Assembly (NCBI RefSeq): GCF_019242955.1
Contig: NZ_CP066129.1
Coordinates: forward strand, 2,170,001-2,234,000
Source: Morganella morganii
Lineage (GTDB): Bacteria; Pseudomonadota; Gammaproteobacteria; Enterobacterales; Enterobacteriaceae
DNA length: 64,000 bases
Direction: 5' to 3'
The translations under genes were made by a program, and so were the position numbers. The stretch's first letter is position 1; the number at the start of each line of letters is the position of its first letter. Below are positions 1 to 64,000 of this stretch, in pieces. The notes under the pieces were generated by a model. That model was not told the DNA's origin and did not search any database. It saw only the letters and a list, made by a program, of their open reading frames with translations.

Positions 1-41
1 ATGGAGACCGTCCAGATCACCGGTTTGTTATTCTGAGCCAT
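1..41 (-). CDS. prpR: PrpR N-terminus, sigma-54 activator of propionate catabolism (cut by window edge)
   Basis: Only the first 13 codons are inside the window. They read MAQNNKPVIWTVS, and KPVIWTVS is the conserved start of PrpR in enterobacteria. The start codon complement is at 39-41 and a GGGAGAAG ribosome site lies just upstream of it. PrpR is a sigma-54-dependent activator that senses 2-methylcitrate and switches on the divergent prp operon. Its position back to back with prpB fits this role. The rest of the protein lies to the left of the window, so its integrity cannot be judged. Confidence 0.85.
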   Translation of the reverse strand, partial: MAQNNKPVIWTVS

Positions 42-50
42 CAGCTTCTC

Positions 51-120
51 CCTGTTTCATATGTTTCATATGTTTCATATTTATTTCATGAAACACCATA
101 GCAGCCATTTTGAAACATAA
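51..120. promoter_or_regulatory. Repeated TGTTTCAT / TTTCATGAAA motifs, probable PrpR operator
   Basis: Three head-to-tail copies of TGTTTCAT lie at 53-60, 62-69 and 71-78, in a 9-base phase. They are followed by the palindrome TTTCATGAAA at 84-93 and an opposite-strand copy (TGAAACAT) at 111-118. The cluster is about 140-200 bp upstream of the sigma-54 promoter, a normal enhancer distance, and immediately next to the prpR start. Binding by PrpR is inferred from position and symmetry, not seen directly. Confidence 0.6.
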
Positions 121-258
121 ATAGCATCACCATCACAGTTCGCTAACATCACGCTTGTCAGACAGAATCAGCAAATTCTATAGTGAGTAACGTAATGACA
201 GGATAAACAAGCCAAAGATGTGATACACCTCGCGTTTTAGTGACCATACCCGGCTGAT

Positions 259-274
259 TGGCATAGCGATTGCT
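259..274 (+). promoter_or_regulatory. Sigma-54 promoter of prpBCD
   Basis: TGGCAT-N5-TTGCT matches the -24/-12 consensus TGGCAC-N5-TTGCA/T. The invariant GG (260-261) and GC (272-273) are exactly 10 bases apart. It lies 40 bp upstream of prpB, and prp operons are known to be transcribed by sigma-54 RNA polymerase with PrpR. A weak CRP-like half site (TGTGA at 219-223) precedes it, but its second half is poor. Confidence 0.8.
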
Positions 275-314
275 TTATAACATCTGAGTATCAAACTAAT
301 AACAAGGTGAATAT

Positions 315-1199
315 ATGGCACTTTATTCCGCAGGACGCGCATTCCGCGACGCTGTACAGTCTGAATCCCCGTTACAGCTGGTCGGCGCTATTAATGCCAA
401 CCATGCACTTCTGGCAAAACGTGCGGGTTATAAAGCAATTTATCTCTCCGGCGGCGGTGTTGCCGCAGGCTCTCTGGGTATCCCTGACCTGGGTATTTCC
501 ACTCTGGATGATGTACTGACGGATGTCCGCCGTATTACTGATGTGTGTGATCTCCCGCTGCTGGTGGATGCGGATATCGGTTTCGGCCCGTCCGCCTTTA
601 ACGTGGTGCGTACCGTGAAATCTCTGATCAAAGCCGGAGCTGCCGGGATGCACATTGAAGACCAGGTGGGGGCAAAACGCTGTGGTCACCGCCCGAACAA
701 AGAAATCGTATCGAAACAGGAAATGGTTGATCGCATTAAAGCTGCTGTCGATGCACGGACTGACGAGAATTTCGTGGTCATGGCGCGTACTGATGCACTG
801 GCGGTCGAAGGTCTGGAATCTGCCCTCGAGCGCGCACAGGCTTACATTGATGCCGGTGCCGATATGCTGTTCCCGGAAGCCATTACCGAACTGGCAATGT
901 ATCGCCTGTTCACTGACAAAATCAGCGTGCCGGTACTGGCAAACATCACTGAATTCGGCAAAACACCGCTGTTTACCCTGGATGAGCTGCGCAGTGTGAA
1001 TATCGCTATCGCGCTGTATCCGCTTACGGCCTTCCGGGCGATGAATAAAGCGGCTGAGAATGTCTATAACACCCTGCGCCGTGAAGGTTCGCAACAGAGC
1101 CTGATTTCACAGATGCAGACCCGTGATGAATTATACCAAAGCATTAACTACTACGATTATGAAGATAAGCTCGACGCACTGTTTTCGCAGAAAAAATAA
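315..1199 (+). CDS. prpB: 2-methylisocitrate lyase
   Basis: PrpB cleaves 2-methylisocitrate to pyruvate and succinate, the last step of the methylcitrate cycle for propionyl-CoA use. It is a cytosolic member of the isocitrate lyase/PEP mutase family. The 294-residue protein has the usual length and carries the signature KRCGH at residues 121-125, with the catalytic Cys123, and Mg-binding acidic residues in VDADIGFG (84-91). The start [10 protein letters not shown] follows an AAGGTG ribosome site. It is the first gene of prpBCD, 60 bp before prpC, under the sigma-54 promoter just upstream. Confidence 0.97.
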
Positions 1200-1259
1200 C
1201 CTCTGAAAGATAACGCGAAGCAGGTTGTACACTCACTATAATAATAAGGATCACCCGTT

Positions 1260-2423
1260 ATGAATGAACAACTTAGCAAACCTGAACCTGCACTGAAGAA
1301 AGGCAAAAAATCCGTCGCATTGTCCGGCGTTGCTGCCGGCAATACTGCACTCTGTACTGTGGGGATTAATGGGAACGACCTGCACTACCGCGGTTACGAC
1401 ATTCTGGATTTAGCCACGCAATGTGATTTTGAAGAAGTCGCTCATCTTCTGATCCACGAGAAACTGCCTAACGCGGCGGAACTGGCCGCCTACAAGGCAA
1501 AACTGAAATCACTGCGCGGCCTGCCGCACAGTGTGAAAAAAGCCCTGGAAGCACTGCCTGCCTCTGCCCACCCGATGGACGTGCTGCGTACCGGCGTGTC
1601 CATTATGGGTTGCGTTCTGCCGGAGAAAGAAGGCCATCCGTTATCCGGTGCCCGTGATATCGCCGATCGCCTGCTCTCTTCCCTGACCTCCATGCTGCTT
1701 TACTGGTATCACTATGCGTTTAATGATCGCCGCATTGATACCGAAACGGATGACGACACCTGCGGCGGCCATTTCCTGCATCTGCTGCACGGCAAAAAAC
1801 CGTCTGAAAACTGGGTGCGTTTTATGAACTCCTCGTTCATTCTCTATGCAGAACATGAGTTTAACGCCTCCACATTTGCTGCCCGTGTTATCGCCGGAAC
1901 CGGAACCGATTTTTATTCGTCCATCACCGGTGCAATTGCCGCATTGCGCGGGCCAAAACACGGCGGCGCCAACGAAGTATCACTGGAGACTCAGAAACGT
2001 TACAGCTCACCGGATGAAGCGCAGGCCGATATTCTCGCCCGTCTTACCCGCAGTGAAGTGGTAATGGGTTTCGGTCATCCGGTGTATACCATTGCTGACC
2101 CGCGCCACCAGGTCATCAAAGCGATTTCCCGTGAGTTATCCGAAGAAGCGAAAGATTTCCGTCTGTTTGATATCGCGGATCGTATTGAATCCGTGATGTC
2201 TCAGCACAAGAAGATGTTCCCGAACCTCGACTGGTTCTCAGCGGTGGCGTATCACCTGATGGGAGTACCAACAGCGATGTTTACCCCGATTTTTGTTATT
2301 GCCCGTTCCGCAGGCTGGGCTGCACACATCATTGAACAGCGTCTGGATAATAAAATTATTCGTCCGTCCGCCAATTACACCGGACCGGAAAACCAGACCT
2401 TTGTACCCCTTAAAGCGCGCTAA
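1260..2423 (+). CDS. prpC: 2-methylcitrate synthase
   Basis: PrpC condenses propionyl-CoA with oxaloacetate to give 2-methylcitrate. It belongs to the citrate synthase family. The 387 residues include GPKHGGAN (231-238) and GFGHPVY (270-276), which hold the two catalytic histidines (His234, His273). The length equals that of other enterobacterial PrpC proteins. An AAGGA site precedes the ATG. It sits between prpB and prpD (25 bp gap) and is surely co-transcribed. Confidence 0.97.
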
Positions 2424-2448
2424 TAATTAATTAAAAAGGAAATAACGT

Positions 2449-3900
2449 ATGTCAGCATCTTTTACCCCGCAGCATCAAGAGTACGACAAGGTCATTCAGG
2501 ACATCACTGATTACGTTCTGAATATGGATATCAGCAGTGATCGCGCTTATGACACTGCGTATCACTGCTTCCTGGATACCCTGGGTTGCGGTCTGGAAGC
2601 CCTGGAATATCCGGCGTGCAGAAAAATGCTCGGCCCTGTTGTGCCGGGAACCATTGTCCCGAACGGCGCCAAAGTCCCCGGGACACAATTCCAGCTTGAT
2701 CCGGTGCAGGCCGCTTTCAATATCGGTGCGATGATCCGCTGGCTGGATTTCAACGACACCTGGCTGGCTGCGGAATGGGGACACCCTTCTGATAACCTCG
2801 GCGGTATCCTGGCGGTCGCAGACTGGTTGTCCCGTGAAGCGATTGCCAAAGGTAAAGCGCCGCTGCCGCTGAAACGCGTGCTGACGGCCATGATCAAAGC
2901 CCATGAAATTCAGGGCTGTCTGGCACTGGAAAACTCATTCAATAAAGTCGGTCTTGACCACGTTGTGCTGGTGAAAGTCGCCTCCACTGCCGTTGTCGGT
3001 GAAATGCTGGGGCTGGATCGTGAGCAGTTATTAAGCGCGGTTTCTCATGCATGGGTGGATGGTCAGTCTCTGCGTACCTACCGCCATGCACCGAATACCG
3101 GTTCACGTAAATCCTGGGCTGCCGGTGATGCCACATCCCGTGCGGTACGTCTGGCGCTGTTCGCTCAGAAAGGCGAAATGGGTTATCCGACGGTGCTGAC
3201 AGCTAAAATCTGGGGTTTCTATGATGTTCTGTTTGACGGTAAACCGTTTAAATTCCAGCGTGATTACGGCTCTTATGTGATGGAAAACGTGCTGTTCAAG
3301 ATTTCATTCCCGGCCGAATTCCACTCTCAGACGGCCGTTGAAGCGGCGATGACACTGCACCACAAACTGGCGGCACTGGGTAAAACGGCAGATGATATTG
3401 AGAACGTCACTATCCGTACTCATGAAGCCTGTATCCGTATTATCGACAAACACGGCCCGCTGAATAACCCGGCTGACCGCGACCACTGTATCCAGTATAT
3501 GGTGGCGGTTCCGCTGATCTTCGGCCGTCTGACTGCCGCGGATTATGAGGATGGTATCGCGTCAGACAGCCGTATTGATGCACTGCGCGCCCGTATTCAC
3601 TGTGAGGAAGATACTGCGTTTACCCGTGATTACCATGATCCGGAAAAACGCTCTATCGCCAACGCCCTGACTGTAACGCTGAAAGACGGTACTGTGCTGG
3701 ATGAGGTCGTGGTGGAATATCCGGTCGGGCACGCCCGCCGTCGTGAGGAAGGCATTCCGCTGCTGCTGGCGAAATTCCGCACCAACCTGGCGCGGATGTT
3801 CCCGGAAGCACAGCAGCAGCGCATTCTGAATGCGGCCCGTGACCGTAAAACACTCGAAACCATGTCAGTCAGCGACTTTATGGATCTGTTTGTTATTTAA
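2449..3900 (+). CDS. prpD: 2-methylcitrate dehydratase
   Basis: PrpD dehydrates 2-methylcitrate to 2-methyl-cis-aconitate. It is an iron-sulfur-free enzyme of the MmgE/PrpD family. The 483 residues show the family motif RWLDFNDTW near 97-105 followed by EWGHPSDN (109-116). An AAAAAGGAA ribosome site lies upstream. A strong terminator follows 31 bp after the stop, so prpD is the last gene of the operon. The usual fourth gene prpE (propionyl-CoA synthetase) is absent at this place. Confidence 0.97.
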
Positions 3901-3930
3901 TTTCTCTGCCCGGCAACGCAGAAAAACGAA

Positions 3931-3960
3931 GCGGATACCCCGGTATCCGCTTTCTGTTTT
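3931..3960 (+). terminator. prpBCD terminator
   Basis: GCGGATACC and GGTATCCGC form a perfect inverted repeat (3931-3950), followed by TTTCTGTTTT. It ends the prp operon where prpE would be expected. The minus-strand GFA gene ends at 3959, so it may also act in that direction. Confidence 0.8.
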
Positions 3961-4366
3961 ATTCTGCGCCGAACATCGCCAGAATATCCTGCTCCGTCAG
4001 CATCGGTGTTTTTTCTGCAAAATTGTAATACGCCGGTTTGCTGTCAGTGTAAATCTGCATTGCCAGGCGGGATTCCTGTGTCTCCCCCAGTAATGCCGCA
4101 GAGACATAATATTGATCGGCCGGTTTCAGATAATAAAACAGGTGTGTTCCGCACTCGCGGCAAAAGCAACGATCGCCCCACTCCGAGGAGTGATAACGGG
4201 TAATATATTCTTCACCGCTGAGAGTGACATCGCTGCCGCAATCCACGGACATAAAAGGCGCGCCATTCCATTTTCTGCACATACCGCAATGGCAGACAGA
4301 AATATCGTGTACCGCCTGAGGTACAGAGACTGTTACGTTACCGCACAAACATTGACCCTTAACCAT
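3959..4366 (-). CDS. GFA/CENP-V family zinc-binding protein
   Basis: A 135-residue protein of the GFA (glutathione-dependent formaldehyde-activating) superfamily. Zinc ligands are visible as CLCG near the N-terminus, CHCGMC in the first third and CRECG in the middle. I chose the start MVKGQCLCG because AGGAGA lies six bases upstream; a reading frame continues 40 codons further but has no ribosome site and adds an unrelated tail. The family name is misleading: most members have no proven enzyme activity. It is convergent with prpD and divergent from ydfG. Its substrate is unknown. Confidence 0.85.
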   Translation of the reverse strand: MVKGQCLCGNVTVSVPQAVHDISVCHCGMCRKWNGAPFMSVDCGSDVTLSGEEYITRYHSSEWGDRCFCRECGTHLFYYLKPADQYYVSAALLGETQESRLAMQIYTDSKPAYYNFAEKTPMLTEQDILAMFGAE

Positions 4367-4564
4367 TTTCCGTCTCCTGTGAATAATCAGGTTGTTGTTG
4401 ATTAACTTCAGTGTTTTTCCGTAATGAAAACTGAAAAACGGAATCTGTGACCCGCTTTCTGTCATGCAGACACGGTACACTATCACGATATTACCACCGG
4501 TATTCTATCGCCATGGTTATTATTACTTTTCCGGGGTTTCCCGCTGACAGATTCGGAGTATGTG

Positions 4565-5315
4565 ATGATTGTTTTAATTACAGGTGCAACCGCAGGTTTT
4601 GGTGAGGCATTTGCCCGCAAATTTATTGAGAACGGCCATACTGTTATCGGCACCGGCCGCCGCATTGAACGCCTGGCGAAACTGCAAAAAGAGTTCGGAA
4701 ACAAATTTTTCCCGCTGGCTCTGGATATGACAGACAGCCCGGCTGTCGATAATGTGATCAACTCACTGCCGGAATCCCTGCGTGAAATCGATGTTCTGGT
4801 AAATAACGCCGGTCTGGCTCTGGGCATGGAAACCGTTGATAAAGGCAATCCCGCAGAATGGGATGTGGTGGTGGATACCAATATCAAGGGACTGCTGCAT
4901 ATGACCCGTGCGATTCTGCCGGGCATGGTGGAAAGAAACCGGGGTCATATCATTAATTTAGGTTCAACGGCCGGGTCATGGCCGTATGCCGGCGGTAACG
5001 TTTACTGCGGAACCAAAGCCTTTGTCCGTCAGTTCAGTTTGGCGCTGCGCGCTGATCTGTTCGGTAAAAAAAATCCGTGTGACAGATATTGAACCGGGCA
5101 TGGTCGGTGGTACAGAATTTTCCGGGATTCGTTATCGCGGGGATGAGGGAAAAGCGGCAAATACCTATAAAGACGCTGATCCGCTGATGCCGGATGATAT
5201 CGCGGAAGCGGTTTTCTGGGTTGCAACGTTGCCGCCGCACGTAAATATTAATACTATGGAAATGATGCCGGTCTGTCAGTCATTCGCCGGGCTGAATGTG
5301 CACCGCGAAGGCTGA
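4565..5315 (+). pseudogene. ydfG: 3-hydroxy acid dehydrogenase YdfG, broken by a one-base frameshift
   Basis: YdfG is an NADP-dependent short-chain dehydrogenase that acts on serine, 3-hydroxypropionate and related malonic-semialdehyde pairs. The first part has the Rossmann motif TGATAGFG, LVNNAGLALGME and the catalytic region down to KAFVRQFS. A run of eight A at 5066-5073 shifts the frame: the first frame stops at 5092 as ...FGKKNPCDRY, while the rest of the protein (IRVTDIEPGMVGGTEFS to GLNVHREG) continues in the next frame to 5315. Removing one A gives a normal protein of about 249 residues. The ATG at 4565 follows GGAG by six bases and matches the family start. Sequencing error and true mutation are both possible. 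Confidence 0.85.
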
Positions 5316-5350
5316 AACGACCACAAAAAATAAGCCGGTATCCGTATAAT

Positions 5351-5374
5351 CAGGTAATTTTATTAAATTACCTG
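5351..5374. other. Perfect inverted repeat between ydfG and ynfB
   Basis: CAGGTAATTT and AAATTACCTG form a 10-bp stem with a TATT loop. No T-run follows on either strand, so it is a poor terminator. It may be a weak terminator or a protein-binding site for the ynfB promoter 30 bp downstream. Confidence 0.4.
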
Positions 5375-5403
5375 AAATTATCACCGAAAAACGTTGTCTT
5401 TTA

Positions 5404-5431
5404 TTGGTGCATAAACAGACTTTGCTATAAT
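5404..5431 (+). promoter_or_regulatory. Sigma-70 promoter of ynfB-ynfD
   Basis: TATAAT at 5426-5431 is a perfect -10, with a TTGGTG -35-like element (5404-5409) at 16-base spacing. It lies 53 bp before the ynfB start codon. Confidence 0.6.
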
Positions 5432-5484
5432 GCACACGATCAAAATGACGTTTGCAGGTTTTGAACTTTGAGGAAAACACGACA

Positions 5485-5850
5485 ATGACTAACTCCATGC
5501 TCAAAAAGTGGTTTATCGCGACCGCCTTTGCTGCTCCTTTCATGTTTGCAGCACAGGCAGGCGCCGCGACAACAAATTGCAGCCCGGGCAGTACCTGTGT
5601 TATCAGTGGCGGCGATACTGCGCTTGAAAAAGAGAGAGCACGTCAGGAAAAAGAGCAATGGGATGATACCCGCTCTCTGCGTCAGAAGGTCAACCGCCGT
5701 GCTGAAAAAGAGTTCGATAAAGTTGACCGTGCTATTGATGCTGAAGATGCATGCTTAAAAAGTTCGGTTGTTACCGCGTATTGGGAACCTAATACGCTGA
5801 GATGCCTTGATGCAAATACAGGGCGTGAAGTTTCCACTGGCTGGAAATAA
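5485..5850 (+). CDS. ynfB: YnfB, DUF1283 periplasmic protein
   Basis: A small exported protein of 121 residues of the DUF1283 family. The N-terminus is a clear signal peptide (MLKKW, then a hydrophobic stretch ending ...AAQAGA). The mature part contains the family block [16 protein letters not shown] and the C-terminal block [12 protein letters not shown], which match E. coli YnfB closely. The start at 5485 follows AGGAAA; an upstream in-frame ATG at 5452 lacks a ribosome site. It is followed 19 bp later by ynfD, so the two are probably one transcript. The function of the family is unknown. Confidence 0.9.
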
Positions 5851-5869
5851 ATACATTTAAGGATAAATG

Positions 5870-6103
5870 ATGAAAAAACTGATTGCGCTCAGTGCTGTTC
5901 TCTTTGCCGTTGCACCTGTCATGGCGCAGGCATCATGTGAAAGTGTGACTGAGGAAATTTCGCAGAAAATCATCAGCAATGGTGTTCCTGCTGACGGTTT
6001 TACGCTGACTGTGGTTCCGGCTGAAGAAGCGGCACAGGCAGAAGGTCAGGTTGTGGGTAACTGCGACAACGAAACTCAGAATATTATTTATCTGCGTAAA
6101 TAA
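5870..6103 (+). CDS. ynfD: YnfD, DUF1161 periplasmic protein
   Basis: A 77-residue exported protein of the DUF1161 family. It has a signal peptide ending at PVMAQA, then SCESVTEEISQKI and the conserved GQVVGNC, giving one likely disulfide. The second of two adjacent ATG codons is chosen because AAGGA lies six bases upstream of it; the first is only three bases away. In E. coli ynfB and ynfD are also near neighbours. Function is unknown. Confidence 0.9.
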   Translation: MKKLIALSAVLFAVAPVMAQASCESVTEEISQKIISNGVPADGFTLTVVPAEEAAQAEGQVVGNCDNETQNIIYLRK

Positions 6104-6132
6104 TAACTCGCTGTCAGGTTTTGACCATAAAA

Positions 6133-6154
6133 AAGGGCTGATTTATCAGCCCTT
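6133..6154 (+). terminator. ynfBD terminator, first copy of a repeated hairpin
   Basis: AAGGGCTGA and TCAGCCCTT pair around a TTTA loop, 30 bp after the ynfD stop. The same 22 bases occur again at 6295-6316. The A/T flanks on both sides would allow termination in either direction. Confidence 0.7.
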
Positions 6155-6217
6155 CAGGCCGTTGACAAACCCGCAGGGGTTGGCGACGACCGACAGAGGT
6201 TGTAAAAATAAACCAGG

Positions 6218-6283
6218 AAAATCAATTTATTGATTTTCGGCTGATAACACAAAGCAGGAAAAACCACGTTTTATCCTGCTTTG
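6218..6283. repeat. Two further hairpins in the ynfD-bioD2 gap
   Basis: AAAATCAA/TTGATTTT form a stem at 6218-6237 (loop TTTA), and CAAAGCAGGA/TCCTGCTTTG form a stem at 6250-6283. With the repeated hairpin on either side, the 230-bp gap contains four stem-loops in a row. No ORF is seen here. Confidence 0.55.
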
Positions 6284-6294
6284 TCAGCAATCTC

Positions 6295-6316
6295 AAGGGC
6301 TGATTTATCAGCCCTT
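6295..6316 (-). terminator. Second copy of the 22-base hairpin, probable bioD2 terminator
   Basis: Identical over 22 bases to 6133-6154. It lies 19 bp beyond the bioD2 stop on the minus strand. TTTT follows on the plus strand. Confidence 0.6.
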
Positions 6317-6334
6317 TTGTATTTGACCGGAGAT

Positions 6335-7024
6335 TCAGGATGCCGCTAATGCTTCACCCCAGAGCATCTCAATCTGCTCTTCATTGAGGTAATGCGACAA
6401 CTCGCGTTCTTCCGGACGCAGCAGATACGGGATCTCGCCCAGCAGTGGTGCCGGTAAATGTGTCAGTAAGCGATCCATTACCTGTGCATAGTGTGACAAC
6501 CCCGGGTTTATCCGGTTTGCAATCCAGCCGATAATCTCCAGACCATCATTTTTAATGGCTTCAGCAGTTAACAATGCATGGTTCACACAACCGGATTGGA
6601 TCCCGACGACCATGATCACCGGCAATTTTTCTTTTTTCACCCAATCGGATAAAAAAGTCTCGTTATTCAGTAAATAACGCCATCCGCCGTTCCCTTCCAC
6701 CACAACCTGATCCGCCAGATGACTTAATTTTTCCAGTCCCTGTGATAACGCAGAAAACTGAACTTCAGTGGTCGTCTGACCATAATTACTTTCCAGCATT
6801 ACCGGGTTGATATCCTGATAAGAAACATCAACAGATGATGAGTCATGCAGGATCATTGCGTCACGGTTACGTTTGCCGTTAAGTGTGTCGTGGTATTCTG
6901 TCGCGATTGGTTTATAGCCAACGACAGATTTACCCAGGCGGTTGATGGCTTGCAGTAAAGCCCGCGTCGCAACAGTTTTGCCGATATTCGTATCTGTGCC
7001 GGTTATAAACAAGCGCCTTAACAT
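6335..7024 (-). CDS. Dethiobiotin synthetase-like ATPase (BioD2/YnfK type)
   Basis: A 229-residue P-loop protein of the BioD family. The ATP-binding motif GTDTNIGKT is at residues 9-17, and VVVEGNGGW corresponds to the second conserved block. BioD closes the ureido ring of biotin using CO2 and ATP. The neighbour is mlc, as with ynfK in E. coli, so this is the second BioD paralogue, not the one inside the bio operon. Whether it acts in biotin synthesis is unproven. It is 175 bp downstream of mlc on the same strand. Confidence 0.85.
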   Translation of the reverse strand: MLRRLFITGTDTNIGKTVATRALLQAINRLGKSVVGYKPIATEYHDTLNGKRNRDAMILHDSSSVDVSYQDINPVMLESNYGQTTTEVQFSALSQGLEKLSHLADQVVVEGNGGWRYLLNNETFLSDWVKKEKLPVIMVVGIQSGCVNHALLTAEAIKNDGLEIIGWIANRINPGLSHYAQVMDRLLTHLPAPLLGEIPYLLRPEERELSHYLNEEQIEMLWGEALAAS

Positions 7025-7199
7025 AGATGTTTTTCCGTTATATCAAGAGGTGCGTATCAAAATTGATAACGGAAGCAGTGTAAGACATCCGGTTTATATC
7101 AGGCTTGCGCCAGCGCAATTTTTTGCGAAAATCCTGTTTTCATAAACAAATCCCTGTCATTTATTTGTTTTATGTCAAAGATGAACACTACAGAATTAC

Positions 7200-8403
7200 T
7201 TAACCATCCATCAGTTTGATAAGAAGTGAGCCGTTATACAACGCCTCTTTAATTAAAGCTGCGCCGGGTAATGTCCCGCAATTAGTAAATTCACATGAAG
7301 TCATTGTCAGTTCCCGGCTGAATGCCGGCAGAGCCCGCTGCGTGATCCGGGCCCGGATAGCAGGAAACAGCACAGACGATGCAGGGTTTAACGGTGAGCC
7401 AATCAGAATAATCTCCGGATTAAAGATATTGACCATCACTGCCGCGATATCCCCGATATGCTGTCCCACCTGCTCTATCAATGCACCGGCCGCCGTGTCA
7501 CCATCCAGTGCTGCACGACACAGCATTCCGGCGGTCGGCAATTGCCCGTCCGGCGTATCCAAAAACTGAGCCGCCGTTTCCAGTACATGGTGCAGACCAA
7601 TTTCCGTTTCCAGGCAACCGCGGTTACCGCAATAACAGTGTTTACCCTGAGCATTGATTTGAGTGTGACCGATTTCCGCGGTGCTGTGGCTTCCGGCATG
7701 CAGCAGTGCGCCGTCCGTTATAATCGCGGCACCGACATTTTCATCAATGACCAGCTGGATGATATTTTTACACTCTTTGGCCGCACCAAAAAAAATATTC
7801 CGCCAGAGACCAGGCTGAAATACCGTGCTGAAGAAATACCGGCATCCCGGTATGCTGGTAAAGAATGTCCGCTACCGGCAAATCCGTCAGCTGATAATAA
7901 GGAGAATGGCGGATAATACCGTTTGCAGGATCGACAATCGCATCGGTGGTGATAGCAATTGCCGTGAGCCGCTCAGTTATCTGATGGTTGCGGGAAAAGA
8001 AGGCATCGACCTGTGCCAGAAACAGTGTGACAAAATCCCGGTCACCAGCCGGAAAATCAATAATGTCCTCGGCCAGCAATTTTCCGCTCAGTTCCCGCAG
8101 GGCGAAAACCAGTTCGCCCCGGTTAATACGAATACATAAAAAATGCCAGCCGTCACAATCTGTTTTCAGCCCTACTGCGGGACGGCCGCGAAAGCCTAAT
8201 CCCGGAAACTCCGTTTCCCGGACCAGATGTGCATCCATCAGTTCACGGGTTATTTTCGTGATACTTGCCGGTGCCAGCCCGGTTTTTTTTGAGAGAGAAA
8301 TACGGGAAACAGGGCCTTCACGATCAATATAACGGTACACAACCCCCATATTGGTTTGCTTTATATGGTCAATATGGCCGGGCTGCGCTGAAGGTTTCAC
8401 CAA
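7200..8403 (-). pseudogene. mlc: Mlc (DgsA), glucose-responsive ROK repressor, broken by a one-base frameshift
   Basis: Mlc represses PTS sugar genes such as ptsG and manXYZ, and is released by membrane-bound EIICB-Glc. The N-terminal part (7768-8403) has PGHIDHIKQTN, the winged helix-turn-helix around LAPASITKITREL, and half of the ROK fold to ISAWSLAEYFF. There the frame breaks at eight A on the plus strand (7788-7795) and stops. Deleting one base continues as GAAKECKNIIQLVIDENVGA, the zinc site HCYCGNRGCLE and the C-terminus GSLLIKLMDG at 7200. Both halves match E. coli Mlc along their length. The start is TTG at 8403 or GTG at 8400. As written the product would lose the zinc site and half the effector domain. 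Confidence 0.88.
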
Positions 8404-8498
8404 TAATAATCCTGAGTTTATGATGCTAAGATCTTAATTATCCGAATAAATACACACTTAGTAAGTGGCTTCACGTAAAATTGTGAATTAATTCACAG

Positions 8499-9269
8499 TC
8501 AGGGCGTAAAAGCGGAACGATAAACCACAATTCCTTTTTTATTATGAAGATATTCCGGTAACGGGGAATCAATCACCCGTTGTTCATTCCGTTTTGATGA
8601 TGCATTGCGTAAAAACAGTCCGGCTGGTGTCCGGATAATAACCCCGGCATGAGACACATCCAGCCCGGGGCTGGCAGAATAAATGCCGATATAATCACCG
8701 GTCTGCAACTGAGAAAACACGGCAGGTGTCAGCGCGGTAACCGGCAGCCAGGCAACATCCCGCGATGTGACCGGGAGATCGTCGATATAACGGGAGCCAT
8801 TTTTCTTCTGATTCAGTATCTTATGTGTCACACGATAATCCGGTGAAAGTTGCCGGGTAATATCCTGTGCAACAGGCTGTGGTGCACTGACCCAGTCCGA
8901 CATAAAATGACGGCGCTGATAATAACTCACTTCCCCGTTTTTATAACGTATGTGCATTAGTCTGTTACGGAAATCCTGCTTCTGCGGGCTGCGTTTCAGT
9001 GCTTCGGTGTAATCCAGAAAAGTGAAACAATCGAGGGCGTTCAGGTCAGCCACCAGAATTTCCGGTGATTGCGGTGAGCCGATCAACTGACCCGCGCGGT
9101 AAGGTACACCCAGAAACTGTCCGGTCAGCGCAGTAATATTTTCAGCAGTGATCTTACGTGAACCATCCGGCTGATAAAAATGGCTGAGCGATACCGCAGC
9201 ACCTGTTGTGCCTGTATATAAAAGAAAAAGAAATGCAGTCGCAGTAAGAAACCGGTATCGCCGGAACAT
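8499..9269 (-). CDS. Exported DUF1460 amidase-like protein
   Basis: A 256-residue protein with an N-terminal signal sequence (hydrophobic residues about 8-24). It belongs to the DUF1460 family, which has the NlpC/P60-like papain fold of cell-wall amidases. The likely catalytic Cys is in LDCFTF (about residue 80) and the likely His is in SHAGVI near residue 207. AGGAG lies upstream of the ATG. It follows ynfL by 25 bp on the same strand and may be co-transcribed with it. A peptidoglycan substrate is inferred from the family; the exact bond is unknown. Confidence 0.75.
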   Translation of the reverse strand: MFRRYRFLTATAFLFLLYTGTTGAAVSLSHFYQPDGSRKITAENITALTGQFLGVPYRAGQLIGSPQSPEILVADLNALDCFTFLDYTEALKRSPQKQDFRNRLMHIRYKNGEVSYYQRRHFMSDWVSAPQPVAQDITRQLSPDYRVTHKILNQKKNGSRYIDDLPVTSRDVAWLPVTALTPAVFSQLQTGDYIGIYSASPGLDVSHAGVIIRTPAGLFLRNASSKRNEQRVIDSPLPEYLHNKKGIVVYRSAFTP

Positions 9270-9294
9270 CCGAACTCCTGATAATCAAATCCGC

Positions 9295-10194
9295 TCAGCG
9301 GAACACATTGTTTTTCAGCATGGCAATCAGCCGCTGACCGGCCGGAGAAAGTGTATTGTGCTTATGATACACCAGCCAGACTTCAGAAAATGCCTGATTT
9401 TCAGCTAAATGAATATAGCGGACACCATCGACTTTCATTCTGGTAAATGATTCCGTCACCAGCGACACACCTAACCCGGCGGAGACCAATCCCAGAATCG
9501 TCATTGCCTCACCGGCTTCCTGGGCTATTACCGGTGTGACACCCGCACCTTTCAGCAAATTGATGATTTCATCATACAGCGCCGTGCCCACATCCCGTTC
9601 AAAGAAAACCAATGGTACGCCACTCAGCATATCCAGGGAAATACCTGATTTTAGGTATTTCATCAGCGGATGATCATCATAGACGGCCAGCATAAACCGT
9701 TCTTTAAACAGCAGTTCATGAACCAGGTTATCCGGTAGTTGGGTATTGCGCATCACACCGAAATCGATCCTGCCGCTCAGCAGCGGATTAATCTGCTGCT
9801 TGGTATTCATCTGATGCATATGAATAGCCACATCAGGGTACATTTCCCGATACTGACGAAATGTGGCGGTGATATGACGCATAAAAGGTGTCGTGGAGGT
9901 AAAGCCGACAGAGACTTCCCCCAGTTCCCCGCGATCCATTCTGGCTGCTTTTTCAACGGCGGCCTCAACCTGAGTACGAATCTGATAAGCTTCGCGCAAA
10001 AACATTTCCCCGGCCGGTGTCAGACTGACATTCCGGTTGTTCCGTGCCAGCAGTTTAGCCGGTATCGCATTCTCAAGTGCCTGAATCTGCTGACTGAGCG
10101 GAGGCTGAGAGATATTAAGACGCTCTGCCGCCCGGCCGAAATGGAGCTCTTCAGCGACAGCGATAAAATAGCGCAGATGGCGGAATTCGATCAT
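9295..10194 (-). CDS. ynfL: LysR-type regulator (YnfL-like)
   Basis: A 299-residue LysR-family regulator. It starts MIEFRHLRYFIAVAEELHF with the DNA-binding helix-turn-helix through AAERLNISQPPLSQQIQALE, followed by a substrate-binding domain with the co-inducer fold. It is divergent from the MFS transporter ynfM with a 109-bp gap, the same pair and orientation as ynfL-ynfM in E. coli. It probably controls ynfM and itself from that gap. The inducer is unknown. Confidence 0.85.
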   Translation of the reverse strand: MIEFRHLRYFIAVAEELHFGRAAERLNISQPPLSQQIQALENAIPAKLLARNNRNVSLTPAGEMFLREAYQIRTQVEAAVEKAARMDRGELGEVSVGFTSTTPFMRHITATFRQYREMYPDVAIHMHQMNTKQQINPLLSGRIDFGVMRNTQLPDNLVHELLFKERFMLAVYDDHPLMKYLKSGISLDMLSGVPLVFFERDVGTALYDEIINLLKGAGVTPVIAQEAGEAMTILGLVSAGLGVSLVTESFTRMKVDGVRYIHLAENQAFSEVWLVYHKHNTLSPAGQRLIAMLKNNVFR

Positions 10195-10303
10195 TATTCC
10201 CTCATTGAGTCGTAAAACATATCAATCAAGAGTATTAATATATTAGACAAAACACCAGCATCTTTTTATGCTTTGTTTTATGACAAGATGCTGAGATAAG
10301 TGT

Positions 10304-11557
10304 ATGACAGATGAGAATAAACTGATAACTGATAGCCGGATGAGTTCCCCGGTGCAGGAGAATCAGACAAAACAGCACTATATCCAGCGTGACGACAAAC
10401 TGTATCTGCGTGTCACACTTTCCTTTTTTATGGTCGGTCTGGCAACATTTGCCCTGCTCTATTTTGTACAGCCGATCCTGCCGTTATTGTCAGAGGATTT
10501 TTCTGTATCACCGGCACAGGCCAGTTTATCGTTGTCACTTGCCACCGGATTTATGGCGGTCGGACTGTTGATCACCGGCCCGTTGTCGGATGCAGTCGGC
10601 CGTAAAAACGTCATGGTGATATCCCTGACCTGCGCCGCCATTTTTACACTGCTCAGCGCCTTCACCACCAGTTGGGCGGGTATTCTGATTGTCCGTTCAC
10701 TTGTCGGATTATCACTCAGCGGTGTTGCAGCTGTGGCTATGACCTATCTCAGTGAGGAAATTCATCCCAGCTATGTCGCCCTCTCCATGGGATTATATAT
10801 CAGCGGAAACTCTATCGGCGGCATGAGCGGACGCCTGATCACCGGAGTGATTGCGGATTATGCCAGCTGGCGGATTGCCGTTCTGGTACTCGGCACATTT
10901 TCCCTGATAGGTGCATTTTTATTCTGGCGGTTACTGCCGCCGTCACGTCATTTCCGGGCCAGTTCGCTAAAACCGAAGAGTCTGTGGAAATACCTGATTC
11001 TGCACTGCCGGGATGACGGGCTGCCATGGCTGTTTGCCATTGGTTTTATTATTATGGGCAGCTTTGTTACCCTGTTTAATTATATCGGTTACCGGCTGAT
11101 GGAACCGCCGTATTATTTCAGCCAGGCCGTTGTCGGCATGCTATCCATCGTCTATTTATCAGGAACTTACAGTGCCTCTAAAGCCGGTACACTGACGCGT
11201 AAATACGGTTACGGAAAAGTATTGATTGGCGCGGTTTCTCTGATGCTGGCCGGCATTCTCATCACTCTCGGCAGCTCACTGACGGCTGTGCTTGCCGGTA
11301 TGCTGGTGCTGACCACCGGATTTTTTGCCGCTCATTCTGTCACCAGCAGCTGGGTCGGACGCCGTGCACGACGTGCCAGGGCTCAGGCATCTTCCCTCTA
11401 TCTGTTTTCCTATTATGGCGGCTCCAGTATTGCCGGTACTTTGGGGGGCGTTTTCTGGTCTTACTGGCACTGGAATGGCATCGGCTGGTTTATCGCTGCT
11501 ATGCTGGCAACGGGTGTGCTGATTGCGCTGTATCTGAACAAACATGCACATTCATGA
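10304..11557 (+). CDS. ynfM: MFS transporter YnfM
   Basis: A 417-residue major facilitator with a polar N-terminal tail of about 35 residues and 12 predicted membrane helices. The motif between helices 2 and 3 reads GPLSDAVGRKNVM (family A-motif). The fold and neighbourhood match YnfM, an arabinose-polymer/drug-type exporter family member in E. coli. The long tail MTDENKLITDSRMSSPVQ may be partly due to an upstream start; another ATG is at residue 13. Substrate is unknown. The 402 bp after it have no ordinary gene. Confidence 0.85.
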   Translation: MTDENKLITDSRMSSPVQENQTKQHYIQRDDKLYLRVTLSFFMVGLATFALLYFVQPILPLLSEDFSVSPAQASLSLSLATGFMAVGLLITGPLSDAVGRKNVMVISLTCAAIFTLLSAFTTSWAGILIVRSLVGLSLSGVAAVAMTYLSEEIHPSYVALSMGLYISGNSIGGMSGRLITGVIADYASWRIAVLVLGTFSLIGAFLFWRLLPPSRHFRASSLKPKSLWKYLILHCRDDGLPWLFAIGFIIMGSFVTLFNYIGYRLMEPPYYFSQAVVGMLSIVYLSGTYSASKAGTLTRKYGYGKVLIGAVSLMLAGILITLGSSLTAVLAGMLVLTTGFFAAHSVTSSWVGRRARRARAQASSLYLFSYYGGSSIAGTLGGVFWSYWHWNGIGWFIAAMLATGVLIALYLNKHAHS

Positions 11558-11959
11558 TACATAAAAATATAGTCAGATAATTAATTTTTATGTCATATAA
11601 AATACCTCAACAGGTTAATTTTATATTCTGATTTTTCAGCATATACTATTTGTGTTTTAAGGTTAAATATACTTCACTTTGTAATTAAACTTGATCAGAA
11701 GTACTGCAACACCATTATTACGTTGTATCTCCAAAGAAATTGATAACTTGTCATAATTTATTTTTTAAATCTTCAGCCACTTTTATTTCATAAAAGTGGC
11801 TGCTTTATTTTTCATTATCTATATAAATAGTCCCGTAGTTTTTCATTTATATTAAATTAAAAATAACTCATCAGGTTAATTCAATTCTCTTACACATACG
11901 ACTACAGTTATACGTGTTCCACACATTCTCTTTTCCATCAACAGAAAAATGAGGTTCAT
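11558..11959. other. AT-rich gene-free stretch after ynfM, with a strong plus-strand terminator
   Basis: No ORF of note. At 11774-11802 CAGCCACTTTTA and TAAAAGTGGCTG form a perfect 12-bp stem followed by CTTTATTTTTC, a strong plus-strand terminator. It is 216 bp past the ynfM stop, which is far for that gene and leaves room for a small RNA of up to about 200 nt. Two related segments, 11601-11629 and 11861-11888, share the pattern AATA(A/C)CTCA-CAGGTTAATT and may be duplicated promoters. Confidence 0.5.
11774..11812 (+). terminator. Strong terminator, ynfM or an unannotated small RNA
   Basis: Perfect 12-bp stem with a five-base loop (TTTCA) and a downstream CTTTATTTTT tract on the plus strand. 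Confidence 0.75.
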
Positions 11960-12127
11960 ATGCTGACTCTGCTATTAAGTTCTGCCCTGATGATGTCCCC
12001 ACCGGCACCTTCTAATGCGTGGCGCGCACCCCCACCACCATCGAACGTTGTTATTTGTCACGACCAGGTTACCACACCACAGATAGAGTTCAGTTTCAAT
12101 AAACAATACCTGCGTTGCACGCCATAA
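11960..12127 (+). CDS. Micropeptide 1 of the array (55 aa)
   Basis: An ORF of 55 residues starting MLTLLLSSALMMSPPAP, after a GAGG ribosome site five bases upstream. A short hydrophobic N-terminus is followed by a Pro-rich stretch (about 14-27) and a polar tail with two cysteines (33 and 53). I do not recognise the family. It shares the opening MLTLxLSSxLM and the two-cysteine rule with ORFs at 12321 and 12718, which supports real translation. The N-terminus lacks the Lys/Arg of a classic signal peptide. Confidence 0.55.
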   Translation: MLTLLLSSALMMSPPAPSNAWRAPPPPSNVVICHDQVTTPQIEFSFNKQYLRCTP

Positions 12128-12183
12128 CCGATACAACACTATATACAGGTGTTATACCTTACAATCACAGAAAAGAGATTATT

Positions 12184-12291
12184 ATGCTCGCACTTTTATT
12201 AACTGGTACATTATTTCTTTCTTCTGCAGAATCATTTGAATCCTGCGATATCGTTGCTCCTGAGTATTGTTCCGTCATCTGGTGGAATTAA
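12184..12291 (+). CDS. Micropeptide 2 of the array (35 aa)
   Basis: A 35-residue ORF starting MLALLLTGTLFLSS, then SAESFESCDIVAPEYCSVIWWN. It again has a hydrophobic start and exactly two cysteines (21 and 29). The ribosome site is weak (AAGAGA). The last 18 codons recur, with changes, at 12629-12682 without a start, so this gene was partly duplicated. It lies 56 bp after micropeptide 1 and 29 bp before micropeptide 3, consistent with one transcript. Function unknown. Confidence 0.5.
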   Translation: MLALLLTGTLFLSSAESFESCDIVAPEYCSVIWWN

Positions 12292-12320
12292 TCTGCCATA
12301 TAATATAACGAGGAATTTTT

Positions 12321-12467
12321 ATGCTGACACTTATATTAAGTAGTTCATTAATGATTAATAGCTATTTTACTGATCATAAAAATGATGAACCAAAACCTGA
12401 TGTCTGGGAGCCGAAATCGGCTCAATATATTAATGATGTATGCACTAAACCCTATTGCGAACAATGA
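12321..12467 (+). CDS. Micropeptide 3 of the array (48 aa)
   Basis: A 48-residue ORF starting MLTLILSSSLMINSYF, with GAGGA six bases upstream. The middle is acidic and polar (DHKNDEPKPDVWEPK), and the end holds two cysteines (41 and 46) in CTKPYC. The paralogue at 12718 differs in the first 36 codons by two silent changes and one Ile-to-Val, and later by an in-frame six-base insertion. That pattern is what selection on a protein produces. No known family recognised. Confidence 0.65.
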   Translation: MLTLILSSSLMINSYFTDHKNDEPKPDVWEPKSAQYINDVCTKPYCEQ

Positions 12468-12575
12468 AATAACAGCGGGTAATATTACTACCAATCATGA
12501 ACAGGCATTGTTTATTCGTTTATTCTATATGGTACAAATAAGCAAGATTGTTCATATAAAAACTCACTGAGCTTT

Positions 12576-12607
12576 ACCATTAACCCACGTTTATGTGGGT
12601 TAACGGT
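12576..12607. terminator. Hairpin closing unit A of the micropeptide array
   Basis: ACCATTAACCCAC pairs with GTGGGTTAACGGT with one mismatch, loop GTTTAT. No T-run follows on the plus strand, so it may be a 3' stabiliser, an operator or a weak terminator. Confidence 0.55.
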
Positions 12608-12628
12608 GATAATAAAATCGGTAACAAA

Positions 12629-12682
12629 TTATTTGAATTCTGCGATATAGTTTCACCTGAGTGTTGTTCCGTCATCTGGTGA
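12629..12682 (+). pseudogene. Remnant of micropeptide 2 in unit B
   Basis: The reading frame LFEFCDIVSPECCSVIW repeats the end of micropeptide 2 but lacks its hydrophobic start. The only in-frame ATG upstream (12594) lies inside the preceding hairpin and has no ribosome site. The original TGG-TGG-AAT end is cut short by TGA. Confidence 0.6.
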
Positions 12683-12717
12683 AATTAACCTGCCATATAA
12701 TATAGCGAGGAATTTTT

Positions 12718-12873
12718 ATGCTGACACTTATTTTAAGTAGTTCATTAATGGTTAATAGCTATTTTACTGATCATAAAAATGATGAACCAAAACCTGATGT
12801 CTGGGAGCCGAAATCGGCTCAGTATGTTTATGATACATGTCCTAAAGATAAACCCTATTGCCACATGCTGTGA
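12718..12873 (+). CDS. Micropeptide 4 of the array (51 aa)
   Basis: Paralogue of micropeptide 3 on the duplicated unit: MLTLILSSSLMVNSYF start, the same polar middle, and a changed tail with cysteines at 41 and 48 in CPKDKPYC. GCGAGGA lies upstream of the ATG. Residues 1-36 differ at one position from the copy at 12321 whereas the tails differ strongly, which suggests the tail is the variable, perhaps target-facing, part. Function unknown. Confidence 0.65.
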   Translation: MLTLILSSSLMVNSYFTDHKNDEPKPDVWEPKSAQYVYDTCPKDKPYCHML

Positions 12874-12979
12874 TAACAGCAGACAATATTATTGTCCGTC
12901 ATGAACAAACATTATTTATTCGTTTATTTTATACAGTACAAATAAACAGGGTTGTTCATATAAATACTCACTAAGTTTT

Positions 12980-13011
12980 ACCATTAACCCACGTTTATGT
13001 GGGTTAACGGT
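12980..13011. terminator. Hairpin closing unit B of the micropeptide array
   Basis: Same arms and loop as the hairpin at 12576-12607. Confidence 0.55.
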
Positions 13012-13154
13012 GATAATAAAACCGGTGGTAAACAACCACGGCAGCCTGCCATCCCGGCAGTTCAGGATCAGACATTTTCACAGGTTCTTATGTTTTAGTG
13101 AGCTGGCTATATATATTCGATAAAAACCAAATAACATTACCATTACGCCCTTTT

Positions 13155-13183
13155 CTTCCCTTCTTCCCTTCTTCCCTTCTTCC
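13155..13183 (+). repeat. Octanucleotide microsatellite (CTTCCCTT) x 3.6
   Basis: Three perfect CTTCCCTT units and a partial fourth, about 90 bp upstream of the tus start and 50 bp upstream of the TATAAA box. Such repeats change copy number by slippage. Confidence 0.9.
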
Positions 13184-13244
13184 ATGCGAGACAAAATTCT
13201 CTTGTACAAAGCACAATGCTGAACTAATCTGGTATAAACACATT

Positions 13245-13261
13245 TGTATGTTGTAACTAAA
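13245..13261 (+). promoter_or_regulatory. Ter replication-arrest site / tus operator
   Basis: TGTATGTTGTAACTAAA matches the E. coli Ter core ATGTTGTAACTAAA exactly and sits 9 bp before tus, as TerB does in E. coli. Tus bound here would block forks from one side and repress its own promoter. Confidence 0.92.
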
Positions 13262-13270
13262 AGGTGATGT

Positions 13271-14194
13271 ATGAGATATGACGCAAGAATGTCGCTTACG
13301 GACTGCTTTAATCAACTGGAATCAGCTCTGAATACCTTGTGCAAAACTATCCGGCTGGATTCGGCGCGTACCGCTGAAGTTTATCAGTTGCCGGAGATCC
13401 TGAAAGGCGAAGAAAATAACACCGTCAACACCATTTCTGTCATTCCTGTCAGTGGTGAGGATGCCGTTTCTCTGGCACTGTCCCACTATCAGCGTTTATT
13501 TATTTTTGATAATGACCAGACAATCAGCAGTAAATCTGCCATTCGTTTGCCCGGTGTACTGCTGATCACACTCTCTCCTTCACACCGGAAAGCGGTACAG
13601 CAACAACTTGCTGAAGTGAACCGTCTGAAAAAACTATTGGCTGCTATCGTGACAGAAACATCCGGCGTAGATAAAACGCAGCGGTTTGAGTTCGTACACA
13701 ACCAGATAAAGGGATTAATTACACTGAATGCCTACCGGCAAATCCAGTCTGTCACCTCCCCCACTTCTGTCCGGTTTGGCTGGGCCAACAAGCATATTAT
13801 CCAGAAGGTCGATCGCAACACATTGTTATCTCAACTGGAGGAGCAATACCAGAAACCGCGCGCCATTCAGTCTCTGACACGCGAAGAACGGCAATCATAT
13901 CTGGCAAAAGAGATTTCCGCATTAAAACAGGTACCGGAAGATGCGGTACTGAAAATCAAGCGACCGGTAAAAGTACAACCCATCGCACGGGTCTGGTACA
14001 GCGAAGCACAAAAGCAGGTGCAATACGCCTGTGCATCTCCGCTGATTGTATTTTGTGATGAGAATGATGAAAAACCGATCACCGGCGTCTTGCCGGATTA
14101 TGATGCAGAAAATATTAAGATCCGTCACAGGCCGAAAGCACAAAAATTAATTTCTGTGATACCGAGACTGCATTTATATATGGAAGTGATGTAA
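13271..14194 (+). CDS. tus: Replication terminus-binding protein Tus
   Basis: Tus binds Ter sites as a monomer and stops the DnaB helicase in one direction, trapping forks in the terminus. The 307-residue protein contains LRFGWANKHII-like VRFGWANKHII and the strongly conserved KIKRPVKVQPIARVWY, both in the DNA-binding core, and ends IPRLHLYMEV. The ATG at 13271 follows AAGGTG. The N-terminal third is more divergent than the core. It is convergent with fumC, as in E. coli, and lies directly behind a Ter site. Confidence 0.95.
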   Translation: MRYDARMSLTDCFNQLESALNTLCKTIRLDSARTAEVYQLPEILKGEENNTVNTISVIPVSGEDAVSLALSHYQRLFIFDNDQTISSKSAIRLPGVLLITLSPSHRKAVQQQLAEVNRLKKLLAAIVTETSGVDKTQRFEFVHNQIKGLITLNAYRQIQSVTSPTSVRFGWANKHIIQKVDRNTLLSQLEEQYQKPRAIQSLTREERQSYLAKEISALKQVPEDAVLKIKRPVKVQPIARVWYSEAQKQVQYACASPLIVFCDENDEKPITGVLPDYDAENIKIRHRPKAQKLISVIPRLHLYMEVM

Positions 14195-14195
14195 A

Positions 14196-14222
14196 AACGG
14201 AGCCGTCATGGCTCCGTTCCTG
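14196..14222 (-). terminator. fumC terminator (shared with tus)
   Basis: AACGGAGCC and GGCTCCGTT form a 9-bp stem around GTCAT. On the minus strand it is followed by TTTTT, so it mainly serves fumC. Confidence 0.75.
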
Positions 14223-14252
14223 CTATATGTAAGGACTACCCGTAACGACGGA

Positions 14253-15647
14253 TTACTTCATGCTGCCGACCATCTCTTCCGGACGAACCCACGCATCAAA
14301 TTCCGCTTCAGTCAGATAACCCAGCTTCATTGCGGATGCTTTCAGCGTCAGGCCTTCTTTATGGGCTTTTTTCGCGATTTCGGCTGCTTTGTCATAGCCG
14401 ATATGGGTATTCAGCGCCGTTACCAGCATCAGTGATTCATTCAGCAACTGACTGATCCGCTCACGGTTCGGTTCAATACCCACCGCACAGTGCTCATTAA
14501 AGCTGCGCATGCCGTCAGCCAGCAGACGGACAGATTGCAGGAAGTTGTGGATTACCATCGGACGGAACACATTCAGTTCAAAATTACCGGATGCCCCGCC
14601 GATATTGACCGCCACATCATTCCCCATCACCTGCGCGCACAGCATCGTCATCGCTTCACACTGTGTCGGATTCACTTTACCCGGCATGATAGAGCTGCCC
14701 GGTTCGTTTTCCGGAATGGCAATTTCACCGATGCCGCAGCGCGGACCGGATGCCAGCCAGCGGACATCATTGGCGATCTTCATCAGTGAGGCTGCCAGCC
14801 CTTTCAGTGCACCATGGGCATGAACCAGCGCATCACAGGTGGCCAGTGCCTCAAATTTATTCGGTGCAGTCACAAACGGCTGACCGGACAGTTCAGCGAT
14901 TTTCTTCGCCACACGTACGGCATACTCCGGATGAGTATTCAGGCCGGTACCGACCGCTGTACCACCGAGAGCCAGCTCGCTCAGATGCGGCAGGCTGTTT
15001 TCCAGATGTTTCAGGTTATATTGCAGCATTGCCGCCCAGCCGGAAATTTCCTGACCCAATGTCAGCGGTGTGGCGTCCTGTAAGTGAGTACGGCCGATTT
15101 TAACGATATCGCGGTAGGCTTCCGCTTTTTCTGCCAGGACACGGTGCAGAGATTTCAATTCAGGGATCAGCTGAGTGCTGACCGCAATCACTGCAGCGAC
15201 ATGCATCGCTGTCGGGAATACGTCGTTAGAACTCTGGCTTTTATTCACATCATCATTCGGGTGGACGATACGCTCACCGCCGCGCTGCCCGCCGAGGATT
15301 TCACTGGCACGGTTTGCCAGCACCTCATTCATATTCATGTTACTTTGTGTGCCGGAACCGGTCTGCCAGATAGCCAGCGGAAACTCTTCAGGGTGCTTAC
15401 CGGCAAGAACTTCATCCGCGGCGGCAATGATTGCATCCGCCCGCTCTTTCGCCAGCAGTCCCAGATCACAGTTGACAGCTGCCGCTGCTTTTTTTGTAAT
15501 AGCCAGCGCAGCAATCAGATCCGCAGGCATTTTTTCAACTGAAATACGGAAATGCTCTAAAGAACGTTGAGTCTGAGCGCCCCACAATTTGTCCGCAGGA
15601 ACATCGATAGGGCCCATTGAGTCTTTTTCAATACGCGTGGCTGCCAT
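14253..15647 (-). CDS. fumC: Fumarate hydratase class II
   Basis: FumC converts fumarate to L-malate in the TCA cycle. It is the iron-free, oxidation-resistant enzyme. The 464 residues include the superfamily signature [16 protein letters not shown] with the catalytic Ser, and the [14 protein letters not shown] and [11 protein letters not shown] blocks. The start [12 protein letters not shown] follows AAGGAG; a longer frame to 15668 has no support. A fumA gene, next to fumC in E. coli, is missing: manA follows directly on the other strand. Confidence 0.97.
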
Positions 15648-15820
15648 TAGTCTCTCCTTAGCACACAAAATAAAATGGATTTCAAATCCCGAAAGTTACA
15701 GATAGACTCTGAAAACGGGCATATCTTGCCACACTTTCATTTCCGATTATGCGATCCGGGCGGAGTTATTGCTTTATTGTTACTACCTTATTGTTAACTG
15801 TTTAAAAAGAGAGCGTTGCT

Positions 15821-16996
15821 ATGTTAAAAATGCAGAATCAGGTGCAATTTTATGACTGGGGAAGCCATACCGCGATGACAGAAATGTACGGCTACCCGAA
15901 CCCTGACAAGCAGCCGATGGCAGAATTGTGGATGGGCGCACATCCGAAAGCCAGTTCGGTAGTGACTGACACCCGCGGCAACACCTGCTCTTTATATGAT
16001 TTTATTGCCGGTAATCCGCAGTCAGCACTGGGGACCGAAATTAACCGCCGTTTTCACCGGCTGCCGTTTCTGTTTAAAGTACTGAGTGCCGCTCAGCCGC
16101 TGTCGGTACAGGTTCATCCGGACAAAGCCGCTGCAGAAGCCGGGTTTGCCCGTGAAAACGAGGCCGGAATCGCACTCGATTCGCCAGTCCGCAATTATAA
16201 GGATGATAACCATAAGCCTGAGCTGGTTTATGCCCTCACCCCGTTCCGTGCGATGAATGCTTTTCGTCCGCTGGCGGAAATGGCTGAGCTGCTCAGTGAA
16301 GTCGCCCCGGCACATCCGGCCATCGAACGCTTTATTGCCTCGCCGTCAGAAGAACAACTGTCTGCTTTATTTACCCGCCTGCTCTCTATGAGCGGAGAAA
16401 CCAAAGAACGGGCAATCGGCGTACTGAAATCCGCACTGAACAGCCGCCGCGGTGAACCGTGGGATACCATCCGTAAGATGACAGAATTTTATTCTGACGA
16501 TAATGGTCTTTTCACCCCCTTGCTGCTCAATGTTGTTGAGCTGAAGCCCGGTGAAGCGATGTTCCTGTATGCCCGCACACCGCATGCTTATCTGGAAGGA
16601 ACCGCACTGGAGGTGATGGCTAACTCAGATAATGTGTTACGCGCCGGACTGACACAAAAGCATATTGATGTCGGTGAATTGCTGAATAATCTTGATTTTG
16701 TACCGAAACACGCAAAAAGTTTATTTATGCAGCCGGAACATATTAACAACACAGAAATTTTCCCGATCCCTGTTGATGACTTTTCTTTTTCAATCATGAA
16801 AATGCGTAATCAGGAAATGAATATTGAGAACAACAGTGCTAATATTCTTTTTTGTGTGGAAGGTCAAGCGGTTATCACTACCGAAATACAAAAATTAAGA
16901 GTTATCTCAGGTGAATCTGTTTTTCTTTCTGCTATAGAAAGAAAGTTTAAAATAGATGGTGAAGGAATCATTGCCCGCGTTTATAATGCCGTGTAA
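15821..16996 (+). CDS. manA: Mannose-6-phosphate isomerase, class I
   Basis: ManA interconverts mannose-6-phosphate and fructose-6-phosphate and links mannose use to GDP-mannose synthesis. The 391-residue protein has the zinc motifs PMAELWMGAHPKASS and VQVHPDK, plus YARTPHAYLEG near the active site. The start MLKMQNQVQFYDWG matches the family length. It is divergent from fumC with a 173-bp gap and is followed by a hairpin, so it is probably monocistronic. Confidence 0.95.
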   Translation: MLKMQNQVQFYDWGSHTAMTEMYGYPNPDKQPMAELWMGAHPKASSVVTDTRGNTCSLYDFIAGNPQSALGTEINRRFHRLPFLFKVLSAAQPLSVQVHPDKAAAEAGFARENEAGIALDSPVRNYKDDNHKPELVYALTPFRAMNAFRPLAEMAELLSEVAPAHPAIERFIASPSEEQLSALFTRLLSMSGETKERAIGVLKSALNSRRGEPWDTIRKMTEFYSDDNGLFTPLLLNVVELKPGEAMFLYARTPHAYLEGTALEVMANSDNVLRAGLTQKHIDVGELLNNLDFVPKHAKSLFMQPEHINNTEIFPIPVDDFSFSIMKMRNQEMNIENNSANILFCVEGQAVITTEIQKLRVISGESVFLSAIERKFKIDGEGIIARVYNAV

Positions 16997-17016
16997 GTAA
17001 CTTCTCTAATTTTCTC

Positions 17017-17050
17017 CGGGCAGTCAGTTGGTTAACTGCCCGTTAATTTT
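17017..17050 (+). terminator. manA terminator
   Basis: CGGGCAGT and ACTGCCCG form an 8-bp stem followed by TTAATTTT. Confidence 0.65.
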
Positions 17051-17103
17051 GATACTGTGCGAAAACCTGCAAAATAAATCGCATATAAAGGATGGATTTC
17101 TCT

Positions 17104-18702
17104 ATGAAAAAGTCGTTAGTTGCTGTTGGCGTTATTGTCGCATTAGGCGCCGCATGGGGTGTGGCTTCATGGCAGACCGGTAAGACAATTGAAGCAAACC
17201 TCGATGCTTATATCGCCAAAGCGAATAAATTAATCAAGGATAAGTACCCTGACATCCCTGTTACGCTGACCGCCAAAGATTTTTCACGCGGCATTTTCAG
17301 CTCAGATGTCAAACTGGTCCTCAAAGAAACGAAAAAAAGCGGTGATACCTCAGGTGCCGGTGAAGAAGTTGTTCTTCTGAATACTATCGATCACGGTCCT
17401 TTCCCGTTATCTCAGCTGAAGAGCATGGTGTTCTCGCCAAATATGGCAGCAATCCATACTGAGCTGGAAAACAATGACGTCACCAAGCCGGCCTTCGACA
17501 TCACCGGTGGTAAATCCCCTGTTGTCACCGATACCCGTGTCAGCTACGACCAGAGTTTCGACATTGATCTTGCTGTCAGCAAAATCAACTACAAGAAAGA
17601 CGGTGAAGAGCTCGCATTCTCCGGTGCTGATCTGAACGTTAAATTCGATAAAGAATTCAAAAACGTTAAAGGCAAAGGCAGCAGCGATGAACTGACTTAC
17701 CGTAAAGGTGAGCGCGAAAGTATGGTTCTGAAAGGCCTGTCTTTCGACAGCGATGTGTCCAAATCCGGTGACAGCTATTTCTACCTGGGTGACCAGAATC
17801 TGAGCCTGAAAGAGTTAGCGGTTGTTAATTACAGCGACACCGTTTCTCTGAAAGACCTGAAAATGAACGGCACATCCGGCAGCAAAGATAACAAACTGAC
17901 TGCAGATGTTGATTACAGCCTCGGTTCACTGAGCTACCGTGATATCGACCTCGGCGCTATCAGCCTGAAAGGTTCTCTGAAAGATCTGGATGCAACTTCA
18001 GCAAATACGCTGATGGCATCTCTCGAAGAGTACACCAAGATGTCTGAATCGATGTACACCGAAGATTTCGATGAAGAAAAAATGGCAGCACTGGATGAGA
18101 AAATGAAATCCAATGCGCTGGGTCTGTTCAAATACAGCCCGTCTTTCGCTATCGCACCTCTGAGCTGGAAAAACAGCGGCGGTGAGTCAAAAGTCAATCT
18201 GAACGTGACCTTTAATGCACTGAATGCCGATAGCTTTAAAGCACTGGAAAAGGCATCAAGCTTTGAAAAAGCCCTGCCGGTTCTGGTGAAAGAGTTCGGT
18301 TTCAATATGGATCTGTCCAAATCAATGCTGACTGATTTCGTTGGTGTTGCAATGCAGTCTCAGGGCATGGGCGCCAAAGAAGCCAAAGAACAGGGTGAAC
18401 AGGGTGTTGCTCAGATGGCCAGCATGGGTGCCATGATGGAAATCGTGAAAGTCACTGATAAAGCGATCACCATGGATCTGAAATACAGCAACAACAATAT
18501 CGATTTCAACGGTAAGAAATACACCGTTGCTGAATTCCTGGAAAAATATGACCAGTACGGCGCACTGAGCGATAACAGCGGTGACGACGAAGGTTATGAG
18601 GAAGAAGCTATTGAAATAGATCCTAACGGTGATGTCACAGAAGAAGTGACTATCGGTGAAGAACCGGCTGCTGATGCTGCTGCGGCACCTGCTGCACAGT
18701 AA
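17104..18702 (+). CDS. ydgA: YdgA, DUF945 family protein
   Basis: A 532-residue DUF945 protein with an N-terminal signal or membrane anchor ([18 protein letters not shown]). It contains [12 protein letters not shown] and the family blocks [13 protein letters not shown] and [13 protein letters not shown], which match E. coli YdgA. The end is acidic, then Ala-rich ([11 protein letters not shown]). The ATG at 17104 is chosen because the ATG at 17092 is only a few bases from the AAAGG site. It sits between manA and add and has its own terminator. The function is not known. Confidence 0.88.
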
Positions 18703-18732
18703 TTTCACACTGTTATTATCTGTTGATCAGAC

Positions 18733-18760
18733 AAAAGCCAGTCGTCAGACTGGCTTTTTA
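18733..18760 (+). terminator. ydgA terminator
   Basis: AAAAGCCAGTC and GACTGGCTTTT form an 11-bp stem with a GTCA loop, then a T-run. Confidence 0.85.
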
Positions 18761-18779
18761 TCATCTGAGGAATTCCGCA

Positions 18780-19787
18780 ATGATTAACCGTTCACTCCCC
18801 CTGACCGATCTGCACCGCCATCTGGACGGCAATATCCGCCTGTCCACCATTCTGGATCTGGCCCGTCAGTACAATCTCCCGCTGCCCGCTTATGAGACTG
18901 AAGCACTGCGCCCGCATGTGCAGGTAATGAGTAATGAACCTGACCTGGTGCAGTTTCTGAGTAAACTGGACTGGGGCGTTTCCGTACTGGCCGACCTGGA
19001 CGCCTGCCGCCGCGTAGCCGCAGAAAACGTACAGGATGCTGTCAGTGCCGGGCTGGATTATGCTGAATTGCGCTTTTCCCCTTACTATATGGCAATGAAA
19101 CATAACCTGCCTGTTGAAGGCGTGGTGGAAGCCGTTCTGGATGGGGTGGCATCTGAAGTCCGTAACAATCCGGTGCGGATTAATATGATTGGTATTCTGA
19201 GCCGGACATTCGGTACTGATGCCTGTCATGAAGAACTGAATGCCCTGCTCGCTCATCACGAGCGGATTGTGGCACTGGATATTGCCGGTGACGAATCCGG
19301 TTATCCCGGCGATTTATTTACCGATCACTTCCGCAAAGCCCGCGATGTAAACTGGGCAATCACCGCACACGCCGGGGAAGCGGCCGGTGCCGCCAGTATC
19401 TGGCAGGCGATCCGCGACCTGGGTGCACAGCGTATCGGCCACGGCGTGATGGCGATTGAAGACCCGGCGCTGATGGATTATCTGGCAGAGCACCGCATCG
19501 GTATGGAATCCTGCCTGACGTCCAATATTCAGACCAGTACAGTACCGTCGCTGGCCGCCCATCCGCTGAAGCAATTCCTGGCACATGGCATTGCCGCCAC
19601 CATTAACACGGATGACCCGGCAGTTGAAGGTATTGAGATTGCCCATGAATACAATGTTGCCGCACCGGCTGCCGGTCTGACCCGTACTGAGATTGAACAG
19701 GCACAAATCAACGGACTGGAAATTGCCTTTTTATCCGCGGAAGAAAAAGCGGCACTGAGAGATATGGCGGCTAAACGCAGTCATTAA
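18780..19787 (+). CDS. add: Adenosine deaminase
   Basis: Add deaminates adenosine and deoxyadenosine to inosine forms in purine salvage. The 335-residue TIM-barrel metalloenzyme shows the zinc motif LHRHLDGN (10-17), [14 protein letters not shown] and INTDDPAV with the metal-binding Asp. The start [12 protein letters not shown] follows GAGG; a longer frame to 18723 runs through the upstream terminator. It is followed by its own terminator at 19812-19849. Confidence 0.96.
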
Positions 19788-19811
19788 GCGCCTGCCTGCC
19801 AGACAACTTAT

Positions 19812-19849
19812 AAATCCCCCGGAAGCCGGATATTTACCCCGGGGGATTT
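19812..19849 (+). terminator. add terminator
   Basis: AAATCCCCCGG and CCGGGGGATTT form an 11-bp perfect stem around a 16-base loop. Confidence 0.7.
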
Positions 19850-20070
19850 CGGGTTAATACAGCTATATGCAGCAGCCCGTAATCGTCCCCCCGTAAATCA
19901 GCGCCATTTCCGGCTCACATTAAGTGATAACGAACCCGTGTTTATCCCACCCGGTTCGCAATAACTGAAAATAAAATCTGCACACCCGTAGTTTCCCCAC
20001 ACTTTCTCCTGATTGCTGTATACTTTTCTTTGCAGCCTGAACGGCTGCCTAATCTAAACAGGAGAATATC

Positions 20071-22875
20071 ATGAACACATCACTGTTCAGTAAGACCCCG
20101 GCGGTCACGGTTCTCAACAACCGTGGTCAGACCATTCTCAATATCGCGTACCACCGCCACCCTGAGTCGCCGGACATCACCACGGAGCGCATAACCCGCC
20201 ATCAGTACGATGCCCGGGGCTTCCTGACGCAGAGCGCCGACCCGCGCCTGGCTGAGGCCGGACTGGCGAACTTCACTTACCGGACAGATCTGCGCGGAGG
20301 CGTCCTGCGTACACAGGGGGCAGACAACGGTATCACCGTCAGCCTTAACGACGTTGCCGGACGCCCCTTTATTGCGGTCAATAACATCGGTACCGCAGAC
20401 AACGGTACTGATGACCGGCGTCAGGCCGTAACCCGCACCTGGCAGTATGAGGATGCATCCCTGGCCGGACGCCCGTTAAGTATTACAGAGCAGACCAACG
20501 GTGGAGCCGCCTGTATCACGGAGCGTTTCGTCTATGCCGGTAATACGGATGCAGAGAAAGCTCTGAATCTCGCCGGTCAGCTTATCAGTCATTACGATAC
20601 CGCGGGACTGGAGCAGACAAACAGCATTGCTCTGACCGGCGTGCCACTCTCCGTCACCCGGCGGCTGCTGAAGAATGCGGATAACTCTGACACGATGGCT
20701 GACTGGCAGGGAGAAAATGTACCGGTATGGAACAACCTGCTGGACAATGACGCACGGACCACTCTGACCACCGCAGACACCACCGGCTCCATACTGACCA
20801 CCACCGATGCACAGGGCAATATGCAGCGGATGGCGTACGATGTGGCAGGTCTGCTGTCGGGCAGCTGGCTGACGCTGAAGGGGGGAACGGAGAAGGTTAT
20901 CGTGGCATCCCTGACGTACTCGGCCGCCGGACAGAAACTGCGTGAAGAGCACGGCAACGGCGTGATAACCACATACTCGTACGAACCGGAAACGCAACGC
21001 CTGAACGGCATCAAAACGGAACGCCCGGCCGGACATGCCGCCGGACTGAAGATACTGCAGGATCTGCGCTATGAATATGACCCTGTGGGTAACGTTCTGA
21101 AAGTAACCAATGACGCCGAAGAGACCCGTTTCTGGCGCAATCAGAAAGTAGTACCGGAAAACACATACGCCTACGACAGCCTGTACCAGCTGATCAGCGC
21201 CACCGGACGTGAAATGGCAAATGCCGGTCAGCAGGGCAGCGGATTACCGCCTCTGACCGTTCCCCTTCCCGCAGACAGCAGCGCATACACGAACTATACC
21301 CGCAGGTATACCTACGATACAGCCGGTAATCTGACGCAGATAAGCCACCGCGCACCGGCGGCAAACAACAGTTACACAACCAAAATCACCATAAGTAACC
21401 GAAGTAACCGGGGAGTACTGAGCACCCTGACGGAAAATCCGGCAGACGTGGACGCGCTGTTCACCAACGGTGGCCAGCAGAAACAGCTGCAGCCGGGACA
21501 GCGTCTGGACTGGACACCGCGCAACAAGCTGCTGAAGGTGACGCCGGTCGTGCGGAACGGAGATGCAGATGACAGCGAAATCTACCGCTATGATGCGGAC
21601 AGCCGGCGCATCCTGAAAGTCAGCAGGCAGAAAACAGGCAGCAGCACACAGACGCAGCGGGTGCAATATCTGCCGGGTCTGGAGCTGCGCACGATAAAAG
21701 CCGGAGATACGCAAACGGAGAGCCTGCAGGTGATTATCGCGGGGGACACGGGGCAGATACGCCTTTTACACCGGGAGAATGGCGATGACCAGATGCGCTG
21801 GAGCTACAGCAATCTGATCGGCAGCAGCGGTCTGGAGCTGGATGGTAAGGGAAATATTATCAGTATGGAGGAGTACTACCCGTACGGCGGCACTGCAGTG
21901 TGGACCGCCCGCAGCGTGGCAGAAGCAGAGTACAAAACTGTGCGTTACTCAGGCAAAGAGCGGGACGCCACCGGACTGTACTACTATGGTTACCGGTACT
22001 ACCAGCCGTGGGCGGGAAGATGGCTGAGTGCGGATCCTGCGGGAACAATGGACGGGCTGAATCTGTTCAGGATGGTACGGAATAATCCTCTGAGATTTTT
22101 TGATACGAACGGACTTGCACCAACTGAGGAAAAATCTCAGCAGGCGATCGGCAGAACCTATATCAAAGAAGCTAAATATTTAGCTGCGGAACAATTATCA
22201 GCTGCTGAGAAATTTTTAAATAACACATCTAATAATGACGTTGCGTTAGATATCTATAAGACATTTTTCGGGCAGCATATGGGAGAAGAAAAACTGGGTA
22301 TATGGAAGACACAAATAAAAAATGTGTCAGAGGGAATAAACAAACTGGATACGAAAAGAAATGTCCGGTATTCACCGCTGAAGACAACCGCATCCGGAGA
22401 GAAATCGGGGACTGTGGCAGCTGAAGCCAATATGCAGGCATTTCAGCGGGGGGAGAAAATTTACATAAATTCATATACTGATGTACTGGAAAAAGTCAAA
22501 AAAAATGAAACACTGGGTGTTGACCATTTAGCGCATATTTTGATTCATGAAATGTCTCACCTCCGCCTGGACACGGAAGATATGGCCTATATCGGGGTGG
22601 CAAAAAATGAGGGATATCATGATTTAAATGCTATGCTCGCCCTTCTTGATCCAGAAAAACTACAGGCCGGCAGAGGAGAACCCGAAGAAACGATCAAACA
22701 ACGACGTGCCCGGGGAAGTCTGGACGCTGTGAGAAATGCAGACTCTTTTACGACAGCAACCCGTTATCTTGCTTATACTGCAAAAAGTGCTGATTTCTAT
22801 CATCGCTTTGCAGAGCAGAAAAAAACGTTCACACACGGAGCGTCGTCTCTTATCAAGAGTCCGCGCTGGAAGTGA
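20071..22875 (+). CDS. Tc toxin C subunit (TccC-type Rhs protein) with metalloprotease-like C-terminus
   Basis: A 934-residue protein of the TccC family, the C component of ABC insecticidal toxins. Residues 1-684 form the Rhs/YD shell (repeats such as YRYDADSRR and YTYDTAGNLTQ) and end in the hyperconserved core RYYQPWAGRWLSADPAGTMDGLNLFRMVRNNPLR split here by FFDTNG. Residues 685-934 are a separate, lower-GC effector domain. It contains HEMSH (826-830) followed by D837 and Y840 in TEDMAYIG, an arrangement like aspzincin (M35) zinc proteases. AGGAG precedes the ATG. No TcA or TcB gene is in the window, and no immunity gene follows. The protease assignment is inference. Confidence 0.85.
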   Translation: MNTSLFSKTPAVTVLNNRGQTILNIAYHRHPESPDITTERITRHQYDARGFLTQSADPRLAEAGLANFTYRTDLRGGVLRTQGADNGITVSLNDVAGRPFIAVNNIGTADNGTDDRRQAVTRTWQYEDASLAGRPLSITEQTNGGAACITERFVYAGNTDAEKALNLAGQLISHYDTAGLEQTNSIALTGVPLSVTRRLLKNADNSDTMADWQGENVPVWNNLLDNDARTTLTTADTTGSILTTTDAQGNMQRMAYDVAGLLSGSWLTLKGGTEKVIVASLTYSAAGQKLREEHGNGVITTYSYEPETQRLNGIKTERPAGHAAGLKILQDLRYEYDPVGNVLKVTNDAEETRFWRNQKVVPENTYAYDSLYQLISATGREMANAGQQGSGLPPLTVPLPADSSAYTNYTRRYTYDTAGNLTQISHRAPAANNSYTTKITISNRSNRGVLSTLTENPADVDALFTNGGQQKQLQPGQRLDWTPRNKLLKVTPVVRNGDADDSEIYRYDADSRRILKVSRQKTGSSTQTQRVQYLPGLELRTIKAGDTQTESLQVIIAGDTGQIRLLHRENGDDQMRWSYSNLIGSSGLELDGKGNIISMEEYYPYGGTAVWTARSVAEAEYKTVRYSGKERDATGLYYYGYRYYQPWAGRWLSADPAGTMDGLNLFRMVRNNPLRFFDTNGLAPTEEKSQQAIGRTYIKEAKYLAAEQLSAAEKFLNNTSNNDVALDIYKTFFGQHMGEEKLGIWKTQIKNVSEGINKLDTKRNVRYSPLKTTASGEKSGTVAAEANMQAFQRGEKIYINSYTDVLEKVKKNETLGVDHLAHILIHEMSHLRLDTEDMAYIGVAKNEGYHDLNAMLALLDPEKLQAGRGEPEETIKQRRARGSLDAVRNADSFTTATRYLAYTAKSADFYHRFAEQKKTFTHGASSLIKSPRWK

Positions 22876-22980
22876 GTGTCATTTATTAACACTATGCAGG
22901 CTATTATATTGTTTATACAGACTGTATTGTTGTTAAAGTCCGCCAGGATGGCAATGTGATAAACAAGGCTGTTTTCCTGG

Positions 22981-23010
22981 TACCGGGCGGTCAGAAAGAG
23001 CCGCCCGGTA
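22981..23010. terminator. Terminator between tccC-like gene and TPM gene
   Basis: TACCGGGCGG and CCGCCCGGTA form a perfect 10-bp stem between the two convergent genes. Confidence 0.7.
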
Positions 23011-23017
23011 TTTCCCG

Positions 23018-24160
23018 TTACCAACTCCCCGAAGCACCACCGCCGCCACTGCTGCCACCTCCGCCACCGGAAGATCCGCTGCTTCCTGAACTGCCGCCGG
23101 AGCTGCTGCTGTAACTGCCACCGTCAGAACCGGATGAGTATCCGCCTCCTGCCCCGGCCATAACACCGGTTAATTTCCGCATTTCCGCTTCCTGAATACG
23201 GTATCCCGGAATGAATGCATATAACAAAAAACACAGAAACAGTGAGCCAAATACATTAAGAAAAACGAGGATCATTATACTGATAAATAATGCGTCCGGA
23301 TCAGGATCTCCGTCTGCCAGAACCCGTGTCATTATAAAAATCAGAACGGAATAAAATAACACGCTCACAGTATGGCCGAGCGGCGCCGGATAAATATATT
23401 TATACTGCAAAAATGCTGTCAGGCGTTTCTGAGTAAGGTGTATTGCCCGCCCGGGCTGACGTTTCTTCTTGCTTTTGGATTTCGCGTATTCTTCTCTCAG
23501 ATATTCAATATCTTTAAGAACCTGCTTTTCTATCCTTTTTTTACGGCGGGGAGAACCAATAAATAATGACCAGAGATACACCGTAATAAAGGTCAGAATA
23601 TAAATAATCATCAGTCGTTTGAGTTTTAATGCTTCTGTTCCGGATGTCTCTGATGTGATATATCCCGGTTCATTTCCGCTGATAATATCAATGGCATCGG
23701 TCACACCTGCTTCAATCCCCGTAAAATAATGGCCATTTTTAAATTCAGGGGTGATGCGGTGACGGATAATACGACCTGCGGAGACATCCGGCAGAATACC
23801 TTCCAGGCCGTAACCTATTTCAAAGCGCAGATTGCGGTCATTAACAGCCACAACCAGCAACAGCCCGTTATTCTGACCTTTGCGGCCGATTTTCCAGGTA
23901 TTGAATGCACGGTGGGCAAAGGTCTCAATACTTTCCCCGCCGGTTGACGGCACAATAAACACCACGAACTGACTGCCGTCATTGCGGCTCAGTTCGTACT
24001 CAGTGAGCTGCCGGTTAAGCTGTGCGAATTGCGGGCGGGTCAGAAGACCGGTGCTATCAATAACCCGTTCCCGTTTCAGTTCCGGCAGCGGCTGCATATC
24101 TGCACGGGCAAAGAAACTGATGAAAAGAAGTACAAGGCATCCTGCCATAACCCTGTTCAT
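23018..24160 (-). CDS. TPM-domain membrane protein (YgcG-like)
   Basis: A 380-residue protein with a signal peptide (MNRVMAGCLVLLFISFFARA), a TPM/TLP18.3 domain (about 30-160, with VIDSTGLLT and EIGYGLEGILPD), two or three membrane helices in the second half, and a Gly/Ser-rich tail ending ASGSW. TPM domains occur in bacterial envelope proteins and plant photosystem repair proteins. The start is set by AGGAG before ATG at 24160. The ribosome site overlaps the end of yfeH, so translation is probably coupled. The role is unknown. Confidence 0.8.
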   Translation of the reverse strand: MNRVMAGCLVLLFISFFARADMQPLPELKRERVIDSTGLLTRPQFAQLNRQLTEYELSRNDGSQFVVFIVPSTGGESIETFAHRAFNTWKIGRKGQNNGLLLVVAVNDRNLRFEIGYGLEGILPDVSAGRIIRHRITPEFKNGHYFTGIEAGVTDAIDIISGNEPGYITSETSGTEALKLKRLMIIYILTFITVYLWSLFIGSPRRKKRIEKQVLKDIEYLREEYAKSKSKKKRQPGRAIHLTQKRLTAFLQYKYIYPAPLGHTVSVLFYSVLIFIMTRVLADGDPDPDALFISIMILVFLNVFGSLFLCFLLYAFIPGYRIQEAEMRKLTGVMAGAGGGYSSGSDGGSYSSSSGGSSGSSGSSGGGGGSSGGGGASGSW

Positions 24161-24162
24161 AA

Positions 24163-25152
24163 TTACTCCTGTGAATGTTCTTTTCCCTGCCGCGCATAGC
24201 GCGCCGCCATCACCGCGCACACCATCAGCTGAATCTGATGAAACAGCATCAGCGGCAGTACCAGAATACCGACTACCGCAGGCGGGAACATCACGTTTGC
24301 CATCGGCACACCGTTTGCCAGGCTTTTCTTCGAGCCGCAGAACACAATGGTGATTTCATCGGCCTTATTAAAGCCCAGTGCCCGTGCACCGTACACGTTG
24401 ATCACCAGCACAATCGCCAGCAGCCCGCACGACACCACTGCAATCTGCAGAATAGACATTGCGTCGATCTGCTGCCAGATCCCCTCGGCCACAGCTTCAC
24501 TGAAAGCGACATACACCACCAGCAGAATAGAGGTCCGGTCTGTTTTATTGATGATTTTTTTGTTGCGATCCACCCACTTACCGATCAGCGGACGGGAGAG
24601 ATGCCCGACCACAAACGGCAGCATCAGTTGCAGCAGAATAGAACGGATAGCGCCCAGTGTATCGAGATCATGCGCGCCTTGTGTTTCCATCATAAAACCG
24701 ATAATCACCGGTGATAAGAAAACGCCGAGAATACTGGAGGCGGATGCACTGCAAATCGCCGCAGCGACATTACCACCCGCAACAGACGTAAAGGCAATGG
24801 CGGATTGTACCGTTGCCGGTAAGGCACATAAGTATAAGAAACCCATGTAAATGGTTGGTGACATCCACTCCGGTACCAGAAACTGCAAACCCAGCCCCAG
24901 CAGCGGAAAGAGGATAAAAGTACTGGAAAATACCATCAGATGCAGACGCCAGTGCCCCATCCCCGTCACAATCGCTTCCCGCGAAAGTTTGGCGCCGTGG
25001 AAGAAGAACAGTAACGCAATCGCAGCGGTGGTCAGATAGCGGAATCCGGTTGCCACATTACCGGTAGCCGGAAAGAGTGACGCCAAAATAACAACCGTGA
25101 TCATTATGACCAGGAACGGATCTAACCGCAGTTTCTGCCACCAGTTTGTCAT
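24163..25152 (-). CDS. yfeH: YfeH, bile-acid/Na symporter-like membrane protein
   Basis: A 329-residue integral membrane protein of the SBF-like family (YfeH), with about ten helices and the conserved FFHGAKLSREA near the N-terminus and CGSKKSLANGVPMA in the second repeat. The family is related to bile acid:sodium symporters, but its own substrate is not established. It is 43 bp downstream of ydgJ on the same strand and just ahead of the TPM gene, suggesting a three-gene operon. In E. coli yfeH is far from ydgJ. Confidence 0.88.
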   Translation of the reverse strand: MTNWWQKLRLDPFLVIMITVVILASLFPATGNVATGFRYLTTAAIALLFFFHGAKLSREAIVTGMGHWRLHLMVFSSTFILFPLLGLGLQFLVPEWMSPTIYMGFLYLCALPATVQSAIAFTSVAGGNVAAAICSASASSILGVFLSPVIIGFMMETQGAHDLDTLGAIRSILLQLMLPFVVGHLSRPLIGKWVDRNKKIINKTDRTSILLVVYVAFSEAVAEGIWQQIDAMSILQIAVVSCGLLAIVLVINVYGARALGFNKADEITIVFCGSKKSLANGVPMANVMFPPAVVGILVLPLMLFHQIQLMVCAVMAARYARQGKEHSQE

Positions 25153-25195
25153 GCGTTATTCACTTTTGTCTGCATTAAAATTAAATAATTGTTTG

Positions 25196-26239
25196 TTACA
25201 GCGTCACAGTCCGTCCGGTCTTATGTGATTCCATACCGGCCTCAATAATACGGATAATTTCCGCGCCTTCATGAGCGGTAACCGGGTTCGGACCATTATT
25301 GATAATTGCCTCTGCCACTTCTGCGTAATAACGGCCGTAGTGACCGGCTTTGTTCGGGTAACTTTCCGTGATCACTTCAATGCCATCCGGTGATAAGCTC
25401 AGTTCACCGTCACGATCGTCATGACCCCAGTTCACACCGACCGGCATCTGCCCTGCTTTCAGCGCATTTTCCTGCGGATCAAGCCCGTACTTCACGTAGC
25501 TGCCTTTCATACCGTGAACGATATACACCGGAGATTCCGCTGCCGCGACAGTGGTGGCATGCAGTATCACTTTCACATCCGGATAGTGCAGTTGCGCATG
25601 GAAATAATCCACAGCTTCAGAACCCGGCCGGATCATACCCAGATCGGCGGTGATCGCTTCCGGTTTGCCGAAAAACTGCAGTGCCTGATCAATCAGATGT
25701 GACCCCAGGTCATACCAGATACCACTGCCCAACGCAGCCGCTTCACGCCAGCGTTTTTGCGGCTGCGGGCGATAGCGGTCAAAATGGACTTCAAAATATT
25801 TGATATCCCCGAGTTTTTTACTTTCAAACAGGGATTTCAGTGTCAGATAACCGGAGTCAAAACGGCGGTTATGGTAGACGGACAAGATCAGACCGGCATC
25901 ATCTGCCTGTTTTGCCAGGGTAAACGCCTCTTCGGAGGTCAGGGTAAACGGTTTATCCACCACAACGTGCTTACCGGCCGCCAGTGCCATCCGGGCCAGC
26001 GGGAAATGTGTGTCGTTCGGCGTCGGGATCACGACGAGATCAATCGCCGGATCAGCAAAAATATCTTCCGGAGTGGCGACAACCTGCACATCCGGGTAAT
26101 CCGCATGTACTTTTGCGGCATCACTGCTCGCGACTTTAGCCAGTTCCATGTTGGCATTATTCACAATAAACGGTGCATGGAATGTTTTTCCGGCAAAACC
26201 GTATCCGATCAGGCCCACTTTCAGTATTTTCGTCATCAC
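25196..26239 (-). CDS. ydgJ: YdgJ, GFO/IDH/MocA family oxidoreductase
   Basis: A 347-residue NAD(P)-dependent oxidoreductase. The Rossmann start KVGLIGYGFAGKTFHAP is typical of the GFO/IDH/MocA family, and VVDKPFTLT carries the conserved EKP/DKP lysine. SYVKYGLDPQE near residue 250 matches E. coli YdgJ. The substrate is unknown, probably a sugar or polyol derivative. In E. coli ydgJ lies beside add; here the tccC-like and yfeH genes lie in between. It is divergent from rsxA. Confidence 0.88.
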   Translation of the reverse strand: MMTKILKVGLIGYGFAGKTFHAPFIVNNANMELAKVASSDAAKVHADYPDVQVVATPEDIFADPAIDLVVIPTPNDTHFPLARMALAAGKHVVVDKPFTLTSEEAFTLAKQADDAGLILSVYHNRRFDSGYLTLKSLFESKKLGDIKYFEVHFDRYRPQPQKRWREAAALGSGIWYDLGSHLIDQALQFFGKPEAITADLGMIRPGSEAVDYFHAQLHYPDVKVILHATTVAAAESPVYIVHGMKGSYVKYGLDPQENALKAGQMPVGVNWGHDDRDGELSLSPDGIEVITESYPNKAGHYGRYYAEVAEAIINNGPNPVTAHEGAEIIRIIEAGMESHKTGRTVTL

Positions 26240-26446
26240 TCCCTCCGGGGGATTGTCATGTTAACGGATAAAAACATGCTTTCAGAATTTGTCATCCTCC
26301 TGAAAAGTACCACTAACTGATTCCGTGACGCAAATAATGCGCCCGGTTTTCATCAGTTTTGCCGCTTTTTCATTCTGATACACACAGTTATCTGCCCTTT
26401 CACACAATCCCGATAACCCCGGATGCCCGGGGATTGCTATTATTCA

Positions 26447-26474
26447 CCCCGCTTACCGGGGAACCCGGGTTTTT
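26447..26474 (+). promoter_or_regulatory. Overlapping hairpins in the rsxA leader, possible attenuator
   Basis: CCCCG (26447-26451) can pair with CGGGG (26457-26461). The overlapping CCGGG (26456-26460) can instead pair with CCCGG (26464-26468), followed by GTTTTT, a terminator shape. The two exclude one another. No plus-strand gene lies upstream that would need a terminator. A further stem CCCCGG/CCGGGG is at 26417-26432. Confidence 0.4.
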
Positions 26475-26519
26475 ATCTGTTTATTTGAATGTTTTGAATG
26501 ACTCGCTTTGGGCATTGCA

Positions 26520-27101
26520 ATGGCTGACTACTTATTACTTTTTGTCGGGACGGTGCTGGTTAATAACTTCGTACTCGTCAAATTCTTAGGATTATGCCCC
26601 TTTATGGGGGTGTCCAAAAAACTGGAAACCGCGATTGGCATGGGGTTTGCGACCACGTTTGTGATGACGCTCGCCTCTGTCTGCTCGTGGCTGATGGATA
26701 CCTTTATCCTTATCCCGCTGGATATTCTCTATCTGCGCACACTGAGCTTTATTCTGGTGATCGCTGTGGTGGTGCAGTTCACCGAAATGGTGGTGCGTAA
26801 AACCAGCCCGGCGCTCTACCGCCTGCTCGGGATATTCCTTCCGCTGATCACCACCAACTGTGCCGTACTCGGTGTGGCACTGCTGAACATCAACCTGTCC
26901 CATAATTTTCTGCAATCCGCCGTTTACGGCTTTGGTGCGGCAGCCGGTTTCTCTCTGGTGATGGTGCTGTTCGCCGCTATCCGCGAACGTCTGGCAACGG
27001 CTGATGTGCCTGCGCCTTTCCGCGGGGCGTCTATCGGGCTGGTCACTGCCGGTCTGATGTCTCTGGCCTTTATGGGCTTTAGTGGTCTGGTGAAATTCTG
27101 A
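26520..27101 (+). CDS. rsxA: Rsx/Rnf complex subunit A
   Basis: A 193-residue membrane protein with six helices, homologous to RnfA/NqrE. It binds, together with RsxE, a membrane-embedded iron-sulfur centre. In E. coli the Rsx complex keeps SoxR reduced; related Rnf complexes couple ferredoxin and NADH to ion transport. The start [16 protein letters not shown] matches the family; only GGG lies upstream as a weak ribosome site. The stop codon overlaps the rsxB start by one base. Confidence 0.95.
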
Positions 27102-27709
27102 TGACAATGATTTGGATTGCCGTTGCCGTACTCAGTCTGCTGGGTCTGGCATTTGGCCTGATACTGGGTTATGCCTCCCGCCGCTTTAAAGTGGAGGAAG
27201 ATCCCATTGTGGATAAAATTGATGACATTCTGCCGCAGAGTCAGTGCGGGCAGTGTGGTTTTCCCGGCTGCCGTCCTTATGCGGAGTCCGTTGCCAATGG
27301 CGGCGCAATAAACCGCTGTGCTCCCGGCGGCGAACAGGTGATGCTGAAACTGGCGGATATGCTGGGTGTGGATCCGCAACCGCTCGACGGCGACGACGCT
27401 GTGCTTAATCCGGTGCGTAAGGTGGCCTTTATTCATGAAGACCAGTGCATCGGCTGCACCAAATGTATTCAGGCGTGTCCGGTGGATGCCATTATCGGTG
27501 CCACCCGCGCGATGCATACCGTGGTTGAAAACCTCTGTACCGGCTGTGATTTATGTGTCGCACCCTGCCCGACAGATTGCATCGAGATGATCCCGGTCGC
27601 TGTCACCCCGCGTAACTGGAAGTGGGACTTAAACACGATTCCGGTCAGAAATATTCCGGCGGATACCACCGGTACACCTGTCAAACCCGTTCAGATTGAG
27701 GCGTCGTAA
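27101..27709 (+). CDS. rsxB: Rsx/Rnf complex ferredoxin subunit B
   Basis: A 202-residue membrane-anchored iron-sulfur protein. One N-terminal helix is followed by CGQCGFPGC with a fourth Cys (first cluster), then two ferredoxin motifs [12 protein letters not shown] and [12 protein letters not shown] for [4Fe-4S] clusters. It is overlapped by rsxA and lies 5 bp before rsxC, so translation is coupled. All cluster ligands are present. Confidence 0.96.
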
Positions 27710-27714
27710 GTTTT

Positions 27715-30165
27715 ATGTTCAATTTGCTCAACTTTCTGAAAAAAGACCGGGTATGGGATTTTGACGGCGGCATTCATCCGCCGGAAATGAAATTACAGTC
27801 CTCCCGGACACCGATGCGGCTATGTCCGGTACCTGAAGAACTTATCATTCCGTTACAACAGCATATCGGGAACGAAGGCGATGTGCTGGTCAGCCCCGGC
27901 GACCATGTTCTGAAAGGTCAGCCGCTGACACGCGGAACCGGCCGCAGCCTGCCGGTTCATGCTTCATCCTCCGGCACTGTTACAGCCGTGGAGCCTTGCG
28001 TGACCGCGCATCCGTCCGGATTGACCGCGCCGTGTGTCCGTATCCGGACTGACGGGCTGGATACCCCGTATCCGGCAGAAAAAACAACGGATTTCACATC
28101 GCTCGCCAAAACAGAACTGACTGACCGCATTCATCAGGCCGGAATTGCCGGTCTCGGCGGTGCAGGCTTTCCGACCGCGAATAAACTGAAAGGCGGTGGT
28201 GATCTTATCCGCACCCTGATTATCAATGCGGCTGAATGTGAACCCTATATTACGGCTGATGACCGTCTGATGCAGGAGCATGCCGGTGAAATTCTTACCG
28301 GTATCCGTATTCTGATGCACCTTCTGGAACCGGAACAGGTGCTTATCGGCATAGAAGATAACAAACCGGAGGCGATTGCCGCACTGCGGGATGTCACTGA
28401 CGGGGAAAAACAGATTTTTGTGCGGGTGATCCCGACCAAATACCCGTCCGGCGGTGCCAAACAGCTGACCAAAATCCTTACCGGCCGCGAAGTGCCGTCC
28501 GGCGGGCGTTCCTCTGATATCGGCGTACTGATGCAGAACGTCGGAACCGTTGTTGCCATCAAACGCGCGATTACTGACGGCGAACCACTGATTCAGCGCG
28601 TGGTGACGGTAACCGGAGAAGCCGTCGAATCACCGGGGAATTTCTGGACCCGTCTGGGGACTCCGATCCGTTTCCTGCTGCAACAGGCCGGTTTTCATCC
28701 GCAACATGAACAGATGGTTGTGATGGGCGGCCCGCTGATGGGCTTTACACTGCCGGATCTTGATGTGCCGGTGGTAAAAATCACTAACTGTATTCTTGCG
28801 CCGACCACAAACGAAATGGAACCGGCTGCACCGGAAGAAGCCTGCATCCGTTGCAGTCACTGTGTGGATGCCTGTCCGGCAGGATTGCTGCCGCAGCAGC
28901 TCTACTGGTTCAGTAAAGGTAACGAACACGAAAAAGCGGAACAGCATCATCTGTTTGATTGTATAGAATGCGGAGCCTGTGCCTGGGTCTGCCCGAGTAA
29001 TATCCCGCTGGTACAATATTACCGGCAGGAAAAAGCCCAAATTATTGAGATCCGCGAAGAAGCACAACGCGCTGCCGATGCCAAAATCCGCTTTGAAGCC
29101 AAACAGGCACGAATGGCGCGGGAAAAAGAAGCCCGTGAAGCCCGCCACAAAAGTGCGGCTGTTCAGGTGGATGAGAAAGACAGTGCAGCAATCAGTGCCG
29201 CACTTGCCCGCGTAAAAGCCAAAGACAGCAGTGCGGGAATGACAATTTCAGTCAATCCTTCCGCATTGCCGGATAACAGCGCTGCCATTGCCGCCCGTGA
29301 AGCACGCAAAGCACAGGCACGGGCTCGTCAGGCAGAAAAAGCCGCTCAGACAGAAACCGTACAACCGGCTGCGGAAACGGAAACTGATCCGCGCAAAGCT
29401 GCTGTAGCCGCCGCCCTCGCCCGCGCCAAAGCGAAGAAAGCCGCGCAGGCCGCAGACGCACCGGCGGATACCGCACAACCGGCTGCGGAAACGGAAACCG
29501 ATCCGCGTAAAGCCGCTGTAGCCGCTGCTATCGCCCGAGCCAAAGCGAAGAAAGCCGCTCAGGCCGCAGACGCACCGGCAGACACCACACAACCGGCAGC
29601 GGAGACAGAAACCGATCCGCGTAAAGCCGCTGTAGCCGCTGCTATCGCCCGAGCCAAAGCGAAGAAAGCCGCTCAGGCCGCAAACGCACCGGCAGACACA
29701 GCACAACCGGCAGCGGAAACAGAAACTGATCCGCGTAAAGCTGCTGTCGCGGCGGCTATTGCCCGTGCCAAAGCGAAAAAAGCTGCTCAGGCCGCAGAAG
29801 CACCGGCAGACACCGCACAACCGGCAGAGACAGAAACCGATCCGCGTAAAGCTGCCGTAGCAGCGGCCATTGCCCGTGCCAAGGCAAAGAAAGCAGCTCA
29901 GGCCGCAGACGCACCGGCGGATACTGCACAACCGGCGGCAGAGACAGAAACCGATCCGCGTAAAGCGGCTGTAGCCGCCGCTATCGCCCGCGCCAAAGCG
30001 AAGAAAGCCGCTCAGGCCGCAGACGCACCGGCAGACACCGCACAACCGGCAGCGGAGACAGAAACCGATCCGCGTAAAGCCGCTGTAGCTGCCGCTATCG
30101 CCCGTGCCAAGGCAAAGAAAGCCGCACAGGCGGCAGCACAACATTCTGAAGAAACCACTGATTAA
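27715..30165 (+). CDS. rsxC: Rsx/Rnf complex subunit C with an expanded repeat tail
   Basis: An 816-residue peripheral subunit that binds NADH and FMN and carries two ferredoxin motifs, [12 protein letters not shown] (about 377-388) and [12 protein letters not shown] (about 415-426). The GLGGAGFPT loop near 143-151 belongs to the nucleotide domain. After about residue 554 come seven near-identical units of 38 residues (one of 37) starting [14 protein letters not shown], rich in Ala and Lys. The catalytic part is normal. The length of this tail varies widely among enterobacteria and its role is unknown. Confidence 0.96.
29374..30140 (+). repeat. Seven tandem 114-bp repeats in rsxC
   Basis: The GATCCGCG core recurs at 29386, 29500, 29614, 29728, 29839, 29953 and 30067, a 114-bp spacing with one 111-bp step. 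All units stay in frame and are nearly identical, which indicates recent duplication or conversion. Confidence 0.95.
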
Positions 30166-30180
30166 TGAAGCGAAATAAGC

Positions 30181-31275
30181 ATGAAATTTAGGCCCGTTTC
30201 CTCAAACGCCCCGCACCGTCTGAAAATTGCGGGATCACCGTTTACTCATAACCATGACAACACCTCCGCCATCATGCTGTGGGTGGTGATAGCCATGATT
30301 CCGGGGATTGCCGCACAACTCTGGTTCTTCGGGGTCGGCACACTGATTCAGGTTCTGATTGCAGTGACGACCGCGCTGGTAACCGAAAGTATCGCGATCC
30401 GCCTGCGCAATCAACCGGTGATGCCGTATCTCAAAGATAACTCCGCGCTGGTCACTGCCATGCTGCTGGCTGTCAGTATCCCGCCGCTCGCGCCCTGGTG
30501 GTTGATTGTTATCGGTACATTTTTTGCCGTGATTATTGCCAAACATCTGTATGGCGGTCTCGGGCAAAACCCGTTTAACCCGGCGATGGTCGGTTATGTG
30601 GTACTGCTGATCTCCTTCCCGGTTCAGATGACCAGCTGGCTGCCGCCGGAAAGCCTGCAAATCACACCGGTTTCGGTCAGTGACAGTCTGCATATGATTT
30701 TTACCGGGTTATCTGATAACGGCCTGACACCGGAGCAGTTACGTGCCGGCGCGGATGGCATGAGTCAGGCGACGCCGCTCGACAGTTTCAAAACCGGACT
30801 GCTGACCCGTGAGATGTCCGATATTCTGACACAACCTGTTTTACAGGGCTCTGTTGCCGGTATCGGCTGGCAATGGGTGAATATCGGCTATCTGATCGGC
30901 GGCTGTATTCTGCTCAACCGCAACGTGATTGCATGGCAAATCCCGGTATCGATGCTGGGCACGCTGGCCGTCCTGTCTGCTGTCGGCTATCTGATTGATT
31001 CATCACACTTCAGCTCTCCGGTTATTCAGCTGTTTTCCGGCGCTTCCATGCTCGGGGCATTCTTTATTGCCACCGACCCGGTTACCGCCTCCACCACGCC
31101 GCGCGGCCGTCTGATATACGGGATGCTGATCGGCCTTCTGCTGTGGATTATCCGCGTTTACGGCGGTTATCCGGATGCCGTGGCGTTTGCCGTCCTGCTG
31201 GCCAATATCACCGTGCCGCTGATCGATACCTACACACAACCGCGTGTTTACGGGCACAAACGGGGGAATAAATGA
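30181..31275 (+). CDS. rsxD: Rsx/Rnf complex subunit D
   Basis: A 364-residue integral membrane flavoprotein of the NqrB/RnfD family with about nine helices. SQATPLD near residue 198 holds the Thr that receives covalent [15 protein letters not shown] and [10 protein letters not shown] are further family blocks. It overlaps rsxG by four bases. The start [14 protein letters not shown] adds a few residues to the E. coli form, and a second in-frame Met is not available nearby. Confidence 0.95.
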
Positions 31276-31898
31276 TTGCCACATTACGCCGTTACGGCTT
31301 GATCCTCGCCCTGTTTGCCGCCGGAACCACCGGATTGAGCGGATTTGTTTATACGCTGACAAAGCCGGAAATTGATAAACAGGCGGCGGCACAGCAAAAA
31401 GCACTGTTTGCCGAAATCCTGCCGGAATCGGTTTATAATAATGATGTGATTGCAGAGTGTTATCTGGTCACCGACCCTGCACTGGGCAATGAACTGCCGC
31501 ACCGGCTGTATATTGCCCGTAAAGACGGAACACCAGTTGCCGCTGTTCTCGAATCCACCGCGCCTGACGGCTATTCCGGGAATATTCAGCTGCTGGTTGC
31601 GGCTGATTTTAACCGGACGGTGCTCGGCTCCCGCGTAACGGAACATAAAGAGACACCGGGGCTGGGTGATAAAATTGATACCCGGATTTCAGACTGGATC
31701 ACCACACTGAGCGGCAGACATGTTGAATCCGCCAAAGACCCGCACTGGGCAGTGAAAAAAGACGGCGGTGATATCGATCAGTTTACCGGTGCCACCATTA
31801 CCCCACGGGCGGTTGTCAACGCAGTCCGCGTGACGGCGGATTATATGCAGACCCTGCCGCCGCAACTGAATACCTTACCTCAATGCGGAGCTGAATAA
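31272..31898 (+). CDS. rsxG: Rsx/Rnf complex subunit G
   Basis: A 208-residue periplasm-facing flavoprotein with one N-terminal helix. TGATIT (172-177) is the (S/T)GA(S/T)xT site at which ApbE attaches FMN, to the last Thr. TPGLGDKID is also conserved. It overlaps rsxD by four bases and rsxE by one, so it is translated as part of the unit. Confidence 0.95.
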
Positions 31899-32602
31899 TG
31901 AGTCAGATTAAAGGGTTATTTGCTGACGGATTATGGAAAAATAACTCAGCACTGGTCCAGGTGCTGGGATTGTGTCCGCTGCTGGCGGTCTCTTCCACCG
32001 TCACCAACGCACTGGGACTCGGACTGGCGACCACACTGGTGCTGATTTGCACTAACGTGGCAGTCTCCGCACTGCGCCGCTGGATCCCGTCAGAAATCCG
32101 TATTCCTATCTATGTGATGCTGATTGCCTCTGTGGTAACGGCGGTACAATTGCTGATCAATGCCTATGCCTTCGGCTTATATCAGTCACTCGGTATCTTT
32201 ATCCCGCTGATTGTGACCAACTGTATTGTCATTGGCCGCGCTGAAGCCTTTGCCGCCAAAAACGCGGTTTACCCTTCTGCCATTGATGGCCTGGCCATGG
32301 GGCTCGGCGCCACCGCCGCACTGTTTGTGCTCGGCGCCATGCGTGAGATCCTGGGCAACGGGACACTGTTTGACGGTGCTGATCTGCTGCTCGGTGACTG
32401 GGCTAAAGTCCTGCGTGTCGATGTGTTACATCTCGATACCCCGTTCCTGCTGGCGATGCTGCCGCCGGGCGCGTTTATCGGACTTGGCTTAATGCTGGCG
32501 GGCAAGTATCTTATTGATGAAAAAATGAAAAAGCGCAAAAATGCGCCCGCTGCCGCACAATACGAAACAGAAAAAGGATGCGGAAGCCATCTGGTCAAAT
32601 AA
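31898..32602 (+). CDS. rsxE: Rsx/Rnf complex subunit E
   Basis: A 234-residue membrane protein homologous to RnfE/NqrD, the pseudo-symmetric partner of RsxA. The motifs [17 protein letters not shown] and FIPLIVTNC mirror those in RsxA. It is the last rsx gene; a G-T wobble-containing hairpin follows before nth. Confidence 0.95.
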
Positions 32603-32611
32603 CTGTATAAT

Positions 32612-32643
32612 AAAGCAGGCTCCTTTCCCGGGAGTTTGCTTTT
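32612..32643 (+). terminator. Terminator between rsxE and nth
   Basis: AAAGCAGGCTCC and GGAGTTTGCTTT pair along 12 positions including two G-T wobbles, then TTTT. It may reduce rather than abolish read-through into nth. Confidence 0.6.
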
Positions 32644-32666
32644 ATCATCAATGAGCCAATGTCGTT

Positions 32667-33308
32667 ATGAATAAAGAAAAACGTATTGAAATTCTGACCC
32701 GCCTGCGGGACAACAACCCGCAACCCACCACTGAACTGCTGTTTGATTCTCCGTTTGAATTACTGATCTCCGTCTTATTATCCGCCCAGGCAACCGATGT
32801 CAGCGTCAATAAAGCCACCCGCCCGCTGTATGCCGTTGCCAATACGCCGCAGGCCATCCTGGATCTCGGTGTGGATGGGGTGAAGACCTACATTAAAACC
32901 ATCGGGTTATTTAATACCAAAGCAGAGAATGTGATAAAAACCTGCCGGATGCTGGTTGAACTGTATAACGGCGAAGTTCCGGAAGACAGAGCAGCACTGG
33001 AAGCCCTGCCGGGAGTGGGACGCAAAACCGCCAATGTGGTACTCAATACCGCATTCGGCTGGCCGACCATTGCGGTTGATACCCATATTTTTCGTGTCTG
33101 CAACCGCACAAAATTTGCCCCCGGCAAGAACGTGGATGAGGTGGAACAAAAATTATTGCGGGTTGTACCGGCAGAATTTAAAGTCGACTGCCATCACTGG
33201 TTTATACTGCACGGGCGTTACACCTGCATTGCCCGCAAACCCCGCTGCGGTTCATGCATCATTGAAGATCTGTGTGAATTCAGCGAAAAAGTGTATCCGG
33301 AAGATTAA
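32667..33308 (+). CDS. nth: Endonuclease III
   Basis: Nth is a DNA glycosylase/AP lyase that removes oxidised pyrimidines. The 213 residues contain the helix-hairpin-helix LPGVGRKTANVVL with the catalytic Lys, VDTHIFRV with the catalytic Asp, and the [4Fe-4S] motif C-x6-C-x2-C-x5-C in CIARKPRCGSCIIEDLC. Gene order rsxE-nth is the same as in E. coli. Downstream lies rnb instead of the dtpA region of E. coli. Confidence 0.97.
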   Translation: MNKEKRIEILTRLRDNNPQPTTELLFDSPFELLISVLLSAQATDVSVNKATRPLYAVANTPQAILDLGVDGVKTYIKTIGLFNTKAENVIKTCRMLVELYNGEVPEDRAALEALPGVGRKTANVVLNTAFGWPTIAVDTHIFRVCNRTKFAPGKNVDEVEQKLLRVVPAEFKVDCHHWFILHGRYTCIARKPRCGSCIIEDLCEFSEKVYPED

Positions 33309-33409
33309 TCTGCTGCACTTTAAACAGAAATTGCCCTCTGTGCTTGCGGGCAGCGTAAATTCGCGTAAAAATAACCATAAATTTGCTCACCCAACCAGTA
33401 CGGGAACCT

Positions 33410-35347
33410 ATGTTTCAAGATAACCCGCTGTTAGCTCAGCTAAAACAACAGCTCCACGATAAAACATTACGTGTCGAAGGGATCGTAAAAAGTACCGATA
33501 AAGGCTACGGTTTCCTGGAAGTTGACGGACAAAAATCCTATTTTATTCCGCCGCCGCAGATGAAAAAAGTCATGCACGGCGATCGCATCACTGCTGCTAT
33601 TCACACCGTGAATAATAAAGATGTGGCAGAGCCGGAAGCTCTCGTCACCCCGTTTCTGGACAGATTTGTCGGCCGCGTGCAGCGCAAAGAAAATGATGAC
33701 CGTCTCTGGATAATTCCCGATCATCCGCTGTTAAAAGATTCCATTCCCTGCCGTCCGGCAAAAGGGGTTGATCATGAATTCCGTCAGGGCGACTGGGCCG
33801 TTGCGGAAATGCGCCGCCACCCGCTGAAAGGTGATCGCAGCTTCCATGCAGAAATCACCGGGTTTATCACTGATGCGGATGACCATTACGCGCCGTGGTG
33901 GGTAACCCTGACCCGCCATCAGCACGCACTGAAAGAGCCGGAGCCGGTTGACGTGGCCATGGCTGATGATAATCTGCCGCGTACTGATCTGACTCATCTG
34001 GATTTCGTGACTATCGACAGTGCATCCACCGAAGATATGGATGATGCGCTTTATATCACTACCAGTGATAACAATCAGCTTCAGCTGACCATTGCCATTG
34101 CCGATCCGACCAGCTATATCCCGGCCGGCAGCGAATTGGATGCCATTGCCCGTAAACGCGCCTTCACCAACTATCTGCCGGGCTTCAATATCCCGATGCT
34201 GCCGCGCAATCTGTCTGATGACCTGTGTTCGCTGCATCCGCATGTGCGCCGTCCGGCACTGGTGTGTCAGGTCTCCATAAATGAAGATGGTTCTCTGGCA
34301 GATGATGCCGTGTTCTTCGCTGCCTGGGTTGAATCCAAAGCCAAGCTGGCTTATGACGATATCTCTGATCTGCTGGAAGGTGTGGCTGACCGGGTAACCC
34401 CTGATGAGACTATCCGCCGTCAGATTTCCCTGTTGCAGGATATGTATCAGCGCCGCCATCACTGGCGTGAAACCCATGCACTGGTCTTTAAAGATCGCCC
34501 TGATTACCGCTTTATTCTTGATGAAAACGGTGTGGTGACGGATATCGTGGCTGAACAGCGCCGCAGTGCCAACCGCATTGTGGAAGAGGCGATGATCACC
34601 GCCAATATCTGCGCCGCAGAGGTGCTGGATAAGAAACTTGGTTTTGGTGTCTATAACGTACACACAGGGCTTGATCCGCTGACAATCAGCCAGGCTGTTG
34701 CCCTGCTCGCTGAAAACGGCATTCATTTCAATGAAGAAGAACTGCTGACACTGGATGGTTTCTGCCGTCTGCGCCGGGAGCTTGATAACCAGCCGACGCA
34801 ATTCCTCGACAGCCGTATCCGCCGCTTCCAGACCTTTGCAGAAGTCCGCATGGAGAAAGGCCCGCACTTCGGCCTGGGACTGAATGGTTATGCCACCTGG
34901 ACATCCCCTATCCGCAAATACAGTGATATTGTTAACCACCGCCTGCTGAAAGCCATTATCGCCGGTCAGTCTGCGGAGAAACCGGCTGAGGATCTGGCCG
35001 AACATCTGGCAGAACGCCGCCGCGCCAACCGTATGGCAGAGCGTGATGTCGGTGACTGGTTATATGCCCGCTACCTGCAACCGTATGCCGGTACAGATAC
35101 CGCGTTCCCGGCGGAGATCATTGATATCACCCGCGGCGGTGTCCGTGTCCGCCTGACAGATAACGGCGCAGTCGCCTTTATCCCGGGTACCTTTATCCAT
35201 CCGGTCAAAGATGAACTCCAGTGCAGCCAGGAAACCGGCTCAGTGCTGATCAAAGGTGAAGTCCGTTACCGCCTCAATGACATCATTCCGGTGAAAATAG
35301 AGGAAGTGAAGATGGAAACCCGCAGTATTCTGGCCCGGCCGCTCTGA
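33410..35347 (+). CDS. rnb: Exoribonuclease II
   Basis: RNase II degrades single-stranded RNA from the 3' end. The 645-residue protein has two cold-shock domains, the RNB catalytic domain with STEDMDDAL (metal-binding Asp cluster), and a C-terminal S1 domain. The start [15 protein letters not shown] is the same as in E. coli; the open frame extends 9 codons further but is not supported. A terminator separates it from the convergent yciH. Confidence 0.97.
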
Positions 35348-35372
35348 TCCGGTACCGGAGTCACTAAATACA

Positions 35373-35397
35373 CAGGGCGTCCGCAACGGACGCCCTG
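35373..35397. terminator. Terminator shared by rnb and yciH
   Basis: CAGGGCGTCCG and CGGACGCCCTG form an 11-bp perfect stem with a CAA loop between convergent genes. T-runs are weak on both sides. Confidence 0.7.
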
Positions 35398-35405
35398 CTC
35401 ACTGA

Positions 35406-35729
35406 TCAGCCACCCGCCAGTTTGACTTTAAAGCCTTTATCTTCCAGCAGTTGCTTCAGTAAATCGCGTTTATCACCCTGAATTTCAATGATGCCGTCTT
35501 TCAGCGAACCGCCGCAGCCGCAGCGTTTTTTCAGATCGGCGGCCAGTTTGCCCAGCGCCGCATCATCCAGATCAATACCGGTGATCAGACATACACCTTT
35601 GCCTTTGCGGCCGCTGGTCTGCCGCTGAATACGGACAATACCGTCGCCTTTCGGGCGCTCCGCTTTTACTTCCGGCTCATCAATACGGCCACTGTCTGTG
35701 GAATAGACCAGGCGTGAATTATTGTCCAT
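35406..35729 (-). CDS. yciH: YciH, eIF1/SUI1-like translation factor
   Basis: A 107-residue homologue of eukaryotic initiation factor eIF1. GDGIVRIQRQTSGRKGKGVCLITG and KKRCGCGGSLKDG (split here only by a short gap) define the SUI1 domain. The start MDNNSRLVYSTDSG follows GGGAG. It begins one base after the pyrF stop codon, so the two are translationally coupled. YciH can influence start-codon fidelity in vitro. Confidence 0.94.
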   Translation of the reverse strand: MDNNSRLVYSTDSGRIDEPEVKAERPKGDGIVRIQRQTSGRKGKGVCLITGIDLDDAALGKLAADLKKRCGCGGSLKDGIIEIQGDKRDLLKQLLEDKGFKVKLAGG

Positions 35730-35730
35730 C

Positions 35731-36465
35731 TTATAATACTCCCACAGAAGCATTAATTGCCTGCAATGCGGCCTGCGGATCATCACTGCGGGTGATCGGC
35801 CGTCCGATAACCATATAATCCACCCCGGCACTGACGGCCTGCCGCGGTGTCATGATGCGGCGCTGATCACCGGCATCACTGCCTTGCGGCCGGATCCCCG
35901 GCGTGACCAGCTTAAATTCCCGGCCCAGGGTTTCTTTCATCATTTTGGCTTCATGAGCGGAGCACACCACACCATCCAATCCGCAGTTTTGTGTTAATTT
36001 TGCGAGGCGCAGCGCGTGCTCTGCCGGTGTGGCATCAATGCCGGTTCCGGCCAGGTCGGACTGCTCCATGCTGGTCAGTACCGTCACTGCAATCAGCAAA
36101 GGCGCATCGTTGCCGTACGGCAGCAGGATCTCTTTTGCTGCTGTCATCATCCGCTCGCCGCCTGCCGCATGGACATTAACCATCCATACCCCCAGTTCAG
36201 CCGCCGCCCGTACCGCATGCGCTGCTGTATTCGGGATATCATGGAATTTCAGATCAAGAAAGACCTCAAATCCGCGCTGCTGCAATGCCCGGACACACTC
36301 AGGCCCGCAGAAGGTAAACAGCTCTTTACCGACTTTCAGACGGCACTGTGCCGGATCAATACGGTCTGCAAAGGCCAGCGCATCATCCGGGTTGTCGTAA
36401 TCGAGCGCAACAATAACAGGCGATGCGATATCTGCACGGCCTGTATGCGAAGAAAGAGATGTCAT
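35731..36465 (-). CDS. pyrF: Orotidine 5'-phosphate decarboxylase
   Basis: PyrF makes UMP from OMP, the last step of pyrimidine synthesis. The 244-residue TIM barrel has [11 protein letters not shown] with the catalytic Lys/Asp pair and [16 protein letters not shown] for phosphate binding. The start [23 protein letters not shown] fits the family. It lies 78 bp downstream of lapB and just before yciH, the E. coli order. Confidence 0.97.
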
Positions 36466-36543
36466 GAATTGATTACCTGTGGTTGGTGAATTTATACGGG
36501 TAAATAAAAACGGGTAAATAAATTACGGATAAACGTGACGTTG

Positions 36544-37713
36544 TCACTGCCCGTCCAGCCCTCTGATAGGCTTGATAGTATCCCATGACCGGCAGGACGG
36601 ACAATGCCAGTACAGGGCATGCGATGTAAATCCGCATTTACCGCAGCGGTAATCCGGTTTGGTCCGGATTTGCTCGCCGACCATGTTCCGCAGCAGAGCC
36701 AGACTGTCTTTGGCACGGCCTTCCTCCGCTTCTGACAGATAATATTCCATCAGACGGCAGAACAGGCGCATGGTCGGATGGCGCTGTAACTGGCGGTTAA
36801 CATAGGTGATCGCCATTTCCGGCCCTTCCTGCTGTTCAATAATATCCGCAAGATAGAGTTCGGCAATCGCACCGATATTTTCATCCGAGCAGAGCAGCAG
36901 ATATTCCGCCCATTCCGCCGGCTGATCAAGATGGATGTAACAGGTTTCCAGCATCGGCAGCGTTTCACTGACCATTTCTTTGTCCTGCTCAAACACCCGC
37001 TTAAGCACAGCAACGGCTTTGCTGTATTCCGCCCGTTCAATATGAATACGCCCCTGCATAATCGACACCCGGGCGCAGTTTTTATCCGCTCCGGCTGCTT
37101 TGGCCAGATACGCAAATGCCCCGTCAGTGTTATCACTGCCCAGTGCCTGCAATGCCTGTTCACAGTAGAAGTTAGCGATATTTTCCCGCTGACCGGTATC
37201 TCCCTGTTTCAGCAGCTTTTCGCCGATATCGATGGCTTTGCTCCAGTCACTGGTGGACTGATAAATGGATAACAGCGACTGAAGTGCGCTTTGCCGGAAA
37301 TCCGCCTCATCAATCAGCTGTAAAAACAGGGCTTCTGCCCGGTCATACACCCCGGCGGCCACATAATCGCGACCCAGCTGCTGCGTGGCGAGGAGACGCT
37401 GGTCATAAGAGAGAGAGGCGCTTTCCATCAGTGACTGATGGATGCGGATGGCGCGTTCCACTTCACCGCGCGAACGGAACAGGTTGCCGAGCGTCAGATG
37501 TGCTTCAAATGCGGAACTGTCCTCTTTCAGCATGTCGAGGAACAGATCAACTGCTTTATCCTGCTGATCGGACAGCAAAAAGTTTACGCCTGCCACATAG
37601 TCACGTGACAGGCGATCCGCATGTTGTTGTTGATTCTGCTGCGCGCTGCGCCGCCCCATATACCAGCCATATGCGGCAGCAATGGGCAACAGAAGAAACA
37701 ACAGCTCAAGCAT
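36544..37713 (-). CDS. lapB: LapB (YciM), regulator of LPS synthesis
   Basis: LapB presents LpxC to the FtsH protease and so limits lipid A synthesis. The 389-residue protein has one N-terminal membrane helix, a long array of TPR repeats, and a C-terminal rubredoxin-like metal site CGKCGFTSHALYWHCPSC. All four cysteines are present. It follows lapA by 5 bp, so the two are one operon. Confidence 0.95.
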   Translation of the reverse strand: MLELLFLLLPIAAAYGWYMGRRSAQQNQQQHADRLSRDYVAGVNFLLSDQQDKAVDLFLDMLKEDSSAFEAHLTLGNLFRSRGEVERAIRIHQSLMESASLSYDQRLLATQQLGRDYVAAGVYDRAEALFLQLIDEADFRQSALQSLLSIYQSTSDWSKAIDIGEKLLKQGDTGQRENIANFYCEQALQALGSDNTDGAFAYLAKAAGADKNCARVSIMQGRIHIERAEYSKAVAVLKRVFEQDKEMVSETLPMLETCYIHLDQPAEWAEYLLLCSDENIGAIAELYLADIIEQQEGPEMAITYVNRQLQRHPTMRLFCRLMEYYLSEAEEGRAKDSLALLRNMVGEQIRTKPDYRCGKCGFTSHALYWHCPSCRSWDTIKPIRGLDGQ

Positions 37714-37718
37714 AATGC

Positions 37719-38024
37719 TTATTCCTTAGTGGTGTCCCGCAGCGCAACCGAACCGGAAGACTGCACCGTCTGGTCAGCTTCCAGACGCTTGATCCGGTGC
37801 CGGGCACGTGCCAGCGATAACCGCAGACGTAAATAAAACAGACCGCAGACAATCCAGCCCAGCACGAAACCGATACCAAACAGCACGGCCAGCAAGGTGG
37901 ATACAGAATACTGTCCCTGCGCAATCAGATAATTAAATGTGACTACCTGATCGTTATTTGCGCCCAGTGTCACCGAAATGATGAAAACCACCAGTACAAG
38001 GATAAAAATCAGAAAATATTTCAC
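37719..38024 (-). CDS. lapA: LapA (YciS), inner-membrane protein
   Basis: A 101-residue protein with two membrane helices (about 3-22 and 42-66) and a charged cytosolic tail. It matches LapA, the partner of LapB in LPS assembly. It is 5 bp before lapB on the same strand. The gap to pgpB is 186 bp and contains nothing I recognise. Confidence 0.92.
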   Translation of the reverse strand: MKYFLIFILVLVVFIISVTLGANNDQVVTFNYLIAQGQYSVSTLLAVLFGIGFVLGWIVCGLFYLRLRLSLARARHRIKRLEADQTVQSSGSVALRDTTKE

Positions 38025-38210
38025 CGGCGTTCCTATTATCAGGCTTGCATTTCACGCCTGCTCCTTGCAGACGCACTAACCCCTTAAGTTACCATTTACC
38101 CCGGGGAGAATAAAAGTAATTTGTTGTGTTCCCGAGTTTTTTTCGCTTTTCTGCCGGTATCCGCACAGATTACCGGCAACCGGTTCCACACCGCCCATAA
38201 TAACATGATT

Positions 38211-38945
38211 TCAGGCCAGTGGCGGCGGCTGCATGCCATTTTGATCCTGTTTACTGAGCCAGAGGAAAAACAGCCCTGCCAGTATTGCATTAATAATCAC
38301 CGACATAATGATATCGGACGGCCAGTGCATCCCCAGCGCCAGCCTGCTGTACTCTGCCAGAATGCCCCACAGCAGGATCACGCCGGCCAGCCCGCGGCGT
38401 CCCTGAACACTGAAAAATACAAAGAGTATCAGCGCCCAGGCACTTGCAAACAATGCATGACCGGACGGAAAAGCATAACCGGTTTCACTTTTCCAGTGTT
38501 TCAGCAGCCAGCCCGGTACGCGGTAATGATTTTTAAGAGTATTTTTCAGCAACTGCGCCCGCTCCGGCCGGGAAAGGTCATAAAACACTTTCTCTGATGC
38601 AATACCCTGTTGTGCCAGCCAAACCACATAAGGCCGCGGCTCCTGAAGCGTGTTTTTCATCGCCACTTTCACGCCCTGCCCGGCGGCCACAACCACCAGA
38701 ATGGCGGCGGCTGCACGCAGTGCCTGTTTTTTGCTGCCGCGATACAAACGGACAAACAGAAAACAAAAGATGAGTGATACGATGATTCCCGTCGGATACG
38801 CCGCCGTGTCAGTCAGATACCGCAGGCCGCGCAGCAGGTCATCGTCACCCGATGGCTGCCAGCGCCAGCCGGTCAGCAGTGTCACCAGCGGTACCAGCAT
38901 CAGTAATATGACAGCGGCGATAAAGGGTTTTGTCAGGTTTTTCAT
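38211..38945 (-). CDS. pgpB: Phosphatidylglycerophosphatase B / undecaprenyl-pyrophosphatase
   Basis: A 244-residue membrane phosphatase of the PAP2 family with six helices. The three catalytic motifs are KNTLQEPRPYV, PSGHALF and SRLALGMHWPSD, all with intact residues. It dephosphorylates phosphatidylglycerol phosphate and undecaprenyl pyrophosphate. It is divergent from ribA and upstream of lapA, as in E. coli. Confidence 0.93.
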   Translation of the reverse strand: MKNLTKPFIAAVILLMLVPLVTLLTGWRWQPSGDDDLLRGLRYLTDTAAYPTGIIVSLIFCFLFVRLYRGSKKQALRAAAAILVVVAAGQGVKVAMKNTLQEPRPYVVWLAQQGIASEKVFYDLSRPERAQLLKNTLKNHYRVPGWLLKHWKSETGYAFPSGHALFASAWALILFVFFSVQGRRGLAGVILLWGILAEYSRLALGMHWPSDIIMSVIINAILAGLFFLWLSKQDQNGMQPPPLA

Positions 38946-39133
38946 CCGGGTTAAATCATTCCGTTAAAAATAAATATTATTTTGTCAAACTGATGTACTA
39001 CTATGGTCATGTTCAGTTATTTGACCCGGAAAAGAAATGTCAGTTTCACTTCCCGGGCAACGCAGATAATAACATCGCCAATACGATTATGTGCGTTTAA
39101 ATAAAGATATTTATATCAATGAGTTAATAAATC

Positions 39134-39754
39134 ATGAATAAAGAGTTGCAGTTAAAACGTGTCGCACAGGCAAAATTACCTACCCCGTTCGGGGAGTTTT
39201 TAATGGTCGGATTTGAAGAAATCGCCACCGGTCACGATCACGTGGCGCTGGTGTTCGGTGATATCAGCGGTGATGAGCCGGTGTTATCCCGTGTCCATTC
39301 GGAATGTTTAACCGGTGATGCTCTGTTCAGCCTGCGCTGTGACTGTGGTTTCCAGCTGGAAGCCGCGTTAAAGCAGATCTCAGAAGAAGGCCGTGGTGTG
39401 TTGCTGTATCACCGTCAGGAAGGCCGTAATATTGGTCTGCTGAATAAAATCCGTGCCTATGCGTTACAGGATACCGGGCTGGATACCGTTGAAGCAAACC
39501 AGAAGCTGGGATTTGCACCGGATGAACGTGATTTCACGCTGTGTGCTGATATGTACAAATTACTGGATGTGCACGCCATCCGCCTGCTGACCAATAACCC
39601 GGAAAAAGTCGAGATTCTGACTCAGGCCGGTATCAACATTACTGAACGTGTGCCGCTGATTGTCGGCCGTAATCCGGCTAATGCCCATTATCTGGATACC
39701 AAAGCGGAGAAAATGGGACATATGCTGTGCCAGTCTCCGGGCTGTAATCACTGA
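39134..39754 (+). CDS. ribA: GTP cyclohydrolase II
   Basis: RibA opens GTP to the first pyrimidine intermediate of riboflavin synthesis. The 206-residue enzyme has the zinc site [17 protein letters not shown] and [12 protein letters not shown] for the substrate. It is of the stand-alone type, not fused to RibB. A strong bidirectional terminator follows before the convergent acnA. Confidence 0.96.
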
Positions 39755-39778
39755 TTCACCTGCAAAAAGTAAAAACAG

Positions 39779-39813
39779 AAAAGCGCGGCAAAAATACCGC
39801 GCTTTGTTTTTTT
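39779..39813. terminator. Terminator between ribA and acnA
   Basis: AAGCGCGG and CCGCGCTT pair around CAAAAATA, with a T-run on the plus strand (TTTGTTTTTTT) and A-rich sequence upstream, so it can work in both directions. Confidence 0.9.
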
Positions 39814-39829
39814 ATCCGCCTGACTAACG

Positions 39830-42502
39830 TTACGCCAGCATCTGGCGGATCACATAACAGAGGATGCCGCCGTGGCGGTAATATTCCAGCTCAGTCTGCG
39901 TATCGATACGGCACAGCGCATTCAGTTCAGTCACCCGTCCGTCTGCATACGTGATTTTCACCGGCACAATCTGTTTCGGTGTGACGCTGTCCAGGCCGCT
40001 GACATCAATCAGTTCATCTCCGGTCAGCCCCAGTGTGCGGCGATCCGTTCCTGCCGGAAACTCCAGCGGCAGAATCCCCATACCGATCAGGTTGGAGCGG
40101 TGAATGCGTTCATAGGATTCCGTCAGCACCACTCTCACACCCAGCAGATTGGTTCCTTTCGCCGCCCAGTCACGGCTGGAGCCGGAACCGTACTCTTTAC
40201 CTGCAATCACCACCAGCGGCGTTCCTGACGCCTGATAACGCATTGCGGCATCAAAAATAGCCAGTGTTTCCCCGGTCGGTATATGACGGGTAAATCCGCC
40301 CTCTGTGCCCGGCACCATTTCATTGCGGATGCGGATATTGGCAAATGTCCCGCGTACCATCACTTCATGGTTACCGCGTCGCGAGCCGTAGGAGTTAAAA
40401 TCGGCCGGTTTCACACCGAGTGCCTGTAAATAACGTCCCGCCGGACTGTCTGCTTTGATATTCCCCGCCGGAGAAATATGGTCAGTGGTCACAGAGTCGC
40501 CGAGGATCGCCAGGATACGCGCCTGTTTCACATCTTTCACCGGTGCCGGTGCAACCGGCATGCCCTCAAAATACGGCGGATGGCGGATATAGGCGGAATC
40601 CGGCTGCCACTGGTAAGTCGGGGTATTTTCCACCGGCAGTGACTGCCACTGCTCATCTCCGTCAAAGACTGCGGAATACTCTTTGCGGAACATCTCCGTT
40701 TTCACTTTTTCCACCGCGGCGGCGATCGCGGCATTATCCGGCCAGATATCTTTTAACAGCACCGGCTTGCCCTGTTTATCATAACCCAGCGGATCGGTTT
40801 CGAGATTACAGTGCAGATTACCGGCCAGTGCATAAGCCACCACCAGCGGCGGAGACGCCAGCCAGTTGGTTTTCACCAGCGGATGGATGCGCCCTTCAAA
40901 GTTACGGTTACCGGATAACACCGCACCGACCGTCAGATCATGACCTTTGATGGCAGTTTCAATTTCCGCATCCAGCGGTCCGGAGTTACCGATACAGGTA
41001 GTACAACCATAACCGACAAGATTAAATCCCAGTTGATCCAGATATGGCGTGAATCCGGCAGCATTCAGATAATCGGTTACCACTTTCGAACCCGGCGCAA
41101 GGGACGTTTTCACCCACGGTTTACGGGTCAGCCCTTTTTCTGCCGCATTTTTTGCCAGCAGACCGGCGGTCATCAGTACACCCGGGTTCGATGTGTTGGT
41201 ACAGGACGTGATAGCGGCGATCACCACCGCGCCGTCTTCAAGGGTAAAATCGTCACCGTGCAGAGAAACCGGAACCTTCGCCGCCGGTGATTTTTTATTC
41301 AGTTCCAGATCAACCGCAGCCTGAAACGCGCCCGGCACCTGCGCCAGCACGACTCTGTCCTGCGGACGTTTCGGTCCGGCGAGGCTGGTCTGCACCTCCG
41401 CCAGATCCAGCGCCAGCCCGGAGGTAAAGCGCGGCTCATCGCCCTCGTGACGCCACAAGCCCTGTGTTTTACAGTAAGCTTCCACCAACGCGATTTCTTC
41501 ATCACTGCGGCCGGTCAGACGCATGTAGCCGAGTGTGACATCATCCACCGGGAAGAAACCGCAGGTCGCGCCATACTCCGGTGACATATTAGCGATGGTG
41601 GCACGGTCAGCCAGCGGTAACTGCGCCAGACCGTCCCCCCAGAACTCAACAAATTTGCCCACCACACCGTGTTTGCGCAGCATTTGTGTCACTGTCAGTA
41701 CCAGGTCGGTAGCCGTGATCCCCTCACGCAAACGGCCGGTAAGTTTAAAGCCGACCACATCCGGGATCAGCATCGACACCGGCTGTCCGAGCATAGCCGC
41801 TTCCGCCTCAATACCGCCCACACCCCAGCCCAGCACCCCGAGGCCGTTAATCATCGTGGTGTGGGAATCTGTCCCGACCAGGGTATCCGGATAGGCATAG
41901 GTTTTACCGTCACGGGTTTCATACCAGACTGATTTCCCGAGGTACTCGAGGTTAACCTGATGGCAGATCCCGGTACCCGGCGGCACCACACGAAAACGGT
42001 CAAATGCCTGCTGTCCCCAGCGCAGGAAGCGGTAGCGTTCGTTATTACGTGACATTTCAATCGCCACGTTATCGGCAAATGCCTGCTCACTGGCATACTC
42101 ATCCACCATCACCGAGTGGTCAATAACCAGGTCGACCGGTGACAGAGGATTCACCTTGCTTTCCTCGCCGCCCAGCACACGGATAGCCTGGCGCATCGCC
42201 GCCAGATCGACTACGGCCGGGACACCGGTAAAATCCTGCATCAGGACACGGGCAGGCCGGAAAGCGATTTCATGGTCAGCCGAGCCGGTTTTCTGCCAGT
42301 CAATCAGCGCCTGTAAATCACGCACCTGTACGCTGTCACCGTCGAGATTACGCAACAGGTTTTCAGCCAGAACTTTCAGGGATTTAGGGAGTTTACTGAT
42401 ATTGCCGAGCTGTTCTGCCAGGCGGGAGAGATCATAGATATGGTAGTGCTTTCCGCCCGCCGTCAGCAGGGTTTCACACTGTTGCTTTAAGGTTAACGAC
42501 AT
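39830..42502 (-). CDS. acnA: Aconitate hydratase A
   Basis: AcnA isomerises citrate and isocitrate, is stress-stable, and as apo-protein can bind mRNA. The 890 residues have the [4Fe-4S] ligands in TSCTNTSNP and [11 protein letters not shown] and the [13 protein letters not shown] block near the C-terminus. Length is normal. It follows the secreted-protein gene and cysB on the same strand, with a 146-bp gap. It could also help the methylcitrate cycle, since aconitase hydrates 2-methyl-cis-aconitate. Confidence 0.97.
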
Positions 42503-42648
42503 AACGCCTCCACACAGAGTGTACGGGTTAAACAGGTATCTTCCTTATTATTTTCATTATAAAGATACCATATTCCCGTATTCTTTGCGGGGTCAGCCAC
42601 ACAAATTGTTAATTCAATGTAACTAAAACTAACAATTTTGCAGGATAA

Positions 42649-43056
42649 TTAATCCGGGCTGTACGCCGTGATAACCCGGGTTCCCTGCCCGTCATCCTCA
42701 AATGTGATCGTATCCAGACCACCGTTAAATAACTGAGTCACCGTCAGGTGATTGTTACCCTGCCATTTATATTCCAGACTGACCGTATCACCATAATCCG
42801 TGAAAGCGCGATCTGTGCCCGGAGTCAGTTTTTCTGTCAGGTTTTTCGGTTCTCCGGTTGTGCTGCGGTAGATCCCGTAAGTCTGCACCAGATTACTGTT
42901 TTTGTAGTAACATTCATCTGTTGAATCATAGCTTTCCGGGTCACGCACCGTTTCTTTGCAGACGGGTGCGGCCGGTGTTGCGGATGCAGAAACTGCCGCC
43001 GGAAACAACCCGGCAGCAAGCAGAACAACACCCGTCAGTACGGATAATTTTGTCAT
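42649..43056 (-). CDS. Small secreted protein of unknown function
   Basis: A 135-residue protein with a good signal peptide (MTKLSVLTGVVLLAAGLFPA, cleavage near SASA). The mature part has two cysteines (APVCKETV and DECYYKN), likely a disulfide, and a C-terminal stretch SLEYKWQGNNHLTVTQLF that looks like beta strands. The start follows AGGGGAA; an open frame to 43161 overlaps cysB and is not credible. I do not recognise the family. It sits between cysB and acnA, where E. coli has no such gene. Confidence 0.65.
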   Translation of the reverse strand: MTKLSVLTGVVLLAAGLFPAAVSASATPAAPVCKETVRDPESYDSTDECYYKNSNLVQTYGIYRSTTGEPKNLTEKLTPGTDRAFTDYGDTVSLEYKWQGNNHLTVTQLFNGGLDTITFEDDGQGTRVITAYSPD

Positions 43057-43078
43057 CAGTTCCCCTGATAATGTGTAT

Positions 43079-44421
<1,343 letters not shown>

Positions 44422-47010
44422 TTATTTGGCTTTCTCAACCCATTTGCCGTCGATATAGAATGCAGACCAGCCGGTCGCTTTGCCGTCTTTATCGGATGCC
44501 ACATACTGCTGTTTGGTTTTACGGCTCCAGCGGACCGTTGTCGGATTGCCGTCCGGATCAGCGACCGGCGCATCAGCCAGGTAACGCATTTTCTCAGACA
44601 GGCGATCTTTAAAGCGAACCAGTTCTGCCACCTGAGGTGCACGGGTTTCCCGTGATTTCGGGAAGTTATGTGCCGCCAGGAAGATACCGGCTGCACCATC
44701 ACGCAATACAAAGTATGCATCTGACTTCTCGCACGGCAGTTCCGGTAACGGGACCGGATCTTCTTTCGGCGGAGCCACTTCGCCGTTACGCAGAATTTTG
44801 CGGGTATTTTTACATTCGTCGTTGGTACAACCCATGTATTTACCGAAACGCCCCATTTTCAGGTGCATTTCAGAACCGCATTTTTCACACTCAACAACCG
44901 GGCCGTCATACCCTTTAATGCGGAATTCACCCTCTTCGACTTCGTACCCTTCACATTCCGGGTTATTACCGCAGACATGCAGTTTACGGCTGGTGTCGAT
45001 CAGGTAGCTGTCCATCGCGGTGCCGCATTTCGGGCAGCGGCGGCGGGCACGCAGTGCATTGGTTTCCGCATCATCCCCTTCAAGGATATTGAGGATTTCA
45101 TGTTCCGGGATCAGGTTGATAGTCTGCTTGCAGCGCTCTTTCGGCGGCAGTGCATAACCGGAACAACCAAGGAATACCCCGGTGGAAGCAGTACGTATCC
45201 CCATCGGACGGGAACAGGTCGGACAAATGATCGAGGTGATGATCATCGGGTTCGTCCGCATGCCGCCTTCTTCCGGATCTTTGCCCGCGTTATCCAGCTG
45301 TTTGCTGAAATCGGCAAAGAATTCATCCAGGACGGATTTCCATTTCGCTTCATTGTTGGCGATATGGTCGAGCTGGTTTTCCATCCGCGCGGTAAAATCG
45401 TAGTTCATCAGTTCCGCAAACGTTTCTTCGAGACGATCGGTGACAATCTCACCCATTTTCTCGGCATAGAAACGGCGGTTTTCCACTTTCACATAACCGC
45501 GATCCTGAATGGTGGAAATAATTGACGCATAGGTGGACGGACGCCCGATACCGCGTTTTTCCAGCTCTTTAACCAGCGACGCTTCACTGAAACGCGCCGG
45601 CGGCTTGGTGAAGTGCTGCACAGGATCGATCGCTTCACGTGTCATGATTGTCCCCGGTGCAATCGCAGGCAGGGTATTATCTTCATCATTCTTACGCAGC
45701 GCAGGCATCACTTTGGTCCAGCCGTCAAAACGCAGCGTGCGTCCTTTGGCTTTCAGTGTGAAATCGCCCGCTTCCGCGGTCAGTGTGGTGGAATCGTATT
45801 TAGCCGGTGTCATCTGACACGCGACAAACTGACGCCAGATAAGCTGATACAGGCGGCGTGCATCCGGCTCCATATCCTTAAGCATCTCTTCCGTTACTGC
45901 GATATCAGACGGACGGATAGCTTCGTGCGCTTCCTGGGAGTTCTCTTTGTTGCTGTACAGATTCGGTGAGGCAGGCAGATATTTATCACCGAAATTCTCA
46001 GTGATATAGTCACGCGCCATCGTAATAGCATCCTGGCTCAGGTTGGTGGAATCGGTACGCATATAAGTGATGTGACCGGCTTCATACAGACGCTGTGCCA
46101 TCATCATGGTTTTTTTCACACCAAAGCTCAGGCGGGTACTCGCGGCCTGCTGAAGTGTGGAGGTAATAAACGGTGCCCCCGGCTTGCTGGACGTCGGACG
46201 GTCTTCACGGTCAGTAATTTTGAAGGTGGCAGCCTGTAACTTGCTGACAGCCGCCAGTGCCTGTTTCTCATTGACTGCTTTAAAGGTTTTTCCGTTTTCC
46301 TGCGCGACTTCCATGCGCAGCTGATCGTTTTTATCAGACAGCAGTGCGTGGATCTGCCAGTATTCTTCCGGCACAAACGCTTTGATTTCGCGCTCGCGCT
46401 CAACAATCAGACGCACTGCGACGGACTGCACACGACCGGCAGATAAACCACGGGCAATTTTCTTCCACAGCAGCGGAGAAACCATATAACCCACAACGCG
46501 ATCCATAAAGCGGCGCGCCTGCTGGGCATTCACCCGATCAATATTCAGTTCGCCCGGCTGCTCAAACGCCTGGCTTATCGCATTTTTGGTGATTTCGTTA
46601 AAGACAACCCGGCTGAAACGACTGTCGTCACCACCTATCACTTCCCGCAGGTGCCACGCAATGGCTTCCCCTTCGCGGTCAAGGTCCGTTGCGAGATAGA
46701 TGTGTGATGCATCGGCGGCCAGGTGCTGTAACTCAGAAACAACCTTCTCTTTACCCGGCAGAATCTGATAATTCGCTTCCCAGCCGTGGTACGGGTCAAC
46801 ACCCATCCGGCTGACCAGCGCTGTGCGTTCGTCTTTTTTAACTTTTTTCGTTTTATCGCCTGCAGCAGCGGGTTTACGGCTCGCTGAACCACTCGTCGGC
46901 AGATCCCGGATATGACCGACGCTGGATTTCACCACGTAGTCTTTGCCGAGATACTTGTTAATCGTTTTGGCTTTTGCCGGGGACTCCACGATGACAAGAG
47001 CTTTACCCAT
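44422..47010 (-). CDS. topA: DNA topoisomerase I
   Basis: TopA relaxes negative supercoils. The 862-residue type IA enzyme has the TOPRIM start [17 protein letters not shown] and [10 protein letters not shown], the active-site Tyr in YMRTDSTN, and C-terminal zinc ribbons ([29 protein letters not shown]). The start is set at MGK by homology; an ATG three codons earlier lies almost on the AGGT site. Length is normal. Confidence 0.97.
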
Positions 47011-47297
47011 AATTATCATTACCTAAATTTTCGGGGCGATTATAAAAACGCCAATTTTTGCGTCAAATACACTGCCTTTTATATTGAGGCACTTTCGTAA
47101 TAGATCAACTCTTTTTATACTAATGCTTTGTTTCAACTCAAAACATCTGTCAGGAAATGATGTATTTTTAATATCGCCGTCACCGGAGTGTATTACGCAA
47201 ATAGTCTTCCCGCCAGTTTGCGGGGCTCTTGAAAAGTTCACACTCTACCTGATAAATAGTGATGCGCAACAAATTATTTTTCAAAGGAGTTCACAGA

Positions 47298-47549
47298 ATG
47301 CAAAAAGAAACCATCGCCATCAGTAAGCCAGAGCTGTTAGAAAAAGCCAATAAAATCATACAGGAACATGAGGATTTTCTGGAAGGCATGCAGGCTGATG
47401 ATGTTGAACAGAAATCCGGCGTATTGGTTTTTAAAGGTGAATACTTTTTAGACGACCAGGGCCTGCCGACACTCAAAAGTGCGGCCGTCTTTAATATGTT
47501 TAAACATCTCGCTCACGTTCTGTCAGAACAATATCATTTGGCAGATTAA
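47298..47549 (+). CDS. yciN: YciN, DUF2498 protein
   Basis: An 83-residue soluble protein. It has [14 protein letters not shown], then [18 protein letters not shown] and the highly conserved [17 protein letters not shown], matching YciN of E. coli. AAAGGAG is eight bases upstream of the ATG. It is divergent from topA and convergent with sohB. Function is unknown. Confidence 0.93.
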
Positions 47550-47595
47550 CCGGAGGCCGCCGGAATAATCACCGGCAGAATAATAATCTGCAAAG

Positions 47596-47624
47596 AATAA
47601 CGGCAGCTTTCGCTGCCGTTATTT
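47596..47624. terminator. Terminator shared by yciN and sohB
   Basis: AATAACGGCAG and CTGCCGTTATT form an 11-bp stem around CTTTCG, with T-rich sequence after it. Confidence 0.85.
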
Positions 47625-47636
47625 ATACTGCGCCGG

Positions 47637-48689
47637 TTATTTTCCGACCGGTCCGTTCCCGCGCTGCCACCAGCGGAGAATAAGACGGTCCGCGCTCATC
47701 ATCACACTCTGGGTGATTTTATCGATAAGACGCTTACGGCGGAAATAACGTACCTGAATAACTTCGTGATCCGGAATTGCCGCAACAATTAAATCATCAC
47801 TCACTGCCAGTTCATCAACCAGTCCCAGCTCTTTCGCCTGAGTACCGTACCAGTGCTCACCGGTCGCCACTTTTTCAATATCCAGGGACGGACGGTTCTG
47901 AGAGACAAAGTTTTTGAACAAAACGTGCGTTTCATCCAGCTCCTGGCGGAATTTCTCACGGCCTTCATCGGTATTTTGTCCGATGAATGTCAGCGTGCGC
48001 TTATATTGACCAGCAGTATGCATTTCCACATCAATATCATTTTTCTTCAGCAGACGATGGATGTTAGGCACCTGAGCCACCACACCAATCGATCCCAGGA
48101 TGGCAAACGGTGCCGCCACAATTTTATCCGCCACACACGCCATCATATAACCACCGCTGGCTGCAACTTTATCCACCGCGATGGTGATACGGATATTTTT
48201 CTCGCGCAGACGGGTCAGCTGAGCTGCTGCCAGACCATAGGCATGTACCAGTCCGCCCGGACTTTCCAGACGCACCAGGACTTCATCCAGGCCCGGTTCG
48301 GCCACAGACAGAATAATCGTGATTTCCTCGCGCAGCGATTCCACTTCGTGAGCATCCAGGCTGCCTTTAAAATCGACCACATAGATGCAGGATTTGCGCA
48401 GGCGGGTCTGCCCGTTTTTGGCGTTATTTTTGTCTTTTTTATCTTCGTTTTTCTGTTGTTTTTTAAACGCTTTATTCCAGACTTTCTGCTCTGCTTCGCT
48501 CATGCGCGCATGTTGCATTTCACGCTGTCTGTCACGGTAATTTTCACCCAGATCAGTCAGACGTAATTTACCTAAAGACTGCCCTTTACGGATACTGAGC
48601 ATGACAAAAAACACGACAATGGCAATGATTGCCAGAACAATAGTTACGGTTTCCGCAAGAAACAAACCGTATTGTGAGAGAAACTCCAC
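47637..48689 (-). CDS. sohB: SohB, membrane serine protease of the SppA family
   Basis: A 350-residue inner-membrane protease of the S49 family. One N-terminal helix is followed by a charged linker, then the protease domain with the catalytic Ser in AASGGYMMACVADK and the Lys in GQYKRTLT. I chose the GTG at 48689 (MEFLSQYGLF) because AAGG is seven bases upstream and the E. coli protein starts alike; the GTG at 48695 is too close to the site. Substrates are unknown. Confidence 0.93.
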   Translation of the reverse strand: MEFLSQYGLFLAETVTIVLAIIAIVVFFVMLSIRKGQSLGKLRLTDLGENYRDRQREMQHARMSEAEQKVWNKAFKKQQKNEDKKDKNNAKNGQTRLRKSCIYVVDFKGSLDAHEVESLREEITIILSVAEPGLDEVLVRLESPGGLVHAYGLAAAQLTRLREKNIRITIAVDKVAASGGYMMACVADKIVAAPFAILGSIGVVAQVPNIHRLLKKNDIDVEMHTAGQYKRTLTFIGQNTDEGREKFRQELDETHVLFKNFVSQNRPSLDIEKVATGEHWYGTQAKELGLVDELAVSDDLIVAAIPDHEVIQVRYFRRKRLIDKITQSVMMSADRLILRWWQRGNGPVGK

Positions 48690-48868
48690 CGGCACACCTT
48701 AATGCTGTTAAATTGAATGGAGCTATTTTAACTAAAAAATTTGATAAATGCTCAACTAGTTTTGTAACCCTTGATGGCAATCACGCCCTGAGGACGGTAT
48801 GATGAAAACGGATTCACACCCTCTCAGAGATGTGATATCCGTCCATTCGTTTTTCCGGAGTTATCACC

Positions 48869-49651
48869 ATGCATAATAATGATGTATCCCGCTTTTCCCC
48901 GTCCTCCCCTGATGCACTGAAAAATAAAATCATACTGATAACCGGTGCCGGTGACGGAATCGGCCGTGAAGCCGCCCTGACCTATGCCTGCTACGGTGCG
49001 GAACTGATTCTGACCGGCCGGACAGAATCCAAATTACAGGCTGTCCGCGATGAAATTGCCCAGCGTTATAAAACAACACCCCGTATCTTTCATCAGGATT
49101 TGCTGACGCTGACAGAAGCGCAGGGCCGTGAGTTTGCGGCGATGCTGGAACAGGAAATTCCGCGTCTGGACGGTGTGCTGCACAATGCCGGAATTCTGGG
49201 CGTGGTCGCCCCGTTCACAGAACAGCCGGCAGCGTTATGGCAGGATGTGATGCAGGTGAATGTCAACGGTACCTTTATACTGACACAGGCACTGTTACCG
49301 CTGCTGCTGAAATCCCCGCAAAGCTCGCTGGTATTCACATCATCAAGTGTCGGCCGCGAAGGCCGTGCCGGATGGGGGGCGTATGCCGTCTCCAAATTTG
49401 CCACTGAAGGTATGATGCAGGTTCTGGCGCAGGAATATGAAGGTACCGGCCTGCGCGTCAGCTGCATTAACCCCGGCGGCACCCGTACATCCATGCGTGC
49501 GGGCGCATTCCCGGATGAGGCGTCAGAAAAACTGAAAACCCCGGCGGATATTATGCCGACCTATTTATATGTGATGTGTGACGACAGCGCCGGTAAGAAC
49601 GGGATCAGCTATGATGCGCAGCCGGGCCGCAAAGCCGGACCGGCGGAGTAA
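48869..49651 (+). CDS. yciK: YciK, short-chain dehydrogenase
   Basis: A 260-residue NAD(P)-dependent SDR. The cofactor motif is TGAGDGIG, then LHNAGILG, a catalytic Ser in FTSSSVG and YAVSK with the catalytic Tyr and Lys. It matches YciK of E. coli, whose substrate is unknown. In E. coli it is followed by btuR; here a minus-strand lipoprotein gene ends 15 bp after its stop. Confidence 0.92.
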   Translation: MHNNDVSRFSPSSPDALKNKIILITGAGDGIGREAALTYACYGAELILTGRTESKLQAVRDEIAQRYKTTPRIFHQDLLTLTEAQGREFAAMLEQEIPRLDGVLHNAGILGVVAPFTEQPAALWQDVMQVNVNGTFILTQALLPLLLKSPQSSLVFTSSSVGREGRAGWGAYAVSKFATEGMMQVLAQEYEGTGLRVSCINPGGTRTSMRAGAFPDEASEKLKTPADIMPTYLYVMCDDSAGKNGISYDAQPGRKAGPAE

Positions 49652-49666
49652 CAGAAGACAGTAACG

Positions 49667-50614
49667 TCAGTGTGCCGGGGACGCGTCATCCGCTTTCAGC
49701 AATAAAACCCCGGCACCAAATATCTCACCGGTTTCCTGTATGAAATCACTGAATTTCCGGCTCTCTTCTTTATCCGTTTTATTCTCTTTATCACTGTGCA
49801 GTAATAACTGACGGTAATAGTTTGCCATCCGCATCAGTACCCTGTGATAACGGCTGTATATTTCATATTTTCTGGTCACATCCGTCTGATTCTGAAACTC
49901 CGCCATAATCCCGGTTATTTCCGCCGCAGCCTGACGCAATTCCGGATCCTGAAACTGAATGTCGCGCAGGCGGATATGATTATTGATATCCGCATCCTGT
50001 TCCGGCCTGATCACCGTGTCATCAGGCAATGAACTGACACCGCGCGGGTTGTATTCCAGAAAGCGGCGAAACTCTTTCTCATTCATACAGACGGTTACCA
50101 TTCCCTTTTCACCGGCGACAAATTTATCCAGAACGGCCTTAATATCGGGAATATCAGAAAAATAACGGCATTTAAACATATTATTATCGATAATTTCTGC
50201 ATTGCTGGTCTGCAATGGCCCCTGATAATAATGGCCGTCAAATTTAAACGTCTTAATAAGAGAGTTAAACTGCGGCGAATACAATGTATCACCGTCATGG
50301 ATGGTGTAAGAATAATAACGGGCACGGGACGGATTCAGGATTCCGCCGCTGTTCCCGGGATACGCCAGAAAGGAAATCTGCTGTCCCTGCGGGGTCTCCA
50401 GCTTATTCAGACCGGAGGGCAGATACGTAATTCCCTCCGAATCGTGTGCAAGATGATAACTTTTTCCGTTTACCGTAAAAAACAGGTCATCCCCGGTAAT
50501 ATTACTGTAGTAATACCGGCTCAGCTCTGGCGTATCACGCTGTGTTCCGTCACCGCATCCGGAAAGCAGAAAGATGAGCGTTAACAGACCGCATCGGGTT
50601 ATCGCAATAATCAT
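49667..50614 (-). CDS. Lipoprotein of unknown function
   Basis: A 315-residue protein with a lipoprotein signal (lipobox LLSGC, Cys at residue 20). The mature part begins GDGTQRDTPELSRYYY, is polar with many Tyr residues, and ends with a charged, probably helical region (about 215-300). I recognise no family. It occupies the place between yciK and rluB where E. coli has btuR, is more AT-rich than its neighbours and has its own orientation, so a later insertion is plausible. Confidence 0.7.
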   Translation of the reverse strand: MIIAITRCGLLTLIFLLSGCGDGTQRDTPELSRYYYSNITGDDLFFTVNGKSYHLAHDSEGITYLPSGLNKLETPQGQQISFLAYPGNSGGILNPSRARYYSYTIHDGDTLYSPQFNSLIKTFKFDGHYYQGPLQTSNAEIIDNNMFKCRYFSDIPDIKAVLDKFVAGEKGMVTVCMNEKEFRRFLEYNPRGVSSLPDDTVIRPEQDADINNHIRLRDIQFQDPELRQAAAEITGIMAEFQNQTDVTRKYEIYSRYHRVLMRMANYYRQLLLHSDKENKTDKEESRKFSDFIQETGEIFGAGVLLLKADDASPAH

Positions 50615-50713
50615 CTCCTCGCAGAGAAACCGCTGTTTTCCGGTTATTCACCGGCGGAAAATAGTGTTTTGATTATTTTAACTCACCCGGCAGGTATTTG
50701 CATGATCCCTGTA

Positions 50714-50748
50714 AAAAAACGTCCCGTGTTTTGAACACAGGACGTTTA
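50714..50748 (-). terminator. rluB terminator
   Basis: AAACGTCCCGTGTT pairs with AACACAGGACGTTT with one mismatch, loop TTG, followed on the minus strand by a T-run. Confidence 0.8.
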
Positions 50749-50803
50749 TAAACGCGGATTCAGACTGAAATAACAGAAATACCGGTTTTATATCACCGGA
50801 TTA

Positions 50804-51736
50804 TTATTTACCGGTACGGCGTTTCTGTGTATTTCCGGTGCCCTGTCGGCTTGATGCCGGACGCCCGGAATTACGTTTTGATGCGGTGGTGCCTATTTGT
50901 GAGTGACGTTTTACCGCACGGCGAATCTGATTCGCTTTGATCCGGCGTTTATCACTTTCCACTGAAACCTTCGTGGTGGTTTCCGGTGACAGGCCCACCA
51001 GTTCCCGCAGATAGTTGGTTTTTTCCAGGTTCAGTTCCACCCAGCCGCCGCGGGGCAGCGCTTTAGGCAGATCGATATCACCATAACGGACACGGATCAG
51101 GCGGCTGACCTGCACACCGACCGCTTCCCACATCCGGCGGACCTCGCGGTTACGCCCCTCTGTCAGCGAGACGTTAAACCACTGGTTGATACCTTCCCCG
51201 CCCTTGAATTTCAGTGAACGGAACGAGGCCGGACCATCTTCCAGCTGAACGCCCTTAAGCAGCTGATTGCGTTTGGCATCATCAACTTCACCGAAAACGC
51301 GGACCGCGTATTCACGCTCCACTTCACGGCTCGGGTGCATCAGGCGGTTTGCCAGTTCCCCGTCAGTCGTGAACAGCAGCAGACCACTGGTATTCACATC
51401 CAGGCGGCCGACCGCAATCCAGCGGGCTCCCTGAATGCGCGGCAGACGATCGAAAACCGTCGGACGGCCGTCCGGGTCGTGGCGGGTACATAATTCCCCT
51501 TCCGGCTTATAATAAGCCAGCACCCGGCACGGGTTTTTCTGTGCATCTTTGATACCTAAAACCCGGCCGTCAAGGCGGATTTTGGCGTTGGTATTAACAT
51601 CGATACGGTCACCCAGTGTGGCGGTTTTGCCATCAATAGAGATACGGCCCGCTTCGATATAACTTTCAATTTCGCGGCGTGAGCCATGCCCTGCATGCGC
51701 TAACACCTTTTGTAACTTTTCTGTTTTCTGGCTCAT
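50804..51736 (-). CDS. rluB: 23S rRNA pseudouridine 2605 synthase
   Basis: RluB modifies U2605 of 23S rRNA. The 310-residue protein has an N-terminal S4 domain ([19 protein letters not shown]), the catalytic Asp in [13 protein letters not shown], and a basic C-terminal tail ([20 protein letters not shown]). The start MSQKTEK follows AGAGGGTG; a longer frame to 51796 is not supported. Confidence 0.95.
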
Positions 51737-51846
51737 TGAGCACCCTCTGCTGTCGCCTTCACAGGCGTCATAAAAATCAACCGCAGCATTATACACAGGT
51801 TAATGCACGGCGCTAACGCATTTTACACATCTGACGCTCACCGCAA

Positions 51847-52467
51847 TCACCGGAACGGCGTGACATCTCCGGTTCCTTCACGCACCACCACCGGTACGTC
51901 GTCAGTCAGATCGATTACTGTGGTCGGCTGCTGACCGATATAACCACCGTGGATCACCAGGTCAACCTGTTTGCCCAGGGTATCATTAATTTCTTCCGGG
52001 TCAGATTCCGCAAAATCATTACCCGGCAGAATCAGACTGGCCGACATCAGCGGCTGTCCCATTGCGGCAAGTAAATCCATCGCAATCGGATTCGACGGAA
52101 TACGCAGACCGATAGTTTTACGTTTTTCACTCATCAGACGGCGCGGTACTTCTTTTGTCGCCCGCAGAATAAAGGTGTAATTGCCCGGCGTATTATTTTT
52201 GATTAAACGGAATACAGTATTATCCACATGCGCATACGTGGAGATATCCGATAAATCACGGCACATCAGGGTAAAGTTATGGTTACTGTCTATCTGACGC
52301 AGGCGGCAGATCCGTTGTAACGCATCTTTATCTTCCAGGCGGCAGCCGATGGCATAACCGGAGTCGGTCGGGTAAATCACCACACCGCCTTTATTAAAAA
52401 TATCCACGCTCTGGCTAATCAGGCGTGCCTGCGGGTTATCCGGATGGATATAAAACATCTGGCCCAT
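51847..52467 (-). CDS. yciO: YciO, YrdC/Sua5-like protein
   Basis: A 206-residue protein of the YrdC/YciO family. YPTDSGYAIGC, KNNTPGNYTFIL and LRIPSNPIA form the nucleotide-binding pocket seen in TsaC. E. coli YciO has an RNA-binding fold and weak threonylcarbamoyl-AMP activity at best. It lies between rnm (13 bp) and rluB (110 bp) on the same strand, a probable operon. Confidence 0.93.
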   Translation of the reverse strand: MGQMFYIHPDNPQARLISQSVDIFNKGGVVIYPTDSGYAIGCRLEDKDALQRICRLRQIDSNHNFTLMCRDLSDISTYAHVDNTVFRLIKNNTPGNYTFILRATKEVPRRLMSEKRKTIGLRIPSNPIAMDLLAAMGQPLMSASLILPGNDFAESDPEEINDTLGKQVDLVIHGGYIGQQPTTVIDLTDDVPVVVREGTGDVTPFR

Positions 52468-52480
52468 GTTGTTTCCTCTG

Positions 52481-53350
52481 TTAATCCTTCAATGACCAAT
52501 CCTGCCAGATTGGTATCACATCACCCGGCAACCACAATTTACGGCCCAGTTCTATCCACGAACACGGCTGATGAAAATCGGAGCCCTGGGAGGCTTTTAA
52601 TTCGTATGTTACGGCATACTGCGCCAGTGTCCGGCGCTCATCCGGAGCCTGCTGACACTGCGCCACTTCCATGGCATCGCCCCCGGCCTGTTTAAAGAAA
52701 CCGCACAGACGTTTAAGCCACTTTGCAGATAAACCATAACGCCCGGGATGTGCCAGCACCGCCTGCCCGCCGGCGGCATGAACCGCTTTCACCGCATCAG
52801 GAATATCACACCACTGCGGCGGCACATAGCCGGTTTTGTTGCGGGCAAGATAGCGTTTGAACACCTTCGGAATCGTCGGTTCCACGCCGCGGGCAATCAA
52901 TACCCGGGCGAAATGTCCGCGGGTGACTTCTCCGCCCTGAGCCAGCGCATTCGCCTCTTCCCAGGTGCCTTCAATCCCGGCCTTTGCCAGCCGTTCACTG
53001 ATAAGCATGCCGCGTGCCCGGCGCCGCGCTGACTGCTGCGCCAGTAATTCTGTCATTGCCGGATGGGTAATATCAATATTCAGTCCGACAATATGGATCT
53101 CATGATGTTCCCAAAGTGTTGATATTTCAACACCATTAATCACTTTTAGCGGCAAATTATTTGCCTGCTGATAATGATGCGCCGCCGGAAGTGCATCCGT
53201 GGTGTCGTGATCGGTAATTGCCAGCACGGTCACGCCCATCTCAACGGCTCTGTCCAGTAACTGCTCCGGTGTCAGCATGCCGTCTGACGCAGTGGTATGG
53301 CTGTGTAAATCATAGCACGACAGGTCGAGACCTGTATTTTCCGGCTCCAT
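52481..53350 (-). CDS. rnm: RNase AM (YciV), PHP-domain 5'-3' exonuclease
   Basis: A 289-residue PHP-family phosphoesterase. Metal ligands are seen in YDLHSHTTASDG, ITDHDTTDA, GVEIST and SQGSDFH. In E. coli this enzyme trims 5' ends of rRNAs and removes nucleotides from pAp. The start MEPENTG follows AAGGGAG; the open frame up to 53461 would run into the trp promoter. It is divergent from trpL. Confidence 0.92.
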   Translation of the reverse strand: MEPENTGLDLSCYDLHSHTTASDGMLTPEQLLDRAVEMGVTVLAITDHDTTDALPAAHHYQQANNLPLKVINGVEISTLWEHHEIHIVGLNIDITHPAMTELLAQQSARRRARGMLISERLAKAGIEGTWEEANALAQGGEVTRGHFARVLIARGVEPTIPKVFKRYLARNKTGYVPPQWCDIPDAVKAVHAAGGQAVLAHPGRYGLSAKWLKRLCGFFKQAGGDAMEVAQCQQAPDERRTLAQYAVTYELKASQGSDFHQPCSWIELGRKLWLPGDVIPIWQDWSLKD

Positions 53351-53449
53351 CGCGTCTCCCTTCTGTTCTGACAACGCTTTGTCTGAGGTGACCTCATGAC
53401 ATTTCATCACCCGCCTTTTTGCGGGCAGCACAGTATTCCACAAAAAGCC

Positions 53450-53484
53450 TTGACACACCAATCTCGATCTAGTTAACTAGTACG
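53450..53484 (+). promoter_or_regulatory. trp promoter and TrpR operator
   Basis: TTGACA (53450-53455), 17 bases, TTAACT (53473-53478) is the same promoter as in E. coli. The -10 is inside CTAGTTAACTAG (53469-53480), the centre of the TrpR operator, within CGATCTAGTTAACTAGTACG. Confidence 0.95.
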
Positions 53485-53528
53485 CAGAACGAGTTATCTG
53501 TAATCACTGTTTATACTAAGGACATCCC

Positions 53529-53609
53529 ATGAACATGCACAAACTGAACAATCGTTGGTGGCGCAATCTTTCCCGTCGGGCGGAATGGTTGTGCGTGCAT
53601 GTCAGTTAA
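53529..53609 (+). CDS. trpL: trp operon leader peptide
   Basis: A 26-residue leader peptide, MNMHKLNNRWWRNLSRRAEW and six more residues, with tandem Trp codons at 10-11 and a third at 20. AAGGA precedes the ATG. Stalling at these codons when Trp-tRNA is scarce controls the attenuator at 53631-53655. Confidence 0.95.
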   Translation: MNMHKLNNRWWRNLSRRAEWLCVHVS

Positions 53610-53630
53610 CCGGCTGTACCAAAGCACAGA

Positions 53631-53655
53631 ACCCGCCCCCGTGGCGGGTTTTTTT
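53631..53655 (+). terminator. trp attenuator
   Basis: ACCCGCC and GGCGGGT form the terminator stem, followed by TTTTTT. It ends 32 bp before trpE. Confidence 0.93.
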
Positions 53656-53687
53656 ATGGCAAAAATTCACTTAGCAAGGTAATTATT

Positions 53688-55238
53688 ATGGTCAGCACGA
53701 TTTTCAGACAACATATCCGGACAGATTATCCGGCTTATCAGCCCGACCCGGCGGCGGTATTTACCGCACTTTGTGCACAGCGCCCTGCAACGCTGTTATT
53801 AGAATCCGCCGAAATCGCGTCCAGAGCAAACTTAAAAAGCATGCTGGTTCTGCACAGCGCGCTGCGTATCCGCTGTACCGGACACACCGTGACCGCAGAA
53901 GCCCTGACCGCCAATGGCGCGGCACTGCTGCCGGTATTACAGGATCGCCTGTCCGCCGGAACAATCAGCGGGAACACGCTGACACTGCACTTCACGGCCC
54001 CGGATGCTTATGCGGATGAAGATACCCGTCTGCGTGCCGCCTCTGTCTTTGATGTGCTGCGTACTCTGATGAATCTGCCGTCACAGGCAGATGAGCGACA
54101 CACCCTGTTTTGCGGCGGACTGTTCAGTTATGACCTGGTCGCTGCATTTGAAGCACTGCCGGCGGTTGAGCGCACCAACCGCTGTCCGGATTACTGCTTT
54201 TATCTGGCAGAAACGCTGCTGACCATCGATCACCAGCAGCAGACCAGCGAGCTCATCTCCCTGACTTTTACAGCGGATGCAACAGAACAAGCCCGCCTGA
54301 CTGAGCAGCATCAGCAGATATTAACCGCACTGGCACAACCGGTAACCGCATCCGGCACTGTCGCACCGGTTGACATCAACGTGACAACGTCACATTCAGA
54401 TGCGGATTTCTGCACTATCGTTAATCAGTTAAAACAGTCCATCGTTCAGGGTGATATTTTCCAGGTCGTGCCGTCACGCCGCTTTCAGTTACCGTGTCCG
54501 TCTCCGATGGCCGCTTACCGCGAACTGAAAACCCGTAATCCGAGCCCGTACCTGTTCTTTATGCAGGATGCGGATTTCACCCTGTTCGGTGCATCGCCGG
54601 AAAGTGCCCTGAAATATGACCCGCTGACCAATCAGATTGAAATCTACCCGATTGCCGGCACCCGTCCGCGCGGTCTGTCAGCAGACGGTTCAGTCGATGC
54701 CGATAAAGACAGCCGTCTGGAGCTGGATCTGCGTACTGACCAGAAAGAGCTGGCTGAGCATTTCATGCTGGTGGATCTGGCCCGCAACGACCTCGCCCGT
54801 ATCTGCCGTCCGGGCAGCCGCAGTGTGGCGGAACTGACCAAAGTGGATCGCTATGCCTTTGTTATGCATCTGGTATCCCGTGTCACCGGCGAATTACGTG
54901 GTGACCTTGATATTTTTCATGCCTATCAGGCCTGCATGAACATGGGTACACTCACCGGCGCACCAAAAGTCCGCGCAATGGAACTGATTGCACAGGCAGA
55001 AAAAGTCCGCCGCGGCAGCTACGGCGGCGCAGTCGGCTATTTTCGCGGCGATACCACGTTTGATACCTGTATCGTCATCCGCTCTGCCTATGTCGAAAAC
55101 GGTATTGCCACAGTGCAGGCCGGCGGCGGCGTGGTTCTGGATTCCGACCCGCAGGCGGAAGCCGATGAAAACCGCAACAAAGCCCGCGCGGTGATCCGCG
55201 CCATCACCCGCGCCCATCATGCAGAGGAGACATTCTGA
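53688..55238 (+). CDS. trpE: Anthranilate synthase component I
   Basis: TrpE makes anthranilate from chorismate, using ammonia passed from TrpG. The 516-residue protein has the LLESA feedback-binding motif near residue 37, and the catalytic blocks [17 protein letters not shown] and [12 protein letters not shown]. Length is normal. Its TGA overlaps the ATG of trpG, so synthesis of the two subunits is coupled. Confidence 0.97.
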
Positions 55239-55816
55239 TGGCTGATATTTTACTGCTCGATAATGTCGATTCCTTTACTTATAACCTGGCCGATCAGTTC
55301 CGTGCTCAGGGGCATCAGGTGGTGATTTACCGTAACCGTGTACCGGCGGATGTCATTCTTGCCGCCCTGGAAACAATGGAAAATCCGGTACTGGTGCTCT
55401 CTCCGGGACCGGGAAAGCCAGCAGATGCCGGATGCCAGCCGGACGTGCTGAGCCGTGTCAGAGGCCGTTATCCGGTGATCGGTATTTGTCTGGGGCATCA
55501 GGCCATTGTGGAGGCCTACGGCGGCAAAGTCAGCCACGCCGGTGCGGTGCTTCACGGTAAAGCCAGCCAGTTGCATCACGATGAGCAATCCATGTTTTCC
55601 GGTCTGCCGAACCCGATGAAAGTGGCACGCTATCACTCCCTGGCGGCAGAAATCATCCCGGAAACACTGACCGTGTGTGCCACCAGCGACAATATTGTGA
55701 TGGCCGTCCGCCATGAACAGGACAAAGTCTGCGGTTTACAGTTTCATCCCGAATCCGTTCTGACACCGGACGGTGCAGCCCTGCTGGCCAATACCCTGGC
55801 GTGGGCACAGGCATAA
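55238..55816 (+). CDS. trpG: Anthranilate synthase component II (glutaminase), unfused
   Basis: A 192-residue class I glutamine amidotransferase that supplies ammonia to TrpE. The nucleophile Cys is in GICLGHQ (about residue 84), and the His-x-Glu pair is in FHPES. It is a separate gene with its own stop, then a 45-bp gap before trpD. In E. coli and Salmonella these two are fused, so this is useful for placing the organism. Confidence 0.96.
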
Positions 55817-55861
55817 CTCAACCTGAAAAACAGATAAAAAAACAGATTAAGGAACAGAGAG

Positions 55862-56860
55862 ATGCAAACATTATTTGAAAAACTTTACCGGGGCGAAACA
55901 CTGACACTGGCAGAAAGCCGGGAATTATTTTCCGCCATCATCCGGGGTGAGCTGAGTGAAACCCAGCTGGCGGCGGCTCTGATCAGCATGAAAATGCGCG
56001 GTGAACAACCGGATGAAATCGCCGGTGCCGCGCAGGCCTGTCTGAACAATGCGCGTGCCTTCCCGCGCCCGGATTACCGTTTCAGTGATATTGTCGGTAC
56101 CGGCGGTGATGCCTCTGACAGTATCAATATCTCTACGGCCAGTGCTTTTGTGGCGGCAGCCTGCGGGATCAAAGTCGCCAAACACGGCAGCCGCAGCGTA
56201 TCAAGTAAAACCGGTTCTTCCGATTTACTGAACGCGTTCGGGATCGCACTGGATACCCCGGCGGATGTATCCCGCAGCGCACTGGATGATGTCGGTGTCT
56301 GTTTTCTGTTTGCCCCGCACTATCACGACGGCTTCCGTTTCGCCGCACCGGTGCGTCAGCAGCTGAAAACCCGTACATTATTTAATGTCCTCGGCCCGCT
56401 GATCAACCCGGCCCGGCCACCGGTTGCCCTGATTGGCGTGTACAGCCCGGCGCTGATCCGGCCTGTCGCGGAAACCCTGAAAGTTCTCGGCTATCAGCGC
56501 GCCGCCGTGGTGCACAGCGGCGGGATGGATGAAGTCTCCCTGCATGCGCCGACGCAGGTGGCCGAGCTGCATCACGGGGAGATCCGTGAATACCGCCTGA
56601 CCACAGAAGACTTCGGCCTGCCGGGTTATGACATGCGGGAACTGCGCGGCGGCACCCCGGAAGAAAACCGTCAGTTGCTGACCCGGTTATTGCAGGGAGA
56701 AGGCACAGCAGCCCAGAGTCATGCGGTGGCCGCCAATGTCGCCCTGCTGATGAAACTCAATGATAACGAAGATTTACAGGATAATGCACAGCATGCGCTG
56801 GCAATGATCCGCAGTGGTAACGCCTTTGAGCGCGTCACCGCCCTGGCCGCGAGAGGATAA
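55862..56860 (+). CDS. trpD: Anthranilate phosphoribosyltransferase
   Basis: TrpD transfers phosphoribose to anthranilate. The 332 residues include the glycine loop [15 protein letters not shown], the [15 protein letters not shown] block for PRPP and magnesium, and [11 protein letters not shown]. It starts after AGGAACAGAG and ends three bases before trpC. Length is that of a stand-alone TrpD. Confidence 0.96.
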
Positions 56861-56863
56861 ACC

Positions 56864-58231
56864 ATGAAAGGCACCGTATTAGAACAAATCGTGAATGACA
56901 AACGTATTTCCCTGATTGCACGGAAAAAACAGGAGCCGTTACTGAGCTTCGCGGATAACCTGCCGCTGAGTGACCGCGATTTTTATCAGGCACTGCGCGA
57001 TGCGGACACCGCCTTTATTCTGGAGTGTAAAAAAGCATCTCCGTCCAAAGGGCTGATTCGTCAGGATTTTAATCTCAGTGAAATCGCGGCGGCTTATGCC
57101 CCGTATGCCTCCGCAGTGTCGGTACTGACGGACGAAAAGTATTTTCAGGGACAACATGACTATCTGCGGCAGGTGCGCGCACTGATCACACAGCCGGTCT
57201 TGTGCAAAGACTTTATTATTGATGCTTATCAGGTGTATCTCGCCCGTCACTACGGCGCGGATGCGATCCTGCTGATGCTCTCGGTGCTAAATGATGCGGA
57301 CTATCACTCATTGTCCACACTGGCACACTCCCTCAATATGGGGGTGCTGACAGAAGTCAGTACGGAAGAAGAACTGAGCCGCGCTGTTGCCCTGGATGCG
57401 CAGGTTATCGGTATTAATAACCGTGATCTGCGTGACCTGTCCATTGATCGCCGCCGGACTGCGGATTTTGCCCCGCACATCCCTGCTGACCGCATTGTTA
57501 TCAGTGAATCCGGCATTACCACACATCAGCATATCCGCGAATTACGCCCGCATGCTGACGGATTCCTGATCGGCAGTGCCATTATGGCGCAGCCGGATTT
57601 GGATCTGGCTATCCGCCGCCTGATTTACGGCGAACACAAAGTCTGCGGCCTGACCCGCGCGGAAGATGCCCGTGCAGCTTATGATGCCGGTGCGGCTTTC
57701 GGCGGACTGATTTTTGTCGGCAAATCGCCGCGTTATGTGGATGAAACTCAGGCCGCAGAGGTGATGCACGGAGCACCGCTGGCGTATATCGGCGTATTCC
57801 GCAACCACGACCCGGCAGATATCGCTGCCGTTGCACGCCGCCTGAAACTGCACGCTGTTCAGTTACACGGTGATGAGGATGAACATGATATCGCGCTGCT
57901 GCGATTACATCTCCCGGCGACGTGTGAGATCTGGAAAGCGCTGGATATGTCTCACGGTTCGGACATCACCGTTCCGGACGGCGTGGTGCGGCTGGTGCTG
58001 GATAACGGCAAAGGCGGTACCGGGCAGACGTTCAACTGGCAGACCCTGCCGCCCTCACTGCCGGTACCTTTTACCCTCGCAGGCGGGCTGAATGCGGAAA
58101 ATTGTGTCTCCGCAGCCGCCTCCGGTGCCGCCGGGCTGGATTTTAACTCCGGTGCGGAGTCCGCCCCCGGTATTAAAGATGCAGAGAAACTCCGTCAAAT
58201 ATTTAATCAATTACATCAGCAAGTTGCCTGA
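56864..58231 (+). CDS. trpCF: Bifunctional indole-3-glycerol phosphate synthase / PRA isomerase
   Basis: A 455-residue fusion. The N-terminal half is IGPS (ECKKASPSKGLI, VLCKDFIID, ISESGITT) and the C-terminal half is PRA isomerase (KVCGLTRAEDA, GAPLAYIGVF, LAGGLNAENC). The two barrels catalyse successive steps. The fusion is the usual enterobacterial form. It is 33 bp before trpB. Confidence 0.96.
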   Translation: MKGTVLEQIVNDKRISLIARKKQEPLLSFADNLPLSDRDFYQALRDADTAFILECKKASPSKGLIRQDFNLSEIAAAYAPYASAVSVLTDEKYFQGQHDYLRQVRALITQPVLCKDFIIDAYQVYLARHYGADAILLMLSVLNDADYHSLSTLAHSLNMGVLTEVSTEEELSRAVALDAQVIGINNRDLRDLSIDRRRTADFAPHIPADRIVISESGITTHQHIRELRPHADGFLIGSAIMAQPDLDLAIRRLIYGEHKVCGLTRAEDARAAYDAGAAFGGLIFVGKSPRYVDETQAAEVMHGAPLAYIGVFRNHDPADIAAVARRLKLHAVQLHGDEDEHDIALLRLHLPATCEIWKALDMSHGSDITVPDGVVRLVLDNGKGGTGQTFNWQTLPPSLPVPFTLAGGLNAENCVSAAASGAAGLDFNSGAESAPGIKDAEKLRQIFNQLHQQVA

Positions 58232-58264
58232 CTGACGACTGAAAAGAAAAAGGATCAGAAAACA

Positions 58265-59455
58265 ATGAGTAAATTAAATCCCTACTTTGGTGAATTCGGC
58301 GGGCAGTTTGTGCCGCAGATTTTAATCCCGGCTCTCGATCAGCTCGAAGATGCCTTTATTGCTGCTCAGGAAGACCCGGAATTTCAGCGTGAATTTACCG
58401 ATCTGCTGCAAAACTATGCCGGACGGCCGACTGCCCTGACGCTGTGCAAAAACCTGACGGCAGGCAGCAAAACCAAACTGTATCTGAAGCGTGAAGATTT
58501 ACTGCACGGCGGCGCGCACAAAACCAACCAGGTACTCGGCCAGGCACTGCTGGCAAAACGGATGGGTAAAACCGAAATTATTGCCGAAACCGGTGCCGGA
58601 CAACACGGTGTGGCAGCCGCACTGGCCAGCGCACTGCTCGGCCTGAAATGCCGCGTGTATATGGGTGCAAAAGACGTGGAACGTCAGTCACCAAACGTAT
58701 TCCGTATGCGGCTGATGGGCGCGGAAGTCATTCCGGTACACAGCGGCTCCGCCACCCTGAAAGATGCCTGTAATGAGGCACTGCGCGACTGGAGCGGCAA
58801 CTATGACCGTGCGCACTATTTATTAGGCACAGCGGCCGGCCCGCATCCGTACCCGACTATTGTCCGCGAATTTCAGCGTATGATCGGTGATGAAGCCCGC
58901 GCGCAGATCCTCACCCGCGAAGGCCGCCTGCCGGATGCGGTGATCGCCTGTATCGGCGGCGGTTCAAACGCCATCGGTGCGTTTGCCGGGTTTATTCCGG
59001 ATGAATCTGTTGCCCTGATCGGTGTCGAACCGGCAGGACACGGCATTGAAACCGGCGAACACGGTGCACCACTCAAACATGGCCGCATTGGTATCTACTT
59101 CGGTATGAAATCACCGATGATGCAGACAGAAGACGGTCAGATCGAGGAATCTTACTCTATCTCCGCCGGTCTGGACTTCCCGTCTGTCGGGCCGCAGCAC
59201 GCATATCTGAATGCTATCGGCCGGGCGGATTATGTTTCCGCCACCGATGATGAGGCACTGGACGCATTCAAAACCCTGAGCCGTCAGGAAGGCATTATCC
59301 CGGCGCTGGAATCCTCCCATGCCCTGGCACACGCACTGAAAATGATCCGTGAAAATCCGGAGAAAGAACAAATTCTTATCGTCAATATTTCCGGTCGCGG
59401 AGACAAAGATATTTTCACTGTTTATGACATTTTTAAAGCAAGAGGTGATTTCTGA
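58265..59455 (+). CDS. trpB: Tryptophan synthase beta chain
   Basis: TrpB joins indole and serine to make tryptophan, using PLP bound to the Lys of GGAHKTNQ. The 396 residues also show GAGQHGVA and the phosphate-binding GGGSNAIG. The stop overlaps the trpA start by one base. It appears complete, so tryptophan could still be made from indole even if trpA is inactive. Confidence 0.97.
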
Positions 59456-60260
59456 TGAGCCGGTATGAACAACTTTTTCAGCGTTTGCAGTCCCGTAATC
59501 AGGGTGCGTTTATCCCGTTTGTCACTCTGGGTGATCCGTCTGCTGACGTTTCCCTGCAAATTATCGATGCGCTGGTGGCCGGTGGTGCCGATGCTCTGGA
59601 AATCGGCATTCCGTTTTCTGACCCGCTGGCAGACGGCCCGGTGATTCAGGATGCTAACCTGCGCGCCTTTGCCGCCGGTATGACCCCGGCACGCTGCTTT
59701 GAACTGATTTCACAAATCCGTGCAAAGTATCCTGAACTGCCGGTGGGGCTGCTGATGTATGCCAATCTGGTGTTTCATAACGGCATTGAACAGTTTTATG
59801 AAACCGCTGCAAACGCCGGTGTGGATTCCGTGCTGATCGCCGATGTGCCGCTGCATGAATCTCAGCCGTTCCGTGATGCCGCACTGGCAAATAATATCGC
59901 ACCGGTCTTTATCTGCCCGCCGGATGCGGATGATAAGTTACTGGAAACACTGGCTGCCGCCGGAAAAGGTATACCTACCTGCTCTCCCGTGCCGGTGTGA
60001 CCGGGACAGAAAAGCGGGCGGAGAAATCCCTGGCCGACCTGACCGCAAAACTGACCGCACTGAATGCCGCCCCGCCGGTTCAGGGATTCGGGATCTCCGA
60101 ACCGGAACAAGTGCAGGAATCATTGCGCAATGGTGCCGCCGGGGCAATTTCCGGCTCGGCTGTGGTAAAAATCATCGCCGCAAATCTGGATAATGTCCCT
60201 GTGATGTGTCAGAAACTGCGGGAATTTACGCAGAAAATGAAAAACGCAACGCAATTATAA
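59455..60260 (+). pseudogene. trpA: Tryptophan synthase alpha chain, broken by a one-base deletion
   Basis: TrpA releases indole from indole-glycerol phosphate and passes it to TrpB. The first frame has the catalytic Glu in [16 protein letters not shown] and runs to [12 protein letters not shown], ending at 60000. The family sequence [19 protein letters not shown] requires one more T between 59970 and 59971. With it, the frame continues to [11 protein letters not shown] and [15 protein letters not shown], ending at 60260 (about 268 residues, normal). As written, the last third is lost. The site is a TT, not a long homopolymer. Sequencing error and mutation are both open. Confidence 0.87.
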
Positions 60261-60272
60261 GTTTTCACCCGG

Positions 60273-60299
60273 CCCGCTGTTAACAGCGGGTTATTTTTT
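60273..60299 (+). terminator. trp operon terminator
   Basis: CCCGCTGTTAACAGCGGG is a perfect 18-base palindrome followed by TTATTTTTT. Confidence 0.93.
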
Positions 60300-60384
60300 G
60301 TTGAGAAACATTTGGTTTTCATTAATACTAAAAGGGTCAGGCACATATTATTCTGCTATCCGTGCCGGTAATTAGGAGAACATC

Positions 60385-60699
60385 ATGAAGTACATGAAAT
60401 TAGTTACCTCATTTTTTGTTGTCATGTTTATGGCTTTCACCCTGTCCGCCTGTGCCCCGACTTCCACCAGTGAAGGTACCGGGGGCTATTTTGATGATTC
60501 CGTCATCACCACCAAAGTAAAAACAGCCCTGCTGGGTGAGAAAGGTATAAAATCCACTCAAATCAGCGTGGAAACGTTTAAAGGTAAAGTGCAGCTGAGC
60601 GGATTTGTCTCTTCAGAGAAAGAAGCCAACCTGGCAGTAAATACCGCGCGCAAAGTGCCGGGTGTACAGGTTGTGATTAACTCCATGAAGTTGCGGTGA
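60385..60699 (+). CDS. BON-domain lipoprotein
   Basis: A 104-residue protein with a lipoprotein signal (lipobox LSAC, Cys23) and one BON domain (about 38-104): ITTKVKTALLGEKGIKSTQI, GKVQLSGFVSS, VPGVQVVINSM. BON domains are found in OsmY and DolP and bind phospholipid or envelope surfaces. AGGAG precedes the ATG. It is separated from trpA by a terminator and followed by its own, so it is monocistronic. A stress role is likely but not shown. Confidence 0.82.
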   Translation: MKYMKLVTSFFVVMFMAFTLSACAPTSTSEGTGGYFDDSVITTKVKTALLGEKGIKSTQISVETFKGKVQLSGFVSSEKEANLAVNTARKVPGVQVVINSMKLR

Positions 60700-60725
60700 C
60701 TCTGAATAACAGATTACCGGATATA

Positions 60726-60757
60726 AAAATGGCGCAATTATTATTGCGCCATTTTTT
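60726..60757. terminator. Terminator between BON gene and ompW
   Basis: AAAAATGGCGCAAT and ATTGCGCCATTTTT pair around TATT between two convergent genes, with A/T tracts on both sides. Confidence 0.92.
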
Positions 60758-60779
60758 ATGATGCTGATAAGGGGGATTA

Positions 60780-61415
60780 TCAGAATTTGTAACCGACACC
60801 GAACATGAATACCCACGGGTCGAGGTTCGTTTTATAAGACTGGTTGGCACCACCGGCTTTGAAATCAACATCTGTTTTGATGTTCATCCACCAGAGAGAA
60901 GCGTTCAGCATCCAGTTCTGGTCTAATTCATAATCCAGACCAGCCTGTGCCGCCACACCCCATGAACTGCTCATACTCAGGTCGCTTAAACCTGCGCCTT
61001 TACCGGTATCGTTAAATCCTTCATCAAAGAAGAAGGTATAGTTAACACCCACACCTAAATACGGACGCAGTTTATCTTCCGGGGTACGAAAATAATACTG
61101 TGCCATTAAGGTTGGCGGTAAATGTTTGGCTGTTGCAATTTCACCTGCTGCCGGAACAGAAATTTTATGCTCAAACGGTGTAGCAGCCAGTAATTCCACA
61201 CCGATATTATCGGTGATCATATAACTGAACGTTAAACCTAACTGGGTATTATTATTTGCTTCAAAAGAACCAAAGCCCAGAACATTATCGGAGCTGACAT
61301 TCGGACGCACAGTCGCAGTACCACCACGCACGATAAAATCACCGGCCTGGTGTGCCATTGAAACTGACGGTAAAACAGTTGCCAGTGCTAAACACACTGC
61401 AGAAAGTTTTTTCAT
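60780..61415 (-). CDS. ompW: Outer membrane protein OmpW
   Basis: A 211-residue, eight-stranded outer membrane barrel. The signal peptide ends VSMA, then HQAGDFIVRGGTATV; the family blocks LPPTLMAQYYF and RPYLGVGVNYT are present, and the protein ends GVGYKF with terminal Phe as needed for Bam insertion. OmpW binds hydrophobic molecules and colicin S4 in E. coli. AGGATGGGAT precedes the ATG, directly after an A16/T16 tract. A perfect FNR box lies 162 bp upstream. Confidence 0.95.
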   Translation of the reverse strand: MKKLSAVCLALATVLPSVSMAHQAGDFIVRGGTATVRPNVSSDNVLGFGSFEANNNTQLGLTFSYMITDNIGVELLAATPFEHKISVPAAGEIATAKHLPPTLMAQYYFRTPEDKLRPYLGVGVNYTFFFDEGFNDTGKGAGLSDLSMSSSWGVAAQAGLDYELDQNWMLNASLWWMNIKTDVDFKAGGANQSYKTNLDPWVFMFGVGYKF

Positions 61416-61430
61416 TATCTATCCCATCCT

Positions 61431-61446
61431 AAAAAAAAAAAAAAAA
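61431..61446 (-). repeat. A16 homopolymer in the ompW leader
   Basis: Sixteen consecutive A on the plus strand, hence T16 in the ompW transcript, ending immediately before its AGGATGGGA ribosome site. Tracts this long are very prone to slippage. Confidence 0.9.
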
Positions 61447-61576
61447 CACAATAAGTACAGTTTGAAATATACAACCTTAAATCGAATTATGATCTAAGAC
61501 AGATCACAACATTTAAATAAAAATCACATTTTACGCAAAGATCTAAATTATTATTCCATGGTGATACTTTCATTTA

Positions 61577-61590
61577 TTGATATATATCAA
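61577..61590. promoter_or_regulatory. FNR box between ompW and yciC
   Basis: TTGATATATATCAA matches the FNR consensus TTGAT-N4-ATCAA at every fixed position. ompW is a known FNR target in E. coli. Confidence 0.8.
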
Positions 61591-61840
61591 AAACGGCATT
61601 TTTCATTTTTACTGCAATCAGTCTTTTTCAGTTTTATGTCAATTTATAAAACATATCACGTAGTGTTCATCAGAAAAAATTTGTATTACTATTGTTAATG
61701 ATATGTGATTTTTACGTTTTATATTTCCTGATATTCCGTCTGATCACTGTATTTCCGCCTGACGAACAGGTTACAATTCCCGCCATACTGTTTTACAATT
61801 GCACCCATATTTTTATTCCACGCTTTACAGGAGTTGTTCC

Positions 61841-62617
61841 ATGTCCATGCCGGTGCCGGTTCTCGCCCGTGACAGCCTTAATTTTTTCCGCAATCAGCTG
61901 ATGTCCGTTCTGATTATTTCGCTGCTCACCGCCGCAGTTACTGTCGGGCTCAATGTGCTGCTGACCTGGAATTCCAACGGGCTGGCACTTATCCGCGCCC
62001 TGGAAACCACCTATGCCACCGAGGGTTCCGGCGGATTTCAGCGGGCAGTTGCAACACTGACCTCCGATGACCAGTGGCAGATGCTGAAAACCGGTCTGGG
62101 CACTATCTTCAGCTCCCTGCTGGGTAATGCGGTCTTCGTGACTGCCATGATTTTCCTGATTTTCAGTGCATCACAGGGACAATCTGTTTCCGCTTTACAG
62201 GCAATCACCGGATCTGCCGGACGCATTCCGCGCATGCTGGTACTGCTGCTGATCTGTTCACTGGTGATTGCGCTCGGACTGGTCGCCATGTATCTGCCGG
62301 GATTAATTCTGGCGATGTTACTGGCGCTGGCACCGATCATTATGTTCACCGAAAAGAACAGCGTATTTACCGCCATAAAAATCAGCGGGAATATTGCACT
62401 GAAAAATATCAGAGTACTTCTGCCTGCTATTCTAATCTGGTTTGCCCTGAAACAGGCATCCGTAGTGTTTCTTAGTAAACTTCCTATAGCCAATGAACAT
62501 ATTCTGATGACCCTTATTCTGTTTATTAATAATGTCATCAGCGGACTGGTCATTATTTATCTGTTCCGGTTCTACCAGTTATTTACACAATCACAGTCTG
62601 TCAGCGACTATCAGTAA
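61841..62617 (+). CDS. yciC: YciC, UPF0259 membrane protein
   Basis: A 258-residue membrane protein with about six helices. It has RDSLNFFRNQLMSVLIISLL at the start, and MYLPGLILAMLLALAPIIMF and ISGLVIIYLFRFYQL later, matching YciC of E. coli. CAGGAG is seven bases before the ATG. ompW and yciC are neighbours in E. coli too. Function is unknown. The next gene starts 9 bp after its stop. Confidence 0.88.
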   Translation: MSMPVPVLARDSLNFFRNQLMSVLIISLLTAAVTVGLNVLLTWNSNGLALIRALETTYATEGSGGFQRAVATLTSDDQWQMLKTGLGTIFSSLLGNAVFVTAMIFLIFSASQGQSVSALQAITGSAGRIPRMLVLLLICSLVIALGLVAMYLPGLILAMLLALAPIIMFTEKNSVFTAIKISGNIALKNIRVLLPAILIWFALKQASVVFLSKLPIANEHILMTLILFINNVISGLVIIYLFRFYQLFTQSQSVSDYQ

Positions 62618-62626
62618 GGCGGACAT

Positions 62627-63508
62627 ATGCGCACCGATAATGATATTTACCGGGCAATTCAGGATTATGTCCGTGCTGATGATAATATCCGCGCGGCTAT
62701 TCTGAACGGGTCACGGGCAAATAAACAGGTTGCTGCCGATAAATATCAGGACTTCGATATTGTCTTTTTTGTACACAATATTGAGGCTGCAAAGTTTCCC
62801 GCCCTGCGGAAATCCTTTTTCGGTATTCCGGTATTACAGCAATGCCCTGATGACATGCTTTTGGGCAATGAAGGTATGCCGCCCCGTGCGGCGTATACCC
62901 TGCTGATGATATATGAGGATGGTCACCGGATAGACCTGACACTGTTTCCGCTGACGCATTTCGCCTCAGATTACAGACACGACAGCCTGACCATTCCTCT
63001 CGCAGATAAAGACGGTCTCTTTGCTGACACAGCCCCGGCAGATGAAAGCAGTTATTTTATCACACCACCCGATGCCCGTTTATTTGCCGAAACCGCCAAT
63101 GAATTCTGGTGGTGTGCCACAAATGTGGCCAAAGGTCTGGCAAGACATGAAATAACCTGCGCCAAAGCAATGACAGAAGATGTTATACGCCCGGTTTTTA
63201 TGCAGATGCTGGACTGGAAAATTGGTTGTACCTGCGGGTTTAATCTGTCCACCGGAAAAAACGGAAAATATTTATCCCGTTACCTGACCACAGATGAAAT
63301 GCAGGCCGTTCTCGATACCTATTCTGATGCAGATCCGGAAAATAACTGGCGGGCGTTATTTCTGATGTGTGAACTGTTCCGCGAATATCAGACAGTGACG
63401 GCAGAAACATCCGGGTTTGAAATCAACACACAGGAATGCGACGCGTCTGTTCATTATCTCCGCAAAATTTATAAAACCGCCCGGATTGGTAAAAAATCAG
63501 GCCAATAA
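62627..63508 (+). CDS. ANT(6)-like aminoglycoside nucleotidyltransferase
   Basis: A 293-residue protein of the aminoglycoside 6-adenylyltransferase (AadE/AadK) family. The nucleotidyltransferase motif is NGSRAN followed by YQDFDIVFFV with the metal-binding Asp residues, and EDGHRIDLTLFP carries the third acidic site. Family members adenylate streptomycin. Here it sits 9 bp behind yciC with AAGG before the ATG and has the base composition of the region, so it looks chromosomal and intrinsic. Actual resistance activity is not shown by sequence. Confidence 0.8.
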   Translation: MRTDNDIYRAIQDYVRADDNIRAAILNGSRANKQVAADKYQDFDIVFFVHNIEAAKFPALRKSFFGIPVLQQCPDDMLLGNEGMPPRAAYTLLMIYEDGHRIDLTLFPLTHFASDYRHDSLTIPLADKDGLFADTAPADESSYFITPPDARLFAETANEFWWCATNVAKGLARHEITCAKAMTEDVIRPVFMQMLDWKIGCTCGFNLSTGKNGKYLSRYLTTDEMQAVLDTYSDADPENNWRALFLMCELFREYQTVTAETSGFEINTQECDASVHYLRKIYKTARIGKKSGQ

Positions 63509-63520
63509 TATGGCCTGATT
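63495..63520 (+). terminator. Terminator after the nucleotidyltransferase gene
   Basis: AATCAGGCCA and TGGCCTGATT form a 10-bp stem around the stop codon region. No strong T-run follows. Confidence 0.55.
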
Positions 63521-63543
63521 ATCCGGTGTGTTTGCTGTGGTCA

Positions 63544-63960
63544 TTACTGTACTTTGCGCACGGCTTTCACATCCAGTTCGGTTTTATTCCATTCTTTATC
63601 GATTTCCCCTTCGACCTCAATTTCATCCTGAGGTGTAACTTTCAGTCCGTTCCAGCGTTTCGGGGAAATTTCAGCACGGATAGTGCCGGTGTTATCTTTA
63701 AATTCATAATGTTTGTTATCCAGCTGGCGGACAATCGTACCGCGCAGCATAACCGGCGCATCATCAGATAATTTCAGTGCATCCGCAACGGTCATTTTAC
63801 GGGCGTCAGGGCCGCTGAAGCCGCCATTTTGTCCTGTTGTGACCGTCGTTGCCGCCGTCGCCGAACCGGGACCTTCAAAACCGCCGTTTGCTGCAAAAAC
63901 GGAACCGGCTGACCCAGCCAGTAAAGTAGCAAGTAATGCGAATGCAGGTAATTTTTTCAT
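63544..63960 (-). CDS. YgiW/YdeI-family periplasmic OB-fold protein
   Basis: A 138-residue exported protein. The signal peptide (MKKLPAFALLATLLAGSAGSVFA) is followed by a Gly-rich linker with two GGFxGP motifs, then an OB-fold domain with VMLRGTIVRQL, YEFKDNTGTI and PKRWNGLKVTPQDEIEVEGEIDK split across blocks. It matches YgiW/YdeI stress proteins of the BOF family. The second of two adjacent ATG codons has the better distance (seven bases) from AGGAG. In many species this gene is near qseBC-like regulators; that cannot be checked here. Confidence 0.88.
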   Translation of the reverse strand: MKKLPAFALLATLLAGSAGSVFAANGGFEGPGSATAATTVTTGQNGGFSGPDARKMTVADALKLSDDAPVMLRGTIVRQLDNKHYEFKDNTGTIRAEISPKRWNGLKVTPQDEIEVEGEIDKEWNKTELDVKAVRKVQ

Positions 63961-64000
63961 CATTTATCTCCTGTATAAGGAAGCAATGTTGCTTCATGGG

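What the first reader, a model, noticed from the sequence alone, without database searches (positions are those of the whole stretch)
11960..12873. Array of four two-cysteine micropeptide genes, possibly a new family
Four ORFs of 55, 35, 48 and 51 codons lie in tandem on one strand. All start ML(T/A)L with a short hydrophobic segment. Three share MLTLxLSSxLM. Each has exactly two cysteines in an otherwise polar tail. Start codons are preceded by ribosome sites, good for 1, 3 and 4. Between copies 3 and 4 the first 36 codons show two silent and one conservative change, and a later length change is a whole number of codons. That pattern implies selection for the peptide. They could be exported disulfide peptides, membrane micropeptides or toxins. 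I know no matching family.
Basis: partly seen in the sequence, partly recalled or inferred. Interest (0 to 1): 0.78.

Follow-up and report, generated by a model that had tools for sequence, protein, structure and literature searches.

The report
Morganella array of cysteine-loop micropeptide genes
A row of tiny genes beside the replication-terminus gene tus in Morganella appears to make a previously undescribed family of very small, probably exported peptides with paired cysteines, kept by natural selection within the genus and not found elsewhere in the genomes searched.

Summary
The four ORFs are real. All 6 Morganella genomes held carry relatives at the same place, beside tus: 19 open peptide ORFs with ribosome-site motifs. 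Between species, A-type (P3/P4) and B-type (P2) peptides show dN/dS 0.09-0.41 where dS is not saturated. Between two close loci, 3 of 531 coding bases differ, all third-position, against 18 of 811 noncoding. Cysteine spacing is nearly fixed: C-x6-C in 10 of 11 tail-type peptides (residues 41/48 in 7), C-x7-C in the B and C slots; one peptide has both loops. A 22-bp element precedes the units and is almost locus-specific. No convincing relative was found outside Morganella. Best reading: a genus-restricted family of micropeptides whose tails are exported and form disulfide loops in the envelope or outside the cell. Translation is inferred from selection; export, disulfides and function are untested.

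The parts
10304..11557 (+). MFS transporter gene upstream (YnfM-like; name recalled)
   Evidence: Pfam MFS_1 E 3.1e-41; annotated MFS transporter at the same place in NZ_CP070536.1
11599..11620 (+). 22-bp element, copy 1
   Evidence: 1 mismatch to AAAATACCTMATNNGGTTAATT
11774..11802 (+). Terminator-like hairpin with T-rich tail
   Evidence: fold -17 kcal/mol, z -6.56
11860..11881 (+). 22-bp element, copy 2, 78 nt before P1
   Evidence: 1 mismatch
11960..12127 (+). P1, 55 aa, N slot; doubtful as a constrained gene
   Evidence: dN/dS 1.09 against G199; cysteines C33/C53 off the family pattern
12184..12291 (+). P2, 35 aa, B slot, C21-x7-C29
   Evidence: intact in 5 of 6 genomes; dN/dS 0.09-0.41 in 8 unsaturated of 10 pairs of the slot
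12321..12467 (+). P3, 48 aa, A slot, duplicated copy with C-x4-C
12576..12607 (+). Hairpin after P3 (no T run)
   Evidence: fold -19.2 kcal/mol, z -3.63; not flagged as terminator-like
12627..12682 (+). Headless remnant of the B gene in the second duplication unit
12718..12873 (+). P4, 51 aa, A slot, C41-x6-C48
   Evidence: dN/dS 0.15 against G199
12980..13011 (+). Hairpin after P4, same sequence as 12576-12607
13247..13260 (+). Ter-like site before tus (Ter identity recalled)
   Evidence: sequence found in 7 of 7 loci compared, slightly changed in G093
13271..14194 (+). tus, replication terminus site-binding protein
   Evidence: Pfam Ter E 2.8e-125; TIGR02648

Best explanation
The locus is a genus-specific array of micropeptide genes that grew by tandem duplication, divergence and loss. 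Each gene makes a 35-59 aa peptide: a hydrophobic start of about 14 residues without basic residues (a short signal or anchor), then a mostly acidic tail with a cysteine loop, either C-x7-C near residues 18-29 (CD[IL]xxPExC) or C-x6-C near 41-48. I infer that the start takes the tail across the inner membrane, that the cysteines form a disulfide there, and that the loop, free or membrane-held, binds a partner in the envelope or outside the cell; varied tails on a constant start suggest different partners for different slots. Shown: ORFs, ribosome-site motifs, synteny, purifying selection for A, B and (less data) N, cysteine spacing, absence outside the genus in the searches made. Inferred: translation, export, disulfide, function. 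My split: translated functional peptides in the A and B slots 0.93; exported with a disulfide 0.65; any one named partner below 0.3.
For: 6 of 6 Morganella genomes have members, and all 10 matches listed lie by tus. 19 of 19 open members have a ribosome-site motif (by eye). dN/dS: A between species 0.15-0.36 in 8 of 9 pairs, B 0.09-0.41 in 8 of 10, N 0.21 in 1 of 3, the other pairs saturated. In 9 of 9 between-species A/B/N pairs tested, changes in the peptide frame are more conservative than permuted ones, p<=0.016. G198 against MM48659: 3 of 531 coding bases differ, all third positions with peptides unchanged, against 18 of 811 noncoding. C-x6-C in 10 of 11 tail-type peptides, C-x7-C in 5 of 5 B and 2 of 2 C-slot peptides; no K/R in residues 1-14 in 19 of 19; net tail charge negative in 18 of 19. 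In 5 of 5 intact B peptides residues 15 and 17 (V/A/S, S/A) would fit a -3/-1 signal-peptidase site before F/Y18 (rule recalled).
Against: No expression, localisation or redox data. A leader with no K or R is unusual for a Sec signal peptide (recalled); no predictor was on hand. I took the ML start on the strength of its ribosome site; the N ORFs of G200 and G201 also have upstream in-frame ATGs that would add basic residues. A and N leaders do not all fit a -3/-1 site. AlphaFold models are poor (mean pLDDT 63.1 and 55.3). Broken members: B in G199, A and C slot in G200. P1 shows no clear constraint. Gapped codon pairs were aligned as proteins, which favours that frame; B G000/G198, B G200/G201 and A G000_P4/G198 have no gaps. 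One antisense frame also reaches p<0.05 in 5 of 11 pairs, always scoring below the peptide frame.
Confidence: 0.6

Rival explanations
1. Membrane-anchored small regulators, working like MgrB: the hydrophobic start stays in the inner membrane uncleaved and the disulfide loop modulates a sensor kinase or enzyme of the host cell itself.
For: Size, N-terminal hydrophobic segment and two cysteines in the C-terminal part resemble MgrB, whose periplasmic C28 and C39 are essential (PMC10576120, passages).
Against: The hydrophobic part is only about 14-18 residues, short for a membrane span; no sequence match; the genus has a separate MgrB in 6 of 6 genomes; no cognate sensor gene in the array.
Confidence: 0.2
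2. Peptides that stay in the cytoplasm or at the inner face of the membrane, with reduced cysteines that bind metal or sense redox state.
For: Leaders lack the usual basic residues (19 of 19); paired cysteines can bind metal (recalled).
Against: Hydrophobic start conserved in 19 of 19 peptides and acidic tails suit export; two cysteines alone make a poor metal site (recalled).
Confidence: 0.1
3. Type I toxin-like membrane peptides held in check by antisense RNAs.
For: Short hydrophobic start, tandem copies, AT-rich locus.
Against: Tails longer than the hydrophobic part, acidic and cysteine-bearing; no Rfam family at gathering score in the window; promoter-like sites on both strands no more than chance (9 found, 10.1 expected).
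Confidence: 0.06
4. Not peptide genes: a noncoding or RNA-level locus in which the ORFs are accidental.
For: Several broken members, P1 without clear constraint, no expression data, conserved hairpins and a conserved 22-bp element.
Against: dN/dS, permutation test, third-position differences between close loci, and no shuffle with four such ORFs.
Confidence: 0.04

Closest known systems
MgrB (PF13998), small inhibitor of PhoQ
   Same: Small, hydrophobic N-terminal part, two cysteines in the C-terminal part: works-like resemblance only
   Different: No sequence match; Morganella has a true MgrB elsewhere in 6 of 6 genomes; C28/C39 spacing x10 against x6 or x7; no basic N-terminus; diversified array
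Class II microcins and other leader-plus-core bacteriocin precursors (recalled)
   Same: Constant leader, divergent cores with cysteines
   Different: No double-glycine leader by eye; no immunity or dedicated export gene between the MFS gene and tus; cores under purifying selection
Tandem type I toxins such as Ldr and Ibs (recalled)
   Same: Short hydrophobic peptide genes in tandem
   Different: Long acidic cysteine-bearing tails; no Rfam family found
WP_155251728.1, hypothetical protein of M. morganii MM48659
   Same: An already annotated member: its A-slot peptide
   Different: Nothing beyond the name; the other three peptides of that locus have no gene in the PLSDB table, which is itself incomplete

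Membership tests
MgrB (PF13998) | Match to the Pfam MgrB model | tested here: not met
   0 Pfam families at E<=1 for 4 of 4 peptides; model hits over the cut-off lie away from the array in 6 of 6 genomes
MgrB (PF13998) | Periplasmic disulfide between the two conserved cysteines | not testable with these tools
   Cysteines present, location and oxidation unknown; window spacings x19, x7, x4, x6 against x10
Sec signal peptide | Basic n-region, hydrophobic h-region, small residues at -3/-1 | tested here: inconclusive
   Hydrophobic part present; no K/R in residues 1-14 in 19 of 19; -3/-1 fits 5 of 5 intact B peptides by eye, not all A and N
Type I toxin | Known antisense RNA partner | tested here: inconclusive
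   No Rfam match at gathering score in the window; unknown antisense RNAs not excluded
Phage or defence protein | Match to PHROGs, PADLOC, viral contigs or phage records | tested here: not met
   0 families for 4 of 4 peptides; A1 and A2 give no relative in viral contigs; P4 no match in phage records (the other three were not searched there)
Morganella cysteine-loop micropeptides (this report) | ML-type basic-free start, C-x6-C or C-x7-C loop, ribosome-site motif, tus locus | tested here: met
   P2 and P4 meet all; P3 has x4 and P1 x19 spacing

The most novel reading that the evidence does not exclude
A genus-specific repertoire of exported peptides built from two interchangeable disulfide loops on one constant leader. 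One G093 peptide carries both loops (C18/C26 and C41/C48); other slots keep only one, as if a two-loop ancestor had been duplicated and its copies had lost opposite loops, the loops serving different partners in the envelope or in other cells.
Probability: 0.25. Interest if true: 0.8.

Novelty: new variant of a known kind. Interest (0 to 1): 0.6.

Why it matters
Proteins under 60 aa are badly annotated: of the four peptides in the one annotated relative seen, one has a listed gene (that table is incomplete). A multi-copy family confined to one genus, with near-fixed cysteine spacing, clear selection and an almost private upstream element, is a tractable case for how new, probably exported, micropeptides arise and diversify in enterobacteria. 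If the tails are exported, it would also give a defined set of peptides to test for envelope or intercellular roles in a genus of opportunistic pathogens.

Tried and rejected
Other frames: the overlapping +1 ORFs (such as 12382-12570) were rejected, +1 giving p>0.13 in 10 of 11 pairs, P1 being the exception (0.018). The antisense frame '-1' reaches p<0.05 in 5 of 11 pairs, but its z is below that of the peptide frame in 11 of 11; taken as an echo of shared variable positions.

Relatives outside Morganella: with A1 and A2, 38 and 22 non-Morganella genomes of 392 had a match at E<=0.1, where about 39 are expected by chance. I opened four of these loci: L039 has a leader-like MLTLILS... stretch that soon stops and no loop; L069 has a CDIVKPPEYC-like stretch without leader; L070 and L041 look unrelated. 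None has leader and loop together. L036 and L037 lie within a long unrelated frame. A2 over 394 genomes of the order at E<=0.001 matched only the window genome; no other Morganella matched in that sample. The scan (84,980 genomes, exact patterns from P3 alone) found H1r and those two.

Regulon of the element: 23 sites with up to 3 mismatches in 6 genomes, 10 at the locus (0-2 mismatches) and 13 elsewhere (one with 2, twelve with 3); the backward control pattern gave 2. I opened 5 of the 13: ends of a heptose-phosphatase-like gene and a lon/clpX intergenic stretch (names recalled). No regulator named. A likeness to the MqsA palindrome (recalled) was not tested.

Structure models: too poor to use. 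The tree has 3 well-supported inner forks of 16 and long branches, so slot orthology rests mainly on gene order. (A4) and two of five folds (L030, L033) used wrong coordinates and are ignored.

Full report
WHAT IS THERE. The three 500-bp blocks over the array have 30-38% GC; the mixed block 13001-13500 has 43% and the nine others from 9501 to 16000 have 45-57%. P3 and P4 belong to a tandem duplication whose second unit also holds a headless remnant of P2. Within it the copies differ at 3 of 108 bases in codons 1-36 of the A gene, 11 of 39 in the rest of it (plus gaps), 7 of 62 in the B part and 27 of 163 in the 3' spacer. None of 2000 dinucleotide shuffles of the gap gave four ribosome-site ORFs of 35 codons or more (maximum 2).

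RELATIVES. All 6 Morganella genomes held have members, and all 10 matches listed lie within about 2.5 kb of tus. Regions were fetched and read. Open members: 4 in the window genome, 2 in G199, 4 in G198, 4 in G093, 2 in G200, 3 in G201, 19 in all, counted from the ML-type start. The N ORFs of G200 and G201 have further in-frame ATGs upstream; I chose the ML start because the ribosome-site motif stands before it. NZ_CP070536.1 (M. morganii MM48659), called a plasmid but holding chromosomal genes such as bioD, tus, fumC and manA, has 4 peptides identical to those of G198.

ORDER. Common plan: 22-bp element, C slot, terminator-like hairpin, 22-bp element, N slot, B slot, A slot, hairpin, Ter-like site, tus. 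In the window the C slot holds no intact peptide, P1 is in the N slot, P2 is B, P3 and P4 are A. G093 departs from the plan: a four-cysteine C peptide, a divergent X peptide, an N-like peptide, then B, with one element. Slot names are mine. B is open in 5 of 6 genomes, A in 4 of 6; B is broken in G199, A and the C slot in G200. A terminal hairpin of related sequence is present in the window (twice), G198, G199, G200, G201 and MM48659, and was not found by that pattern in G093; in the window it has no T run and was not flagged as a terminator.

SELECTION. Nei-Gojobori dN/dS between species: A 0.15-0.36 (8 of 9 pairs), B 0.09-0.41 (8 of 10), N 0.21 (1 of 3); the remaining pairs and the C-slot pair are saturated. 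P3/P4 gives 0.66. P1 against its G199 orthologue gives 1.09, with changes even over the codon positions (15, 14, 13). In a permutation test the peptide frame is more conservative than chance at p<=0.016 in 11 of 11 pairs, 9 of them between-species A, B or N pairs; for P1 the +1 frame does nearly as well (0.018 against 0.011), so P1's score is not specific to its frame. G198 against MM48659: 3 of 531 coding bases differ, all third positions, against 18 of 811 noncoding plus 12 gap columns.

ANATOMY. Residues 1-14 hold no K or R in 19 of 19 peptides, with mean hydropathy 1.14-2.22; the tail's net charge is negative in 18 of 19, P1 being +1. C-x6-C occurs in 10 of 11 tail-type peptides, at residues 41/48 in 7 and one or two residues later in 3; P3 is the exception with x4. 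The G093 X peptide keeps C41/C48 although its tail is otherwise unlike the rest. B has C21/C29 in 5 of 5 and the C slot C18/C26 in 2 of 2, sharing CD[IL]xxPExC; the G093 C peptide has both loops and is counted in both groups. The two P1-type peptides fit neither pattern. The A peptides of G198 and G201 have a third cysteine at residue 15. Ribosome-site motifs stand before 19 of 19 starts (by eye).

ELEMENT. AAAATACCTMATNNGGTTAATT occurs with 0-2 mismatches at 10 places of this locus over 6 genomes and at 1 place elsewhere; with 3 mismatches at 12 more, none at the locus; the backward control gave 2 in all. MM48659 has two copies and G201 a further degraded one. From the element's end to the first open ORF of its unit there are 72-91 nt in 8 of 9 cases and 150 nt in G201 (coordinates). 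It may be an operator or promoter part; no regulator is assigned.

RANGE. 198 and 392 genomes of the family gave no convincing relative outside the genus, nor did 394 of the order with the B profile, viral contigs, phage records with P4 or plasmid records with P4 and P2, apart from MM48659. Upstream of tus in 16 of the 29 other genomes with a tus match I saw no such array, one stretch being only 651 bases; in 5 of the 16 a similar MFS gene ends about 130-245 bp before tus. Peptides this small and fast-changing could escape these searches.

INTERPRETATION. Selection on the amino-acid sequence makes translation very likely for the A and B slots. The hydrophobic start, acidic tail and spaced cysteines point to export and a disulfide, but the leader lacks the usual basic residues, so I hold export with a disulfide at 0.65. 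A partner in the envelope, as MgrB has PhoQ (PMC10576120, passages), or outside the cell is the likeliest role; nothing here tells which. The array is not MgrB, which Morganella has elsewhere.

PRINT. Seven searches of the open library listed no paper that I could recognise as describing this array; I saw listings and starts of abstracts only, apart from the passages of PMC10576120.

Noticed in passing
L094 (NZ_CP070536.1, 39528-50644): A 50.6-kb circular record called plasmid p48659_1 carries chromosomal terminus-region genes (bioD, tus, fumC, manA): an excised circle or an assembly piece rather than an ordinary plasmid.
   Followed up: partly
L033 and L034 (G200, G201), between the MFS gene and tus: A dispersed repeat (CCAACGTCATTCAAG ... 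AACGAACCTG ... GTTTGAATGAATAA) sits beside the peptide genes, in longer copies and a short remnant.
   Followed up: no
G201:C14:34911-35597 (L029): A second, distant Tus-like protein, 29% identical over residues 6-244 of tus.
   Followed up: no
window 13247-13260: Ter-like site directly before tus, present in 7 of 7 loci compared.
   Followed up: partly
window 12230-13026: After the duplication each unit kept a different gene: unit 1 an intact B gene and a derived A gene (x4 spacing), unit 2 an A gene with the common C-x6-C and a headless B remnant.
   Followed up: yes
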